A stretch of DNA of 56,224 bases. Origin: Candidatus Peregrinibacteria bacterium (lineage in GTDB: Bacteria; Patescibacteriota; Gracilibacteria; UBA1369; PNNO01). Below the pieces are notes generated by a model, which saw only the letters and a program-made list of their open reading frames with translations, made no database searches and was not told the DNA's origin. Where the stretch lies: contig JAFGJT010000002.1 of the NCBI GenBank assembly GCA_016928915.1, positions 1 to 56,224 on the forward strand. Reading direction: 5' to 3'. Below are positions 1 to 56,224 of the stretch, piece by piece (position 1 is the first letter of the stretch; each line of letters begins with the position of its first letter). The translations under genes were made by a program, and so were the position numbers.

Positions 1-88
1 ATCAAAATCCACTGGCTTTTTATGATGAAAATTTTGTACAATCACTACCTAACCGACCCTCCTCGATGTATTGGACCTATACAGAATG

Positions 89-117
89 TTGACATATTTT
101 AAAATTAGTTGTAGCTT
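89..117 (+). promoter_or_regulatory. Candidate promoter for the first gene
   Basis: A perfect -35 hexamer TTGACA (89-94) is followed after 17 bases by a poor -10, TAGCTT (112-117), about 38 bases before the ATG at 155. The -35 is convincing and the -10 is not, so the exact start of transcription is uncertain. The first 88 bases of the window show no recognisable gene end. Confidence 0.3.
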
Positions 118-154
118 TTACATCTTGAGTAAATATATTTAATCCAAAATATTT

Positions 155-808
155 ATGTCGGACGAACTAACATTAGAAATAAATTTGTCTGAAGTTAAAG
201 AAACAAAAGAAAAAGCGGAGGATGCGCGTTTGCAGATAGCTTTAACAGCGCTAGGCACAATAAATTTTCAAAACAGAAAATCGGTTTTAATTGCGCTTAA
301 AAATATTTTGGAATGTATAAATGGGTCAAAAGAAGGGTATGTTTATTGCGATGAGGGGTTGGTCAGGTTTTCAATGTCAAAACTTGAAAGTATATTTTAC
401 GGATCAAAAGTGATTTTGAATATATTGTTTAAGGCTGTCGGCATAAAAGAAAATAACGCGGCTTTAAGTCTTGAAAAGCCGACTGACATTGTTTTGGCGA
501 GAATCAATGATATTGATAATTTTTTAGATACTAAAGCCGCAATAGATGAACACAGAAAGACGGTAAAAGAAAACGCAAATATGTATATTAAAATGCCGTT
601 AAAAGTTTATCAAGAAATGGAATACCGAAAAGACGGCGATAAGATAACGGAAGGCATTGTTCAACAATTGCCAAACGGCCGTTTTATATTTGTTACATAT
701 GAAGGTATTGAATGGTTCAATAATAGCCTTTTTAAGCAGTTTGCCAACGGCGCAAGAGTAAAAGTATTAAAAAAAGGCACCGGAGTGGAAGTTAAAGAAT
801 GTAAATAA
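155..808 (+). CDS. Hypothetical protein, 217 aa
   Basis: I do not recognise this protein. It is soluble, with an acidic, Lys/Glu-rich N-terminal helix (about residues 8-30), a mixed central part with alternating hydrophobic and charged residues, and a C-terminal third (about 145-215) that looks like a small beta-rich domain (IKMPLKVYQEM, GRFIFVTYEGIEWF). No signal peptide or membrane segment is visible. The ATG at 155 has no Shine-Dalgarno sequence but lies behind the AT-rich leader usual in this window, downstream of a TTGACA box. It converges on the next gene with 9 bases between the two stops. Function unknown. Confidence 0.6.
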   Translation: MSDELTLEINLSEVKETKEKAEDARLQIALTALGTINFQNRKSVLIALKNILECINGSKEGYVYCDEGLVRFSMSKLESIFYGSKVILNILFKAVGIKENNAALSLEKPTDIVLARINDIDNFLDTKAAIDEHRKTVKENANMYIKMPLKVYQEMEYRKDGDKITEGIVQQLPNGRFIFVTYEGIEWFNNSLFKQFANGARVKVLKKGTGVEVKECK

Positions 809-817
809 GCCTTATTT

Positions 818-1102
818 TTATTTTTCAATCAGTTTAACGAGTTTATTAAAATTTTCCATTGTTTTGCTGCTGTCTTCCGGAAGTGATTCTAAAAATTTTT
901 TTAACCTTTCGGTAATTTCGGTTTTTTCGGCCACAGATTCGGGAAAGTACCTTGCCAGATCAAGCATTTCTAAATCTTTAACAGCTTGTTGAAATTGAGG
1001 ATGTAAATAATGTCCTCTAAGCACCGCTATCAATCTTAAAACAGGATCGGTTGGAGTGGTTTGTTTTTTTTCAAATTCTTCATCTTTCAAAGATTCAGAC
1101 AT
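818..1102 (-). CDS. Hypothetical protein, 94 aa
   Basis: Short, charged, predicted all-helical protein of unknown function. It starts with a Glu/Lys-rich stretch, then a segment TDPVLRLIAVLRGHYLHPQF that could form an amphipathic helix, and ends in two further charged helices. No signal peptide and no cysteine cluster. It stands alone on the minus strand, convergent with the preceding gene. Codon use resembles that of its neighbours, which argues for a real gene, but nothing beyond a complete open frame supports it. Confidence 0.5.
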   Translation of the reverse strand: MSESLKDEEFEKKQTTPTDPVLRLIAVLRGHYLHPQFQQAVKDLEMLDLARYFPESVAEKTEITERLKKFLESLPEDSSKTMENFNKLVKLIEK

Positions 1103-1206
1103 GATGATGCTGGTTAAAAATTTGGTAATGAATTATATTCAATTTGCACTTTTTGTCAATTAATCGTACAGGCTTACGGCATAAAGCAACGTTAGAGTAA
1201 TAGTAT

Positions 1207-1842
1207 TTATAAATCCGAAAGTGTGATATTTTTCAAACTTTTTATTATTTTATCGGCTTTTTTAAATTGGGTAAGCGGCACGGGGCAGAACGAATCCGGG
1301 CAGACTATGCATTTCATTCCGGCGGCTTTTGCAGCGGCAAATCCCGCGAGGGAATCTTCAAAAACCACACAATCATAAGGTTTTGTCTTTAATTTTTGTG
1401 CGGCTTTTAGAAAAATATCCGGGAATGGTTTGCCGCGCTTCATTTTTGTGTCCGAAAGTATTACTTTGAATTTTTGCGTAAAGCTGAATTTTTTTAAAAT
1501 CAGAAGTATTGATTCGATTCGCGATGATGAGGCGATTGCCAGCGGATATTTTTTGTAAAGTTTGTTTATAAGAGCGCGGGCGCCGGGTTTTAATTTAAGC
1601 TCTGTTTCTACAAGTTTTTCAAATATTTTGCGTTTTTCTTTGCGGACTTTTAAAAGGTCAATATTTAATTTTTCGCGCGCGATCCATGTTCGTGGGTTCA
1701 AAGAATTATGAATCCACATTTTCCATCCTTTTCGGGTCAGATTGTAACCGAATTTTTTAAACGCATTATGATAAGCCCTGTACTGAAGCGGCTGTGAATC
1801 AATTAAAAGTCCGTCGAGATCAAAGATTATTGCTTTTGGCAT
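1207..1842 (-). CDS. HAD-superfamily hydrolase, beta-phosphoglucomutase/phosphatase type
   Basis: A 211-residue haloacid-dehalogenase-like phosphatase, probably acting on a small phosphorylated sugar or nucleotide in the cytoplasm. Motif I is complete at the N-terminus (FDLDGLLIDS, nucleophile D8 and acid D10). Motif II is ASSSR near residue 103, and motifs III/IV are a Lys around 134-138 followed by FEDSLAG around 161-167. The alpha-helical insert after motif I marks it as subfamily I with a C1 cap, like PgmB and GS1-family phosphatases. Length is normal for the family. It is monocistronic, and its substrate cannot be read from context. Confidence 0.88.
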   Translation of the reverse strand: MPKAIIFDLDGLLIDSQPLQYRAYHNAFKKFGYNLTRKGWKMWIHNSLNPRTWIAREKLNIDLLKVRKEKRKIFEKLVETELKLKPGARALINKLYKKYPLAIASSSRIESILLILKKFSFTQKFKVILSDTKMKRGKPFPDIFLKAAQKLKTKPYDCVVFEDSLAGFAAAKAAGMKCIVCPDSFCPVPLTQFKKADKIIKSLKNITLSDL

Positions 1843-2037
1843 GATGGATGGCTATGAGTCATTAATTTTATTTTTTACTACACCGACAACATCTTCTCTT
1901 TCATTTTTACGATTTCTGTCATCGCTCATCATTAAAATAAAGAATCAAATATAAAATATCATTTATTGATCATGCGTCAACAAACAGTGTAAAAACAGAT
2001 TTATATATTTTGTGAATTATAACCGACAAATATTTTA

Positions 2038-2358
2038 CTATATATTCCCCAATGCCAAATCTCTTAAGTACCCTGATACAGAGTTGTAACCCTTTGTGAC
2101 TGCTAATTTTTCAATTTGTTTTTTATCCTCGGGCGATATCCTGAATCTGATTAATTCGGATTGTTGTTTTTTGTATTTTTTTTCGGCGATTATTAAATTT
2201 GGAAGATTATTTAAGAGTCCGGGAATGTCTTCGTTTAGGAATACCTGTTTTATATTGGCGTCCGCGCATTCCACAAGACTCGAGCCTCTATTTGCGGGTT
2301 TTAACATATAAAAATATTTTTTATTGTTGATTGTGATGAAGTATTTGATGTTTTTCAT
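2038..2358 (-). CDS. Antitoxin with C-terminal ribbon-helix-helix domain (HicB-like partner)
   Basis: A 106-residue protein whose start overlaps the stop of the upstream HicA-like toxin by four bases (ATGA), the usual translational coupling of type II toxin-antitoxin pairs. The C-terminal half (about 65-106) reads as a ribbon-helix-helix DNA-binding domain: LIRFRISPEDKKQIEKLA then a turn and VSGYLRDLALG. The N-terminal half (KYFITINNKKYFYM...) is short and beta-rich and is the presumed toxin-binding part; it is too short and diverged to be called a canonical HicB RNase-H-like domain. It probably represses its own operon through the palindrome at 2614-2642. Confidence 0.65.
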   Translation of the reverse strand: MKNIKYFITINNKKYFYMLKPANRGSSLVECADANIKQVFLNEDIPGLLNNLPNLIIAEKKYKKQQSELIRFRISPEDKKQIEKLAVTKGYNSVSGYLRDLALGNI

Positions 2359-2594
2359 AGGATGTATTCTTTAACGATTTTTGAAGCCTGAATTTTATAG
2401 AAGTTTTTACAGTCCTTATTATGTACGGGGATTACCAGATCATGTTTGAGAGAAGGATGTTTAAACTTCTTATGGCTTCCTTTTGCCGGAATCAGATCGA
2501 ATCCAAGAAATCCAAGAACCTTCTTGATTTCAACATATCGTAATGTTTTAGGTCTGGTTAGGAATTTATGTACAGTCTTTTCAATATTGGGCAT
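2355..2594 (-). CDS. hicA: HicA-like toxin (YcfA family mRNA interferase)
   Basis: A 79-residue protein with the HicA dsRBD-like pattern: an N-terminal helix carrying VEIKKVLGFLGF, then the diagnostic strand pair around the catalytic histidine, KGSHKKFKHP (His about residue 41), and LVIPVHNKD followed by a C-terminal helix. HicA proteins cleave mRNA, and the partner antitoxin is encoded immediately downstream with a four-base overlap. Toxin first, antitoxin second is the classical hicAB order. The ATG at 2594 lies about 20 bases from the predicted transcription start. The N-terminus is slightly longer than usual for the family. Confidence 0.78.
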   Translation of the reverse strand: MPNIEKTVHKFLTRPKTLRYVEIKKVLGFLGFDLIPAKGSHKKFKHPSLKHDLVIPVHNKDCKNFYKIQASKIVKEYIL

Positions 2595-2613
2595 ATAAGA
2601 TAAAGAATCGACT

Positions 2614-2642
2614 GTAGCTACATTTTAACAAAATGTAACTAC
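2614..2642. promoter_or_regulatory. Inverted-repeat operator of the toxin-antitoxin operon
   Basis: Two 13-base arms (2614-2626 and 2630-2642) are inverted repeats around AAC with one mismatched pair. The palindrome covers the -10 and much of the spacer of the promoter at 2622-2650. This is where an RHH antitoxin would be expected to bind for autorepression. The palindrome is directly visible; the identity of the binder is inferred. Confidence 0.7.
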
Positions 2643-2650
2643 CAAGTCAA
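2622..2650 (-). promoter_or_regulatory. Promoter of the toxin-antitoxin operon
   Basis: On the minus strand TTGACT (2645-2650) is followed after exactly 17 bases by TAAAAT (2622-2627), giving a predicted start near 2615, about 20 bases before the toxin ATG at 2594. The operator palindrome overlaps it. The stretch from 2651 to the hsdS stop at 2812 holds nothing recognisable. Confidence 0.65.
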
Positions 2651-2811
2651 TGTTAAGTAAAAGATACGTTAAACTTTAGCAAATACAGATTAAATTTTTC
2701 TAAGATAATTATGAAAAAATTTTAAATTTCCGGTCGGTTAAGATTGTCTCCCCAATGCATCAATAGATCTTGGCCAGATATACGACAAGAGCCAATTTAA
2801 TAAAATGGGTT

Positions 2812-4215
2812 TTATATATCAATTCCCAATTTTACTATTTCACTGTTTATCCATTTCTCCGCTTCTTGTTCGTCTTTTTCTATCGCTATCTCCACGCCCC
2901 GCTTGGCGATTTCAAGCAGGGATTTGGAGAGTTTTTTTGTTTTGTACATTTCAGTAATTTTCCCTTTAATCTCTTTTTGCGTTTCTGAATCAATTTTTGG
3001 CAAAACAATTTTAGATAATTCATCTTTACCAACAGCTGTTAAAATTGTTCCTTTGCAACCTTTTTTTAATTGCAGTTGACCGACTTTTGTTTTTAATAAA
3101 ACAAGCAATGTTTCTGAGTTTAATTTATCCGAATTGACTGCAAAAAATCCAGTAGAGCATAAGGCATTTTTCCAATCCTCTGTTATTAAAGCGATACTAT
3201 CAAGCGAGCCTTCAATAGATGAAACAATCAAATCGCTTTTTTGCACTTTACGGCGTGCTCTTGACGGCAGTTCATTGCCAAAATTTTCCGTGTAGCCGTT
3301 GATTTCACCGTTTGATGAAATGTTTGCAAGTTCAATATACTTGTATTGCTCATTATCTTTTGGCGTAAAATTTTTGTCTTTGATTTTCACCAAATTTCCT
3401 AGTTCATCAAACCCGCCTTTATATTTCTTCACTGCTTCAATAATTTCCTCGTATTTTGGCTGAAAATACTCCGCGTCTATCCTCTCGACTTCTTGCATGT
3501 CGGAATAGTTTTTGACGAAAGAAAGTGTGTGCTTTGGCTTCCAATCTAAAAGCCCGAGTTCGGAAAGGAGTAGTGTTTCGGCTTGGGAGTAGAGGGATTT
3601 CGAGTCATCAATATACTTTTGTGATAGTAAATAAATTTTTTCTATAATGTCAGGAATGACTTTAAATATTGGTAATGGTATTTGATATAAAAAGAAAGGT
3701 GCGACTTCAGGCTGTAAACCTCCATACATCCCTTTATCAATCAATTTTCTTCCAAAATTTGTGTTTAGAAAAACTGCTAGAAAAAATGGATTTAATTCAC
3801 CACCTTTAATAATAAATGTATGTGAAGAAGCAATCGCTTGTTGATTATCTAAAAAAATAGAACATTGACCAAAATTTGCACCTGTCCTCGTAAGTAAAAT
3901 ATCTTTCTTAGTGATTAAATTATTTTTCAACAAAACAGCGTCCTTATTTGAAATGTATACAGGATTATTTTCAATATCTATCTGCAATGGCCTGACATTT
4001 TGAGCGCGTAGGAATAAAACACCATCATCTACATATTCTCTTTTAATTTCAGTCGGGTGTTTGATTTTTATCTTATAATCAATCAGTTTCTTGAATGATT
4101 TTGATTTTAGTTTGTCTTGAATGCTCAAATAATCAGCACGAAAAAAATCTGCATCAATTCTTAATGAATGAGACTCTTCTTTTACCGTTTTGTAATTTAC
4201 GATTGAGTATTGCAT
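2812..4215 (-). CDS. hsdS: Specificity subunit (HsdS) of a type I-like restriction-modification system
   Basis: A 467-residue protein with the two-repeat layout of HsdS: target recognition domain 1 (about 1-190), a conserved helical spacer (SLYSQAETLLLSELGLLDW), target recognition domain 2 (about 240-400) and a final helical region. Phrases typical of such subunits are present (DGVLFLRAQNVRP, KKDILLTRTG, IPLP, KYIELANISSNGEI). It would select the DNA sequence for the methyltransferase encoded upstream in the same operon. It starts two bases after the stop of the 469-residue gene at 4218, so the two are probably translationally coupled. The target sequence cannot be predicted. Confidence 0.85.
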   Translation of the reverse strand: MQYSIVNYKTVKEESHSLRIDADFFRADYLSIQDKLKSKSFKKLIDYKIKIKHPTEIKREYVDDGVLFLRAQNVRPLQIDIENNPVYISNKDAVLLKNNLITKKDILLTRTGANFGQCSIFLDNQQAIASSHTFIIKGGELNPFFLAVFLNTNFGRKLIDKGMYGGLQPEVAPFFLYQIPLPIFKVIPDIIEKIYLLSQKYIDDSKSLYSQAETLLLSELGLLDWKPKHTLSFVKNYSDMQEVERIDAEYFQPKYEEIIEAVKKYKGGFDELGNLVKIKDKNFTPKDNEQYKYIELANISSNGEINGYTENFGNELPSRARRKVQKSDLIVSSIEGSLDSIALITEDWKNALCSTGFFAVNSDKLNSETLLVLLKTKVGQLQLKKGCKGTILTAVGKDELSKIVLPKIDSETQKEIKGKITEMYKTKKLSKSLLEIAKRGVEIAIEKDEQEAEKWINSEIVKLGIDI

Positions 4216-4217
4216 AG

Positions 4218-5627
4218 TTATTTTTTGGAATTTTTTGGTAAATCTGGAAATTCGATAATAGCACCAAGCTCATTTTGAATTGCTTCTCTACATTTCTTTT
4301 TGAATTGCTCATCATTATTTTCAGCAAGATATTTTGCAACCCTAAAAAGATCAACTGTTTTTATGAGTGCAATTTTTTCTCTTTCAGTACCAGTTTTACA
4401 TTTTTTTGTAAAATCTAAGGTTCTTTTATTTGGTGGAGTGAGGCGTTGAGGATTGCCAAATAAAATGCCGAATGCTTTTTCCTCCACTTCATCCCTGACA
4501 AAATCTGCGTTCATAGATTCGATCAACTGGCGAAGTTTCGAAATATCTATATCTTTTTCATTTTTCCCCTCGCATTCGCCAATATACCTATGATCCTCAG
4601 GTGAAATAATCACCTGATCTAGTTCTAAATCTCCGTCATTATAATTTTCTGCACGGTATCCTAAAATTTTAAGTGCCTTAATGACGGCATTTTCCAACGG
4701 TTTGCCCTGTTCAAAAAGTAAATCTCTTAAAATTCGCTCCTCTGAAAGTTCAGCATTTAATTTGCCGATTTCTCTTGTAATACTAACAATCTTTTTTTCT
4801 TGATTTTTTATAGCTTGGATAATTTCTGTTTCTTTTGCGCCAATAAAGTCTGATCCACTAGCCCATTTTGGGGGCGGAGTTCTTTCTGCTGATTTGTTTA
4901 AATCGTCTGCTATTTGGATTATACATTCAACTAAGGTGTACCCAAACTTCAAAGCGGTTTTTGTCCAATATTCTTTTTCCTCACCCTTTTTATTCTTTTT
5001 TGTTTTTACAAATTTATCGTAATGGTAGTTTAAATAGGGTAAAACTATCAAATTTCCAGCACCAATTTTATATACTGCTCCTAAAATTTTGGCTTTATCT
5101 TTACCCGTAAAGACAACTTGAGCATTGTTTGGATCTTCTATGTAAAGCTGATATTCTAAATATTCCTTAAATTTTTTATAAAGATCGCTAAATATTGAAT
5201 TTCCAGAAAATTCAACATGCTTTCCAGAAGCAGATGTTAGTGTGCCAATACTAATCGGGAGAAAATTATAATTGCTGTATGTCTCGGTGCTGTAGTTATG
5301 TGTCTTTTTCTCTGTAGTTACGCTATAGGCAAGTGGATATTCTATTTTTTTAGATAAAAGTATAAAAACATTTTTTCCAGAGTTTAGGTGATCTTGTATT
5401 TCCTTTTTTAATTGAGAAATTCTTTGTTTATATGCTTTTGATGATTCAATGTTATAACAACCTCCATCACTCGTCGTAAAGCTAACCCAATTTCTGCTCG
5501 GACTGAATGAATCTGGTGAAATCAATAAAATATCAGCATCCATTAACGATTGTTCAGATGAAAAATCAATATATTCGGCAATATTTCCGGGGACTTCATA
5601 ACCGATTGAAAAAATTTTCTTGCTCAT
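4218..5627 (-). CDS. Restriction-system accessory protein with PD-(D/E)XK-like C-terminal domain
   Basis: I do not recognise the whole 469-residue protein. The N-terminal about 240 residues have alternating beta/alpha character (ADILLISPDSFSP, NVFILLSKK, GNLIVLPYLNYHY). A coiled coil follows (about 265-308), then a C-terminal domain carrying D337 and E353-G-K355 (the ECEGK segment), spaced like the active site of restriction-type nucleases, though no test of the fold was possible. It sits between the hsdM-tail fragment and hsdS, with 3- and 2-base spacings, so it belongs to the restriction operon. It could be a second effector nuclease or a structural subunit. Confidence 0.6.
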   Translation of the reverse strand: MSKKIFSIGYEVPGNIAEYIDFSSEQSLMDADILLISPDSFSPSRNWVSFTTSDGGCYNIESSKAYKQRISQLKKEIQDHLNSGKNVFILLSKKIEYPLAYSVTTEKKTHNYSTETYSNYNFLPISIGTLTSASGKHVEFSGNSIFSDLYKKFKEYLEYQLYIEDPNNAQVVFTGKDKAKILGAVYKIGAGNLIVLPYLNYHYDKFVKTKKNKKGEEKEYWTKTALKFGYTLVECIIQIADDLNKSAERTPPPKWASGSDFIGAKETEIIQAIKNQEKKIVSITREIGKLNAELSEERILRDLLFEQGKPLENAVIKALKILGYRAENYNDGDLELDQVIISPEDHRYIGECEGKNEKDIDISKLRQLIESMNADFVRDEVEEKAFGILFGNPQRLTPPNKRTLDFTKKCKTGTEREKIALIKTVDLFRVAKYLAENNDEQFKKKCREAIQNELGAIIEFPDLPKNSKK

Positions 5628-5630
5628 ACC

Positions 5631-5750
5631 TTATTTCCAAAAAGATAAATGATCTGATTTTGCCCATTCAATAAACTTTTCCGCCACGCCGTTGGGCAAT
5701 TCGCCGTCGTGATGGTTGTGCAGATCATGATTGATAATCAATTTTTTCAT
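5631..5750 (-). pseudogene. Duplicated 3' end of hsdM (39 codons)
   Basis: Read on the minus strand, this segment opens with ATG-AAA-AAA and then repeats the last 36 or so codons of the hsdM gene ending at 6748: INHDLHNHHDGELP here against INHDLHNHDGELP there, and both finish in HLSFWK-stop. The two copies differ at a few positions and by one inserted codon, so they have diverged in frame. The copy starts 4 bases after the rhuM stop and ends 3 bases before the next start, so it may still be translated as a 39-residue peptide. It is too short for the full-length ORFs to include it. Confidence 0.85.
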
Positions 5751-5754
5751 CTTA

Positions 5755-6744
5755 TTATTTTTTAACGGATTTGGAAAGCTTTTTTACTTCGCGGTCAAAG
5801 TCGGAAATATATTTTTTATCCTGTTTCTTGCGGTATTTTTCAAATTCCGCTTCGGCTTTTTTGCTCGCTTTTTCCGCGCTGATTTTCCCCGCATTTTTCA
5901 GCAGCTTCTTTTCGCTCAACTTTAAAAATTCATCTAATTTTTTAGCCCAATCAATCATTTTCATCGGTCTTTCGTTTGTTGCCTGTAATTCAGCAAAATC
6001 CAGGAAGAGCGATGCGATCAGATTTAACTGCTTTAATTCTTTTTCGTTTAAATAATTTTTGGCGATTCTGACATCCTGCGCAGTAATGTAATTGCCCTTA
6101 AAATTGGTTAGCCCCATCATAGTCCTTTTACTGTCTGCTCTTGTATGAATTATTTCCGCGGCGGTGTGTCCGTGCACGGCAAAGTGCATTTTGTTTTGCA
6201 CTGTGGCAAAAAACTGCTTTGTCAGTTCATCATCTTTGCGATAATCAATGCTGGTTGCGTAAATATCCGTTACTTTTTGGTAAAAATTTCTTTCGCTTGA
6301 ACGGATATCGCGGATTCGTTGCAAAAGCTCTTCAAAATATCTGGCTTTTTGTCCCCCTTGTTTCAGTCTTTCGTCATCCAGAGCAAAACCTTTGATAATA
6401 TATTCTTTGAGTCTTTGCGTCGCCCAAATGCGAAACTGGGTCGCGCGTTTTGAGTTTACCCGATAACCAAGAGCAATGATTGTGTCGAGATTATAATGTT
6501 TAGTATCGTACTCTTTGCCGTCAGAAGCAGTTATTCGGAAATTCCTAATAACTGATTTTTCCTCTAATTCTTGCGTAGAAAATATGTTTTTAAGATGTTC
6601 GTTAATTGTTGGTACGCTTACGTCAAAAAGTTCTGCCATAAGTTTTTGTGTTAGCCATACAGTTTCATTTTCAAATTGAACATTGATTTTAGTCTGCCCG
6701 TCTTCTGTCTGATAAATAACGATTTGGGATTGATTTTTAGCCAT
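5755..6744 (-). CDS. rhuM: RhuM-family protein within a restriction-modification operon
   Basis: A 329-residue protein matching the RhuM family (virulence-associated RhuM of Salmonella and many relatives): N-terminal ETVWLTQKLMAELFDVSVPTI resembling a DNA-binding helix-turn-helix, then the conserved YNLDTIIALGYRVNSKRATQFR...WATQRLKEYI block (about 83-115). The molecular function of the family is not established. Genes of this family are often found inside type I restriction loci, as here. The start lies 3 bases after the hsdM stop. It is bracketed by two copies of the hsdM 3' end, suggesting it entered the operon by recombination. The C-terminus is Lys/Glu-rich and helical. Confidence 0.85.
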   Translation of the reverse strand: MAKNQSQIVIYQTEDGQTKINVQFENETVWLTQKLMAELFDVSVPTINEHLKNIFSTQELEEKSVIRNFRITASDGKEYDTKHYNLDTIIALGYRVNSKRATQFRIWATQRLKEYIIKGFALDDERLKQGGQKARYFEELLQRIRDIRSSERNFYQKVTDIYATSIDYRKDDELTKQFFATVQNKMHFAVHGHTAAEIIHTRADSKRTMMGLTNFKGNYITAQDVRIAKNYLNEKELKQLNLIASLFLDFAELQATNERPMKMIDWAKKLDEFLKLSEKKLLKNAGKISAEKASKKAEAEFEKYRKKQDKKYISDFDREVKKLSKSVKK

Positions 6745-6747
6745 ATT

Positions 6748-6854
6748 TTATTTCCAAAAAGATAAATGCTCTAATTTTGCCCACTCAATAAACTTTTCCG
6801 CCACGCCGTCGGGCAATTCGCCGTCGTGGTTGTGCAGGTCGTGATTGATGACTA
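6748..6854 (-). repeat. Direct repeat copy A (authentic hsdM 3' end)
   Basis: The last about 107 bases of hsdM are repeated, with divergence, at 5631-5740 on the other side of rhuM. The two copies lie in the same orientation and both end at the same codon of hsdM. They give a record of how rhuM was placed between hsdM and the rest of the operon. Confidence 0.8.
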
Positions 6855-8832
6855 AATGTCCGTTTTTGTCGAGCTTCGGCTGATTATTTCCGTTTTTAAC
6901 AAACACATACTCGCCGGAATTGTCTTTGCCTGATTTTTCAGACACAGCAAAGAAAATCGGATAATCCTCTTGCTTCGGGCAAAGTTTGTCGTCCCACTTC
7001 TGTACAAAAAGCACGCTGGTTTTCGTTCCGGTGTGCGGTTTAAAAGTGTTTACATGAAGTCCGACAACTGCCAAAATTCTGGCTTTTTCTGAAATATACT
7101 CGCGGATATTTTTGTCCGAGGTATTGTTGAAACGGCCTTGCGGTAAAACAATCGCCATTCTTCCGCCCGGCTTCAAAAAGTTTAAGTTTCTTTCAATAAA
7201 TAAAATATCGCGCCCGACTTTTGATTTTGGCTTGTTCTTGTCGTTATAGCCGAGATCGTATTTGTGGATTATGCGGGATTCTTTGATGTCTCCGGCAAAC
7301 GGCGGATTTGCCATGAGAATATCAAAATTAAATTCTTTGTATGAGCTTTTATCTTTTTGCAGAGCTTCGAGTCGTTTTAGCCCAGCACCGTACACATCGT
7401 ACCAGTCGCGATTTTGGATTGTTTCGTTCCAGCGGTCATAATCAAGGTTGTTGAGGTGTAAAACATTGGTGTTTCCGTCTCCGGCGATTAAGTTTAAGGT
7501 GCGAGCTACGCGCACGACTTTTTCGTCAAAATCAATGCCAAAAACTTTGAGTACGTTTTCTTTTTCTTCTTCGGAAATGTCGGTATTTTGGAATAAGTGT
7601 CCTGTAATCTGAAAAATCGTATGCACGGTAAATCCGCAAGAACCGGCAGCGGTATCTACCATGTATTCGCCAGCTTTCGGATTGAGCATTTTAACGCACA
7701 TATCAATTACATGACGAGGCGTAAAGTATTGACCTTTTTCACCTTTTGACGACTTGTTGACCAAGTATTCAAAGGCTTCATCTATAATTTGCAAGTTGGA
7801 ATTGAAAAGTTTTATATCCTGCAAGCTGGAAACGCTGACGGAAAGATGGGAAGGCGAAAGCTGGATTTGGCTGGCTTCGTCAAAAACGCCGGGCCATTTG
7901 GTTTTGGCTTCATCAAAAAGTTTTTGTATTTTCTTTTTCAGCTCGCTTTCTGATTGTCCGGTGTTTCTAAATTCCAAAATTCTGAAACCGCTGTCATCAA
8001 TCTTGGTAATTTTCTCTTTCAAATCATCATATGATGTTTCTTTGCTAATCGTCGCGCCATATTCAGCCACAGGCTCTGCCACCATCATTGGGAAATTTTC
8101 TTGGGTTAAAAAGTAGTTGATAATTTCTTTGTCTTTAGCACTTTTACGTTCATCGTACAGCTTGGTGAAAATGAGCTTAAAAACTTCTTCAAAGACATCA
8201 ACCCCTGCGTTGGCCAAAACTTCATCTTCCATTTCTTGAATTATGGTTTTGAGCGATTTTCCTTCGTTCGGGATTTTGTCTTTGATGATTAAATCCTTAA
8301 GAGTAAATCTTTCTTTCAAAATATCTTCAAGCGTTTGGTCCGCTTTGGGAATGTCGGTAATGTCTTCAAAATAGTTCGGATCTTTGCGGTTGTAATGCGA
8401 GATTTGTCCGCCGTTGGTCCAAACGGCAATTGGCGCGCCGGTGGCGTTGGTATACGAGCGAAGCTGATTTTTTCCGTCCTGGAGTTTTGGCTTTTTAATT
8501 TCAACGATAATGTATTCAACAGTCGGGCGGTCTTTGTCAAAAATAACAATATCGGCGGATTTCACCTCACGGCCGAAATGGATTGCGTGCTCAAATTTAA
8601 TCCTCTGTTTAGGGTAGCCGTATTCTTCAAGCAGTTTCATTGCGTAAAGCTGACGAACAACTTCCTCCGGCTTTAATATGATTTCTTTATCCCGTATGGC
8701 GCAAACAACATAAAATTTGCCGTCTTTCTCGGTTATTTTATGTTCAAGCTCTGAAACAAGCTTTGTATTAAATAAAGAAAGGCTGTAATTCGAGTCTTTA
8801 AGAATTTGCGGTAATTTATTAACGTCTGGCAT
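6748..8832 (-). CDS. hsdM: Nuclease-methyltransferase fusion: HsdR-N-like domain plus type I N6-adenine methylase
   Basis: A 694-residue protein with two parts. The N-terminal about 160 residues look like the type I restriction HsdR N-terminal nuclease: D94, E111-I-K113 (EYIIVEIKKPK) and the trailing Q123-LRS-Y127 motif. The remainder is an N6-adenine methyltransferase of HsdM type: GQYFTP (368-373), SAM-binding DTAAGSCG (393-400) and catalytic NPPF (509-512). With HsdS it would modify DNA, and the fused nuclease could cut without a separate translocating HsdR, an arrangement known from BcgI-type (type IIB/IIG) enzymes. No hsdR gene lies in the window. First gene of the operon. Confidence 0.85.
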   Translation of the reverse strand: MPDVNKLPQILKDSNYSLSLFNTKLVSELEHKITEKDGKFYVVCAIRDKEIILKPEEVVRQLYAMKLLEEYGYPKQRIKFEHAIHFGREVKSADIVIFDKDRPTVEYIIVEIKKPKLQDGKNQLRSYTNATGAPIAVWTNGGQISHYNRKDPNYFEDITDIPKADQTLEDILKERFTLKDLIIKDKIPNEGKSLKTIIQEMEDEVLANAGVDVFEEVFKLIFTKLYDERKSAKDKEIINYFLTQENFPMMVAEPVAEYGATISKETSYDDLKEKITKIDDSGFRILEFRNTGQSESELKKKIQKLFDEAKTKWPGVFDEASQIQLSPSHLSVSVSSLQDIKLFNSNLQIIDEAFEYLVNKSSKGEKGQYFTPRHVIDMCVKMLNPKAGEYMVDTAAGSCGFTVHTIFQITGHLFQNTDISEEEKENVLKVFGIDFDEKVVRVARTLNLIAGDGNTNVLHLNNLDYDRWNETIQNRDWYDVYGAGLKRLEALQKDKSSYKEFNFDILMANPPFAGDIKESRIIHKYDLGYNDKNKPKSKVGRDILFIERNLNFLKPGGRMAIVLPQGRFNNTSDKNIREYISEKARILAVVGLHVNTFKPHTGTKTSVLFVQKWDDKLCPKQEDYPIFFAVSEKSGKDNSGEYVFVKNGNNQPKLDKNGHLVINHDLHNHDGELPDGVAEKFIEWAKLEHLSFWK

Positions 8833-8903
8833 AGTTTATTTTTAAATTTTTTTAATTTGCAAATCGCAAGTCGTAATTCGTAAAACGAGCCTGCATAGGT
8901 TAG

Positions 8904-10889
8904 TTATTTTACAACTTCCCCTTCGACCGCATCATCTTCGCCCGGCTTTTTTTCAGTGACTTTTACTCCATCATCAGCTGCGCCGGGGCCTGCTTCGGCA
9001 GTGCCCGCCTCTGCTCCCGGCGTGCCCCCTTGTGCACCCGGGCCCGCGTCACCGGTAGCTCCCGCACCCGCTCCCGCGGCTTTGTACATTTCTGCGCCCA
9101 CTTTTTGGATTTCGGCGGATAATGCGTCGTAGCCAGCCTGCAAGTCGCTATTTGAGGCGTCTTTGTTTTCGAGTATCTTTTTTAATGCGTCTATTTTTTC
9201 TTGTACGGGTTTTTTGATGTCTTCACTTACTTTGTCGCCCGCATCTTTTAGAGTTTTTTCGCTCTGAAATACGAGTGATTCGCACTTGTTGCGGACCTCA
9301 ATTGTTTCTTGTTTTTTCTTGTCTTCTTCGGCGAATTTTTCTGCTTCTTTTTTCATTTTTTCAATTTCTGCTTCATTAATATTTGAGCTTCCGGTGATTG
9401 TGATGTGCTGGACCTTGCCGGTTGCTTTATCCGTTGCCTTAACATTTAGAATTCCGTTCGCGTCTATATCAAAGCTTACTTCCACTTGCGGCACGCCGCG
9501 CGGAGCCGGAGGAATTCCGTCCAAAATAAAGCGGCCTAATGATTTGTTGTCAGCTGCCATCGGTCTTTCACCCTGGGTGACGTGCACTTCAACTGAAGTT
9601 TGATTGTCTGCGGCCGTTGAAAACACCTGTGATTTTGATGTAGGAATTGTCGTGTTTCTTTCGATCATTTTTGTTGCAACCCCGCCAAGAGTTTCAATTG
9701 CAAGAGTCAGGGGAGTTACATCAAGAAGCAGAATATCTTTTACATCGCCCTGAAGTACGCCTCCCTGAATTGCTGCTCCGGCCGCCACAACTTCATCGGG
9801 ATTAAGTCCTCTGTGGGGTTCTTTGCCGAAAATTTCTTTAACTTTATCCTGAACTTGAGGCATACGCGTCATCCCGCCGACTAAAATTACCTCGTCAATA
9901 TCACTTACATATAGTTTTGCGTCATCAATTGCTTTTTTACATGGCTGGACCGTAGCTTCAACAAGATCTGAAACGAGATCTTCGAGTTTTGCGCGTGAAA
10001 GTTTGATGTTCATATGAACCGGTCCGCTTGGCCCCTGTGTGATAAACGGAACGTTTATATCCGTTTCATGCTGTGAAGAAAGAGCTATTTTTGCCTTTTC
10101 GGCTTCATCTTTTAATCGTTGAAGAGCAATTTTATCTTTTGCTAAATCAATGCCGGATTCTTTTTTGAATTCTGCAATCAGCCAGTCAATGATTTTCTGG
10201 TCAAAATCATCGCCGCCAAGCTGGGTGTTTCCGTTTGTGGATAAAACTTCAAACTGCCTTTCTCCCTCAACATTCGCGATTTCAAGAATTGAAATATCAA
10301 AAGTTCCGCCTCCAAGGTCGTAAACGGCGATTTTTTTATCTTTGCCTTTTTTATCCATTCCATAGGCAAGAGCCGCGGCCGTGGGTTCGTTGATAATTCT
10401 TAATACTTCCAACCCCGCGATTTTGCCCGCGTCTTTTGTGGCCTGCCTCTGCGAATCGTTAAAGTAAGCCGGAACCGTGATAACCGCCTGCGTAACAGGC
10501 TGGCCGAGATATTTCTCAGCGTCCATTTTTAATTTTTGCAGAACCATTGCCGAAATTTCAGCCGGCTTTCTCTGCTCTTTATTAAGTATAAATTCAACTT
10601 CACCCACTTTTCCTTTAACGCATTTAAAAGGCATTTTTTCAACATCGTTTTTAACCTCGTTATACATTCTTCCAATAAATCTTTTTGAGGAGAAAATTGT
10701 ATTTTCGCTGTTTGTTACGGCCTGACGTTTTGCCGAAGTTCCAACAAGACGTTCGCCGTCCCAGATACCAACAACCGACGGTGTTGTTCTTCCGCCTTCA
10801 GCATTTGGGATGATCAAGGGCTCGCCGCCTTCCATTACAGCCATACATGAGTTTGTTGTGCCAAGATCAATTCCGAGTATTTTAGACAT
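8904..10889 (-). CDS. dnaK: Molecular chaperone DnaK (Hsp70)
   Basis: A 661-residue Hsp70 starting at the ATG at 10889 ([14 protein letters not shown]); the longer open frame upstream runs through the promoter and CIRCE element and is not used. ATPase-domain signatures are intact: [25 protein letters not shown], the [14 protein letters not shown] phosphate loop and [10 protein letters not shown]. The substrate-binding domain follows (from about 390), then the helical lid and a long Gly/Ala-rich tail ending [10 protein letters not shown]. It folds proteins with GrpE and DnaJ; no dnaJ gene is in the window. It has its own CIRCE-controlled promoter, separate from hrcA-grpE. Confidence 0.97.
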
Positions 10890-10921
10890 ATGTTTGGTAG
10901 TTAATTGATTGTTTAAAATAA

Positions 10922-10948
10922 TTAGCACTCGAAATTATAGAGTGCCAA
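10922..10948. promoter_or_regulatory. CIRCE operator upstream of dnaK
   Basis: TTAGCACTC, nine bases, GAGTGCCAA: the classical CIRCE inverted repeat (TTAGCACTC-N9-GAGTGCTAA) with a single change in one arm. It overlaps the -10 of the dnaK promoter. CIRCE is the binding site of HrcA, encoded two genes upstream. Confidence 0.95.
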
Positions 10949-10962
10949 CCGGATGAGGTCAA
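10934..10962 (-). promoter_or_regulatory. dnaK promoter
   Basis: On the minus strand TTGACC (10957-10962) and a perfect TATAAT (10934-10939) are separated by 17 bases. The TATAAT lies inside the CIRCE spacer, so HrcA binding would block it directly. The predicted start near 10927 leaves an untranslated leader of about 38 bases. Confidence 0.85.
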
Positions 10963-10985
10963 GAGAAATTTGAATAATGCAATTT

Positions 10986-11513
10986 TCAGGTTATCCCGCC
11001 GCTTCCAACCTTTACTCTTGCCGGGCGTAAAGTCTGGCCTTCAATCGTGTAGCCCGATTCGAGCTCTTCAATGATTATGTCTTTTTCGCCCGGACCCTGG
11101 GTAACGGCTTCATGAAAATTTGGATCGAATTTTTCGCCCACGGTTTTCATTTTTAGTATTTTTGCGCGTTCCATTGTTTGTTCAAACTGTTTTTTTATAT
11201 TTACAATTCCTTTTACCCATTCATTTTCCTTAATATCATCGGGAATTTGCGAAACCGCGCGGTCCAGGCTGTCGTAAAGCGGCAGAATTTCAAGAAAAAC
11301 ACCGCCTGTTGTAAACTTAACGAACTGGGATTTTTCTTCTTCAACGCGCTTGCGGTAATTGGCAAGATCGGCCATTGCGCGCTTTGAAATATTTGTTAAT
11401 TCTTCGATCTGCTTAAGAAGAGCTGACGGGTCAACTGATTGACCTGCCTGCGCTGTTTGTTCCGCGGGTGTTTCTCCATCTTCAACGGGAATTGGTTTTT
11501 GTTCGTCATTCAT
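10986..11513 (-). CDS. grpE: Nucleotide exchange factor GrpE
   Basis: A 175-residue GrpE, the ADP-release factor of DnaK. The N-terminal about 35 residues are acidic and disordered, followed by the long dimerisation helix (about 36-80, with MADLANYRKRVEEEK) and the C-terminal beta domain with the family signature KFDPNFHEAV and the ending VKVGSGGIT. Length is normal. It starts 11 bases after the hrcA stop and so forms a bicistronic hrcA-grpE unit; dnaK follows after a 96-base gap with its own promoter. Confidence 0.95.
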   Translation of the reverse strand: MNDEQKPIPVEDGETPAEQTAQAGQSVDPSALLKQIEELTNISKRAMADLANYRKRVEEEKSQFVKFTTGGVFLEILPLYDSLDRAVSQIPDDIKENEWVKGIVNIKKQFEQTMERAKILKMKTVGEKFDPNFHEAVTQGPGEKDIIIEELESGYTIEGQTLRPARVKVGSGGIT

Positions 11514-11524
11514 GATTAACGGGT

Positions 11525-12247
11525 TTAAAAATTCTTTTTTCCTTCAAACATGTGTTTGATTTCTTCGAGTATTGCCTTATTAAAGGGATAATTCATTCTT
11601 GTAGGGCCCAGCAGTCCTATGTAGCCTTTAAATCCGTCCCTTTTATATTTTGTAACCATAAGGCTGCAGCTTTGAATCTGCTCAAGAATGTTTTCTTTAC
11701 CTATGAATATTTTTATTGACTCGTCTGTATCGAGTTTTTTTAATAATCTTCGGAAGTAATCATCGTTTTCAAGTACTTCAACAACCTGCGAAGCGCGTAT
11801 GTTGTCGTTTGCGAATTCGGGCTGTTTTAACACATTTGAAAGGCCCAAAAAGAAGGTTCTTTCATTATCGGGCACCGTTGCAAAACTTACGTTGCCGGTT
11901 GCGCGCGCAAGAAGGTTCACCGCGTCGTAAATTCGTTCGCGCACTTTTTCAACTTTGTACTCGGTTATAATTTTTTTAAGAGCAACGAGCGCTTTTGTTT
12001 TTTCAGCTTCGTAATCAACCATTTCATCAACATACATTCTGTAGCCCTCATCGGTTGGCACGCGTCCTGCGGACGTGTAAGGCTGATAAATAAGCCCTTC
12101 TTTTTCAAGAGTCGCCATGTCATTTCGGATTGTGGCCGGTGATACGGAAAAATGATAGCTTACCAGTATGGTTTTTGAACCAACCGGTTCTGCTGTCTGT
12201 ATAAAGTGTTTTACTATCGCGCGTAAGATTTCGGATTTTCGGTCCAT
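11525..12247 (-). CDS. hrcA: Heat-inducible transcription repressor HrcA (short form)
   Basis: Repressor of the heat-shock operons, binding CIRCE. The start is taken at the ATG at 12247 (MDRKSEIL), because the longer frame begins inside the CIRCE element. The winged-helix domain is clear (residues 1-75, with SPATIRNDMATLEKEGLI and TSAGRVPTDEGYR), and the C-terminal signature GYIGLLGPTRMNYP is present. At 240 residues it is about 100 shorter than the usual HrcA; the GAF-like middle is condensed. Both ends are intact, so this looks like a compact functional version rather than a broken gene. Confidence 0.93.
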   Translation of the reverse strand: MDRKSEILRAIVKHFIQTAEPVGSKTILVSYHFSVSPATIRNDMATLEKEGLIYQPYTSAGRVPTDEGYRMYVDEMVDYEAEKTKALVALKKIITEYKVEKVRERIYDAVNLLARATGNVSFATVPDNERTFFLGLSNVLKQPEFANDNIRASQVVEVLENDDYFRRLLKKLDTDESIKIFIGKENILEQIQSCSLMVTKYKRDGFKGYIGLLGPTRMNYPFNKAILEEIKHMFEGKKNF

Positions 12248-12261
12248 AAATCGGGTACAGG

Positions 12262-12288
12262 TTAGCACTTGGTATTATATAGTGCCAA
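12262..12288. promoter_or_regulatory. CIRCE operator upstream of hrcA
   Basis: TTAGCACTT, nine bases, TAGTGCCAA: a CIRCE element with three departures from the consensus, weaker than the dnaK copy. It covers the -10 of the hrcA promoter, giving autoregulation of hrcA-grpE. Confidence 0.88.
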
Positions 12289-12301
12289 CCTATTTTGGCA
12301 A
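12274..12301 (-). promoter_or_regulatory. hrcA promoter
   Basis: On the minus strand TTGCCA (12296-12301) is 16 bases from TATAAT (12274-12279). The -10 lies inside CIRCE. The predicted start is about 20 bases before the hrcA ATG at 12247, which supports that start. Confidence 0.75.
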
Positions 12302-12304
12302 GTA

Positions 12305-12333
12305 TTTACAAAACCATTAAAAGTGATTATGAT
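12305..12333 (+). promoter_or_regulatory. Promoter of the 558-residue gene, divergent from hrcA
   Basis: TTTACA (12305-12310), 17 bases, TATGAT (12328-12333), about 28 bases before the ATG at 12361. It lies next to the hrcA promoter but its hexamers are outside CIRCE, so direct heat-shock control is not implied. Confidence 0.6.
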
Positions 12334-12360
12334 TTGCTACCCGAATAATTTTTATGAATT

Positions 12361-14037
12361 ATGGAAACTTTACCCGATCATGCTGAATTTGATGATACGA
12401 GAGAGGCCTATATTGAGATTTCAAGGGATACTGTTGAAAAAATAGCCCAAAATCTTTTTATTATATTTTCAAAATCCCAAATAAGCATTCCTGACTGGAT
12501 TAGCTGCCTTACCGATTACCTTTCGGAGCATTTTATGAATAATTTTACTCCTCAGGATGTTTTAAACTACATAATTAATAAAATCATAAAAGGTGATCAC
12601 GGGATAGATTTGGACAGCTGGACATACGACGCCCAACAGTCAAAGATACGGGAAGTGGCCGAGTGGCTTTGCGCCGAAAAAATTTGCGAAAACATTTTTA
12701 AGTACGAAGATGATATAAAAAAAGGCCTGGATGAAGGCAGATATCAGGAAATTCACTCAATTGAGGAGGTTAATGTAATCAGGGATAATGAGATTTTTTA
12801 CGGAAAACGAAAAAGTAAGTTAACCAAAAATCAGGAAGAGGAAATAAAAAGATATATTCAGGAAAATTATGTTATTAAAATTTCCGAAATGCTGGGATAT
12901 GGCACTAGGGTTAATGTTTTTGAGCTTAAACCCAAACAAATTCCCATGCCCATACCAAAAAGAGACAAAAGGCTTATGCTTAAAACTCCAAACAGGTTTT
13001 TGGTAATCAGGGTTTTACGAGACAATTACAAGGAAAGTCTGGGGAACAAAGTTAATGCATCCGAATTGGATGCTATAAAAACTTTTATTAAAGCAAAAAC
13101 TTTGCTTACTTTTGAAACCGTTAATGACGAGTATACTTCTGTGCAGGATGAAAAGGAGGATAATTCATTTATTCCGCCTTTAATAATTATAAAAGCAAAA
13201 TTATCACACGAGAAAGATCCGGAATATATTACAATCCAGAAAAAAATACAGCCGCGAGGTACGATATCACGGCTTGATATGAATTTTAAAGCCGATGTCC
13301 ATGATTCGGATAATTTTAGAAACAAGTTGCGGCAGTTTGTTTTAGCCTGCAAAAAGTTTTATAAAAAAGAAGAACGCATCCCGGATACTGTCGGCAGGGG
13401 GAATGTTTTATATACCCGCGAGAATGATGTTTTTTCAATTTATCTTGTTGATATCAATAACATGGCTCCGGTTCCGGACTGCAGGCTGCTTTCGCTTGTT
13501 TTGCTGCTTAAGGAGATAGAAAACGGATTGAAATCGGAATATTTTGAAGATATTAAAGCCGATCTTAAGTCGGAATATTTTAAAACAGCCCGTGAAATCC
13601 TTAAAATACTGGGCGCTTCCGAGAAGTACCAGCATTTTGATTTAAGGGCCATTCAGACCATTGTTGAAACTGTTTATTTAAATCCCGACAATTCTTTGGT
13701 GCATGATTTTTTAAGCAAAACAAGAATGATTGACGATAAAGACGAACCGATTTTTATGCACAATCTTGATAATCTTTTAAGACTTGAAAATGCGATTTGC
13801 GAGACTGAACTGGAGAAAGGATTAATAACCGACGAGGAATATAAAGAGAAAATTTTATTAATAAAAGAAGAAGATATTTATAAAATTTTTATAACATCAA
13901 GAGGTGAATGGGTCAACCAGCGCTCAACGGGGCTGCACGATATTTTAAAGAATAAAAATGAAGGTCACGATAACTGGATTTCTTATTTTATGACAAATTT
14001 ATATTCAATCATTTTACAAAAAAACGGAACCATTTAA
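12361..14037 (+). CDS. Hypothetical protein, 558 aa, possible kinase-like segment
   Basis: Not recognised as a whole. Soluble, acidic and mostly helical at both ends, with no signal peptide or membrane segment. A beta-rich central part (about 220-370) contains DTVGRGNVL followed 15-20 residues later by IYLVDINN (about 341-366). The D-x5-N...D spacing recalls the catalytic loop and metal-binding Asp of aminoglycoside-kinase-like folds, preceded by a segment (TIQKKIQPRG) that could be a hinge. This is inference from spacing only; a glycine-rich ATP loop is not clear. It overlaps the convergent gene at 14034 by 4 bases. Confidence 0.65.
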   Translation: METLPDHAEFDDTREAYIEISRDTVEKIAQNLFIIFSKSQISIPDWISCLTDYLSEHFMNNFTPQDVLNYIINKIIKGDHGIDLDSWTYDAQQSKIREVAEWLCAEKICENIFKYEDDIKKGLDEGRYQEIHSIEEVNVIRDNEIFYGKRKSKLTKNQEEEIKRYIQENYVIKISEMLGYGTRVNVFELKPKQIPMPIPKRDKRLMLKTPNRFLVIRVLRDNYKESLGNKVNASELDAIKTFIKAKTLLTFETVNDEYTSVQDEKEDNSFIPPLIIIKAKLSHEKDPEYITIQKKIQPRGTISRLDMNFKADVHDSDNFRNKLRQFVLACKKFYKKEERIPDTVGRGNVLYTRENDVFSIYLVDINNMAPVPDCRLLSLVLLLKEIENGLKSEYFEDIKADLKSEYFKTAREILKILGASEKYQHFDLRAIQTIVETVYLNPDNSLVHDFLSKTRMIDDKDEPIFMHNLDNLLRLENAICETELEKGLITDEEYKEKILLIKEEDIYKIFITSRGEWVNQRSTGLHDILKNKNEGHDNWISYFMTNLYSIILQKNGTI

Positions 14038-15182
14038 AGTTTGTTTAAAATATCTCTGACATTGTTAATAAGGGATTCGTCGCCGATTTTCTGCGCCAGA
14101 TCAAGCATTTTTTGGTATGTGTATTTATGTTGTTTTGCCTGCTCGATCGTTTTTATATTTGCAACTTTTTTTGCCAGATTGTTATATTCTTCAGCTGCTG
14201 CTGATTTTTTTATTTCGTTTTTAAAATCAAAGTTACCGGTTTTGTCCGCGTAAAATTCGGCTTTTGTATAGTTTTTTTGATTTAAAAAATATACGGACGC
14301 GTTATGATAGGCTATTTTTAAACTTTCTTTATCATCGGTTTTTGAAAGATAGAAAACCGCTGTTTCATAATTGTTCGTGTTTAAAGCGGCAATTCCAAGA
14401 TTGTGATAAGCAATGTTGAGGTTTTTGCTTACGATTTCCCTTAGGGAGCTTATGGCATAGGCAAGCTGGGAGCTTTTAACAAACACGTGTTCGGAAATTT
14501 TTTGGGTGTCTTCGCGGAAATCGGTTAAATCTAAAAGATTTGTTGAAATAATTTCAGTTACCGGAAGGATATGATCGAACTTTTCATACTTTGTTAACTC
14601 CCCTGAAGTGGCTTCAATATCAATTCCATGAAAGTGCAGACACACGTGCTCGGGTAAAAGTTTTATCTGCAGATCCTCCAGCGGAAATTTTGTGGAATAA
14701 AGATACGTATAAAGTGTAACAATCTGGTTGCAGTCGCCTTCAAGTTTTTGTTTGTCCGGATCGCGCAGCAGTTTGCCGAAACTTGAAGTCTCAATATATT
14801 CATAATATTTGCCCGGTTTTAAAAATTCGCATATCTGAGCCAGAAGTATAACTTTTTCAAGGTTAGCCGGGGGTATATCGATCGAGATTTTTTCAATCGG
14901 GTTTTCAGCACGGAATTTATTGAATTTTTCAACAATCTTTAATGTATCGGTATACATTTTTCTGCGTGCTTTTTTTGTAAGATAAATATAACCTTTGTAT
15001 TTTTTTTCCATCCAAATATTTACAATAATCAAATTTTTCTGCATCAGCTCAAGCAGTTTCCGCTTTATCGTAAAAATACTGTCGGTTGATTTTATGTGTT
15101 TGAAAAAAAGATCAACCTTCCACTCAAACAAATTCACATAGGGAGTAAAAAAAAGTATGATCTTTTTTATAACGTCAGACAA
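14034..15182 (-). CDS. Transglutaminase-like cysteine peptidase fold with C-terminal TPR repeats
   Basis: A 382-residue protein starting at a TTG (15182), 17 bases after the preceding stop; no ATG is available upstream. Three parts can be read: an N-terminal winged-helix-like region (about 20-75); a transglutaminase/SirB1-like core with EGDCNQIVTLYTYLY (C151) and HVCLHFHGIDIEATSG (H179, E190), matching the Cys-His-Asp/Glu order of that fold; and C-terminal TPR-like helices (about 250-335, NIAYHNLGIAALNTNNYETA). It is the last gene behind the attenuator-controlled small peptide, so it could process or bind it. The enzymatic activity is inferred. Confidence 0.65.
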   Translation of the reverse strand: MSDVIKKIILFFTPYVNLFEWKVDLFFKHIKSTDSIFTIKRKLLELMQKNLIIVNIWMEKKYKGYIYLTKKARRKMYTDTLKIVEKFNKFRAENPIEKISIDIPPANLEKVILLAQICEFLKPGKYYEYIETSSFGKLLRDPDKQKLEGDCNQIVTLYTYLYSTKFPLEDLQIKLLPEHVCLHFHGIDIEATSGELTKYEKFDHILPVTEIISTNLLDLTDFREDTQKISEHVFVKSSQLAYAISSLREIVSKNLNIAYHNLGIAALNTNNYETAVFYLSKTDDKESLKIAYHNASVYFLNQKNYTKAEFYADKTGNFDFKNEIKKSAAAEEYNNLAKKVANIKTIEQAKQHKYTYQKMLDLAQKIGDESLINNVRDILNKL

Positions 15183-15199
15183 TGCTATTTTAAGAAGTT

Positions 15200-15502
15200 T
15201 TATATGAATATTTGTGTGAATTTTTTGGCTTCCATTTCCATAATTTGCTCAATAGTCATATTTTGCGGATGCGTTAGGTCAAGATGGCTTTCGCTAAGCC
15301 GTTTTATAGGTTTTGTGGTGCTGTCGTGGTCGATTTTGTCTTTAGGAACGCCGTTTGAATCCAATAAAGACGAATCATAAATTATTTCATTTGGTTTGAG
15401 CTGCTGTAAAGGTGATGAAATATTTAAAGGCGGCTGCGTGATATCGTCAATATCAAACTCCAGTAATGAATCATAGCCAGCGTCAATTTTAGTTCGGGAC
15501 AT
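15200..15502 (-). CDS. Hypothetical protein, 100 aa
   Basis: Unrecognised. The protein is acidic and probably largely disordered, rich in Asp, Ser, Pro and Ile, with a short helix at the C-terminus (MTIEQIMEMEAKKFTQIF). No cysteines, no membrane segment. It lies between the small Gly/Cys-tailed peptide (62 bases upstream) and the transglutaminase-like gene (17 bases downstream) on the same strand, so the three are probably co-transcribed. Confidence 0.55.
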   Translation of the reverse strand: MSRTKIDAGYDSLLEFDIDDITQPPLNISSPLQQLKPNEIIYDSSLLDSNGVPKDKIDHDSTTKPIKRLSESHLDLTHPQNMTIEQIMEMEAKKFTQIFI

Positions 15503-15564
15503 ATTTAATCAAGTTATAGATATAACGCAAAAATTATAGTTATACATTTGAAATTTGCAAGTTT

Positions 15565-15753
15565 TTAACATCCGCCCCAGCCACAGGGTCCGCCGCCCAG
15601 ATCAAGTTTTATTTTTTCTCTGGTAGCTTCTTGAAGTTTTTTTGAAGCATCCTGAGCTTGGGGGCTAGTATTTTCTGCAGGCTGTTGTACGTGCCGTGAT
15701 TCCTGAGTCTCAATCCGCAGATTATAACAACAATTGTGTTCGGCGATAGGCAT
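15565..15753 (-). CDS. Small peptide with Gly/Cys-rich C-terminus, candidate modified-peptide precursor
   Basis: A 62-residue protein: a Gln/Glu/Ala-rich hydrophilic N-terminal part with a CC pair at residues 8-9, a charged helix (KKLQEATREKIKLDL, about 38-52) and an abrupt C-terminal tail GGGPCGWGGC. A leader-like region followed by a Gly-rich, Cys-containing tail is the layout of precursors of ribosomally made, modified peptides (RiPPs), but no radical-SAM, YcaO or lanthionine enzyme is nearby, so this remains a hypothesis; a metal-binding or lipid-anchored tail is also possible. The start context (TTTAACCAAAAAACT-ATG) matches other genes here. Expression is gated by the attenuator at 15781-15979. 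Confidence 0.55.
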   Translation of the reverse strand: MPIAEHNCCYNLRIETQESRHVQQPAENTSPQAQDASKKLQEATREKIKLDLGGGPCGWGGC

Positions 15754-15780
15754 AGTTTTTTGGTTAAAATAAATATTAGG

Positions 15781-15816
15781 TATATATAAAAAATTCCCCG
15801 TCTTATTGAGGGGAAT
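15781..15816 (-). terminator. Intrinsic terminator within the leader of the small-peptide operon
   Basis: On the minus strand ATTCCCC (15816-15810), a 10-base loop and GGGGAAT (15799-15793) form a perfect seven-pair stem, directly followed by TTTTTTATATATA. It lies about 40 bases before the ATG at 15753, between promoter and gene, so it must act as an attenuator. Its left arm is also complementary to TGAGGGG further upstream (see the antiterminator). Confidence 0.8.
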
Positions 15817-15859
15817 CAGACTGCTTTTTAATTTTTACACAGCAACTAATCGCCCCTCA
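15807..15859 (-). promoter_or_regulatory. Antiterminator pairing competing with the terminator
   Basis: On the minus strand TGAGGGG (15859-15853) is fully complementary to CCCCTCA (15813-15807), which contains most of the terminator's left arm. The two structures are mutually exclusive. TGAGGGG lies inside the leader ORF, three codons after its phenylalanine run, and can also pair locally with CCTC just upstream. This is the 1:2 / 2:3 / 3:4 arrangement of ribosome-controlled attenuators. The pairing is visible; its operation in the cell is inferred. Confidence 0.65.
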
Positions 15860-15914
15860 GAGGAGTAAAGAAAAATTCAAAAAAGAATTGAGTTGAGTTG
15901 TTGTGCAAGTTCAT
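15846..15914 (-). CDS. Phe-rich leader peptide ORF (22 codons)
   Basis: ATG at 15914, TAG at 15848-15846. The encoded 22-residue peptide contains FFFEFFFTP (residues 10-18), six Phe in seven positions, very like the FFFAFFFTF of the enterobacterial pheA leader peptide. It lies just downstream of a strong promoter and just upstream of the antiterminator/terminator pair, so it is best read as a regulatory leader ORF sensing charged tRNA-Phe. No Shine-Dalgarno is visible. In an AT-rich genome a run of T can give Phe codons by chance; the surrounding attenuator architecture is what makes it credible. Confidence 0.55.
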   Translation of the reverse strand: MNLHNNSTQFFFEFFFTPLRGD

Positions 15915-15951
15915 ATATTGCTTATATGTACATTGATGTATGTGCGTTGTC

Positions 15952-15979
15952 ATTTTATCACAACAAGGGGTTGAGTCAA
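15952..15979 (-). promoter_or_regulatory. Promoter of the attenuated small-peptide operon
   Basis: On the minus strand TTGACT (15974-15979), 16 bases, TAAAAT (15952-15957). Predicted start near 15945, giving a leader of about 190 bases before the ATG at 15753. Of the gene-poor stretch 15754-16156, this unit fills 15754-15979; from 15980 to 16130 I see nothing else. Confidence 0.7.
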
Positions 15980-16156
15980 GAAAAATATTATAGTTTGCAA
16001 TAATGTGATTTGTAAGAATAAAATATTACTGTTTTATGATGTTTGAAAAATTGATCAACCAAGAACATTAAGTACTGCAATTCATCCGGAATTGTCCGTG
16101 GTGGTTTGCGCTTAAAGGTCCTTGAACGTGTTTTGCAGAACAAAAAAAGGAGAAGT

Positions 16157-16345
16157 ATGATGGAAGAATCCAATGACGGTGAAGGTTCGGTGATTATTGG
16201 AATAATTTGTACTCTTGTGTTCGCGGGAGCAGCGTTGTTTAGCGCTCCACAAGAGAGGGGACCCCTCTTCATCACTGCCGTTTTTCTTGGACTTATCACT
16301 TTGCCCGGTCTTGTGGTTTGGATTGTTGACAGCTGTAAGAGCTGA
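16157..16345 (+). CDS. Small two-helix membrane protein, 62 aa
   Basis: The start is placed at 16157 because a strong Shine-Dalgarno (AAAGGAGA, 16147-16153) lies a few bases upstream; the frame continues further 5' but without such support. Residues 12-31 and 38-56 are hydrophobic helices separated by APQERGP, so it should span the membrane twice, ending in DSCKS. A hairpin terminator follows. Function unknown. It is one of very few genes here with a canonical ribosome-binding site, and its base composition is less AT-rich than the flanks, which may mean recent acquisition. Confidence 0.6.
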   Translation: MMEESNDGEGSVIIGIICTLVFAGAALFSAPQERGPLFITAVFLGLITLPGLVVWIVDSCKS

Positions 16346-16365
16346 TTGCAGAACACCTCACTCGT

Positions 16366-16401
16366 AAGGGGGTCATGCATATTTATGTTGAGCCCCTTTT
16401 T
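16366..16401 (+). terminator. Intrinsic terminator after the small membrane protein gene
   Basis: AAGGGG (16366-16371), an interior G mismatch, TCA, a loop, TGA, a second G and CCCCTT (16393-16398), followed by a T run to 16401. It serves the plus strand and abuts the gap stop codon at 16403. Confidence 0.8.
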
Positions 16402-16402
16402 C

Positions 16403-17410
16403 TTACATCTGGCTGCCGATCAGTCCCGCCATTTCAACGGTTCGTTCGCTGTAGCCCCATTCGTTGTCGTACCATGCGACAACTTTAACCAGGTTGCCGT
16501 CCATAACCATTGTTGAAAGCGAATCTACGATTGATGAATACGGCGAACCTTTGTAATCAACAGAAACAAGCGGTTCATCGGATACTGCAAGAATACCTTT
16601 CATGGATTTTGCGGCTGTATCTTTAAAAAGATTGTTTACTTCTTCAACTGTTGTTGATTTTTTAACGGTGCATACGAAATCTACAAGCGAAACTGTCGGA
16701 GTCGGAACGCGCACGGAAAAACCGTCGAGTTTTCCTTTTAAAACGGGGATAACTTCTCCGACTGTTTTTGCGGCTCCTGTTGTTGTTGGTATCATAGACA
16801 GCGCTGCTGCTCTTGCTCTTCTTAAATCTTTGTGCGCAACATCAAGAATATTCTGGTCGTTTGTGTAAGAATGAATTGTTGTCATGAGGCCTTTTTCAAT
16901 TCCGAGCGCATCGTTAAGCACTTTAACCAGGGGTGCGATACAATTTGTTGTACATGATGCGTTTGAAATGAGCAGGTCTTTTTCAGCGTGAAGGTCTTTT
17001 TCATTTACTCCCATGACCACTGTGCGATCGATATTTTTGCCCGGCGCGCTTATGAGCACTTTTTTTGCTCCCGCCTGCAGATGCTTGGCTGCTCCTTCAC
17101 GATCTGTGAATGCTCCGGTTGATTCAACCACAATATCAATATTATTATCTCTCCACGGAAGATTTAAAGGGTCGCGGTCATGTGTTAATACTATTGATTT
17201 TCCGTTAACTTTCATTTCGTTTTCGCTTATTAGTTCAACATCCGCATCTAGGGCGCCGTAGTTTGAATCATATTTTAAAAGGTGAGCCATTGTTTTGGCC
17301 GGATTTGGATCGTTTATGGCAACAACATCCAAAAGATCCTTTTTTATATTTACTCGAAAAACAAGACGGCCTATTCTTCCAAAGCCGTTAATTGCTACTC
17401 GTGGTTTCAT
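16403..17410 (-). CDS. gap: Glyceraldehyde-3-phosphate dehydrogenase, type I
   Basis: A 335-residue NAD-dependent GAPDH, converting glyceraldehyde 3-phosphate to 1,3-bisphosphoglycerate in the cytoplasm. Visible are the dinucleotide loop NGFGRIGR (8-15), the N33-D34 pair that binds the adenosine ribose in NAD-type enzymes, and the active site SNASCTTNCIAP with catalytic C153. The conserved C-terminal WYDNEWGYS is present. Length is normal. It is monocistronic, divergent from tsaC, and starts from ATG behind TTTAATCAAAAAACC. With fba and fbp it shows that triose-phosphate metabolism is encoded here. Confidence 0.97.
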   Translation of the reverse strand: MKPRVAINGFGRIGRLVFRVNIKKDLLDVVAINDPNPAKTMAHLLKYDSNYGALDADVELISENEMKVNGKSIVLTHDRDPLNLPWRDNNIDIVVESTGAFTDREGAAKHLQAGAKKVLISAPGKNIDRTVVMGVNEKDLHAEKDLLISNASCTTNCIAPLVKVLNDALGIEKGLMTTIHSYTNDQNILDVAHKDLRRARAAALSMIPTTTGAAKTVGEVIPVLKGKLDGFSVRVPTPTVSLVDFVCTVKKSTTVEEVNNLFKDTAAKSMKGILAVSDEPLVSVDYKGSPYSSIVDSLSTMVMDGNLVKVVAWYDNEWGYSERTVEMAGLIGSQM

Positions 17411-17439
17411 GGTTTTTTGATTAAATGTTTTCCGCGGAT

Positions 17440-17468
17440 AAAGTAGCGTGTAGAATAAGCAAGGTCAA
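17440..17468 (-). promoter_or_regulatory. Candidate gap promoter
   Basis: On the minus strand TTGACC (17463-17468), 17 bases, TACTTT (17440-17445), about 30 bases before the gap ATG. The -35 is good and the -10 is weak. Confidence 0.45.
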
Positions 17469-17489
17469 CCTAAAAATATTTATAAAAAC

Positions 17490-18098
17490 ATGAAACGTTT
17501 TAAAGTTAAAGGGAACATATGGAGCATTGAGGCTGAAACTGAATTTTTAAAAGTAATTCAGGCCGGCGGAATAGTTATGCATCCCACAGAAACCTGCTAC
17601 GGTCTTGCTGTTGATGTGTTTAATGAAGAAGCTTTGGCCAAACTGCATATGCTAAAGAAAATGGCTTTTAATAAACCTGTGAGCGTTATAGTACATTCAA
17701 TTGAAGATGCAAAAAGATGGGGAGAAATTAATTCCGAGGCTGAAGGGCTTATGAACCAGTTTTGGCCCGGTCCCTACACCTTTATAGTTAACCGCTCAAA
17801 AAACCTTCCGCCTTTTTTTAATAAGGGGATAGAAAGAGTCGGGTTTCGAAATCCGCCGATTGCAAGTTTATTAAATATTGTAAAAAAAATCGGGCATCCC
17901 ATAACAACCACAAGCGCAAATATTTCTGGCAAGCCTCATGTTTACGAAGTTGATCCTTTTATTTCACAGCTGAGGGAGGAAAGAAGCCAAATTGAGCCCG
18001 ATTTAATTTTGGACGGGGGTTTGCTTGAACAAAATGAACCCTCCGCTGTTTATGATGTTGTGGACGGAAAAGTTTTAAGAGGAAATATAGATATTTAA
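17490..18098 (+). CDS. tsaC: L-threonylcarbamoyladenylate synthase (Sua5/YciO/YrdC family)
   Basis: A 202-residue YrdC-domain protein that makes threonylcarbamoyl-AMP from Thr, bicarbonate and ATP for the t6A37 modification of ANN-decoding tRNAs. The signature HPTETCYGLAVDVF is at about 31-44, with KMAFNKPVSVIV (60-71), FWPGPYTFIV (90-99) and TTTSANISGKP (about 139-149). It lacks the C-terminal Sua5 domain, so it is the short TsaC type. The start context TTTATAAAAAC-ATG has no Shine-Dalgarno. It overlaps the convergent gene by 4 bases at its stop. No other tsa gene lies here. Confidence 0.93.
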   Translation: MKRFKVKGNIWSIEAETEFLKVIQAGGIVMHPTETCYGLAVDVFNEEALAKLHMLKKMAFNKPVSVIVHSIEDAKRWGEINSEAEGLMNQFWPGPYTFIVNRSKNLPPFFNKGIERVGFRNPPIASLLNIVKKIGHPITTTSANISGKPHVYEVDPFISQLREERSQIEPDLILDGGLLEQNEPSAVYDVVDGKVLRGNIDI

Positions 18099-18556
18099 AT
18101 GAACCTTATTGAAAGTATTCCGGCCAGACTGAGTGTTACAAGCAGGTCTGCTATGGCAATCCCCAGAGCGCAGCAGGCAATGGCTTTCCAGAATTTAATT
18201 CCGAATAAAAAAGCAAGCAGGCATCCTGTCCACGCGCCTGTTCCCGGAAGAGGTATTGATACGAAAATTATTAAAAAGGGGGTTCCCCATTTTTGAATGG
18301 AAGAATGGTGTTTTGTTCGAGTGTTGTTAAAAAGCTTTGTAAAAAATTTGTTAAAAAATCGTGAATGTTTCATTAAGAATATCGAAACAGGATCCAGAAA
18401 TAATAAAATAAAAAAGCAGGGAAGCAGATTGCCTATAAATGCCCATAAAAAGATTGTTTCGGGCGGAAGCCCCATTGCGAATCCAAGAGGTATTGCACCT
18501 CTCAGTTCAATAATGGGAACCATGGCTGTTAAAAAAACAATTAAATAACCCGGCAT
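18095..18556 (-). CDS. Small multidrug export-type membrane protein (Sm_multidrug_ex family)
   Basis: A 153-residue integral membrane protein with about four transmembrane helices. The N-terminal PIIELRGAIPLGFAMGLPP matches the conserved motif of the COG2426 family of putative small-molecule exporters, and the second half carries PLPGTGAWTGCLLAFLFG. The ATG at 18556 is preferred over a TTG two codons earlier. The export role attached to this family is weakly supported, so the substrate is unknown. Convergent with tsaC. Confidence 0.82.
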   Translation of the reverse strand: MPGYLIVFLTAMVPIIELRGAIPLGFAMGLPPETIFLWAFIGNLLPCFFILLFLDPVSIFLMKHSRFFNKFFTKLFNNTRTKHHSSIQKWGTPFLIIFVSIPLPGTGAWTGCLLAFLFGIKFWKAIACCALGIAIADLLVTLSLAGILSIRFI

Positions 18557-18684
18557 GATCAAAAGTTTTATCCTTTATTTTTAAATAGTTACTGTTTTTG
18601 TTTTATCACAGGGAATGAATTTTGCCAAATCAAAGTTTAGTATAAAAAAATTATGCAATATACGTACAATCATTCAATATTAAT

Positions 18685-18713
18685 TTGTAATATCGTTTTT
18701 TGTTTTGTATAAA
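18685..18713 (+). promoter_or_regulatory. Candidate promoter upstream of rsmH
   Basis: TTGTAA (18685-18690), 17 bases, TATAAA (18708-18713), giving a leader of about 170 bases to the rsmH ATG. A nearer TTGACT at 18777-18782 has a poor -10. The 325-base gap 18557-18887 also holds short palindromes and DnaA-box-like nonamers (next entry). Confidence 0.45.
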
Positions 18714-18804
18714 AGCTAAACCTTTAATTGAAACCTGCTTTTGAACACAAAACATGCTCCAATTTTTGTAAACTTGTTGACTTAACCTCTTAAAAACCTT
18801 AATT

Positions 18805-18854
18805 TGTACACGTGTTCAGATGATCAAAAAAGTTATACACATTTTGTGCACAAG
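18805..18854. promoter_or_regulatory. Cluster of DnaA-box-like nonamers before rsmH
   Basis: TTATACACA (18833-18841) fits the DnaA consensus TTATNCACA exactly. TTGTGCACA (18844-18852, within the palindrome TTGTGCACAA) and TTGTACACG (about 18804-18812) are near matches. They lie within 85 bases of the rsmH start. DnaA control of this cell-division operon is possible; in AT-rich DNA such clusters can be accidental. Confidence 0.3.
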
Positions 18855-18887
18855 TTTTGAACAGAGAAGCTGATAACGATAATAAGA

Positions 18888-19838
18888 ATGGGGCTAAATG
18901 AAGTCAGTTACGGACACAAACCGGTTCTAATTAACACTGTTGAAAAGTACTGCGGATTAAAAAAAGGAGACACGGTAATAGATTGCACGCTAGGACTTGG
19001 CGGACACAGTGAAATGTTTTTAAAACATATAGGGGCAAAAGGATGGTTAATTGCTTTTGAACAGGATGAAAACAATCTAAAAATTGCAAACGAGCGGCTT
19101 AATAAAAACAAAAATAAAATTTCCATTTATAATGATAATTTTGTTCTTTTAAAAACCAGGATAGATGAACTTAAGCTAAAAGGGGCTGATCTTATATTTT
19201 TCGATCTCGGACTCGCCTCAACTCACGTTGACGCGCCTGAGCGTGGATTTTCGTTCCAGAACGATGGTCCGCTTGATATGCGCTTTGATACGCGCAACAG
19301 GTTAACTGCTGAAGAAGTTTTAAGAAAATATTCGGAAAAAAGGCTGGAAGAAATATTTAAATCGTACGGAGAAGAAAGATACGCAAAAAAATATGCTCAT
19401 ATTATAAAAAGAGCATTGCCCATAACAAGAACCAAACAACTGGCGGATTTAATTCAGAGATTTGCGCCAAGACAAAAGTTCTACGGCAAAAAAAAACTGA
19501 TTCACCCGGCAACAAGAATATTTCAGGCTCTGAGAATAGAAGTTAATAAAGAGCTTGAAGTGCTGGAAGATGCTTTGCGCCAGGCGATTCGGATATTGAA
19601 AAAACATGGAAGACTGATTGTAATTTCCTATCATTCCCTTGAAGACAGAATAGTTAAAAATGTAATGAGAGACGCTGCAAAAGAGTGCATCTGTCCGCGT
19701 GAAGTGCCTAAATGTATATGTAATCACAAACCGGAAATATCTATCCTTACAAAAAAACCGATTCAGCCGGAAGAAGCTGAAATACAACAAAACCCAAGAT
19801 CCCGCAGCGCAAAAATGCGCGTAGCGGAAAAACTGTAA
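18888..19838 (+). CDS. rsmH: 16S rRNA (cytosine1402-N4)-methyltransferase RsmH
   Basis: A 316-residue RsmH (MraW). It begins with HKPVLINTVEKYCGLKKGD, then the SAM site IDCTLGLGGHSEMFL, the DLGLASTHVDAPERGFSFQNDGPLDMRFD block (about 105-133), ATRIFQALRIEVNKEL (about 206-221) and the C-terminal VISYHSLEDRIVKN. All family blocks are intact and length is normal. It methylates C1402 of 16S rRNA. As in most bacteria an ftsL-like gene follows, but ftsI and mur genes do not: the dcw cluster stops here. Confidence 0.96.
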   Translation: MGLNEVSYGHKPVLINTVEKYCGLKKGDTVIDCTLGLGGHSEMFLKHIGAKGWLIAFEQDENNLKIANERLNKNKNKISIYNDNFVLLKTRIDELKLKGADLIFFDLGLASTHVDAPERGFSFQNDGPLDMRFDTRNRLTAEEVLRKYSEKRLEEIFKSYGEERYAKKYAHIIKRALPITRTKQLADLIQRFAPRQKFYGKKKLIHPATRIFQALRIEVNKELEVLEDALRQAIRILKKHGRLIVISYHSLEDRIVKNVMRDAAKECICPREVPKCICNHKPEISILTKKPIQPEEAEIQQNPRSRSAKMRVAEKL

Positions 19839-19876
19839 AAACAAGCTATAAGCACCTTTATTAATAACACAACGAA

Positions 19877-20227
19877 ATGTCACAGGTTATCCTCGCAAGA
19901 AACACAATCAATTACAGACGCCGTCACGCCAGTTATAATTTTGGCCAGTTAAAGACGTTTTTAATGATTGTTTCTATGGGCATCACGATAAGCTTTTTGA
20001 GCGTGATGATGCTTGTGCATTTTAATCAGGTTTCAACACGGGGATACACTATAAAATACCTTGAAGTTAAAAGGCAGGAACTTATAGAGCAGAATGAAAT
20101 AATTCAGAACAATCTGCTTGAAAAGAAAGCTCTTACTATGCTTTCTGTGACCGATAAGGCTAATTCAATGCATAAACCGTCAGATGTCCATTATGTCTCG
20201 GGTTATTCTGCAATTGCAAAAAAGTAA
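19877..20227 (+). CDS. ftsL: FtsL-like cell-division protein
   Basis: A 116-residue bitopic protein: a basic cytoplasmic N-terminus (NTINYRRRH), one membrane helix (about 28-48) and an extracellular coiled coil (about 57-85, KYLEVKRQELIEQNEIIQNN). FtsL is poorly conserved in sequence; the call rests on topology, size and position directly after rsmH, where ftsL usually lies. It would bridge the divisome with DivIC (see 54411-54749). Confidence 0.7.
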   Translation: MSQVILARNTINYRRRHASYNFGQLKTFLMIVSMGITISFLSVMMLVHFNQVSTRGYTIKYLEVKRQELIEQNEIIQNNLLEKKALTMLSVTDKANSMHKPSDVHYVSGYSAIAKK

Positions 20228-20258
20228 ATTCTTTCGCACTTAGCAGAAATTTAAATAT

Positions 20259-20336
20259 AGGGTTGCTAAGGTTGGGTTAAAGCAAAAATCTCTCTCTCAT
20301 AGGCTTTCGAAAGGGAGGTTTTTGCTGGGCAACTTT
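20259..20336 (+). ncRNA. Candidate structured RNA in the fba leader
   Basis: A two-tier fold is visible: an outer stem pairs 20259-20266 with 20329-20336 (core GTTGC/GCAAC, extended by wobble pairs), and inside it a 14-pair stem joins 20281-20294 to 20313-20326. The single-stranded internal segment GTTGGGTTAA (20271-20280) is complementary, with one mismatch, to TTAACCAAAC at 20420-20429, just before the fba ATG. A further small hairpin can form from CAATCC and GGTTG around 20349-20365. No T run follows the large stem, so it is not a simple terminator. I do not recognise a known riboswitch class. Confidence 0.45.
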
Positions 20337-20432
20337 CATCTTACCGCAATCCGGGGCTTTAGGTTGTAATATTTAGTTTCTTTGGGTATCATTTTCGCGG
20401 CTTTTCTTTTTGTAAAATATTAACCAAACAAA

Positions 20433-21467
20433 ATGTCTTCTTTAATCCCTTTTTCAAAGGATGTTAATCCCAATGCAAGGGTTCTTAAAAGTGGTTTTAC
20501 ATTGTTGAATCTTAATGATCTTTTACGTGTTGCGGATGAGCATGGTTTTGGTGTCCCGGCGTGCAATGCACGTTCAAAGTGGATTGTTGAGGCAACGCTG
20601 GATGCGGCATGGGAAATGAAGTCGCCGATTATTATTGAAATCGCGGAGAGTGAAACGGGGTACTGCAATATGCAGCCGGACAAACTTTCGGATATTGTAC
20701 ATAACGGAATCGAGGAGAGAATTTCCAAAAACGGTTATAGCGTGCCGGTTTGTCTTCATCATGATCATATTCAAAAGGATGTGGACGGATGCGTTGAACG
20801 AAGCATAAATGCCGGTTTTTCTTCGTGCGAGGTTGATCTTTCAAAACAGCCTATTGAGGATAATATCAACAAATGTAAAGAGGTTGCGGCAAAAATTCAT
20901 CCTCTTGGAATGTCTTTGGAAGTTGAAGAAGGGGAGATTGGGGCGGCTGAGGCATTGGCCGATCCTGATGTTGAAAAAAATATTGATAAGTATTACACAA
21001 AAGCCGAGGACGCGGTTAAGCTTGTTGAAGGCGTAAAACCCGATGCGCTCGCTTTTTTTGTTGGCAACGGGCACGGGGTTTATTTAAAAACTCCGATTAT
21101 CGGGTTTTACAGGATTAAAGAAATCTGCGATGAAATAAGGAAATTCGGGGTATATGGCGTTCTTCACGGAGGAACCGGGATTTCTCCTGAAATGTTTAAA
21201 AAAGCAATTGAAGCCGGAGCACGCAAGTTTAATTATGCTACCGCTTTATCAAACATATGGTATAAATATTTTCCTGACGATCTTCTTGCGGCCATGGAAA
21301 AAACCGCCAAGGAAAAAGAAAAACCTTTGCGTAAAATTCAGAATTTGTTTGAGGACGAAATAGCAAAACTGGATCATGAAGAAGCAAAAGCGGAAATAAA
21401 AGAACATCTGAAATACATGTTTGTTAACGGATTTTTGTGCGACGGGAAGGCCGAATTATATGTTTGA
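20433..21467 (+). CDS. fba: Fructose-bisphosphate aldolase, class II
   Basis: A 344-residue zinc-dependent aldolase interconverting fructose 1,6-bisphosphate with dihydroxyacetone phosphate and glyceraldehyde 3-phosphate. The catalytic and zinc-binding HHDH lies at 109-112 (catalytic D111). EVEEGEIG (163-170), GNGHGVY (211-217) with a zinc His, and LHGGTGI (244-250) complete the site. The C-terminal part resembles the long FbaA-type enzymes. It lies 35 bases before fbp on the same strand, a probable fba-fbp operon for sugar-phosphate flux. Its leader contains the foldable RNA at 20259-20336. Confidence 0.95.
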   Translation: MSSLIPFSKDVNPNARVLKSGFTLLNLNDLLRVADEHGFGVPACNARSKWIVEATLDAAWEMKSPIIIEIAESETGYCNMQPDKLSDIVHNGIEERISKNGYSVPVCLHHDHIQKDVDGCVERSINAGFSSCEVDLSKQPIEDNINKCKEVAAKIHPLGMSLEVEEGEIGAAEALADPDVEKNIDKYYTKAEDAVKLVEGVKPDALAFFVGNGHGVYLKTPIIGFYRIKEICDEIRKFGVYGVLHGGTGISPEMFKKAIEAGARKFNYATALSNIWYKYFPDDLLAAMEKTAKEKEKPLRKIQNLFEDEIAKLDHEEAKAEIKEHLKYMFVNGFLCDGKAELYV

Positions 21468-21497
21468 CAATTGACATTTAACAATTAACAATTGACG
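21467..21497. repeat. Short tandem AT-rich repeats between fba and fbp
   Basis: Between the fba stop and the fbp start the sequence consists of near-copies of a ten-base unit (AACAATTRAC and shifted versions such as GACAATTGAC). It may have arisen by slippage, and it creates several TTGACA-like hexamers that could act as -35 boxes. No gene is encoded. Confidence 0.5.
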
Positions 21498-21501
21498 AAT
21501 T

Positions 21502-22419
21502 ATGATGGCAGTTTCACTTGAAAATCATCTTCATACCGTAAAAATCGATCATAATTTAAGGCATTTAATCTGCACAATCGCGCGAACAGCAAAATATGTG
21601 CACCATGCCATGCAGACGGGTGATCTTGGTCTTGCGGGAACCAGTAATATGTACGGAGAAGCCCAGCTTGCTTTGGATGTTCTTTCAAACCAGATTTTTG
21701 TTAAAGAATTACAGGAAAGCACTTACACAACTGTTCTTGCATCCGAAGAAATGGATGAAATTATTGAAACTCCCGAAGATAAAAAAGGCGATTATGCGGT
21801 TGTTTTTGATCCTCTGGACGGGTCTTCTTTGGTTAATGCGAATTTGGCAATAGGCAGTATTTTCGGCATTTATAAAGGTGAAAAATTAATTGGACGCACA
21901 GGAAACGAAATGGCCGCTGCGTTATATGTAATTTACGGTCCGCGCGTTACTTTGGTTTACAGTATAGGGAATGGCGTGCATGAATTTATTTTAAACGCAG
22001 TTGGTGAATTTGTTTTATCAAAAGAAAATATAAAAGTTGAGGATGAAGCCAAAAATTTTGCTCCCGGAAACCTGCGCGCCGCCAAAGAAAATGAAAAATA
22101 CGCAAAATTGTTTAAACACTGGGTACAGAGTGATCTTACTCTTCGTTATTCGGGCGGCATGGTGCCGGATATTAATCATATATTTATGAAAGGGCAGGGC
22201 ATTTTTACTTATCCTAAATATAAAGATGCCCCAAAAGGCAAACTGCGGCTTCTTTTTGAATGTGCGCCAATGGCTTATTTGATGGAAAAAGCCGGAGGCC
22301 GTGCGACAGATGGGCAGAAACGCATACTTGATGTTAAAATTGAAACCCTGGATCAGAGAACGCCGATTTTTATAGGTTCCGGAAAAACCGTTAAAAAAGC
22401 CGAATCAATAATGAAATAA
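21502..22419 (+). CDS. fbp: Fructose-1,6-bisphosphatase, class I
   Basis: A 305-residue FBPase removing the 1-phosphate of fructose 1,6-bisphosphate, the irreversible step of gluconeogenesis. The metal and substrate site is intact: ASEEMDE (80-86), FDPLDGSS (102-109) and the C-terminal substrate-binding ECAPMAYLMEKAGG (about 253-266). Two adjacent ATG codons (21502 and 21505) could serve as start. It follows fba closely, suggesting joint expression. Presence in a reduced-genome lineage suggests hexose-phosphate synthesis for cell-wall precursors or storage. Confidence 0.95.
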   Translation: MMAVSLENHLHTVKIDHNLRHLICTIARTAKYVHHAMQTGDLGLAGTSNMYGEAQLALDVLSNQIFVKELQESTYTTVLASEEMDEIIETPEDKKGDYAVVFDPLDGSSLVNANLAIGSIFGIYKGEKLIGRTGNEMAAALYVIYGPRVTLVYSIGNGVHEFILNAVGEFVLSKENIKVEDEAKNFAPGNLRAAKENEKYAKLFKHWVQSDLTLRYSGGMVPDINHIFMKGQGIFTYPKYKDAPKGKLRLLFECAPMAYLMEKAGGRATDGQKRILDVKIETLDQRTPIFIGSGKTVKKAESIMK

Positions 22420-22459
22420 ATTTGTAAGGAACGCGTATAAAGAAAGTTAAATACTTCGT

Positions 22460-23038
22460 ATGGTCGATGAATTAAACAAGATACCGGAGAAGGACATCGA
22501 ACAGCTTGTTATAAGGAGCCAGAAGGGCGACAGTGAGGCTTTTTCAAAACTTTATGACGAGTATTTTACGCCTATTTACAGGTATATATTTTTTAAGGTG
22601 CGTAAGGATGAAGCTGAAGATATTCTGGAAACATTATTTTTAAAAGCATGGGAAAATATTAAGTCATATAAAAAAAGAAAAAACGTAAATTTTAAGTCAT
22701 GGCTTTTTAGAATAGCGCATAATCTGGTTGTGGATCATTACAGGCTTTCAAGAACGCATCAGGAGCTTGATCCGCGCATGTCGGACCCTAAAAAGGAAGC
22801 AAATCCGCTGGAAAGGGTTCAGCGCTCTTTAAATAACGAAAGTTTAAAATCCGCCCTCGGAAAGCTTAAAAAGAAATACAGAGATGTGATTGTTTTAAAA
22901 TTCATCAACGAACTTTCAAATGAAGAAGTAAGTCGCGTACTTAAAAAGAGTGAAGGCAGCGTGAGGATTTTACAATTCAGGGCTTTAAAAGCTTTAAAGG
23001 AACACCTTGCAGAAACCGGCTTCACCGGTCTTGAGTAA
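22460..23038 (+). CDS. ECF-type RNA polymerase sigma factor
   Basis: A 192-residue sigma70-family protein containing only regions 2 and 4. Region 2 runs about 13-95 (FSKLYDEYFTPIYRYIFFKV, DEAEDILETLFLKAWENI, NFKSWLFRIAHNLVVDHYR). Region 4 covers about 125-185 (LKKKYRDVIVLKFINELSNEEVSRVLKKSEGSV, a helix-turn-helix). It is followed after 51 bases by a membrane FecR-like protein, the usual place of an anti-sigma or signal-transducing partner. It would direct RNA polymerase to a small regulon, possibly envelope related; its promoter motif cannot be read from one copy. Confidence 0.92.
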   Translation: MVDELNKIPEKDIEQLVIRSQKGDSEAFSKLYDEYFTPIYRYIFFKVRKDEAEDILETLFLKAWENIKSYKKRKNVNFKSWLFRIAHNLVVDHYRLSRTHQELDPRMSDPKKEANPLERVQRSLNNESLKSALGKLKKKYRDVIVLKFINELSNEEVSRVLKKSEGSVRILQFRALKALKEHLAETGFTGLE

Positions 23039-23089
23039 CAAAATTCGGGTCGGATCGTTATTGTTTATGCTAAGGCATATATTAAAACC

Positions 23090-24913
23090 ATGAAAAAAGA
23101 ATTTGAAAAGCTATCAGCCGCGCTTTACAGTATGAGCAAGCCTGAAATTGATCACAAGATGAAAGATAAAATCAGGAATGCTGTTATGAATGATATCAAG
23201 AGTAATATCGCGGCTTATCCGGGCGCTGTAAAACGCCTTCAGCTTACAATTAGAACACTTGCGGCCGCTGTAAGGCCTTCAGCTGTTTTTGCGGCTGAGG
23301 TTAAAGAAAAAGTTTTTGCTTATATAGAAAGGAAATCAGCGGGTCCTTCATTTTTCAGGAGATTTGTTTGGAATATGGAAAAAGTCATGGCAAGCCTTCT
23401 TTTGGTAACGATTATTTCCGGCATTTGCGTGGTTTATGTTGCCGATATTCCGGTTACAAAGGCAGCAAAAAGAACATATATAAGTGATGTGTCCGGCAGG
23501 GTTGATATTATACGCGGACCGGTTGCTTTAAGCGCTTATATCGGCATGGAACTGGAGGAAGGGGATACTGTCGTTACAGAGGATTCCGGCGCAGCTGAAA
23601 TAAGATACTGTGATGACAGCATTACAAGAATTTCTCCGCAAACCCGTCTTAAACTGCGAAAATTATTTATAGACAGCGAAAATATAACTAAAACACTGGT
23701 TGAGGTTGAGCTTGAAAGCGGACGAGTATGGTCGCAGGTTATTAATATCATAGGGACTGAATCTTCTTTTAATGTAAAAACAGATGAGGTAAAAGCAATT
23801 GTCGTTAATAAAGCTTCGTTTGATGTCAAAAGTATTAACAATACGCAAAAAACCGAAGTTTCGGTATTTGCAAACAAAGTGAAAGTGGCTATGCCTAAAC
23901 AATCCGAAGAAAAAGATAAGATTTTGCTTGAAGGATATTCCATTGAAGTTAATAAAGAATATTCCAAGGAGAAAAAAATAGTGATCACCCCAAAAATATC
24001 GCAGAACGAAGAATGGGTGAAAGACAATAAAGTGAAAGACAAAAAATATGTTGAAAAAGTTACCGAAGAATTAAAGACAACGCAGAAAGAACAGGCCGGA
24101 GTGCTTCCTGACAATCCTTTATATACCGCAAAAAAAATTAATGAAGGCACTAAACTTTTGGTAACATCCAATCCTGAAGAAAAAATCAAATTACAGATAG
24201 ATATAGCAAAAAAACGCTTAATAGAAGCCAATGCTTTATTTTCCGAAGGAAAAACGGACCAGGCTGAATCGGTATTGAATGAGTTTAGATTCGCGGTCAA
24301 GGATATGGCGCCTTCTATCATCGCGTCAGAGGAATTGAAGAGATACGCTGAAATGCAGTTTGCCGAGGAATCCAAAAAACTAGCGGTAATACTGCCCGAT
24401 AATCCTTTATATCCTTCAAAAGAAGCTTTAAGGGAGGCTAAAGAGAAGCTTACAACCACACCTGAGGAACAAAAGGTGGTAGCTCTTAATCATGCATCGG
24501 AAAAAATAAATGAAGCCAGGGATTTGGTGACTGAAAACAAATCAGATATGGCTGCAGATACGCTGCTGAACGTGAAAGACAATATAAAGACCGGCATAGG
24601 AACTTCACAGGATGCCGCTTCAACGCTTGCGGATGCAAAAGTTCTTACGGGAACCATACAGGAGCAGGAAACACAGACAAATTTTAGTACAACACGCAGG
24701 CTGAATAAAATCGCACAGGAAACCGAGACCGCATTAAACACAGAACTTATGCAGGCGGTTGTTACTGAAACAAAAACATCTTCTGATACGGCTGCTGCGG
24801 ATATTGATGAAATAATTTTAACATCCGAAGTAACACAGATTAAACTGATACAGAATTCCGGAGAAGCCGATATTGCGGTGATTATCCCATCAGAGCAAGC
24901 AGAGCAAGAATAA
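23090..24913 (+). CDS. Membrane FecR-domain protein with two DUF5667-like repeats, putative sigma regulator
   Basis: A 607-residue protein. Residues 1-95 are cytoplasmic and helical and could bind the sigma factor; one membrane helix follows (about 99-118, MASLLLVTIISGICVVYVA). The outside part opens with a FecR beta domain (about 125-270, SGRVDIIRG, LEEGDTVVTEDSGAAEIRY, VELESGRVWSQV). Next come two copies of a helical module, each opening with LPDNPLY (about 340-410 and 430-500), matching DUF5667. The tail is Thr/Ala/Glu-rich. Encoded right after the sigma factor, it probably controls it. Its 3' end overlaps the convergent mraY by 32 bases. Confidence 0.82.
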   Translation: MKKEFEKLSAALYSMSKPEIDHKMKDKIRNAVMNDIKSNIAAYPGAVKRLQLTIRTLAAAVRPSAVFAAEVKEKVFAYIERKSAGPSFFRRFVWNMEKVMASLLLVTIISGICVVYVADIPVTKAAKRTYISDVSGRVDIIRGPVALSAYIGMELEEGDTVVTEDSGAAEIRYCDDSITRISPQTRLKLRKLFIDSENITKTLVEVELESGRVWSQVINIIGTESSFNVKTDEVKAIVVNKASFDVKSINNTQKTEVSVFANKVKVAMPKQSEEKDKILLEGYSIEVNKEYSKEKKIVITPKISQNEEWVKDNKVKDKKYVEKVTEELKTTQKEQAGVLPDNPLYTAKKINEGTKLLVTSNPEEKIKLQIDIAKKRLIEANALFSEGKTDQAESVLNEFRFAVKDMAPSIIASEELKRYAEMQFAEESKKLAVILPDNPLYPSKEALREAKEKLTTTPEEQKVVALNHASEKINEARDLVTENKSDMAADTLLNVKDNIKTGIGTSQDAASTLADAKVLTGTIQEQETQTNFSTTRRLNKIAQETETALNTELMQAVVTETKTSSDTAAADIDEIILTSEVTQIKLIQNSGEADIAVIIPSEQAEQE

Positions 24914-25949
24914 GACCTATCATCGCGAACATAAGTCCCACCATCCAGAACCGCATAACTACAAGCGTCTCGGGCCAGCCGCACGCTTCAAAATGATGAT
25001 GCAGGGGCGCCACCTTAAATACTTTTTTATGGAAGAATTTTTTTGCTATCAGCTGAATTATGATTGAAATTGTTTCAACAACAAAAATAAATCCTATTAA
25101 AATAAGCGGTATGAATGAGTCTGTGAGCATTGCTATAACCCCAAGCGTCGCTCCAAGCGCCAGAGAGCCCGTATCACCCATATAAAATTTTGCAGGGGCG
25201 ATATTGTTCCATAAAAACGCAAGGGTGGCGCCTCCAAGAACCGCGCATAACGCAGCAAGTATTAAAAGTCCTTTAGCAAACGCTATTACACCGAACGAGG
25301 CGAATGCAATACAAAGCAAGCCCCCGGCCAGTCCGTCGAGCCCGTCCGTAAAATTAACCGCATTTGCCGAAGAAATGATAACAAGCATAAAAAGCGGTAC
25401 ATAAAGCCAGCCGAGAAATACATCACCCACACCCGGGAAATGGAACTGGTCATATCCCAGTTTATAATGGAACCACAGCCCTCCAAGAAGCGCGAAAAGC
25501 AGCAGCCACATCATTTTGGGTTTTATGTTTATTCCTTTCGATTTACCAAGTCCGCGGATATTAAAATAATCATCTACTGCTCCCAGCAGACCGACTGCGG
25601 CAAGAGTTGCAAGAGGCAGCCATGTTTCTTTTCTGTTAATCAGGGAATGATCTATCCACCCAAGATATGAAGCAACTCTGCTTAATAGAACGATTATTAA
25701 TGTTGTGCCCCAAATTAATATCCCGCCCATTGTAAGAGTTCCCTCCTTTCTTTTATGCAAAGCCTGAAAGATTGATGCTATCTGCCCTGTCGAATCTTTT
25801 TCCCTGATCTGTTTCTGAATTTTGTATTTTTTTAAAATGCCGATAAACGGCTTTGTGAGGATAATGGTTAAAATGAAAGCGGATGCGAAAGAAATAAATA
25901 TTAATGATAAATATCGTAAGATTATATTAACATCAAACTGTAAAATCAT
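24882..25949 (-). CDS. mraY: Phospho-N-acetylmuramoyl-pentapeptide-transferase MraY
   Basis: A 355-residue membrane enzyme that transfers phospho-MurNAc-pentapeptide to undecaprenyl phosphate, making lipid I. About ten membrane helices are visible. Signatures: TMGGILIWG (about 73-81), ANAVNFTDGLDGLA (Asp-rich active site, near 196-209), FYMGDTGSLALG (about 254-265) and the histidine loop APLHHHFE. It is the last gene of a minus-strand envelope operon, 19 bases after dacA. In most bacteria mraY lies in the dcw cluster beside murF and murD; here it is detached. The stop overlaps the convergent FecR gene. Confidence 0.96.
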   Translation of the reverse strand: MILQFDVNIILRYLSLIFISFASAFILTIILTKPFIGILKKYKIQKQIREKDSTGQIASIFQALHKRKEGTLTMGGILIWGTTLIIVLLSRVASYLGWIDHSLINRKETWLPLATLAAVGLLGAVDDYFNIRGLGKSKGINIKPKMMWLLLFALLGGLWFHYKLGYDQFHFPGVGDVFLGWLYVPLFMLVIISSANAVNFTDGLDGLAGGLLCIAFASFGVIAFAKGLLILAALCAVLGGATLAFLWNNIAPAKFYMGDTGSLALGATLGVIAMLTDSFIPLILIGFIFVVETISIIIQLIAKKFFHKKVFKVAPLHHHFEACGWPETLVVMRFWMVGLMFAMIGLILALLALMG

Positions 25950-25968
25950 ATTTTTATGCAGTTAATTT

Positions 25969-26862
25969 TTACCAGACAAACGATTTAAAAGCCCACAGCG
26001 CCATTGATTTTGTCTCGAAAAATCTGTCAGGGCTTTTTAATACAACAGAAATTATTTTTCTGCCTTCATTATTCTGAATTATCGAAACAAAGCATAATCC
26101 AGCAAGTTCGGTATGTCCAGTTTTAAGCCCTAAAACGTTTAAAAAACCGTCAAGCATTTCGTTAGTTGATTTAAGTTCATGCGATTGTTTATTGTCCGTT
26201 GAACTTATGCTCATTGATTTTATTTTAACCGCGGTCCGGATAAACGGCTTGCGGTATGCGTATCTTGCCAGCAGGCTTAAATCATAAGCGGTTGAATAGT
26301 TTTCTTTTGCGTCAAAACCTATCGGATTTTCAAAATGAGTTGATAACAGACCCAGGTCTTTTGCTTTTTGGTTCATTTTCTCAACAAAAATTTTAACATC
26401 ACCGTTGCCGAGATGCTCCGCTATCGCGTATGCGGCATCGTTTCCGGAATGTATAAGAACCGCGTACAGCAGGTTTTTAAAAGTAATTCTTTCGCCCGAA
26501 AGCAGCCATATCTTGGATCCTTCCTGTTTGGCGGCGTTTGTTGAAACAGTAACAATTTCATCCATATTGCCTTCTTCAAGGGCAATAATTGCTGTCATTA
26601 ATTTGGTGATGCTTGCTATCTGCATTTTTTGATTTGAATTTTTTTCATAAAGAATTTTGCCGCTTTCAAAATCTATTATTATTGCAGATTCAGCATCAAC
26701 CAGCGGACTTACAGCAATTCTGGTTTTAATCGGCTGGACCGAAGAAGTTATCTGGGAGGCATATTGATTCAATACCCTTGATTCCGGATCGTTCTGAAAA
26801 TACATGATATCGGTTGAACCGATTGAAACCGCCGCATAAAGATTTAAAAAAGTTGTGATCAT
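25969..26862 (-). CDS. dacA: D-alanyl-D-alanine carboxypeptidase (peptidase S11)
   Basis: A 297-residue penicillin-binding protein of the S11 family that trims the terminal D-Ala of peptidoglycan stem peptides outside the cell. The three active-site motifs are complete: S84-ITK87, S139-GN and K247-TG. The N-terminal segment (MITTFLNLYAAVSIG) is hydrophobic but short and lacks basic residues, so it is a weak signal sequence or anchor. The C-terminal beta-sandwich domain of typical PBP5 is absent. The ATG overlaps the stop of the pseudouridine synthase by four bases (ATGA). Confidence 0.93.
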   Translation of the reverse strand: MITTFLNLYAAVSIGSTDIMYFQNDPESRVLNQYASQITSSVQPIKTRIAVSPLVDAESAIIIDFESGKILYEKNSNQKMQIASITKLMTAIIALEEGNMDEIVTVSTNAAKQEGSKIWLLSGERITFKNLLYAVLIHSGNDAAYAIAEHLGNGDVKIFVEKMNQKAKDLGLLSTHFENPIGFDAKENYSTAYDLSLLARYAYRKPFIRTAVKIKSMSISSTDNKQSHELKSTNEMLDGFLNVLGLKTGHTELAGLCFVSIIQNNEGRKIISVVLKSPDRFFETKSMALWAFKSFVW

Positions 26863-27632
26863 ATTGAGTTTATTTCTTCTTCGGTTAAAGATCTTACCTG
26901 ACCCGATTTTAAATTTCCAAGCCTGATTTTTCCTATTCTGATTCTCTTTAAATATATTACACTGCAGCCCACATAATCAAACATCCTTTTGATTTGTCTT
27001 TTTCTTCCTTCGGCAATGATAATATGCAGACTAAACCCTGATACCGGCTCTTTTTTGATGTCTTTTATAACGCAGGGCGCTGTTTTTTTATTATCAAGAA
27101 TAATGCCGTTTTGAATTCTTGATTCTTTTTCACGCGTGAGTGGCAGATCAATATGTACAATATATTCTTTGTCATGTTCAAACCGCGGATGTGTGATTTT
27201 ATTTGCGAATTCACCGTCATTTGTAAAAATCAGCAGGCCTTCGGTGTCTTTGTCGAGCCGGCCGGCCGGATATACATTTTTAATTGATAAAAGAGACATC
27301 ACCGATTTTTCTCCGGCAAAATGCGCGCGGGTTGTTACGTACCCGGCCGGCTTGTTCATTGCCAGATATATTTTTTTTGTTTCCGGTATTATTTTTTTCC
27401 CGTTTATTTCAACAACATCCTTTAACGGGTCTATGAGGGTTCCGGGTTTTGTAATTTTTTCTCCGTTTATAAAAATCCGTCCCATTTCCAGCATTTCTTC
27501 GGCTTTTCTTCGGGAGAACGCTGAATTTGAGGCGATAAATTTTTGTACTCTGATCAGATTATTCGGTCGGTCCTTCCGAGATCCCTTCTGTGGGTTCTGC
27601 TGCTGTTGGTTGACCTTGTTGGTCTGCTTCAT
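26859..27632 (-). CDS. rluB: rRNA pseudouridine synthase, RsuA/RluB family
   Basis: A 257-residue enzyme isomerising uridine in rRNA. A Gln/Asn/Lys-rich N-terminal tail (1-27) precedes an S4 RNA-binding domain (about 28-72, IRVQKFIASNSAFSRRKAEEML). The catalytic domain carries KPAGYVTT and GRLDKDTEGLL with catalytic D127, and ends with GRKRQIKRMF. Whether it targets 23S (RluB) or 16S (RsuA) cannot be settled by eye. The ATG at 27632 lies 74 bases inside the LCP gene; no later ATG would keep the S4 domain, so an unusually large same-strand overlap is real, or a non-ATG start near 27557 is used. Confidence 0.9.
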   Translation of the reverse strand: MKQTNKVNQQQQNPQKGSRKDRPNNLIRVQKFIASNSAFSRRKAEEMLEMGRIFINGEKITKPGTLIDPLKDVVEINGKKIIPETKKIYLAMNKPAGYVTTRAHFAGEKSVMSLLSIKNVYPAGRLDKDTEGLLIFTNDGEFANKITHPRFEHDKEYIVHIDLPLTREKESRIQNGIILDNKKTAPCVIKDIKKEPVSGFSLHIIIAEGRKRQIKRMFDYVGCSVIYLKRIRIGKIRLGNLKSGQVRSLTEEEINSI

Positions 27633-29052
27633 CTTCGGTTGTGGTTGTATTTGTTGGGGCTGTCGGCTGTGCTATTGGATAGTAATAATAAAAAATATCA
27701 TCCGGTTTATTCTCGGCGTAATCTTCTCCAAGCTCTATAATTATATCCGCTTCGCTTTCATAAGCAGGATCAAAATATTCTTCGGAAATTTCAGAGGAAA
27801 TTTTACCCGGGATGATCTGCTGAATAAAATAAATAGCTGCCGGAGGATTTTCAGCATCTTTATAGTAAATTGTTGTTTCCTTTATTTCCTGATTTCTTGC
27901 ATTTCCAAAACGTACAACATCAAAACATAATCTGCGTAGTTGTGCTTTGCCTTCACTGGCCAGACCGGCGGCTTTTGTACCGTTTAAAACCTGTATTTTT
28001 ACGGGATTTTTATGTATATCGGGATAGTGAAAAATCAGATCAATGTACTGGTGTATAAAATCAAGTCCGCTTCCTATAGGTACAAGAACCGCCGCGTTAT
28101 TAAAGTACGATCTGTCCGGTGTGTATAAAAAACCTCCGCATGCAAGCGGATTGTCATTGATTACGCGGGTAATAATGCTTTGTTCGTCAAAATCCTGGGA
28201 AATTTTTGCAAGCTCGATAATCTGTCTTATCGAAAGATTTGTTTCCATATTTGCGCTTACCGAATTGTAGAGCGCCGTGATTTTGCCGGGATCAAGAAGT
28301 ATTTCTTTTGTCATTGCTTTGTTTTTTATGGCAAAAAGCAGTTTTTGCTGCCTTTTTGAACGGTCAAAATCACTGGTAGTTTTTCTTGAACGTGCATATT
28401 TTAATGCTGTTTCTCCGTCCATATGCTGTTGCCCCGCGGCAAGATAAAACGGTGAGTATAAAATTGTGCCGTCCAGAGGATAATAAGGATCATTAATAGC
28501 CTCATCCACGTATATATCAACGCCATCCAGAGCATCAACAATATCTTTAAAACCGCTGAAATCTATTTTTACATAATAATGCACTTTAACGCCCGACACT
28601 TTTTCAACTTCGGTAATCAAATACTGGATTCCCTGCTCTGAATTAAGTTTGTGTTTTCCCGCTTCGTAGACCGAATTAATTCTCATTCTTCCGCCCAGAT
28701 CTTTTATATCAACATAAAAATCGCGGGGGATTGAAAGCATGGGAACAAATTTATTTTTTTTATCAATGCTAGCAAGAATAATCGTGTCCGTTAAATCGGC
28801 TCCGTCATGTGTTCCGCCGCCAATGCCGAGCATAAGTATATTGGTTGTTCCGTACTGGTCTTCAGAAAGCGGCTCGCCAAAAATTCCAATAATATTAATA
28901 AATCCTATTCTTTGAATAAGCGCCGCGCAGCCGTAAAAAAATAAAATAATTACCGCAAATATAACTCCCGCTACGGCAACTTTATGCTTGTTTTTCATCC
29001 ACCAGGGATTTTTTTCGCGCCGATACCTGATTCTGCGGGTTTTAAAATCCAT
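27559..29052 (-). CDS. LytR-CpsA-Psr (LCP) family cell-wall glycopolymer ligase
   Basis: A 497-residue membrane-anchored protein. A basic cytoplasmic N-terminus (RRIRYRREKNPWWMKNKHK) precedes one membrane helix (about 25-47). The LCP catalytic domain spans about 68-290: NILMLGIGG, ADLTDTIILASID, SIPRDFYV, DGETALKYARSRKTTSDFDRSKRQQ. A LytR_C-type domain follows (about 355-430, IQVLNGTKAAGLASEGKAQL), then a Thr/Glu/Pro-rich tail. LCP enzymes attach teichoic-acid-like or other anionic polymers to peptidoglycan; SLH proteins such as its upstream neighbour bind such polymers. It starts directly at the stop of the SLH-CAP gene. Confidence 0.92.
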   Translation of the reverse strand: MDFKTRRIRYRREKNPWWMKNKHKVAVAGVIFAVIILFFYGCAALIQRIGFINIIGIFGEPLSEDQYGTTNILMLGIGGGTHDGADLTDTIILASIDKKNKFVPMLSIPRDFYVDIKDLGGRMRINSVYEAGKHKLNSEQGIQYLITEVEKVSGVKVHYYVKIDFSGFKDIVDALDGVDIYVDEAINDPYYPLDGTILYSPFYLAAGQQHMDGETALKYARSRKTTSDFDRSKRQQKLLFAIKNKAMTKEILLDPGKITALYNSVSANMETNLSIRQIIELAKISQDFDEQSIITRVINDNPLACGGFLYTPDRSYFNNAAVLVPIGSGLDFIHQYIDLIFHYPDIHKNPVKIQVLNGTKAAGLASEGKAQLRRLCFDVVRFGNARNQEIKETTIYYKDAENPPAAIYFIQQIIPGKISSEISEEYFDPAYESEADIIIELGEDYAENKPDDIFYYYYPIAQPTAPTNTTTTEDEADQQGQPTAAEPTEGISEGPTE

Positions 29053-31503
29053 TTAATATGTATAAAGTACTGTTAAATATAAAGCGCTCCATTCATCTTT
29101 TTGTATTCCGAGGCCTATATTTCTCCATACGGAGTTAAGAACATCGCTTTCATCCTGTAGTTTTGCCGCCAAAGACTCATATGATCCTTCTTTAAGAATA
29201 AAGGCGCGGCCTTCCTGTGTAAATCCGCTGTTGCGAACTATATCAATCAGGTTTATACCAGAAGGAGAGGTAAAAGAAAAGAAGTTTTGCATTATCATTT
29301 CGCTGCTCCAGTTTCTTGCAATATCCCTTAAGGTTGAGTTTAAAACAATATTCGACGTACGTTTTTGATTTATCGAGTCCAGAATTTGATTTTCAAAATT
29401 TTCAAGATCAGCATTCGACCAATCTTTGTGCGAAAATTCTTCTGTAATTAAAAGATAGCCGTTGCTGTCGAGCGTTATGCCTAGCCCCACACTGTCCCAT
29501 GTTGGGTTTAACACGTTTTTAAGATGTATCGCACTTCGCATAAGAGCTTTGTGTCCGAAATAAACGGTAGGCGCATAAGCAAGATTTTCTCCCACGGAGG
29601 TTTTAATGTTTAATTCTTTGCGTCTGTCCTCGGGCGTTTCCCCGTCAGGATTTATATGCGAAAAGAAATCGCGTATTCGCATGTCGTTTGAATGATTCTG
29701 GGCAAGCGTATTCAGATCGCTTCTTAAAGAAACCGAATTTAAACCGTTTAAAATTCTGTCATGGTTTATATAGCCCAAAAGTTCGTTGCGGACTTCTTCA
29801 AGGTTAATGGATTTTGTTGTTTCAAGAGGGTCCTGCAGATCAAAAAAATCCGGAATAAAAGGGATAATATTACCGATATATACCGGTGTGTTTACAACAG
29901 CCGAGCCGGCCTGGCTGTTTATTTCCAGTATATACGTGCCGTCTTTTTGCGGTTTATAAGTAAAATTAAAAGAGGCCCCAGATGGAATTATCGGATATCC
30001 GTAAAAATCGAATTTTGAAGCCGATGTGTTTATTGTAAAAGCATCAATTGTCCCGTCAGGTGTAATTACAGCGCCTTCGTCATAAATATTTTCGTATGTT
30101 GTGCCTGAAACGTAAATTTCCTGCGATGTCGGGAGTTCCTCCGGTATTGAAGTTGTTAAAATTGCATTATTATCGGAAAGCGAATAATGATGCATCACGG
30201 CATTAAATTCACCATCAGGACTCTGTGTCCATGTGTTTGTAAGCGTTAAAGGCATTATTGAATCCGCTTTGGCGCCATAAACCCTCCATTTAATATTTCC
30301 CTCTTTAAATTTCCAGAAATCTTTATAAAAGATATCCAGGTTTTTTTTATTTCTTATAAAATAACCTTCCGCTATATTGTCCTGTATAAAATAAACACGG
30401 AATACATTGTTTGAGTCAGCCTGCCATAAAACATTTGTTGCGCTGTTTTTAAAGTCAATTTTTAAATTTTTCGGGATGTCAGGATTAGTTGTTGATCCGG
30501 TTGGAGGAATACCATTTAAAACCGTAATATCAGCAATTTTGCTTTCACCGTTATTTCCGGGAATGATACCTATGCTGTATGTGCCGGGTTTATTGAAAAT
30601 CACGGGAATAACAAATTTCGAGCCGTCAATTTTACCCAAAAAATGCCGGTAAATATTCTGGCCGTTAATATTTTCAGAAAGAAATGCAAATATCATATCG
30701 TAATTTTTAGCGTCAATTATTTCACCTTCGAACAAATATATTTCATTAAGATAAAAACAATTGGGAATGGGAGAATTTAATTTGATTTTATCAAAGTAAT
30801 CTGCGTTTATAATTGAAAAGGTTGAGGGGTTTTCAACTGTCGGCACCTCGTTTATTATTTTCTCCGCGGTTTTGGCAGGCTCGTAATTGGAGACATCGTT
30901 GATTATGCTTCTGTATACTATTTCTGACATATAGCCCCGCAGAACATTTTCACGCGGATAAAGATATTCGTCCTGATCCGGCAGAAGGTCGTTTTCTTTT
31001 GCAAAATAAACATAAGGGGAGTACCAGGCGTATCTTGGGGTGTCAAAATACGGCGCCACCGGAACCCCTCCGTGAGCAGGTCTGTCCCAGTTCTGCACTT
31101 CCCCCAGAATTTTTAGAGCCTCTGCTTTATTTATGGGATTTCCGGGTTTAAAAGTTCCGTCCGGATAACCTTCGATCCAGCCTTCGGCAAAAGCTTTTTT
31201 TACATACGGAGAATACCACTGGTTGTCCGGTGTATCTGAAAAATTCATACTGATTAAAGAGTCCAGTTCAACACCGGTTCCTTCCATTATGATTTTTAAA
31301 AATTCCACCCTGCTTATTGTGTTTTCCGCCTTGAATGTACCGTCCGAATATCCGTCTACAATATTATTTGCCTTAAGGTATAAAATTGCGGTCGAATATT
31401 GATAGTCAGCAGGAACATCACTAAACGCAAGGGCGGCGGCTCCTGTTGCCTGAAACAACATAACAGCAGCAGCTAAACCTAAAATGTTTTTTTTTGATTT
31501 CAT
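29053..31503 (-). CDS. Secreted SLH-domain protein with two CAP domains
   Basis: The start is set at the ATG at 31503, where a clean signal peptide begins (KKNILGLAAAVMLFQATGAAALA); the longer frame overlaps the divergent promoter. From there 816 residues: three SLH repeats (FSDVPADYQYSTAI..., FSDTPDNQWYSPYVKKA..., YFDTPRYAWYSPYVYFA...), a long beta-rich middle and two CAP/SCP-like domains at the end. The first CAP (LLGYINHDRILNGL, LAQNHSNDM, FFSHINPDGETPEDR, VGENLAYAP) keeps the usual His/Glu residues; the second (ILDSINQKRTSNI, ARNWSSEM) is degenerate. SLH repeats anchor proteins to wall polymers. First gene of the envelope operon. Confidence 0.9.
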   Translation of the reverse strand: MKSKKNILGLAAAVMLFQATGAAALAFSDVPADYQYSTAILYLKANNIVDGYSDGTFKAENTISRVEFLKIIMEGTGVELDSLISMNFSDTPDNQWYSPYVKKAFAEGWIEGYPDGTFKPGNPINKAEALKILGEVQNWDRPAHGGVPVAPYFDTPRYAWYSPYVYFAKENDLLPDQDEYLYPRENVLRGYMSEIVYRSIINDVSNYEPAKTAEKIINEVPTVENPSTFSIINADYFDKIKLNSPIPNCFYLNEIYLFEGEIIDAKNYDMIFAFLSENINGQNIYRHFLGKIDGSKFVIPVIFNKPGTYSIGIIPGNNGESKIADITVLNGIPPTGSTTNPDIPKNLKIDFKNSATNVLWQADSNNVFRVYFIQDNIAEGYFIRNKKNLDIFYKDFWKFKEGNIKWRVYGAKADSIMPLTLTNTWTQSPDGEFNAVMHHYSLSDNNAILTTSIPEELPTSQEIYVSGTTYENIYDEGAVITPDGTIDAFTINTSASKFDFYGYPIIPSGASFNFTYKPQKDGTYILEINSQAGSAVVNTPVYIGNIIPFIPDFFDLQDPLETTKSINLEEVRNELLGYINHDRILNGLNSVSLRSDLNTLAQNHSNDMRIRDFFSHINPDGETPEDRRKELNIKTSVGENLAYAPTVYFGHKALMRSAIHLKNVLNPTWDSVGLGITLDSNGYLLITEEFSHKDWSNADLENFENQILDSINQKRTSNIVLNSTLRDIARNWSSEMIMQNFFSFTSPSGINLIDIVRNSGFTQEGRAFILKEGSYESLAAKLQDESDVLNSVWRNIGLGIQKDEWSALYLTVLYTY

Positions 31504-31545
31504 CTTGCACAAAAATTTAGACGCTTTTTTATAATACATTTTTTT

Positions 31546-31574
31546 TTGACTTTGCCTAGTGTTTTCATTACAAT
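31546..31574 (+). promoter_or_regulatory. Promoter of the lipoprotein gene
   Basis: TTGACT (31546-31551), 17 bases, TACAAT (31569-31574), about 33 bases before the ATG at 31608. A ribosome-binding site AGAGG lies just before that ATG, one of few in the window. Confidence 0.7.
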
Positions 31575-31607
31575 TTGTAAGAATTTCATTTCTTAACCAA
31601 AAGAGGT

Positions 31608-32591
31608 ATGAAAGCAATGTCAAAAATTGTCCTCGCGGTTTTAATCGGAGGTCTGGTTGCCTTTGGTGTGGGCTGCGGACAGGAAGGCCTTCCTGCAGGA
31701 AAATCTCCTGAAGATGTAATCAAGGAAGCTCTTTTAAACCAGCAGGACATCACAAAGTCTGTATACGAGATTAATATTAATGCAGATATTAAAGGTGATG
31801 TTGATGGCGAGAAGAACGAGCTTAAAGGCTGGGCAAAAGTTAGCGGAACTTCAAATGCCGACGAGATGGAAAACCAATTTGTTTTGTCGATTGACGGTAA
31901 AATGAACACTGAAGCTGTTAAGGCCGATCTTGAAGCCAGAGGGAATAAAGATGGTTTATTTATAAAAATCGGAAAGTTAGAACTATCCGATAAAGATTCA
32001 CAGGCTATGATTGATATGTTTATAGGTGATTATAAAGGAAAGTGGACTCTTCTTTCATTTGCAACCGCAAACGATGCTGATGTTACAGGATATGCAACGA
32101 TCGATTACAGCGAGGGAGATCCAATTTTTTTAAAAGATATCGAATATAAAGGCACAAAAGATGTCCTTGGCTTGAAGAGTTATGTTTTCGCCGGAAAAGT
32201 AGATCCTGAAGCTCTTGCTGAAACAATGGACGCTTCACAGGTTGAAGAGATGGAGATGTTTTTTGAAAAAGGAGAAGTTACAGGTGAAATATATACTGCG
32301 GTTAATGAAAAAGTATGGACCGGTATGTCTTTGAACCTTAAAATGAGCGATAAGGAAATGAATGGTACTGCAAGTCTTTCATTCCTGCTAAATCCTACAA
32401 AATCAAATAAAGTTGAGACTCCAAAACATGAAAAAGAAATTACAGAGGAAGATATGGTGGGCTTATTTGGGGGCGGTATGGCTCCGACTGAGTATGATAT
32501 GGACTATGATTATGATTACGATGCTGATCTTGAGATGATGGATTACGATTTCGAATCAATGGAAGATTTTGAAAATCTTCCTGTTGAATAA
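31608..32591 (+). CDS. Putative secreted lipoprotein with acidic Asp/Tyr tail
   Basis: A 327-residue exported protein. The signal sequence (KIVLAVLIGGLVAFGVGC) ends in a cysteine at residue 23 preceded by GVG, an imperfect lipobox. The body consists of alternating beta strands (VYEININADIKGDVDGE, VTGYATIDYSEGDP), resembling LppX/LolA-type or DUF6612-type beta-rich lipoproteins, but I cannot assign a family. The C-terminus is strongly acidic with runs of Asp, Tyr and Met (about 290-325). It has its own promoter, ribosome-binding site and terminator, so it is a single-gene unit divergent from the envelope operon. Function unknown. Confidence 0.75.
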   Translation: MKAMSKIVLAVLIGGLVAFGVGCGQEGLPAGKSPEDVIKEALLNQQDITKSVYEININADIKGDVDGEKNELKGWAKVSGTSNADEMENQFVLSIDGKMNTEAVKADLEARGNKDGLFIKIGKLELSDKDSQAMIDMFIGDYKGKWTLLSFATANDADVTGYATIDYSEGDPIFLKDIEYKGTKDVLGLKSYVFAGKVDPEALAETMDASQVEEMEMFFEKGEVTGEIYTAVNEKVWTGMSLNLKMSDKEMNGTASLSFLLNPTKSNKVETPKHEKEITEEDMVGLFGGGMAPTEYDMDYDYDYDADLEMMDYDFESMEDFENLPVE

Positions 32592-32609
32592 ATAAAAGCT
32601 GAAAATCAT

Positions 32610-32645
32610 AAAAGGGCTTTGCCGTTAGCGCGAAGCCCTTTTATT
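32610..32645. terminator. Bidirectional intrinsic terminator
   Basis: AAAAGGGCTT (32610-32619) pairs perfectly with AAGCCCTTTT (32633-32642) around a 13-base loop, with T-rich flank on the plus side and A-rich flank on the other. It ends the lipoprotein transcript, and the stem runs into the last codon of the convergent TrmB-like gene. Confidence 0.92.
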
Positions 32646-33351
32646 TATTCCATATAATATAGAATTTGTTTTTTAGAAACTTAACGATCCCCTGATTGAC
32701 AATTTCAATCCCAAAATTTTCTTTGCCGGAAATTATATATGCTTTAATATCGGAAATAAATTCTATGGGTTTAAGATCGGGAAGCATATTTAATTCATAA
32801 TTGTCTTTGATTTTTTTTCTAAGGATTTTTTTATTGTATTTGATAATCAGTTTGATTTTTTTGTTTCTTTTCAAAAAATCCGGGGCGTATCTGTAAAAAA
32901 ATTCGTGCGGCTTGTTTGACGGGGAGCACCAAAGCATAAGCGTTTTTTCCTGGCTTGCGGAGTGGTATATCTGCGACATTCCCGAACTGCCGCTGTAAGA
33001 CTTTATATCCGGCATGATCTGGTCTTTGTGCTGAAGGGATTTAAAATTTGGAAGTAGTGATAATATTTCATTTTTGTAATATGCCAGATCATGTCTTTTT
33101 TCATCAATATAATTAATTAGATTTTGAGGCGGAACCGATGTGAAAAATTTTATGCCGTCTTTTTCAAATTGTGTCACAAGACCTTTTTTAAGCAGCGACT
33201 CAAGAATAAAATAAGTGGTACATCGGTTGATTTCCGCGTTTTTTGCTATCACGCTGGCTGGATTTGTGCCCACTTTAAGGTTTATCAGATATGTTACCGC
33301 TTCTTTTTCAGACAGGCCTATGTTTTTTAACAGACTTATCAGTGTACTCAT
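32641..33351 (-). CDS. TrmB-family transcriptional regulator
   Basis: A regulator of about 236 residues, with the ATG at 33351 preferred over a TTG two codons earlier. The N-terminal winged helix-turn-helix (residues 1-75) has the TrmB pattern: LKNIGLSEKEAVTYLINLKVG, ASVIAKNAEINRCTTYFILESLLKKGLV and a wing with FFTSVPPQNL. A coiled linker and an effector region (about 100-230) follow, with a phospholipase-D-like look (TLMLWCSPSNKPHEFFYRY). TrmB-type regulators are common in archaea and CPR genomes and often sense sugars. Its target is unknown; it faces the lipoprotein gene across a shared terminator. Confidence 0.82.
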   Translation of the reverse strand: MSTLISLLKNIGLSEKEAVTYLINLKVGTNPASVIAKNAEINRCTTYFILESLLKKGLVTQFEKDGIKFFTSVPPQNLINYIDEKRHDLAYYKNEILSLLPNFKSLQHKDQIMPDIKSYSGSSGMSQIYHSASQEKTLMLWCSPSNKPHEFFYRYAPDFLKRNKKIKLIIKYNKKILRKKIKDNYELNMLPDLKPIEFISDIKAYIISGKENFGIEIVNQGIVKFLKNKFYIIWNK

Positions 33352-33505
33352 ATACAACGTAAAGTAATATTAAGAATGTTATTTAAGAACATTATTGACA
33401 TTCTGTAAAGCAGATGGTGTTGTTATGTAATGCCGACAGGGTGATTTTGTTTGTTTTTTAGGATTTTTTTAAGTTTTTTTTAAACCTTGTTTGTATACTA
33501 TAAAT

Positions 33506-35023
33506 ATGAAAAGTTTTTATATTAAAGCGGCTGTAATTTGCTTTTTGTCGGGTATGTTAATTATTAAACTTGGAATACCCCACGAAGCCCTGTTATGTTT
33601 GTTTGTCTGGGCTGTATTTATTTTTAGAAAGATACCTAAATTTTATATTGTTTCAGCAGTGTGTCTTGTATTTTTGCTAGCCGGAGCATACAGACAGATT
33701 TTTTCCGCCCCTCAAACAGGACCGGGTTTGGTGCATTTTTATCAGGATCAGCAGGTGGTTCTTCGTGGAACAATTGATGATAATCCCGACCGCAGAAAGG
33801 ATAAAGTTAACTATCTTATTGAAATTAATGAAATTTTTTTAGAGAACGGCTGGAGAAATACAAACGGCAAAATTCTTGTTTCTTTCGATCTTTATCCGGA
33901 ATTTTTTTATGGGGACTTTGTTGAGATTAGCGGCCTTTTAATTAAACCGGCAAACTTTGAAAAATTTTCTTATGAGAATTATTTATCCATAAAAGACGTT
34001 TATTCCGTCATGTATTCCCCAAAAATGATTTTAAAAGGTCAAAATTACGGATTTGTATTTTTTAATATCATGTTTAAGATCAAAAATTCGTTTGAATATC
34101 AGATTAATGCTGTTTTGCCCGAGCCGCAGTCAAGTTTTGCGGCGGGCCTTTTAACAGGTTCGCGAAAAGGTATACCCGATGACATTATGGAGGATTTTAA
34201 TACAACCGGACTTACACATATAATCGCAATTTCCGGATATAATATTTCGCTTATTATTTTTTTTGTTTCCTCACTTTTTGGAAGAGCCTCAAAACAAGTT
34301 AAAATTCCCGCAATAATCATTTTTATTATTCTTTTTACATTGTTTGTCGGAGCCTCTCCCGCTGTTACAAGGGCTTCAATCATGGGGATAATATCGGTTA
34401 TGGCAATGTGGTTCGGCAGGCAGTCCGCTGTTTTAAACGCTCTTTTAATTTCCGCATTTCTAATGGTTTTAATTAATCCACCCACATTGTTTTATGATGT
34501 TGGGTTTCAGCTTTCGTTTTGCGCAACGCTCGGACTTATAATAATGGGCGACAGAATAAAAAAAGTTTTATTTTTTCTGCCTGAAGTTTTTGGCATCAAA
34601 GAGGGGACAGTAATGACATTAAGCGCACAGATTTTTGCTCTTCCGGTAATTTTGCTGAATTTTGAAAGATTTTCAATTATTTCACCGCTGGCAAATATTT
34701 TAATTTCTCCTTTTATCCCGCTTTCCATGCTTTTCGGCTTTATATCGGCAATATTAAGCTATCTTGACTTATCGCTGGGTTTTATTTTTTCTTTTCCTGC
34801 TTTATTTACTTTAAAATTTATTGTCGAAATAATATCACTGTTAGCCAAAATACCTTATGCATCCCTGCAGATCGAAGGTTTTTCAATTTATCATTTTGCA
34901 GGATACTACTTAATTTTTATACTGTTTGCCTATTTCATAAATATAAATTCGCGAAATCGCCTCGCCGGGATCCGAAGCAATGATACTGACAGGCTTCCAT
35001 CGGCTTATTTGAAACGCATATGA
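33506..35023 (+). CDS. comEC: ComEC/Rec2 DNA-uptake channel lacking the MBL domain
   Basis: A protein of 505 residues from the ATG at 33506 (an earlier TTG is possible). Two N-terminal membrane helices flank an OB-like ComEC_N domain (about 85-165, VVLRGTIDDNPDRRKDK), followed by the Competence domain (about 195-470) with GLLTGSRKGIPDDIMEDFNTTGLTHIIAISGYNISL, VGASPAVTRASIMG and QLSFCATLGL. It should form the inner-membrane channel for incoming single-stranded DNA. The C-terminal metallo-beta-lactamase domain of full-length ComEC (about 750 residues) is absent. The last about 38 codons lie antisense inside the methyltransferase gene at 34910. Confidence 0.9.
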   Translation: MKSFYIKAAVICFLSGMLIIKLGIPHEALLCLFVWAVFIFRKIPKFYIVSAVCLVFLLAGAYRQIFSAPQTGPGLVHFYQDQQVVLRGTIDDNPDRRKDKVNYLIEINEIFLENGWRNTNGKILVSFDLYPEFFYGDFVEISGLLIKPANFEKFSYENYLSIKDVYSVMYSPKMILKGQNYGFVFFNIMFKIKNSFEYQINAVLPEPQSSFAAGLLTGSRKGIPDDIMEDFNTTGLTHIIAISGYNISLIIFFVSSLFGRASKQVKIPAIIIFIILFTLFVGASPAVTRASIMGIISVMAMWFGRQSAVLNALLISAFLMVLINPPTLFYDVGFQLSFCATLGLIIMGDRIKKVLFFLPEVFGIKEGTVMTLSAQIFALPVILLNFERFSIISPLANILISPFIPLSMLFGFISAILSYLDLSLGFIFSFPALFTLKFIVEIISLLAKIPYASLQIEGFSIYHFAGYYLIFILFAYFININSRNRLAGIRSNDTDRLPSAYLKRI

Positions 35024-35518
35024 AACAATCTTTGCCCCTTTTTTCATGTCTTTTTCGAATTTTGGAACAAAGTTGTTTAAAGTTTCAGGAAGCATATAAC
35101 ATACGATAAAATCGCATGTTGAAAGGTCAAACATTCTAAAGTCCCCGAATTTAATTTTTGCTTTTGATTTCCATAAAAGTTGTCTTATTTTTGCAAGTGC
35201 GTAAACAAGAGGCGAGAGTTCAAAACCGGTCGAATCTGCTTCTTTTTCTTTAGCGGCAAGATATACAAGCCTTCCGTCACCGCATCCTATATCAATCACT
35301 TTATCCCCCTTTTTAATTCCCGAAATATTAATCAGTTTTTTTGCGGCTTTCATTGGGGTTGGCACAAAAGGCGCTCCCTGAATAAGCGCAACAACGGTCG
35401 GTATGATTAAAAATAAAAACGCAATAATCATAAATAAATCCGGTGTTGTGGGCATTGTTACAGTAACAACAATGAAAATAAGCCCCGAAATTATAAAAAA
35501 ACTTAATATATCAAGCAT
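34910..35518 (-). CDS. Membrane-tethered class I SAM-dependent methyltransferase (copy 1)
   Basis: A 202-residue protein with two N-terminal hydrophobic helices (about 5-48) and a class I methyltransferase core. The SAM loop KVIDIGCGDGRLVYLAAKE is at about 73-91, an acidic second strand with GFELSPLVYALAK follows, and motif IV is DFIVCYMLPETLNN. Only the first half of a Rossmann methyltransferase is well preserved and no substrate domain is visible, so the substrate is unknown. It is a clear paralogue of the next gene, which starts the pair two bases upstream. Its 3' third is antisense to the end of comEC. Confidence 0.85.
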   Translation of the reverse strand: MLDILSFFIISGLIFIVVTVTMPTTPDLFMIIAFLFLIIPTVVALIQGAPFVPTPMKAAKKLINISGIKKGDKVIDIGCGDGRLVYLAAKEKEADSTGFELSPLVYALAKIRQLLWKSKAKIKFGDFRMFDLSTCDFIVCYMLPETLNNFVPKFEKDMKKGAKIVSYAFQISRWKPVSIIASDPGEAISRIYIYEIGKQYKN

Positions 35519-35520
35519 AT

Positions 35521-36045
35521 TTAAATTTGATAAATATAAAGAGAGGGTGTCTTTTCCGGAATATTTTTTGGAATAATTTTTTTCGGCCTCATACCCTCAA
35601 TTTTAAATGTGTTGCTTACTATCACGGTGCCTTTTTTGCATTCTTTTTGAATTTTATTTGAGAGTTTTTTTAGCTGAAACGGCATAAGGTAACAAAAAAT
35701 CACATCAGCATAATCAAGTTTGTCTTTAAAGAAATTTTTATAATGAATTTTATATTTTGAGCCTGAGACGATTTTTTTACAAAGAGCCATCAGATACACA
35801 AGAGGCGCAATTTCGTAGCCCGTGCCGTCCGCTTTGGCGCGTTTTTCGGCTTCCTGCAGCATCCTGCCGTCCCCGCATCCAAGGTCAACAAATTTATTAC
35901 CTTTTTTTAGCTTAATAGTGCTGAAGATTTTATCAATTACCCTTCTTGAAGTTGGCACATACGGCACTCTGTAAAATATACTTACAAATGCGGTTAATGA
36001 AATTAGTAGACAGAATACAACCATTAATATCAGCAGAATATCCAT
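35521..36045 (-). CDS. Membrane-tethered class I SAM-dependent methyltransferase (copy 2)
   Basis: A 174-residue paralogue of the downstream gene: one N-terminal membrane helix (about 3-23), then VPYVPTSRRVIDKIF as in copy 1 (FVPTPMKAAKKLI), the SAM loop KFVDLGCGDGRMLQEAEKRA (about 55-74), TGYEIAPLVYLMALCKKI and DVIFCYLMPFQLKKL. The alignable order shows tandem duplication followed by divergence. Two bases separate its stop from the next gene, so they are co-expressed. Substrate unknown; lipid or quinone methylation is conceivable given the membrane anchor. Confidence 0.85.
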   Translation of the reverse strand: MDILLILMVVFCLLISLTAFVSIFYRVPYVPTSRRVIDKIFSTIKLKKGNKFVDLGCGDGRMLQEAEKRAKADGTGYEIAPLVYLMALCKKIVSGSKYKIHYKNFFKDKLDYADVIFCYLMPFQLKKLSNKIQKECKKGTVIVSNTFKIEGMRPKKIIPKNIPEKTPSLYIYQI

Positions 36046-36119
36046 TGTTTGTTTTTATAAATCTTTTTATTTTACCATAAAAAGGCTTAAAATAAAACCC
36101 TGCTTGCCCTGCTGAAAGT

Positions 36120-38138
36120 TTAAGCCGCTTTTTTAAATTCTTCATCGATAAGTTTTTCGGCTTTTTGTTTGTTCAGTTTTTGTCTAAGACCAAATTTTCC
36201 AACAAGAGTGTTTTTTCGCTGTGCGAACTTGGATTTTGCCTCCTTTGTAGTAAGAATTCTGCCGTTTTCATCGGTGATGCGCACTTCTCTGTAGTTTTCA
36301 TTCTGAGCCATTTCACGCAGATGCTTCGCGACTTTTAACTGGTTATCTTTGTCCTGCCCGAATCGTGAAATATCGATTTTTTCAACTTTATCAATTTTTC
36401 CGTCTTTTCCGAGCATTTTTTTGCCTCCGGATTTAGTTATTACCTTTTCATTTAAATCTTTGGTGAACTTATCATCCCCAAACTGTTTTTCCTGATCCTC
36501 CAGATTTTCTTTGCCGCCTTCTTTTAAAACAATATCTTCCTGATCCTCAACTATATCTTCAAGAATGTCTAATTTTTCGAGCTCCTCTTTTTCCTGAACA
36601 CTTAAAACAGGCTCTTTGTTTGCAATTGTCGGTTTATCTTTGACTGATGCATTTTGTGTGTTTTCTTTTTTAATATTTTTCTTTTCAAAGTCCAATGCTT
36701 CATTGAATATTTTTAATCTGTTCAGATAACCATGAATTAAAAAACTGGCCTGAAAATGTTTTTTTGTTTCTTCGCTTAAAGTGTTAAAGTCCTCCAAAAG
36801 TTGTTTTCTCGGGGCCATATTATTATAAAAATCCCTGTTGGATTCCTGTCTGAACTGAAAGGAACCCTCCGTATAGTCTTTTAATAGTTTTACATATGAA
36901 GAAGCGCTGATTGTTTTGTTGCGGAGCTGTGTTAAAAGCTGTCCTTCAAATAATTTATACATGCTTGCCTCCTGTTTCATTAGTCTTAATAACTTCTCCT
37001 TTTGGATGCCGTCCGATTTCTCCCAGGTCCTCAGAGAATAATCATTCATGTTTCGTATATTTTGATCAATATGTAAATATTCATCTCTTAATTTTTCCTC
37101 TTTTTCAATATATACATGTATTTTATCAAGTCTCTCAGCTTTTGTTTTTAAATCCGGAGACTGCATAAACCAGTTTTTTGCAAATCGTTTTGTGGCCTTT
37201 GACCATACGTCTTCCGGTAAATTATTTATGGTTTCTTCGTATTTGGCTTCAATAAAATCCTCCATTCTTTCTAAATATTGCTGTTTCTCTTTAAGTTTTA
37301 AATTGTTGAAATCTTTTTTAAGATCTCCCGGCAGTTCCGGGTGATTTCTGATTCCGGCCGGTAGGGATTCATATTTGTCTGCGACTTCTTTACGCGGTTT
37401 TAAATAATATTGTTCGTATCCAAGAAGATATCTTTCTTGTTTTTCCGGAGGCATATCCGCAAAATGTCTGAGCTGATACTCATAACCGCTTGAATATTTT
37501 TTATCTCTTTCAAGGAGTCGTCGCGCTTTTTCAACGTTTTTTTCTATTTTTTCGAGTTCTTTAAGTTTATCATGCATTTCGCTTCTTCTCATTTTAACCA
37601 CTTCGACTTTTAGGCCGGGATTTTTTTTAATGATTTCCTGTCGAAGTTTGATTCTGTCATTAATATCCTGATCAATTTTATTAAGGGCTTTTTCTTTTTC
37701 AGCTTTTGAAAGTTTACTGAACCAGTCAAGATATTCACTGGCCGTATCGATTTTCCTTGATTCATCCGTTGTAAAAGCCGTTTTTTTATTGTCCAGAACT
37801 TTTTGTGTGTATTTATCAACCATTCCTTGTATTGACCTTTTTTCCATGGCAAATTCTTCTTCAAAACGTTTAAGAGCGTATTCGTCGGGCTGATTTTCAA
37901 GAATATTGATTTTGCTTTTCCAGCTTTTGCGGTCTTCTTCAGAAAAAATTGAAGTGCCCTGGAGGTCGGTTCTTAGCTCATGTAAGCGTTTATTAATATT
38001 TTCGGCAGTTTTAGAGTCGTCAATATCCCCATTAATCAACGATTTGGCGTAATTTTCTTTCATTCTTTCGTCGTCCCGAAGGTTATTACGCTCAAAATGC
38101 TTATACACCAGTCTGTTTTCAAAAAATATTTTAATCAT
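36120..38138 (-). CDS. Long helical-repeat protein, unknown function
   Basis: About 672 residues from the ATG at 38138, 14 bases after the nrdJ stop; the longer frame would overlap nrdJ. The protein is highly charged and almost entirely helical. A recurring module of roughly 45-70 residues has the shape F-x-x-L/M-x-x-x-E-K-x-x-x-L followed by a charged helix and LP (examples: KLSKAEKEKALNKIDQDI, MPPEKQERYLLGYEQYYL, LKLKEKQQYLERMEDFIE). A Glu/Asp-rich linker (about 545-610) precedes a basic C-terminal domain (KIDISRFGQDKD...LRQKLNKQKAEKLIDEEF). No signal peptide. I do not recognise it; it may be a cytoplasmic scaffold. Confidence 0.7.
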   Translation of the reverse strand: MIKIFFENRLVYKHFERNNLRDDERMKENYAKSLINGDIDDSKTAENINKRLHELRTDLQGTSIFSEEDRKSWKSKINILENQPDEYALKRFEEEFAMEKRSIQGMVDKYTQKVLDNKKTAFTTDESRKIDTASEYLDWFSKLSKAEKEKALNKIDQDINDRIKLRQEIIKKNPGLKVEVVKMRRSEMHDKLKELEKIEKNVEKARRLLERDKKYSSGYEYQLRHFADMPPEKQERYLLGYEQYYLKPRKEVADKYESLPAGIRNHPELPGDLKKDFNNLKLKEKQQYLERMEDFIEAKYEETINNLPEDVWSKATKRFAKNWFMQSPDLKTKAERLDKIHVYIEKEEKLRDEYLHIDQNIRNMNDYSLRTWEKSDGIQKEKLLRLMKQEASMYKLFEGQLLTQLRNKTISASSYVKLLKDYTEGSFQFRQESNRDFYNNMAPRKQLLEDFNTLSEETKKHFQASFLIHGYLNRLKIFNEALDFEKKNIKKENTQNASVKDKPTIANKEPVLSVQEKEELEKLDILEDIVEDQEDIVLKEGGKENLEDQEKQFGDDKFTKDLNEKVITKSGGKKMLGKDGKIDKVEKIDISRFGQDKDNQLKVAKHLREMAQNENYREVRITDENGRILTTKEAKSKFAQRKNTLVGKFGLRQKLNKQKAEKLIDEEFKKAA

Positions 38139-38151
38139 TTGGTATGTTGTT

Positions 38152-40626
38152 TTATACGGTGCAAGCGGAAAATCCGCAGGAAAGACATAACAAGCAGCCT
38201 TCCGCAATTTGCAAAGAAGTTCCGCATTCCGGGCATTTTTTACTGGCGATTATCTGCTGTTTTGACAGGGGTTTTGTTTCAACGGCCACAGCTGTCTGCA
38301 CCTGTGTCTGAATTTCATTTTCGGCAAGAAGAACGGCTCCCCCGATTTTTTTATGCTCGCGCAGAGGCTGTATAGGCGGCAGTGTAAATTCCTCCGCTTT
38401 TTGCGTGTAAGACGCTTTTATGCTTGAGTGTGCCTCTGCTCTCTCAATAAACGGCAGTGTAACCTCCTGAGCTTTTGCCTGGGTTGTTTGCTGTGTTGTG
38501 TCTGCTGCGGATGTATTTTCTTTAATAGGTTTGGGTTTTTGAACAGTTCTTTCAATCGGTTTTATAGCAGGCTTTTCGGCTTTGTTTACCTGTCCTATAT
38601 TGAGAACCTGTGATTCGCGGCTTTTATCGCGATAAATTGTAATTCCTTTGCACCCCATTTTATGGGCAAGAATATAAGCGTTTTCAATATCGGTGATGCT
38701 TGCGTCTGTGGGGAAGTTGATTGTTTTTGATACAGACGCGTCAACATATTTTTGGAAAGCCGCCTGCATTTTTAAGTGCCATTCAGGGGCGATATCCTGG
38801 GCTGTTACAAATATATTGCGGATTTCTTCCGGGATTTCTTCGAAGCCCTGGATTGATCCGACCTTGGCTATTTCCCTCATTAGTTCTTTTGAATAGAAAT
38901 CGTATTTTTTTGCGGCTTCCTCAAAATATTTGTTTGTGTAAACAAGTTCAGTGCCGTCCATTACGTTTTTTATAAATGAAATTGCAAAGTTGGGCTCAAG
39001 CCCGCCCGAAGCTTCTGCAAGCATGCCTATTGTACCGGTGGGTGCAACCGTTGTTACGCATGAATTGCGCATTTTAATACCGTTTTTTTCATGAACGGAT
39101 CCTTTGTAAGCGGGATATGTTCCCCGTGTTTCAGCCAGTTTCTGTGATGCTGTTCGCGCCTCCGAGTCAATAAATTTCATAATTTTTTCTCCGAATGAAG
39201 TCCCGTCATCGCTGTCATATTTAATACCGAGCCGGTACAGAACATCCGCGAAGCCCATTATTCCGAGGCCGATTTTTCGCGTGCTGCGGGTCATTTGGGC
39301 GATTTTTGCAATCGGATAATGATTTACGTCGATAACATCGTCAAGAAACCGAACCGTTAAATGAACTGTTTCTTTTAATTTTTCCCAGTCAAGATCCGAA
39401 TGATCTTCAAGAACGAATTTATTTAAATTTATAGATCCCAGGTTACAGCTTTCATATCCCATAAGAGGCTGTTCGCCGCATGGATTTGTTGCTTCAATCT
39501 GCCCGAGCTGTGGATTAACATTGTGCTTGTTTACCTCATCAATAAAGATAATTCCGGGGTCTCCGTTCTTCCATGCGTTGGCGACAATCATGTCAAAAAC
39601 CATTCTTGCCTTGAGTTTTTTTACCGGCTTATGGTCGCGTGGATTTAAAAGGTCATACTCCTCATCTTTCTCTACCGCCTGCATGAATTTATCGGTAATT
39701 GCGACTGAAATATTAAAATTTGTGAGCGTTTTCATATCGGATTTCATGTTGATAAAATCCAGAATGTCAGGATGATCAACACGCAGTATTCCCATATTGG
39801 CGCCACGTCTTTTGCCTCCCTGTTTGATTACATCGGTTGCCGCGTCAAATACCTTCATAAATGACACCGGGCCTGACGAAACTCCTGTAGTTGAGTGGAC
39901 AATATCGTTTGAGGGGCGCAGTCTTGTGAATGAAAAACCCGTTCCTCCTCCGCTTTTATGAATTAATGCCGCTTCTTTTAGACTTTCAAAAATTCCCTCC
40001 ATGGAGTCTTCAATCGGAAGAACAAAGCATGCGGAAAGCTGCCCTATTTCAGTTCCAGCATTCATTAATGTCGGAGAATTCGGGAGAAATTCCAGTTCTT
40101 TCATCATGTTGTAAAATTTTTCTTCCATTTCATCAACATTCCCTTCGTAATTTTTTTCGGCTGATGCAATTGCATGAGCGACTCTTTTTAAAAGCTGTTC
40201 CGGAGTTTCAATAACATTGCCTTCCTCATCCTTTAATAAATATCTTTTTTCTAAAACTTTTAACGCATTTGTAGAAAAGTTTAAGCCCTCATCACCTTTG
40301 CCCGCTCCGAGAATGGCTTCCTTCTGCTCTCTTTCCTCCTGTCTTTTTTGTCTGTATATAATGTATGCTTTGGCGGTTTTCGCATGACCTCCCTCTATTA
40401 ATATTTTTTCAACAAGATCCTGGATTTGTTCAACAGTCGGAATATTGCTTTCATCTTTAAAGAAAACTTCAAGGACCGCGGTAACCTGATTAGAAATCTG
40501 CTGAGCAAGTTTTTCATCTGTACCGCCAACAGCCTGGGCAGCCTTCCAGATGGCATTTGTAATTCTTTCCTGATCAAAGTTAACAATTCTGCCGTCTCGT
40601 TTTTTGATTTTTTTGATAGGAGACAT
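38152..40626 (-). CDS. nrdJ: Ribonucleoside-diphosphate reductase, adenosylcobalamin-dependent (class II)
   Basis: An 824-residue NrdJ that makes deoxyribonucleotides using coenzyme B12. An N-terminal ATP-cone (about 1-95, KKRDGRIVNFDQERITNAI) gives allosteric control. The catalytic barrel shows FLPNSPTLMNAG, QLSACFVLP, HKSGGGTGFSFTRLRP, NPCGEQPLMGYESCNLGSINL and the C-terminal VAPTGTIGMLAEASGG. A Thr/Gln/Lys-rich linker leads to a zinc-ribbon tail (CPECG...CLLCLSCG) typical of NrdJ, which re-reduces the active site. Length is normal. As no B12 synthesis genes are in view, cobalamin may have to be imported. Confidence 0.96.
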   Translation of the reverse strand: MSPIKKIKKRDGRIVNFDQERITNAIWKAAQAVGGTDEKLAQQISNQVTAVLEVFFKDESNIPTVEQIQDLVEKILIEGGHAKTAKAYIIYRQKRQEEREQKEAILGAGKGDEGLNFSTNALKVLEKRYLLKDEEGNVIETPEQLLKRVAHAIASAEKNYEGNVDEMEEKFYNMMKELEFLPNSPTLMNAGTEIGQLSACFVLPIEDSMEGIFESLKEAALIHKSGGGTGFSFTRLRPSNDIVHSTTGVSSGPVSFMKVFDAATDVIKQGGKRRGANMGILRVDHPDILDFINMKSDMKTLTNFNISVAITDKFMQAVEKDEEYDLLNPRDHKPVKKLKARMVFDMIVANAWKNGDPGIIFIDEVNKHNVNPQLGQIEATNPCGEQPLMGYESCNLGSINLNKFVLEDHSDLDWEKLKETVHLTVRFLDDVIDVNHYPIAKIAQMTRSTRKIGLGIMGFADVLYRLGIKYDSDDGTSFGEKIMKFIDSEARTASQKLAETRGTYPAYKGSVHEKNGIKMRNSCVTTVAPTGTIGMLAEASGGLEPNFAISFIKNVMDGTELVYTNKYFEEAAKKYDFYSKELMREIAKVGSIQGFEEIPEEIRNIFVTAQDIAPEWHLKMQAAFQKYVDASVSKTINFPTDASITDIENAYILAHKMGCKGITIYRDKSRESQVLNIGQVNKAEKPAIKPIERTVQKPKPIKENTSAADTTQQTTQAKAQEVTLPFIERAEAHSSIKASYTQKAEEFTLPPIQPLREHKKIGGAVLLAENEIQTQVQTAVAVETKPLSKQQIIASKKCPECGTSLQIAEGCLLCLSCGFSACTV

Positions 40627-40796
40627 GTTTTATAGGGTTTAGAGGGTTGGGTTAATTTATGTGAATTGGCCTGAAAAGAGAACAAAAATAAAGATACAAG
40701 GTTTGGAACCTTAAATCTTACTAAAGCCCTGAAAATTTTGAGCCTTGGTCGTAGTTAACGTGCTTGGGTGAGCGCGGAAAAAATCTTTGTACTTCG

Positions 40797-40825
40797 AATA
40801 TATTATTCTTAAGTTTTTAGCGCAA
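40797..40825 (-). promoter_or_regulatory. nrdJ promoter and long leader
   Basis: On the minus strand TTGCGC (40820-40825), 17 bases, TATATT (40797-40802). The predicted start near 40790 gives a leader of about 165 bases that can form two hairpins (AAGGCTC/GGGCTTT around 40726-40756 and AAGGTT/AACCTT around 40699-40713). No cobalamin box is visible, so a B12 riboswitch is not supported. Confidence 0.5.
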
Positions 40826-40854
40826 TAAAAAAAACAAACATTTTGTTGCAATTT

Positions 40855-40870
40855 TCAATATATGTAGTGT
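40855..40870. promoter_or_regulatory. NrdR-box-like site
   Basis: On the minus strand the 16 bases ACACTACATATATTGA match the NrdR-box pattern ACACWATATATWGTGT at 13 positions. It lies about 30 bases upstream of the nrdJ -35. NrdR boxes normally occur in pairs, and I see no good second copy, so the match may be fortuitous. Confidence 0.3.
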
Positions 40871-40881
40871 GTATTAACTTA

Positions 40882-40906
40882 CGGCATTACTATTAGTAGT
40901 ATGCCG
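40882..40906. repeat. Inverted repeat in the nrdJ/41046 intergenic region
   Basis: CGGCAT (40882-40887) pairs with ATGCCG (40901-40906), and the stem continues inward with one bulge through ACTA/TAGT. It has no T run and lies between the divergent promoters, so an operator is more likely than a terminator. The rest of the gene-free stretch 40627-41045 holds only the promoters and leader noted here. Confidence 0.45.
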
Positions 40907-40984
40907 CTGAACGCATTATACGGTTTAAAAAGATTTATGAAATAAATTGGGAATATATTGTGATATTGATAATGCCACGGGTGG

Positions 40985-41013
40985 TTAACTTTTAACTCAA
41001 AATATGGTAAAAT
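40985..41013 (+). promoter_or_regulatory. Promoter of the 41046 gene
   Basis: TTAACT (40985-40990), 17 bases, TAAAAT (41008-41013). An ATG at 41004 would fall inside the -10, which favours the start at 41046. Confidence 0.55.
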
Positions 41014-41045
41014 ATACTAATTTAATAATATTAAAACAAAAAAAT

Positions 41046-41705
41046 ATGAATTTTGAAGTTTATGTACCAAAATATGATAAAACAGAACGCCAAAAGCGTC
41101 AGAAACTCGAGCGTGAATCAGCAGAAAAAGAAAAAAAACTTGAAATACAAAAAACTGTTGCCGCATGTGCGGAATATCACAAAAAGCTGGACGGAACCGG
41201 GTATTTTAATTCAAAAGCCGCAAAAGAGGCTGAAAGGCTTTTGCCCGCATTTAAAGCCATCAAGCAAAATAAGCTGCCGGAATGCTTAAAACGTGTATTA
41301 ACTCACAGAATTGCTTATCTTGAACTTATGAAGGATTTGGGCGGGAACTCTAAACTTATGAAACTGGTTGATAAATACCAGCCTTCATCATTTAATGCGG
41401 GTTTGTTTGCTAAAGATATTCGCAATATTCAGTCCAGCCGCGAGTATAAAGAGCTGGGGCAGAAAGACTTTGAGACCGGTTATAAAATTGTGATATCTGC
41501 AATTTCTCGGTTAAAAGAATTAAATAAACAGCGGGGCGGCTGGGGAAAAGACGCTGAACGATATTTAAGAGCCAAAGGTGAAAAATTTCAGGATTCCCGC
41601 GTTGATGATCAGCCGGCAGCACGCAATTTGGAAAAGGGACTTCATACAGTGGCTACAAATTTTAGAAGTCTGCAGGTTGTAAGGAGGCCGCGCAGATCAG
41701 CTTAA
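41046..41705 (+). CDS. Hypothetical helical protein, 219 aa
   Basis: Unrecognised basic, helical, soluble protein. Residues 8-45 form a highly charged helix (TERQKRQKLERESAEKEKKLE), and the rest is a helical bundle (HRIAYLELMKDLGGNSKLMKLV, GYKIVISAISRLKELNK) ending in a basic tail VVRRPRRSA that could contact nucleic acid. The start at 41046 is chosen from the promoter position and the leader TTAAAACAAAAAAAT. The stop overlaps the convergent PfpI gene by 9 bases. Function unknown. Confidence 0.6.
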   Translation: MNFEVYVPKYDKTERQKRQKLERESAEKEKKLEIQKTVAACAEYHKKLDGTGYFNSKAAKEAERLLPAFKAIKQNKLPECLKRVLTHRIAYLELMKDLGGNSKLMKLVDKYQPSSFNAGLFAKDIRNIQSSREYKELGQKDFETGYKIVISAISRLKELNKQRGGWGKDAERYLRAKGEKFQDSRVDDQPAARNLEKGLHTVATNFRSLQVVRRPRRSA

Positions 41706-42212
41706 CGCTTTAGCAACGGCATCACCGAATTTATATGATGATTTTGGTCCGTTTCCGGTAATGATATTTTCATCAATTGTAACGTCTTCGCCGGTATAAT
41801 TTGCCCCGAAATCTTTTATATCGCTTCCGGACCCCTCCCACACAGTAACTTTTTTATTCTCCAAAATACCGGCATGCGCAAGGATCATTGGCGCAATGCA
41901 TATTGCAGCCACAATTTTTTTCTGGCCGTTAAACTGTTTTACAAGGTCAAGTGCGGTTTTATTGTTAAAATATACTTGCGCCCCGCTTCCTCCGATAAAT
42001 ACAATTCCGTCGTAATGATCGGTAACATCATCGAGCAGCATATCAACCTCAACCTGTTTTTTTTCAATCGAACTGATTGCTGTTTTTGCGGTACTGGCGA
42101 CAAAAACATCTATGCCCCCTTTTTCAAGGCTTTCACGTGTGTGAAAATATTCTTCATCCCTGAAGTTTTCAGGTGCAATAATCATAATAACTTTTTTGAT
42201 TAATGGATTCAT
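41697..42212 (-). CDS. DJ-1/PfpI family protein
   Basis: A 171-residue protein of the class I glutamine-amidotransferase-like fold: KVIMIIAPENFRDEEYFHTRESLEKGGIDVFVAS at the N-terminus (with the conserved acidic residue at about 19-20), YDGIVFIGGSGAQVYF and the nucleophile elbow IVAAICIAPMILAHAG with Cys about 104. Members are proteases, deglycases or chaperone-like stress proteins; which applies here cannot be told. Length is normal. It starts behind TAATGTAAAAACC-ATG with no Shine-Dalgarno and converges on the gene at 41046. Confidence 0.9.
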   Translation of the reverse strand: MNPLIKKVIMIIAPENFRDEEYFHTRESLEKGGIDVFVASTAKTAISSIEKKQVEVDMLLDDVTDHYDGIVFIGGSGAQVYFNNKTALDLVKQFNGQKKIVAAICIAPMILAHAGILENKKVTVWEGSGSDIKDFGANYTGEDVTIDENIITGNGPKSSYKFGDAVAKALS

Positions 42213-42280
42213 GGTTTTTACATTAAAAGGCTTCTTTAATATTTTAATCTAAATCAATACTGTCATCAATCATCAAATTT

Positions 42281-42289
42281 TGGTATAAT
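42281..42289 (+). promoter_or_regulatory. Extended -10 promoter of the glycosidase gene
   Basis: TGGTATAAT: a perfect TATAAT (42284-42289) preceded by the TGn extension, 26 bases before the ATG at 42315. No good -35 is seen, as is usual for extended -10 promoters. Confidence 0.6.
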
Positions 42290-42314
42290 ATTAAATGAAA
42301 ATTGACACTTTTTA

Positions 42315-43673
42315 ATGCAAGACAACCGACAAAAACTGGATTTATCTAAAAGCAGTTTGAATTTCCCCAAGGATTTTATGTGGGGCACTTCAACTTCGGC
42401 GCATCAGGTGGAGGGGCATAATATTTTAAACGACTGGTGGGCATGGGAGCACAAAGGCAAAGTTTTAAACAGGCAGATTTCGGGTGATGCGTGTAATCAT
42501 TATTATCTTTATAGAAAAGATTTTGAAATGATGAAAACCATGCATCATAATACTCATAGAATATCCGTGGAATGGAGCAGAATTGAACCCAGGGAAGGGG
42601 AGTTTAATAAAGATGAACTAAAGCATTATCGTAAAGTCGTTCAGGAATTGATTGATCGGGGAATACGCCCCATGGTTACTTTGCATCATTTTACACTCCC
42701 TTACTGGTTTGCACAGAAAGGGGGCTTTTTAAATCCAAATGCCCGAGCGATTTTTGACAGATACGTAAGGAGGGTTGTTTCGGAGCTGGGGGATATTGTT
42801 CAGTACTGGGTTACAATAAACGAACCGTCTGTGTATGCGTATCATGGTTATTTAAAAGGCAACTGGCCTCCGGGAGAGAAAAATTTTTTCAAATTTATCA
42901 AGGTATTGCGCGTGCTAATTTATTTGCATCTTGATACGTACAAAACAATTAAAGAAATTTATGAAAAAAACCATTGGGGTGTATCGCATATCGGATTTGT
43001 CAATCATTTGATCTGGTTTGATGAATCACCAAGACATACTTTTATGGATAGACTTTTGGTGAACATTTACCGGTATATTTTTAACAAAAGTTATTATAGG
43101 GCATTTTACAGCGGCAGGCTGCCTTTGATTTTAGGTTATAATAAAGTTAAAGACGCAAAAAAATGTATTGATTTTATAGGTATAAATTATTATTTCAGGT
43201 GCACGTGCAGATTTTCATTGTTTAAAGGTTTAATTATCAGCCATGAAGATCCGGAAAGGGAAAGAACTTTGTCCAACTGGGAAGTGTATCCGGAAGGCCT
43301 TTATAATTTATGCAAATTGCTCGGCAGAAAATTGAATAAACCTATAATTATTACAGAAAACGGGATTTCAACCATGGATGACAACCAGAGAATTTCTTAT
43401 ATCATACGGCATTTGGAGGCAATAAACAGGGCAATGCGCGAGGGTGTGGATATAAAAGGCTATTTATATTGGAGTTTTATGGACAATTTTGAGTGGGCGG
43501 AGGGATATACCCAGCCATTCGGACTTGTGGGAATAAATTACAGAACGTTTGAGCGTATTCCCAAATCAAGCGCTCAGGTTTTTTCTGAAATTTGTAAAAC
43601 CGGAGGTGTTTCGGATAATATGATCAGGCACCACGCCAAATCAATCCGCGAAAGATTATTACGTGAAACATAA
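42315..43673 (+). CDS. Glycoside hydrolase family 1 (beta-glycosidase)
   Basis: A 452-residue retaining beta-glycosidase. The GH1 N-terminal signature FPKDFMWGTSTSAHQVEG is at 17-34, the acid/base TINEPS at 167-172 (E170) and the nucleophile ITENG at 346-350 (E348), followed by YLYWSFMDNFEWAEGY, the conserved aglycone-site block. No signal peptide, so it acts in the cytoplasm. Sugar specificity (glucoside, galactoside or phospho-glycoside) cannot be read reliably; no PTS genes are near. A membrane protein gene starts 6 bases after the stop, suggesting an operon. Confidence 0.93.
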   Translation: MQDNRQKLDLSKSSLNFPKDFMWGTSTSAHQVEGHNILNDWWAWEHKGKVLNRQISGDACNHYYLYRKDFEMMKTMHHNTHRISVEWSRIEPREGEFNKDELKHYRKVVQELIDRGIRPMVTLHHFTLPYWFAQKGGFLNPNARAIFDRYVRRVVSELGDIVQYWVTINEPSVYAYHGYLKGNWPPGEKNFFKFIKVLRVLIYLHLDTYKTIKEIYEKNHWGVSHIGFVNHLIWFDESPRHTFMDRLLVNIYRYIFNKSYYRAFYSGRLPLILGYNKVKDAKKCIDFIGINYYFRCTCRFSLFKGLIISHEDPERERTLSNWEVYPEGLYNLCKLLGRKLNKPIIITENGISTMDDNQRISYIIRHLEAINRAMREGVDIKGYLYWSFMDNFEWAEGYTQPFGLVGINYRTFERIPKSSAQVFSEICKTGGVSDNMIRHHAKSIRERLLRET

Positions 43674-43679
43674 ATCTTT

Positions 43680-44285
43680 ATGAATGAAACATTGGTCTGG
43701 ATATTCTGGTACGTTATAAAATATTCATATCTTTTTATAATTATTTTGGCTTTATCGGCCCTTGAAGTGCAGATTGAAGGACGCTACGGCTGGACAAAAA
43801 AACTTCCCACATGGAGGATGAAATCCAAGATTTTCGGTTTTTTTATGGGGGGAAAAGAACTGACCGGATATTTGTTTTATATGCTGATTTTACTTTTTTT
43901 GCTTTTTCATTTGCCGTTTTTGGGAGGAGCGGCATGGACCTGGCAGGCTGAAATTGAAATTATATTTTTGTTTATAATTTTTTCAGCGTTCTGGGATTTT
44001 TTATGGTTTATATTAAATCCGTATTACGGTTTGCAGAGATTTAAACCTTCATATGTTTACTGGCATCAGCAGTGGATTCTTGGCATGCCTCTTGATTATC
44101 CGCGTGCGTTTTTGGTTTCTTTAATGCTCGCTTTTATAGATTATCCCGCCGGTATAGCAAAATGGAGTATGGCTATAGGTGTATTTATTGTAGGTACTTT
44201 TATTGTGATTTTAGTTAACCAGATTATGCGGAAAAGCCCAAAATACTGGCAAAGACACCGGCACTATAAAAAAATAAAAGGTTAA
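43680..44285 (+). CDS. Integral membrane protein, unknown
   Basis: A 201-residue membrane protein with about five hydrophobic helices (about 10-28, 62-82, 92-112, 143-158, 162-180), a tryptophan-rich loop (YVYWHQQWILGMPLDYP) and a basic C-terminal tail. The histidine and tryptophans between helices might form a substrate or cofactor site, but I do not recognise the family. It lies 6 bases after the GH1 gene on the same strand, so it might take part in glycoside or glycolipid handling; that is context only. Confidence 0.7.
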   Translation: MNETLVWIFWYVIKYSYLFIIILALSALEVQIEGRYGWTKKLPTWRMKSKIFGFFMGGKELTGYLFYMLILLFLLFHLPFLGGAAWTWQAEIEIIFLFIIFSAFWDFLWFILNPYYGLQRFKPSYVYWHQQWILGMPLDYPRAFLVSLMLAFIDYPAGIAKWSMAIGVFIVGTFIVILVNQIMRKSPKYWQRHRHYKKIKG

Positions 44286-44294
44286 TAATAAAAT

Positions 44295-45410
44295 TTATAC
44301 GTTTTGATAAACATCCCTGCCGTTTTCATCTCTGTCAATATTCCAGTGCCAATTTTCTTTGGTGTAATTTTGGCCCAAAAAATGCGAGGCCATTAAGTTT
44401 TGATCAAGAAAAAGCCTGCGAGAAACCGCTTTTTGCATGTGCAACGGCAGGCTGTTGTAATAATTATCATCGTTTAAAGCCCTGTACATCATGGCTTTTG
44501 AGCCCCTGAATTTGTACATGGGCATTTTTACTCCATCAGGAGTTTTGGCAATATATATATCTATCGCACCTCCTGTATTATGATGAGACTTGCCCGGACG
44601 CGCAGCCCATTTTTGAGCTTCTGTTGCGCTTCCGTATTTTTTAAGGGCATTTTGCCATATCCTCATTTGACGCTCAGCGCTTCGATAACCCGATGATATC
44701 CTGATTTCATACCCTTTGATCTTACAGTATTGTTTAAAACATTTATATCTTAACGCAGCGCCTGATCTTAACTTAATGCTTTTTTCATCGGGAAGAGTGA
44801 TTAAGCGGTCATTCGGCGACAAAACTATCTGATTTTTTAGACGTATTAATTTTTCGGGATCGCGAATATCTCCAATTTGATTATATGCTGTATTAAAATT
44901 TGGCGACAGCTCGTTGATATGTGTTGCTTCATGCGAAGCAGGCACCTGAGTTTTTTTTTGTTCTTCAGTTTTCCGATCTTGATCTTTGGGAGTAAGTGTT
45001 TCTGTAGCGGAAGGCAAACCGGGCCTTATTTGTGTTAAACGTTTTTTTGTTGAAGCAATATGCGCATCTTTTCTTTTTTCCAAAAAATCTCTAAATTCAC
45101 TCGGCAGTTTTTGCTTTAATGCCCGTAACGTGACCGGACCCAGAATTCCGTCGCATGCATCATATTTATCCCTAAGTTCAAAATTACATATTCTGTCCTG
45201 CAGTAAAAGAACTTTTGCGGTTAAACTGTCGTTAAGTTCATTAATTCCCGCAGCTTTGCATGCCATATTCACAACCCTTTCAGCTTCAAGGCCGGTTAGT
45301 TTCTTAACAAGGGCTGATGTTCGCTGGTCCCTTCTAATATAATCGGATTCAATTTTCCTGTAATAATTATTTCGTTCGGGATCTTTTTGTAATTCCGGAT
45401 GACCTGTCAT
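44295..45410 (-). CDS. VanY-type D-Ala-D-Ala carboxypeptidase (peptidase M15) with PG-binding-like domain
   Basis: A 371-residue protein. The N-terminal part (about 30-105) contains a region like a peptidoglycan-binding domain (LQDRICNFELRDKYDACDGILGPVTLRALK), then a disordered Lys/Thr/Gln linker. The C-terminal domain has the M15 zinc peptidase motifs: SGYRS (240-244), SHHNTGGAID (zinc ligands H277 and D284) and ENWHWN (H355). It would cleave D-Ala-D-Ala ends of wall peptides. No signal peptide is visible, so export must be non-classical or it acts on intracellular precursors. Single gene, convergent with the membrane protein gene. Confidence 0.88.
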   Translation of the reverse strand: MTGHPELQKDPERNNYYRKIESDYIRRDQRTSALVKKLTGLEAERVVNMACKAAGINELNDSLTAKVLLLQDRICNFELRDKYDACDGILGPVTLRALKQKLPSEFRDFLEKRKDAHIASTKKRLTQIRPGLPSATETLTPKDQDRKTEEQKKTQVPASHEATHINELSPNFNTAYNQIGDIRDPEKLIRLKNQIVLSPNDRLITLPDEKSIKLRSGAALRYKCFKQYCKIKGYEIRISSGYRSAERQMRIWQNALKKYGSATEAQKWAARPGKSHHNTGGAIDIYIAKTPDGVKMPMYKFRGSKAMMYRALNDDNYYNSLPLHMQKAVSRRLFLDQNLMASHFLGQNYTKENWHWNIDRDENGRDVYQNV

Positions 45411-45486
45411 ATATTTATGGCATTTTATTTTAATCTTTCAATTATAGCATAAAAAAGCCATTTAAACAAATTAAGACAGGTTATCT

Positions 45487-45514
45487 TTGCTTTTGGGCTT
45501 AAATTGACTATAAT
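45487..45514 (+). promoter_or_regulatory. Promoter of the SLH protein gene
   Basis: TTGCTT (45487-45492), 16 bases, a perfect TATAAT (45509-45514), 29 bases before the ATG at 45543. Confidence 0.6.
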
Positions 45515-45542
45515 AAATAAAGTTTAATAATAACGCAAAATA

Positions 45543-46529
45543 ATGAAAAAAATCTTACTAACCGCTATATTCGTTTTAATTTTTTCAATACAAACCGTTT
45601 TAGCTTCATTCAGTGATGTCTCAGACAATCATCCAAATTATAAAGCGATCAATTATTTGTATGCCAACGGAATTATTATAGGGTATCCCGACGGGACTTT
45701 TCGTCCTGAACAAAATGTTCTTAGAGCCGAAGCCGTTAAAATAATTATTGCTCCTCTTTATGAAACGATTGAAGAAGCTTCTGCAAGTCCGTTTCCCGAT
45801 GTTTTAACCAGCGATTGGTATGCCAAATATGTTTTAAAAGCAAAAAATGAAGGTATTGTTGCCGGTTATGGCGATACCGGAAATTTTGAAGGGGCGAGAA
45901 ATGTTAGTTTGGTTGAGTATTTAAAAATTTTGCTTATTGCATATAAAATTAATGTTGATGATTATTTAAATCCCTCTGTTCAAATCTTTAAAGATGTTGC
46001 TGACTTGAACGCTTGGTATATCCCTTATTTATATTATGCTTCTGCCACAAACCTTATTCATGCAGACAGCAACAGCTATATATGGCCTGCAAAGCAGCTT
46101 ACCAGAGCTGAAGTTGCTGAAATTACATACAGACTGATAGTTAATATTAAGGGCGGAGAAACACAGCTTAATTTAAGCATGGCTGAGGCTGAAATGATTA
46201 AAATTTTGCAATATCTTGATGAAAATAATATTGATTTAGCTGAATATTCAGCTTCAAATGCCATAAAATATACTCAAAAAGCCTACGATCTTGCGCCGAA
46301 CGAAAGTATTGTGCAGGCGGCTAAAAAGATTGCCGAAGCTTTTGATTATCTGGTTAAATGTTACAGGGCGGGTCTTGAGAAAAATTATACAGAAGCCGAA
46401 TCTAAGGCACAATCTGCATGGAATGCTGCAAATGATTCTATAAATTTAAACTCTTCAGTTTCTACATTGGCTGAAAATATTAAAGATATCGCACATGATA
46501 TGGCAGAGTTGGCAAGAGCCAGTATGTAA
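45543..46529 (+). CDS. Secreted SLH-domain surface protein
   Basis: A 328-residue exported protein. A classical signal peptide (KKILLTAIFVLIFSIQTVLA) is followed by three SLH repeats: FSDVSDNHPNYKAINYLYANGIIIGYPDGTFRPEQNVLRAEA, FPDVLTSDWYAKYVLKAKNEGIVAGY and FKDVADLNAWYIPYLYYASATNLI. The last about 110 residues are helical and TPR-like (KYTQKAYDLAPNESIVQAAKKIAEAF). SLH repeats hold proteins on wall polymers. It is a single-gene unit with its own promoter and terminator. Its substrate or partner is unknown. Confidence 0.9.
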   Translation: MKKILLTAIFVLIFSIQTVLASFSDVSDNHPNYKAINYLYANGIIIGYPDGTFRPEQNVLRAEAVKIIIAPLYETIEEASASPFPDVLTSDWYAKYVLKAKNEGIVAGYGDTGNFEGARNVSLVEYLKILLIAYKINVDDYLNPSVQIFKDVADLNAWYIPYLYYASATNLIHADSNSYIWPAKQLTRAEVAEITYRLIVNIKGGETQLNLSMAEAEMIKILQYLDENNIDLAEYSASNAIKYTQKAYDLAPNESIVQAAKKIAEAFDYLVKCYRAGLEKNYTEAESKAQSAWNAANDSINLNSSVSTLAENIKDIAHDMAELARASM

Positions 46530-46545
46530 TTATTATTAATATTTA

Positions 46546-46578
46546 AAAAGAGCACCCTGTAAACGGATGCCCTTTTTT
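46546..46578. terminator. Intrinsic terminator between convergent surface genes
   Basis: AAAAGAGCACCC (46546-46557) pairs with GGATGCCCTTTT (46565-46576) with two mismatches, followed by further T. The A-rich opposite flank lets it work for the minus strand as well. Confidence 0.8.
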
Positions 46579-46596
46579 GAGTTATTAAATTTTCAA

Positions 46597-47661
46597 CTAA
46601 TTGGTATTGAATTTTAAGATAACATATCCCATATCGGTATTATTGCCGCTTCTTGAATAGCCTTTTGCAACAAGCCTTATGAAACTGCCGGGCGTCCATG
46701 TGCCTCCCGCTGTTGTGAAGGTGTATGTTCTCCAAGTGTTTGCAACACTGGACACAAGCCCTGTGTTGCCTGCAAGATTTTGTGCTCCGGCCGTATCATA
46801 CAAATAAAGGTCTACAGCATTATCGGCCGTATTGGTTGTTGTTGTTCTAACAACAAATGTTACATCCGCAGTTCCGTCCCATGATGAAAAATTATATGGC
46901 AGCTGCAGTTTTGAAACTACATCGTAATCCTGCAATGCCGGTCTGGTGCTTCTCCATCGGTAATAATTTTGATTATTTGTATTGTCGTAGTTGTTGGTTA
47001 AATTTCCCGTGTTATTGGTTCCATCAGCATAGTAAGTAGTATTGGACCATACCGGAACTAAGAAAAGAGTATCGCTACCGGCAACATTTGGCGCTACCCA
47101 CTGCGTACCGTCATAATAATACAATACATCCAGGTCGGTTCGGTAAAATAATTGTCCTTCTACCGGTGCAGGCGCCACAGGGAATGCAATGCCCTGATCA
47201 ACCAACATTTCAACCGCTTTGTTCTGGTTAAAATCAATATCTCCCGCAACTTCTATTCCGCCCGCAACATTTATATCCTCGGAGATATTAAAGCGATTGT
47301 TTAATGAATCCCACTGAATATATTCTCCAAGCGTTCCTCCAAAGTTAATATATACATCGCCGCCTGCATCATGATGGTCAAGAGTTAAATCTCCGTCCAC
47401 TAGAGCATCTCCCTCAACGTGGATGTCATCGCTGAAGTTAAACCATCCGTTGGTTCTGTCCCACTGAAATATTTCAGCAACGGTGTCTCCGAACTGAAGC
47501 TGGATATTTGTAGTGCCGTCTCCTTCATCAATAATGAAAAAAGATTCGGTGTTTACAAGTACGTTTGATGTTGTTGCGGCATGTACCGGTGAAATCCCCA
47601 GTACAAGGCTTAAAACAGTACACAAGCTTACAAGTAAACGCGTTATTTTTTTGTTTTTCAT
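46597..47661 (-). CDS. Secreted surface protein with FG..W..FN modules (paralogue A)
   Basis: The start is taken at 47661, where a good signal peptide begins (KKITRLLVSLCTVLSLVLG, cut after VHA); 354 residues. Two copies of a beta module follow (LQFGDTVAEIFQWDRTNGWFNFSDDIHVEG and INFGGTLGEYIQWDSLNNRFNISEDINVAG fit the same pattern), then a short phage-tail-like segment (GQLFYRTDLDVLYYYDGTQW). The last about 140 residues form a domain (YYADGTNNTGNL...LQDYD...DLYLYDTAG...) shared with the upstream neighbour. Function unknown; probably an exposed fibre or adhesin. Last gene of a three-gene minus-strand unit. Confidence 0.8.
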   Translation of the reverse strand: MKNKKITRLLVSLCTVLSLVLGISPVHAATTSNVLVNTESFFIIDEGDGTTNIQLQFGDTVAEIFQWDRTNGWFNFSDDIHVEGDALVDGDLTLDHHDAGGDVYINFGGTLGEYIQWDSLNNRFNISEDINVAGGIEVAGDIDFNQNKAVEMLVDQGIAFPVAPAPVEGQLFYRTDLDVLYYYDGTQWVAPNVAGSDTLFLVPVWSNTTYYADGTNNTGNLTNNYDNTNNQNYYRWRSTRPALQDYDVVSKLQLPYNFSSWDGTADVTFVVRTTTTNTADNAVDLYLYDTAGAQNLAGNTGLVSSVANTWRTYTFTTAGGTWTPGSFIRLVAKGYSRSGNNTDMGYVILKFNTN

Positions 47662-47686
47662 GTTTTTTTTATTAAGTAATAATTTT

Positions 47687-49105
47687 TTATATTGTTGTCC
47701 AATCAAGCGTAATTTCTCCTATGTGCATTTCTTCATTATTTCTCGCATGCACGCGGATAACGATTGTAAAGGTACCGCCCGGAGTAAATGCTGGCGCACC
47801 GGCAAAACCCAATGACGTGCTCGACCACACGGTGTTTGCAAGATCGGTGTTTGTGCCGGTAAGCGCAACCAAGGCTCCGGCAGTATCATATATATAAATA
47901 TCAGCTTGATTTTCAGTTGTTGCTGCATTTGTACTTCGGTACATAAATTTCCAAGGGTTTGCTCCGGTCCAGGAACCAAAATTTGCAGGAACAGGAACCT
48001 GAATTCTTATGTCATAATCCTGCAGCGTTCCTCTTGTGCTTGTCCAGTTATAAAAGTTTCTGTTATTAATGGAATCACTGTCTATTGTAAGTTTTCCAAC
48101 GTTGCTTGTTCCATCAGCTTTATAAGAAGCCCCCTCAAAACCCGGAGGCAAGATTATCTGTAGATTTGCAGTGGCCCCGCTTAATGTGAATATTGCTTCA
48201 TCCAGGTCGTCTATCGCACTTTCAAGATCTCCGGCAGTATAATAATGCCCGTCAACAGCCTCAACATCTATTTCAGACGCATCATGTTTGCTTGGGCCTC
48301 CGTCCAGATGATTATTTACCGTTGTATCAAGTGTTGAAATATCCACGCCGTCAACTGTTCCGGTGAGCGTGATATTTCCCTGAACATTAACATCATTTGA
48401 GAAGTTAAAGTAATTTCCGAGTATGTCCCAGGATAATATTTCGGCTATTGTATTTCCAAATTGAAGTCCGATGGCGGCTGCGGCATCGTCATTATTATCA
48501 AGTATGAAGATATCGGAATTTGTTCCGCCCGGGATAACCGATTCGGGGAAAACATTGCCGGCTTGAAGAATAACTATATCTCCCGTTGAAGTTCCGATTT
48601 CATGATAATCAAGAAGGTCGGCATTTAATGCATATGGAACGCTGCCAATTGGGGATCGGTCAACCAGCGGATTTGAAATATCTCGGTCCAAAATTTCGTA
48701 TGCAGTATCGGGATCACCGGCTTTTTTTACTTCAACCTGAAGATAAAGCTGTTTTGTGTGATCCACCATAGGGAGGGGTGTCGCAGTTCCGAGTTCAAAA
48801 CTAAAAAATCCGTCCGAGTTAGGTGTAATATTTTGCACTTCATCCCATCCTCCGTAATTTGGAGCGAGGGTATTAATTGCACCTGTTCCCGTAATATCTC
48901 CAAATGTAACTCCGCTCATCGCCCAAAAACTGAATCTGAATGTATGAGCTGTGGTCATCGGGGCTGTTCCGGCCGCATTTAAAAGTCTTCCTTCGTATAC
49001 AAGTTTATTGGGAACGGTTAATACAGCCATTGCGGTATTTGCAACAATAAAACTAGATATTAACGCAAGTAATACGCCTAATTTTGTGATTTTTTTTGTT
49101 TGCAT
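47687..49105 (-). CDS. Secreted surface protein with FG..W..FN module and tail-fibre-like region (paralogue B)
   Basis: A 472-residue exported protein: signal peptide (KKITKLGVLLALISSFIVAN, cut after AMA) and a beta domain that begins KLVYEGRLLNAAGTAP and ends with RSPIGSVPYALNADLLD, the wording often seen in phage-tail-fibre and surface repeat proteins. One FG..W..FN module follows (LQFGNTIAEILSWDILGNYF), then a tail-like stretch (SKHDASEIDVEAVDGHYYTAG). The C-terminal about 140 residues are homologous to those of the downstream gene (YKADGTSNVGKL, LQDYD, IYIYDTAGA). The start overlaps the preceding gene by 28 bases. Role probably adhesion or surface coat. Confidence 0.82.
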   Translation of the reverse strand: MQTKKITKLGVLLALISSFIVANTAMAVLTVPNKLVYEGRLLNAAGTAPMTTAHTFRFSFWAMSGVTFGDITGTGAINTLAPNYGGWDEVQNITPNSDGFFSFELGTATPLPMVDHTKQLYLQVEVKKAGDPDTAYEILDRDISNPLVDRSPIGSVPYALNADLLDYHEIGTSTGDIVILQAGNVFPESVIPGGTNSDIFILDNNDDAAAAIGLQFGNTIAEILSWDILGNYFNFSNDVNVQGNITLTGTVDGVDISTLDTTVNNHLDGGPSKHDASEIDVEAVDGHYYTAGDLESAIDDLDEAIFTLSGATANLQIILPPGFEGASYKADGTSNVGKLTIDSDSINNRNFYNWTSTRGTLQDYDIRIQVPVPANFGSWTGANPWKFMYRSTNAATTENQADIYIYDTAGALVALTGTNTDLANTVWSSTSLGFAGAPAFTPGGTFTIVIRVHARNNEEMHIGEITLDWTTI

Positions 49106-50499
49106 AAAAAGTAAAAGCCAATAAGCATAAAAGAAATAAAAGCAGTAAACCCTAACAAATAATTAGTTTCGAAAGCGGCTTTGTTTGAGTTTGAATGAGA
49201 ATTTTCCGTCGATGAATAAGAGTTTAAAAAATCCACAGCGGCAAAATTTAAAGGGGCTGTGTCCCAATAAACCTTTTCGCTTATAACCGCGGATTTGTTT
49301 TCAACTTTAAAATCAAACTCCCGGTAGTTAGTTTGTATTATTTTGTTTTTTTCTTGAATAAGCCCGTATAATGTTACCGTATAATTGCCTTCTTCAAATT
49401 TTCTTGGCGAATAAATAGTAAATTCGCCGTTCTTTTTTGTTACAACCGCAGATACATCAATAAAATTTTCATTTTGCCATATTGCGACTATTCCATATTC
49501 AGAACCGCTGTTCCCGGTAAGTTTAATATAGCTGTTTTCAAAATAAAGAATATTGTTTTCAGGAATATCCACTTTTAATTCAGTATATTCATAATTATCA
49601 TCAATTTTAAAATAATCTGCATTTTTTTGCTCAAATCCTTCCCAAATAATCTTTGACTTGTATTCACCGTTTTCAAGATAGACTTCTGAATATTTTACAA
49701 AATTAAGATCTTTTTTCGGTTCAATAAAAAACAGACCGATCATTGTTAAAGGATCCATTTTTTCAATTTGAATTTGTGTATTATTTATAGATTTATTGTG
49801 ATTTTTGCCAAAATCCGCTCTTCCCACAAAAAACGGTTTATGTTCCGTATAATAATAGTCGTTAAAAAGCGCAATTCCCTTATAATCATCGGTCGGATCA
49901 TATTTTAAAGGATCAAGACCGTAAACAAGTTTTTCATCACAGTCGCCTATGCCGTCATTGTCGCTGTCATAATCGTATGGGTTTGTTCCCATGAATTTAT
50001 TTTCAAATTTAAGGCTGCAGCCGTCGAGATCCTCATATAATATTTTGCTTAAAGGTTTTTGCTGCTCCGGAGCTGTTACCTCAGGGATGTCTTCGGGCGC
50101 TTCATGTAATTCAAGTTCGGGTTTTTTAATGTCCGGTAGATTTTTAAGTTTCGCTGAGTCCTTTTCCCCCTCTCTTACAAGTCTGCCGCCGGCTACAGAG
50201 CCTCCTCCGCCGCCCGGACCGGGCGGAGTTGCACCCGATGATAATGCACTGTTTGAGTCAATTACAGAATAAGAAGCAGATTCCATAATTCTGCTTGTCC
50301 AGAAAATTGAGCTTAAATCCATGCTTGCCCCATTTCCGGACAGATGTTCGCTGGAATTCGCAAAATTAAGCGCTTCATCATTTAATGTGAAGTTAGAGCT
50401 GAAAGATGAGGCAAAAACCTGCGGTATATTTAATAAAAATACGGAAGTTATCAGTAAAATTAATAGTTTTGTTATTTGTTTTAATTTTTTTATAATCAT
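49078..50499 (-). CDS. Cell-surface protein with calcium-binding repeat and C-terminal membrane anchor
   Basis: A 473-residue protein: signal peptide (LLILLITSVFLLNIPQVFA), a Ser/Gly-rich stretch with GPGGGGG, and a thrombospondin-type-3-like calcium loop NPYDYDSDNDGIGDCDEKLVYGLDP (about 170-195). An Ig-like beta region follows (about 225-400), ending in a membrane helix (LLGFTAFISFMLIGFYFLC) and a basic tail KQKKSQN. It should sit in the membrane with the bulk outside. The three minus-strand genes from here to 46597 form one unit. Function unknown. Confidence 0.82.
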   Translation of the reverse strand: MIIKKLKQITKLLILLITSVFLLNIPQVFASSFSSNFTLNDEALNFANSSEHLSGNGASMDLSSIFWTSRIMESASYSVIDSNSALSSGATPPGPGGGGGSVAGGRLVREGEKDSAKLKNLPDIKKPELELHEAPEDIPEVTAPEQQKPLSKILYEDLDGCSLKFENKFMGTNPYDYDSDNDGIGDCDEKLVYGLDPLKYDPTDDYKGIALFNDYYYTEHKPFFVGRADFGKNHNKSINNTQIQIEKMDPLTMIGLFFIEPKKDLNFVKYSEVYLENGEYKSKIIWEGFEQKNADYFKIDDNYEYTELKVDIPENNILYFENSYIKLTGNSGSEYGIVAIWQNENFIDVSAVVTKKNGEFTIYSPRKFEEGNYTVTLYGLIQEKNKIIQTNYREFDFKVENKSAVISEKVYWDTAPLNFAAVDFLNSYSSTENSHSNSNKAAFETNYLLGFTAFISFMLIGFYFLCKQKKSQN

Positions 50500-50522
50500 G
50501 TCGTTTTATTGATTTTCAGTAT

Positions 50523-50551
50523 ATAATAACATTTTTTTGACTTTTTTGCAA
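50523..50551 (-). promoter_or_regulatory. Promoter of the three-gene surface-protein unit
   Basis: On the minus strand TTGCAA (50546-50551), 17 bases, TATTAT (50523-50528), about 25 bases before the ATG at 50499. Confidence 0.55.
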
Positions 50552-50595
50552 ATACCTTTTATGCATTGAGGTGGCGTTATATATATAAAATAACT

Positions 50596-50624
50596 TTGAT
50601 AACTTATAAATATTATGTTAAAAT
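50596..50624 (+). promoter_or_regulatory. Promoter of the beta-helix protein gene
   Basis: TTGATA (50596-50601), 17 bases, TAAAAT (50619-50624); predicted start near 50631, about 30 bases before the TTG start at 50662. It is divergent from the surface unit's promoter. Confidence 0.55.
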
Positions 50625-50661
50625 AAAAAAACTAATAAACTATTATTAATCAATTGAAATA

Positions 50662-53600
50662 TTGATTAAGTTAATAAATAAAATCCGCAAAATAATTATT
50701 TTATTTGGTGTTTTTGTATTTGTTTCTGCAAATGCAGGAGCGCAGATGTTTATTATAAACACCGATATTCAGTATGAGGAAAATAAAATAATCATTGATG
50801 CGGACGGCACGGGCGGGGATGTTACCTTGCAGTTTGGAACAGATATTAATGATTATTTAAAATTCAACCAGTCCTCAAAACTGTTTTCTTTTAATGCGGA
50901 TATTGATATGCAGGGTTTTGAAATACAAAAGTTCAGCCTTGAAAAACTTGCCGCGCCTCCGATATGCGACGCAGCGTCAAAAGGACATTTATATTACAAC
51001 ACTGTTGATAACAACACCTATGCATGCGACGGGTCGGTCTGGGAGGACGTGACCGCACTTGCAACAACATCTTCAAAGGTTGTCACGGTAGGTTCGGTTA
51101 ATGCCGATTATGCGACTATTTCTGCTGCTGCCGCTTATTTAAATACTTTATCCGGCGGAATTATTCTTTTATCCGCTGAAACACACATTATTAACAGCGC
51201 AATAAACTTAAGAAACATTACTTTGGTTGGAAAAGACGATATGGACACCACAATACAATTTACCGGAGCCGGACAGATTGATTCTTTTGACACTGCTTTT
51301 AAATTTTTAAAATTTGATGTCAATTCCATTACGGACGATATGGCTATAGATGTGCAGGAAGGTTCTTCTTCACTTTATTTTGAATGGGTTGACATTGACA
51401 TACAGGATGCCGGCGATTCGCTTGTTGACAGCAATGCCGCGGCCGCGCCGACTGTTGTAATCAAATTTGTTAAATCTGATGAATCCGGAGGCGCGGGTAA
51501 AATTTTAAAAACCAAAGCCGCAAGCAATCTAAATACAGCGTCTACTATATTTATTGATTCAAGAAGCACGGATAATGCGCTTCAGGTTTCGGACTGGGAT
51601 TCAAAAATAACATCCGGTGGAAATGTAAATACTACAGGGTCATTACTTCCGGTCCCCGCTGATACAATTATTGTTTCTCCAACAATGAATCTGCAGGGGG
51701 CGATTGATTCCCTTGTTTTAACGGGAAGGGGAGGTTTAATAACTTTGCTGCCGGGAATTTATGATATTTCGCAGCCAATTTCAATTCAGGGAAACAATGT
51801 TCAAATTGTCGGCTACGGGGATTCTTCTGTTATAAGAGCAAGCGGATTTGCGGGAATAACAAGTGAGACAGCGGCTGTACAGGTTGGGGCGACTAATGGC
51901 ACTGGGCCTGTAAACGGCGTTATTTTAAGAGATTTTAAAGTTGAAGTCGGAACTGTTGCAACATCAACAGACATTCATGGAATAAGATTTACGGGAGGAA
52001 GAGATCATCTTGTTGATAATGTGACGGTTCAAAGAATTAACGGTACAGCGGGATCCGGAGCGAATGCAAAAATAGGCATACAGATGCTGGACAGTACCAC
52101 GCAGCAGCTAACAAGGCCAATTGTAAGAAATTCACGTGTTTTTGGAAACGGCGGTACGAATTATTTTACTGACGGAATACATGTTACTTCCGATCCGGTT
52201 ATTACCGGAGTTTTCGGATATGGGCAGGGAATAGCAAATGCTTTAATTGACGGAAATAATGTTGATTTTGTACGTGAAACAGGTCTTGTGTTTTATGGCG
52301 CCAACAACAGCGCACTGTTTAATAACCGCGTAACCAGAATGGGAGCAGCCGGAACTTCGGCTTATGGAATATATATCGGAAGCTCCAGTAATATTAATAT
52401 GAACGCTAATGTTTTTTCCGGCTCTTTAAGCACTTCTGCAATAGGAATAGGAATTGAGGCCCTTAATCCATCTGCTGCAAGGCAAACAATAGATTGTATT
52501 TTTGATAATAATATTATTGACGGCATGGGTAGTGGCGGCGTCGGCTTTGGTGTAGGTTTCCAGCTTGGAAATGCGGGAGGAAACGCTCAGGTTCATCGGA
52601 ATTCACTACAAAGCAATGCTGTTTTGGGGGCATCCAACATTGTAACAACGGCTATTCAGGTAAGAGGCAATGCCGATGATAATACTTTTTCTCAGTCTAA
52701 TATTTCAGGAGGAGCAAATCCATGGGATACTGGTATAGCTTTACAAAGCGCTTTACAGGAAAGAAATAAAATTGTTGTAAACAGATACAATAATATTACG
52801 CTTATTTTAAATGATGCGGGTACAGATACGCAGCTTGGTGTAACGCACCACAGAGTATCAGCCAATCCCACAGTTAATGATGATGTTAATGATGGTTATG
52901 GAATCGGAACAATCTGGATTAATACTTCAACAAATACAACATTTATGCTTGTAGACAGTACCGCCGGAGCCGCCGTATGGAATCAAATTGACAATGAGGT
53001 TGGCAGTGTAAGCGGTACCGATGCAAATAATTTTATTCTTGACCAAGACGGAACGGGAGGAGATGTGACTTTGCAGTTTGGCACAACAATAACAAGACTT
53101 TTCGGCTGGGATGGAACAAGTAATTATATTTCTACTTTTAACAACCAGTTAAGATTTAGAGTTATTCAGAGTTCCGGTATCCCTTTTGCGTGCGGCGCAT
53201 CGGTTGCGGGCACACAATGGATGGATACAGATACAGGGATAGTATATGTTTGTGATTCTTCCAATGGAAGAGATAAATGGCTTTCAATGAATGACATAGT
53301 TATGTATGGTGAAAATTCCGGAACATGTAATTCGGGCGCTGATTTGAATAGCAGTCTTGCATGCGCTGTTCAGTGGGGAGGATCTTTGGGACCGGATACA
53401 GGAACTAATTTAGGTTTTTATATTCCTTACCCTATTACAATAACCGGCTATGGATTTGCAGAAGACAATGATGCCTGTACAAGCGGATCGTTTGATCTTG
53501 AGGCGTGGAGCACGGGAAGCAATGCAGATGATAATAATTATTCTTTTGAAACAAATATTGTAACGGGTTTAAATGGCCAGGCCCATAACAGTAATTCATT

Positions 53601-53712
53601 AAATATTGATGTTGCGGGCAACCAGTATATTATTTGGGGGATGGACAACAACTGCGGACAGAATATTGATGACTGGAATCTTATACTTTATTACCGTTGG
53701 AGGCACAATTAG
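50662..53712 (+). CDS. Large secreted parallel-beta-helix surface protein
   Basis: A 1016-residue protein beginning at TTG (50662); the first ATG lies after the signal peptide (KIIILFGVFVFVSANAGA), so TTG is required. An FG module (GGDVTLQFGTDINDYLKF) and a short tail-like piece (HLYYNTVDNNTYACDGSVW) lead to a long right-handed beta-helix (about 150-720) of pectate-lyase type, with recurrent GI-x-IG, NNV and N-rich turns (YDISQPISIQGNNVQIVGYG, DHLVDNVTVQRING). A second FG module (GGDVTLQFGTTITRLFGW) and a C-terminal beta domain follow. Catalytic residues of lyases are not evident. Probably an exposed adhesin or polysaccharide-binding fibre. Confidence 0.85.
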   Translation: MIKLINKIRKIIILFGVFVFVSANAGAQMFIINTDIQYEENKIIIDADGTGGDVTLQFGTDINDYLKFNQSSKLFSFNADIDMQGFEIQKFSLEKLAAPPICDAASKGHLYYNTVDNNTYACDGSVWEDVTALATTSSKVVTVGSVNADYATISAAAAYLNTLSGGIILLSAETHIINSAINLRNITLVGKDDMDTTIQFTGAGQIDSFDTAFKFLKFDVNSITDDMAIDVQEGSSSLYFEWVDIDIQDAGDSLVDSNAAAAPTVVIKFVKSDESGGAGKILKTKAASNLNTASTIFIDSRSTDNALQVSDWDSKITSGGNVNTTGSLLPVPADTIIVSPTMNLQGAIDSLVLTGRGGLITLLPGIYDISQPISIQGNNVQIVGYGDSSVIRASGFAGITSETAAVQVGATNGTGPVNGVILRDFKVEVGTVATSTDIHGIRFTGGRDHLVDNVTVQRINGTAGSGANAKIGIQMLDSTTQQLTRPIVRNSRVFGNGGTNYFTDGIHVTSDPVITGVFGYGQGIANALIDGNNVDFVRETGLVFYGANNSALFNNRVTRMGAAGTSAYGIYIGSSSNINMNANVFSGSLSTSAIGIGIEALNPSAARQTIDCIFDNNIIDGMGSGGVGFGVGFQLGNAGGNAQVHRNSLQSNAVLGASNIVTTAIQVRGNADDNTFSQSNISGGANPWDTGIALQSALQERNKIVVNRYNNITLILNDAGTDTQLGVTHHRVSANPTVNDDVNDGYGIGTIWINTSTNTTFMLVDSTAGAAVWNQIDNEVGSVSGTDANNFILDQDGTGGDVTLQFGTTITRLFGWDGTSNYISTFNNQLRFRVIQSSGIPFACGASVAGTQWMDTDTGIVYVCDSSNGRDKWLSMNDIVMYGENSGTCNSGADLNSSLACAVQWGGSLGPDTGTNLGFYIPYPITITGYGFAEDNDACTSGSFDLEAWSTGSNADDNNYSFETNIVTGLNGQAHNSNSLNIDVAGNQYIIWGMDNNCGQNIDDWNLILYYRWRHN

Positions 53713-53720
53713 TTTCAGCA

Positions 53721-54167
53721 CTAAAATATTGTAATGATTCGCCATCCTTTTTTTGAAGTTTTTTCAAGAACCGCAGCAGTTCCTTCATAAAATCGTATTG
53801 GTAATTTAATTTCATCACCTTCAAGCAGAAGACCGCTTAATGATTGCATAAAAGGCAGGTGCCCCACAATCATTAAATCATGATTGATTGAGGCGATTTT
53901 TTCCGCCCACGGCTTTACTTCATCGTTTGGATTAAGCCCTTCCTGCTGCGAAATTTTATCTGTTTTTAAAACGTATTCCGCAAGAATTTCCGCGGTTTGT
54001 TTTGCTCTTAATTTCCCGCTGTGAAAAATTTCTTCAACCACATAACCATTGTTTTTAAGTTGTTGTCCGATTTGTTTAATATCTGATTTGCCCTTATCTG
54101 AAAGGGGTTTGTCGGGGTTAACAGATTCCGGTATGTATTCACCGTGGCGTACTAAAAATAGTTTCAT
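53721..54167 (-). CDS. sixA: Phosphohistidine phosphatase SixA-like (histidine phosphatase superfamily)
   Basis: A 148-residue histidine phosphatase: FLVRHGEYIPES at the N-terminus with catalytic H8 and R7, LSDKGKSDIKQIGQQL, the second catalytic region FHSGKLRAKQTAEIL and DLMIVGHLPFMQSL with the second catalytic His. Compact size and the LVRHGxY start are typical of SixA, which removes phosphate from histidine of phosphotransfer proteins. Whether the substrate here is a protein or a small molecule is open. Convergent with the beta-helix gene. Confidence 0.88.
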   Translation of the reverse strand: MKLFLVRHGEYIPESVNPDKPLSDKGKSDIKQIGQQLKNNGYVVEEIFHSGKLRAKQTAEILAEYVLKTDKISQQEGLNPNDEVKPWAEKIASINHDLMIVGHLPFMQSLSGLLLEGDEIKLPIRFYEGTAAVLEKTSKKGWRIITIF

Positions 54168-54229
54168 GTTTTATTATTAAAATGCAAGACCGCGGGCTTT
54201 TAAAGTCGGGGGCCTGTTTTTATATTTAT

Positions 54230-54275
54230 GCGGCCCTTTAAATGCAGGGGCCGCTTTTGCCCCGCTTCGCGGGGC
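54230..54275. repeat. Stacked GC-rich hairpins downstream of tRNA-Glu
   Basis: Two perfect hairpins lie side by side: GCGGCCC (54230-54236) with GGGCCGC (54248-54254), and GCCCCGC (54259-54265) with GCGGGGC (54269-54275). Neither has a proper T run on the minus strand, so they may protect or process the tRNA 3' end rather than terminate. Their GC content stands out strongly from the AT-rich surroundings. Confidence 0.6.
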
Positions 54276-54277
54276 AT

Positions 54278-54352
54278 TGGTAGGGCCAAGGGGAATCGAA
54301 CCCCTGTTATCAGGATGAAAACCTGACGTCCTAACCACTAGACGATGGCCCC
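54278..54352 (-). tRNA. tRNA-Glu (anticodon UUC)
   Basis: On the minus strand a complete cloverleaf: acceptor GGGGCCA with TGGCCCT (one G-U pair), D arm with CTAGTGGTTAGGA, anticodon arm TCAGG-TTTTCAT-CCTGA giving anticodon TTC, and T arm CAGGGGTTCGATTCCCCTTG. The discriminator A is followed by an encoded CCA (54278-54280). The 5' base is at 54352. Confidence 0.97.
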
Positions 54353-54410
54353 GAATTTTCAAAAATGAAACGCAAAGAAAAGTATATAGATTGGCGTTTT
54401 AAAGTCAAAT

Positions 54411-54749
54411 TTAATTCGTAATAAATGTGGTTTTTTCGGGGTTAATCATTACATCGATTTTGTCGGTGCTTTCAAGGTGAAGTATTGACCTTGCCTGTAA
54501 AATTTTTAAACGCAGTTCTTTATTTATTGCTTCGAGTTCGGCGTTTTGGAGCTGCAGCTGTGAATGTATGTAGCCTTTTTGCGCGCTGTTTGAAGTGTTA
54601 AGCAAAAAAACAACGCTCAAAGCAACTGTTATAAGTATTAATCCAAAAAAAAGCCATATTATGGCGCGCCTTACTTCCTGTGAAAGTGTTGTTCTTTTTT
54701 TCATTGTCTTTTTCCCGTACCTTTTTCTTAAAATATCTTCGTCTATCAT
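54411..54749 (-). CDS. DivIC/FtsL-like septum-formation protein
   Basis: A 112-residue bitopic protein: a charged cytoplasmic N-terminus (EDILRKRYGKKTMKKRTTLSQ), one membrane helix (about 30-50, AIIWLFFGLILITVALSVVFLL) and an extracellular coiled coil (about 62-92, LQLQNAELEAINKELRLKI). That is the topology of DivIC/FtsB and FtsL. It starts directly at the stop of the SLH-RlpA gene, so the two are one transcript. Its partner may be the FtsL-like protein at 19877. The family is weakly conserved, so DivIC versus FtsL cannot be settled. Confidence 0.72.
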   Translation of the reverse strand: MIDEDILRKRYGKKTMKKRTTLSQEVRRAIIWLFFGLILITVALSVVFLLNTSNSAQKGYIHSQLQLQNAELEAINKELRLKILQARSILHLESTDKIDVMINPEKTTFITN

Positions 54750-55727
54750 TTATTGCTGTGTTATTGTTTGATATTCAACCCAGATCACGCCCTGACCCGT
54801 GTACCCAATCTGTTCAAATGCGCTTTTTGATAAGTCGATTACTCTGCCTGTTATATATGGTCCCCGGTCATTGATTCTTACTTCAATGGATTTGCCGTTT
54901 TCAAGATTTGTTACTTTTACCATTGTATTAAACGGGAGTGTTAAATGGGCGGCAGTTAATTCCGAAGCAAGATAAGGTTCTCCCGAAGCTGTTCCGCGCC
55001 CCTCAAACCAGTCGCTGTAATAGCTGCCTCCGCCGTATCTGCAACCTTCTTTGCTTTTTATATAACGGTAGATAAGCTCCGCAAACATTGAACGCGTCAT
55101 TTCTTTTTGAGGGTAAACATTGTTTGACATAGAAACGTAAATAATCTGCCTGTTCTTTGCTTCAAGAAAATATTTTGCAAACCACGCGTCAGAATTAACA
55201 TCGTTAAAAGGATTTTCAGACGGCTCAATAAGCTCAAGATTATCGCTTTCCATGACTATTTTAAAACTTTCAGCCCTGTTTATAGTATTATCGGGCTTAA
55301 ATGTCCCGTCGGCAAAACCGTTTATTATATTTTCTTCAACTGACTTTTTAACATATGGAAAATACCACATGCTTTTATAAATATCCGGGAACGTTACCAG
55401 TTCGATATTGTTTTTATGATCCGTTCCTCCGATTAAATTGTTTGTTATATATTCCTGGGTGATTATATTATTTGCGAGCAGTATAAGTTTTAAAGCTTCA
55501 ATACGGCTAATAAGCCTGTCCGGCTGAAATGTGCCGTCCTGATAGCCTTCAATAATACCGTTTTCTTTTAAATATTTAATCGCCACATATTCGGAATGCC
55601 CAAGCGGCACGTCAATAAAAATATTTTCATTTTCAGGGTTCTGCTGTTCTTCCTGCGCTAAAACTGAAACAAAATTTACGGAACCGACAATTAGTGCAAA
55701 ACTCAGAATGCATTTAATTAATCTCAT
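54750..55727 (-). CDS. SLH-RlpA fusion, secreted
   Basis: A 325-residue exported protein: signal peptide (LIKCILSFALIVGSVNFVSV, cut before QEEQQ), three SLH repeats (FIDVPLGHSEYVAIKYLKEN, FPDIYKSMWYFPYVKKS, FNDVNSDAWFAKYFLEAK) and a C-terminal double-psi beta-barrel of RlpA type (about 232-320: GGGSYYSDWFEGRGTASGE, LPFNTMVKVTNLENGKS, VRINDRGPYITGRVIDLSKSAFEQIG). RlpA acts on or binds denuded peptidoglycan at septa, and SLH repeats fix it to the wall surface. The gene lies 4 bases after jag and directly before the DivIC-like gene, which fits a role in division. Confidence 0.9.
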   Translation of the reverse strand: MRLIKCILSFALIVGSVNFVSVLAQEEQQNPENENIFIDVPLGHSEYVAIKYLKENGIIEGYQDGTFQPDRLISRIEALKLILLANNIITQEYITNNLIGGTDHKNNIELVTFPDIYKSMWYFPYVKKSVEENIINGFADGTFKPDNTINRAESFKIVMESDNLELIEPSENPFNDVNSDAWFAKYFLEAKNRQIIYVSMSNNVYPQKEMTRSMFAELIYRYIKSKEGCRYGGGSYYSDWFEGRGTASGEPYLASELTAAHLTLPFNTMVKVTNLENGKSIEVRINDRGPYITGRVIDLSKSAFEQIGYTGQGVIWVEYQTITQQ

Positions 55728-55731
55728 TTGA

Positions 55732-56202
55732 TTAATTTTTATTAACTATTGTAACCTGCCTGTGATCTCCGTCACCTATACTTTCGGTTTTAAGGTCCTC
55801 AAATTCGGGGTTTGCCAGATATAAATGGACCAATCGTCTGAAATATCCGGACATGGGCGGAAGAATCTGTGTTTTTCTTGTTTTTCTCGCCATGTCCACT
55901 TTGCGTTTTGCAAGGTTTAGAACATTATCCTCCTGCCTTTTTTTGTAATTATCAACATCAAGAACAATGTTGAACTCGGAATTTGTTTTTTTCCATGCAA
56001 TGATTTTTAAAAGGTGCTGGAGAGCGTGAATTGTTTCACCATGAAATCCGATCAGCATGCTCGGGTCCTCGGCTTCGATATTTAATTTGTATATATCCGA
56101 ATCCAGGGCGGTTTCTTTATCAACCGTTACTTTTTCGTAAGGAGCTTCCAGCTTAATTAAAAGCTGTTCCAGTATTTCCTGAATTACTTTTTCAATTTCC
56201 AT
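55732..56202 (-). CDS. jag: Jag/KhpB RNA-binding protein (KH-R3H)
   Basis: A 156-residue protein with a KH-II-like domain (about 35-90, with IGFHGETIHALQHLLKIIAW in place of a GKxGxTL loop) and an R3H domain (about 95-152, ARKTRKTQILPPMSGYFRRLVHLYLA, SIGDGDHRQVTI). The N-terminal Jag_N domain of firmicute proteins is missing. In many bacteria jag follows rpmH-rnpA-yidC, so on this strand those genes may lie just beyond the end of the window. It is the first gene here of the unit jag, SLH-RlpA, DivIC-like. Confidence 0.92.
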   Translation of the reverse strand: MEIEKVIQEILEQLLIKLEAPYEKVTVDKETALDSDIYKLNIEAEDPSMLIGFHGETIHALQHLLKIIAWKKTNSEFNIVLDVDNYKKRQEDNVLNLAKRKVDMARKTRKTQILPPMSGYFRRLVHLYLANPEFEDLKTESIGDGDHRQVTIVNKN

Positions 56203-56224
56203 TTCATATAGTTTTTAAGAAATA

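Follow-up and report, generated by a model that had tools for sequence, protein, structure and literature searches.

A likely phenylalanine attenuator before genes outside phenylalanine biosynthesis in a putative CPR bacterium, and aromatic leader peptides across its order

Here we report a complete ribosome-type attenuator at positions 15979-15788 on the minus strand of the window, by which we mean the whole 56,224-nt stretch of DNA that was analysed. The element likely works as a ribosome-mediated phenylalanine (Phe) attenuator, and we give a probability of roughly 86% to the reading that it senses charged tRNA-Phe and gates a transcription unit of three ORFs of 62, 100 and 382 amino acids. 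Computation established the elements themselves, the way in which their pairings exclude each other, the codon at which the switch occurs, and the fact that the architecture recurs and covaries in relatives. The initial annotation had proposed a Phe attenuator of this type before non-biosynthetic genes, and both the folding switch and the uniqueness of the site support that proposal.

All the parts named in the initial annotation could be located on the minus strand. The promoter, TTGACT-N16-TAAAAT with a TG ahead of the -10 hexamer (15979-15952), matches 10 of 12 consensus positions and would start the transcript near 15945. It is followed by a leader ORF of 22 codons, MNLHNNSTQFFFEFFFTPLRGD, which runs from ATG to TAG (15914-15846) without a Shine-Dalgarno sequence and carries six Phe in seven codons in the control run TTC TTT TTT GAA TTT TTC TTT (15887-15867). 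The expected complementarity of TGAGGGG (15859-15853) with CCCCTCA (15813-15807) is there, as are the perfect terminator stem with its T6 run (ATTCCCC-10nt-GGGGAAT, 15816-15788) and a gene start soon after it, the first ATG 3′ of the terminator lying at 15753. Two features go beyond the earlier description. The 7-bp match is only the core of a longer antiterminator, GATTAGTTGCT / AGCAGtCTGATT, formed between segment 2 (TGAGGGGCGATTAGTTGCT, 15859-15841), which covers the end of the leader ORF and its stop codon, and segment 3 (AGCAGTCTGATTCCCCTCA, 15825-15807), which contains the left arm of the terminator; the 2:3 and 3:4 pairings are mutually exclusive, with CCCC(TCA) common to both. There is also a protector stem, in which segment 1 (leader codons 3-7, 15908-15896) pairs with 15847-15835 over 12 bp and one mismatch, with a duplex energy of -13.3 kcal/mol that is mildly better than that of shuffled sequences (181 of 5000 shuffles were equally good). 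With this 1:2 stem, all four classical segments are present in the element.

To follow the switch in silico, the RNA 3′ of the ribosome was folded with the ribosome set on each leader codon in turn. The antiterminator formed with the ribosome at any position up to the fifth Phe codon; once the ribosome had reached the sixth, and from there on as far as the stop codon, the terminator formed. The 81-nt antiterminator/terminator stretch folded better than all 200 of 200 shuffles (z -3.7), and the 1:2 stem formed in a ribosome-free transcript not yet extended to segment 3. The element thus combines a short ORF bearing a run of control codons, an antiterminator and a terminator that exclude each other, and a structure that is set, in silico, by the position of the ribosome on the control codons. 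In the mechanism that we propose, a ribosome amply supplied with Phe would translate past its control codons, reach the stop codon and cover segment 2, whereupon segment 3 would pair with segment 4 and RNA polymerase would terminate in the run of T near 15788. A shortage of Phe would stall the ribosome on the Phe codons, where it would cover segment 1 and leave segment 2 free to form the 2:3 structure, which would block the terminator and allow the downstream genes to be transcribed. Where the leader is not translated, 1:2 and 3:4 would form and transcription would stop. Transcription and termination at this site, translation of the leader, a response to Phe and control of the downstream ORFs are what this model predicts.

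The probable targets are three co-directional ORFs on the minus strand, which, as had been claimed, do not appear to serve Phe biosynthesis. The ORF nearest the terminator (62 aa, 15565-15753) has a Gly/Cys-rich end, GGGPCGWGGC, and no homologue in the 88 relatives of the order; its codon score of 0.061, slightly over the 95% null of 0.04, makes it likely to be a gene, and by its composition it resembles a small processed or metal-binding peptide of the Gly/Cys-rich sort. The 100-aa ORF that follows (15200-15502) has no homologue within the order either and is coding-like, with a codon score of 0.134 against a coding mean of 0.162; codon use favours both it and the 382-aa ORF as genes. The latter (14034-15182) is predicted to combine a transglutaminase-like core with TPR repeats: Cys, His and Asp motifs (GDCNQ, EHVCLHFHG, DIEAT) are kept in the alignment ahead of the repeats, and the predicted structure (pLDDT 88.9) finds its best PDB match, a weak one (E 0.0027), in menin, itself a transglutaminase-like/TPR protein. 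Of the 88 order relatives, 46 encode a homologue of the 382-aa protein, often directly after lepA, and the six genomes of the same family have none.

These ORFs and the attenuator, together with an opposing 558-aa ORF, make up a 4.1 kb insertion between the GAPDH gene and hrcA; this insertion is specific to the lineage and has a higher AT content than the DNA on either side. In the six relatives from the family, 62 bp to 2.2 kb separate GAPDH from the hrcA that comes after it, in several of them with differing genes between, and the gap (12268-16403 in the window) is an insertion hotspot of the family, holding an ORF of ∼160 aa in G003, G005 and G006 and one of ∼680 aa in G004. Between GAPDH and the attenuator, the opposite strand carries a short ORF (16106-16345) whose two hydrophobic stretches may make its product a small membrane protein. 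Elsewhere in the window, a CIRCE operator (10921-10955) upstream of dnaK and CIRCE-like half sites before hrcA are consistent with HrcA control, and positions 2812-8832 hold what was judged by eye to be a type I restriction-modification-like cluster (HsdS- and HsdM-like) with a RhuM-like ORF at 5755-6744.

The genome carrying the element does without Shine-Dalgarno sequences, which its gene starts avoid: such 4-mers precede 3% of long-ORF starts against 12% of internal ATGs, and gene starts are A-rich with a T at -1, while the 16S end still reads GGATCACCTCCTT. The missing Shine-Dalgarno sequence at the leader is therefore no objection to its translation. CPR bacteria lack ribosomal protein L30, and here the S5 gene is followed directly by that for L15 with no L30 between; this gene order, the 1.13 Mb genome and the small genomes of a phylum that counts over 160 families point to a CPR/Patescibacteria placement and bear out the earlier description of the genome as CPR-like. 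The genome has a DAHPS-aroB-aroA operon of its own without a leader. Prephenate dehydratase (pheA-type), tyrA and pheS were not found in the assembly, which is ∼96% complete, so they may sit in the ∼4% of the genome that falls in gaps; the dehydratase is present in 59 of the 89 genomes of the order.

The initial annotation had suggested looking in related genomes for this leader, with conserved Phe codons and compensatory changes in the stems, and the outcome was divided. Conservation across the family had to be rejected, as the exact leader is missing from all six same-family relatives along with the entire insertion. The idea that the pheS genes of relatives carry the same leader was likewise rejected, no Phe leader with a terminator lying upstream of the eight of 19 pheS genes that could be placed. 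The architecture itself does recur, with compensating changes in leader end and terminator arm, before aro operons, and at least nine of the order's families have it. DAHP synthase (DAHPS) is encoded in 61 of the 89 order genomes, and at 16 of the 30 DAHPS loci examined, spread over nine families, we found a leader peptide rich in F, Y and W followed by a terminator. All 16 leaders stand upstream of DAHPS or tyrA-DAHPS, in operons that, where readable, run on to aroB and aroA (G021, G032, G088, G084, G012, G013, G087, G011, G038, G016, G081, G007, G031, G028, G027 and G059); an additional leader precedes DAHPS-pheA in G075. In G021, for instance, the leader MNTLNKIFGFWFYFYSPIAVRTF, closed by a stop codon, with its GTGAGGA/TCCTCAC pair and terminator, lies immediately before DAHP synthase. 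When 17 leaders, the window's included, were folded by ribosome position, the change-over fell at or near aromatic codons in most of them.

Covariation was assessed in these 17 leaders by swapping leader ends between loci and comparing their match with the terminator arms of their own locus and of others, a design used because a MAFFT alignment of 15 aro leaders did not align the arms. The longest perfect match averaged 7.0 with the own arm against 5.0 with those of other loci, and none of 20,000 permutations was as good as the own pairing, whether by length or by energy. The sequences thus vary yet keep their complementarity, which indicates that the pairing is under selection in the leader group; the compensating changes hold for the set of 17 leaders taken together, that of the window being without a close homologue. 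Taken with the 16 of 30 loci, the covariation argues that amino-acid attenuators genuinely exist in this order of CPR bacteria and are widespread there, and the order-wide aro leaders may be a bigger result than the element of the window itself.

The aro leaders of the order are like that of the window in size, in spacing, in the pairing of leader end with terminator arm and in switching at aromatic codons; they differ in having mixed F/Y/W codons and biosynthetic targets, whereas the window's leader is all-Phe and its targets are of unassigned function. The peptide WGFEYFYFPSP of the G087 leader resembles the window's FFFEFFFTPLR, and this DAHPS leader is also the best local alignment of the window's leader (score 43, reached by 0 of 1000 shuffles, and with the top place in its own genome), although scores of 39-44 arise by chance for other leaders. 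A covariance model built from G087 and G038, whose automatic structure was poor, gave the window a non-significant E of 2.3 in its own genome. Descent of the window's leader from the aro leaders is thus only suggested by the sequences; the window's element would be an attenuator of the same kind as those of the aro operons, Phe-only and set in a lineage-specific insertion. At one of the examined loci, that of G088, and at no other, an aromatic attenuator and DAHPS come directly after a homologue of the 382-aa gene.

Several other accounts of the element deserve weighing. An AT-rich intergenic stretch could have placed a spurious Phe-rich ORF beside an ordinary terminator, and the fact that poly-T runs read as Phe codons lends this some colour, as do two more weak FWY-rich ORF/terminator pairs in the genome. 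Scanning all 1.13 Mb for a terminator, an antiterminator and a short ORF nevertheless returned the window's site as the only one at which 6 of 7 identical leader residues coincide with both structures, and no site in four Markov-shuffled genomes rose above 5 of 7. Short ORFs with six Phe in seven codons occur four times genome-wide, the window's alone with terminator and antiterminator, and a looser rule admitting F, Y or W, the one by which 16 of the 30 DAHPS loci were positive, gave three matches in the whole genome, the window's included. The FFFxFFFTP codon pattern is present once in the genome and in one further genome among 380 of the phylum; FFFEFFFTP had no second match in 85,000 species genomes, and 33 matches of FFFxFFFTP in viral contigs included none with the attenuator arrangement. 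Since, in addition, the switch point coincides with the Phe run and the same architecture stands before aro genes in at least nine families, we regard coincidence as very improbable.

It is somewhat less far-fetched, and still improbable, that the terminator serves to end transcription from the GAPDH side while the genes use a promoter behind it and the product of the leader ORF is a small peptide with a function of its own. Promoter-like hexamers do occur at 15560-15533 and 15410-15381, but over 580 nt and an opposing ORF separate the stop codon of GAPDH from the terminator, and a plain terminator needs neither a long antiterminator arm inside the leader ORF nor six Phe codons. A more serious competitor, which we consider possible but on balance unlikely, is that the attenuator has been orphaned: its former aromatic target, pheA or an aro operon, would have been lost or left behind, and present read-through would be incidental. 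The leaderless DAHPS-aroB-aroA operon, the failure to find prephenate dehydratase and tyrA in a genome whose order often keeps the former, and the lineage-specific, AT-rich character of the insertion all fit such a history. Set against it, the intact state of the promoter, the control codons and the two stems speaks for selection; the missing genes, like pheS, may lie in the gaps of the assembly; and the sequence behind the attenuator showed no recognisable remnant of pheA. We therefore retain the Phe attenuator acting on the three downstream ORFs as the preferred reading. A more speculative extension of it, which we offer tentatively and hold to be doubtful as yet, is a Phe-starvation sensor uncoupled from biosynthesis: in an organism without the branch that makes Phe, an accessory cassette would have taken up an aro-related attenuator, which would now switch on the transglutaminase-like/TPR protein and the Gly/Cys-rich peptide, possibly for nutrients or a change of life cycle, when host-derived Phe runs out.

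Amino acid biosynthesis is described as generally absent from CPR/Patescibacteria (PMC11665869), and in the partial literature collection available to us no paper linking Patescibacteria with attenuation or leader peptides was found, in keeping with the initial remark that amino-acid attenuators were not known from CPR bacteria. The mechanism itself is already known, being of the classical pheL-pheA type; what appears to be new is the lineage, the wide occurrence within it, the initiation without Shine-Dalgarno sequences and a Phe-only leader before non-biosynthetic genes. These observations suggest that a deep-branching lineage of bacteria, one without Shine-Dalgarno initiation, uses control of the classical Yanofsky type. 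The window's attenuator supplies a candidate Phe-responsive control element and points to a gene set of unassigned function as part of a starvation response, the small-genomed bacterium probably turning on these genes when short of Phe.

Among known RNA families, the closest counterpart is the Rfam Phe_leader (RF01859), which aligned over its full length to the window's leader at 40.1 bits, below its gathering cut-off of 55 bits; with the search confined to a short stretch, the E-value was 1.3e-5. This was the second-best Phe_leader match in the 89 genomes after that of G021 (42.8 bits). Matches at E ≤ 1 occur in 88 of these 89 AT-rich genomes and are mostly plain terminators, so the E-values are too optimistic here, and we reject them as proof and take them as support. 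The only Rfam family above its gathering score in the window was a tRNA, with no T-box riboswitch or other RNA family. The enterobacterial pheA/pheS likeness put forward earlier holds for the design, and in the wording of the peptide it is a resemblance only. With the pheL-pheA and pheST systems of Escherichia coli (RF01859) the window shares a Phe-rich leader peptide, a four-segment switch, a U-run terminator and a leader end within the antiterminator arm; it differs in belonging to a CPR genome without Shine-Dalgarno use and in its downstream genes, which are neither Phe biosynthesis genes nor Phe-tRNA synthetase, none of the three ORFs being one that makes or charges Phe. In Corynebacterium glutamicum, according to Neshat et al. 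(2014) as cited in PMC11802643 and PMC4046766, the aroR-aroF leader with its Phe-Tyr-Phe run precedes DAHP synthase and answers Phe limitation. That system, although from another phylum, is a functional analogue of the aro-operon leaders of this CPR order, from which the window's copy stands apart in being Phe-only and not before DAHP synthase.
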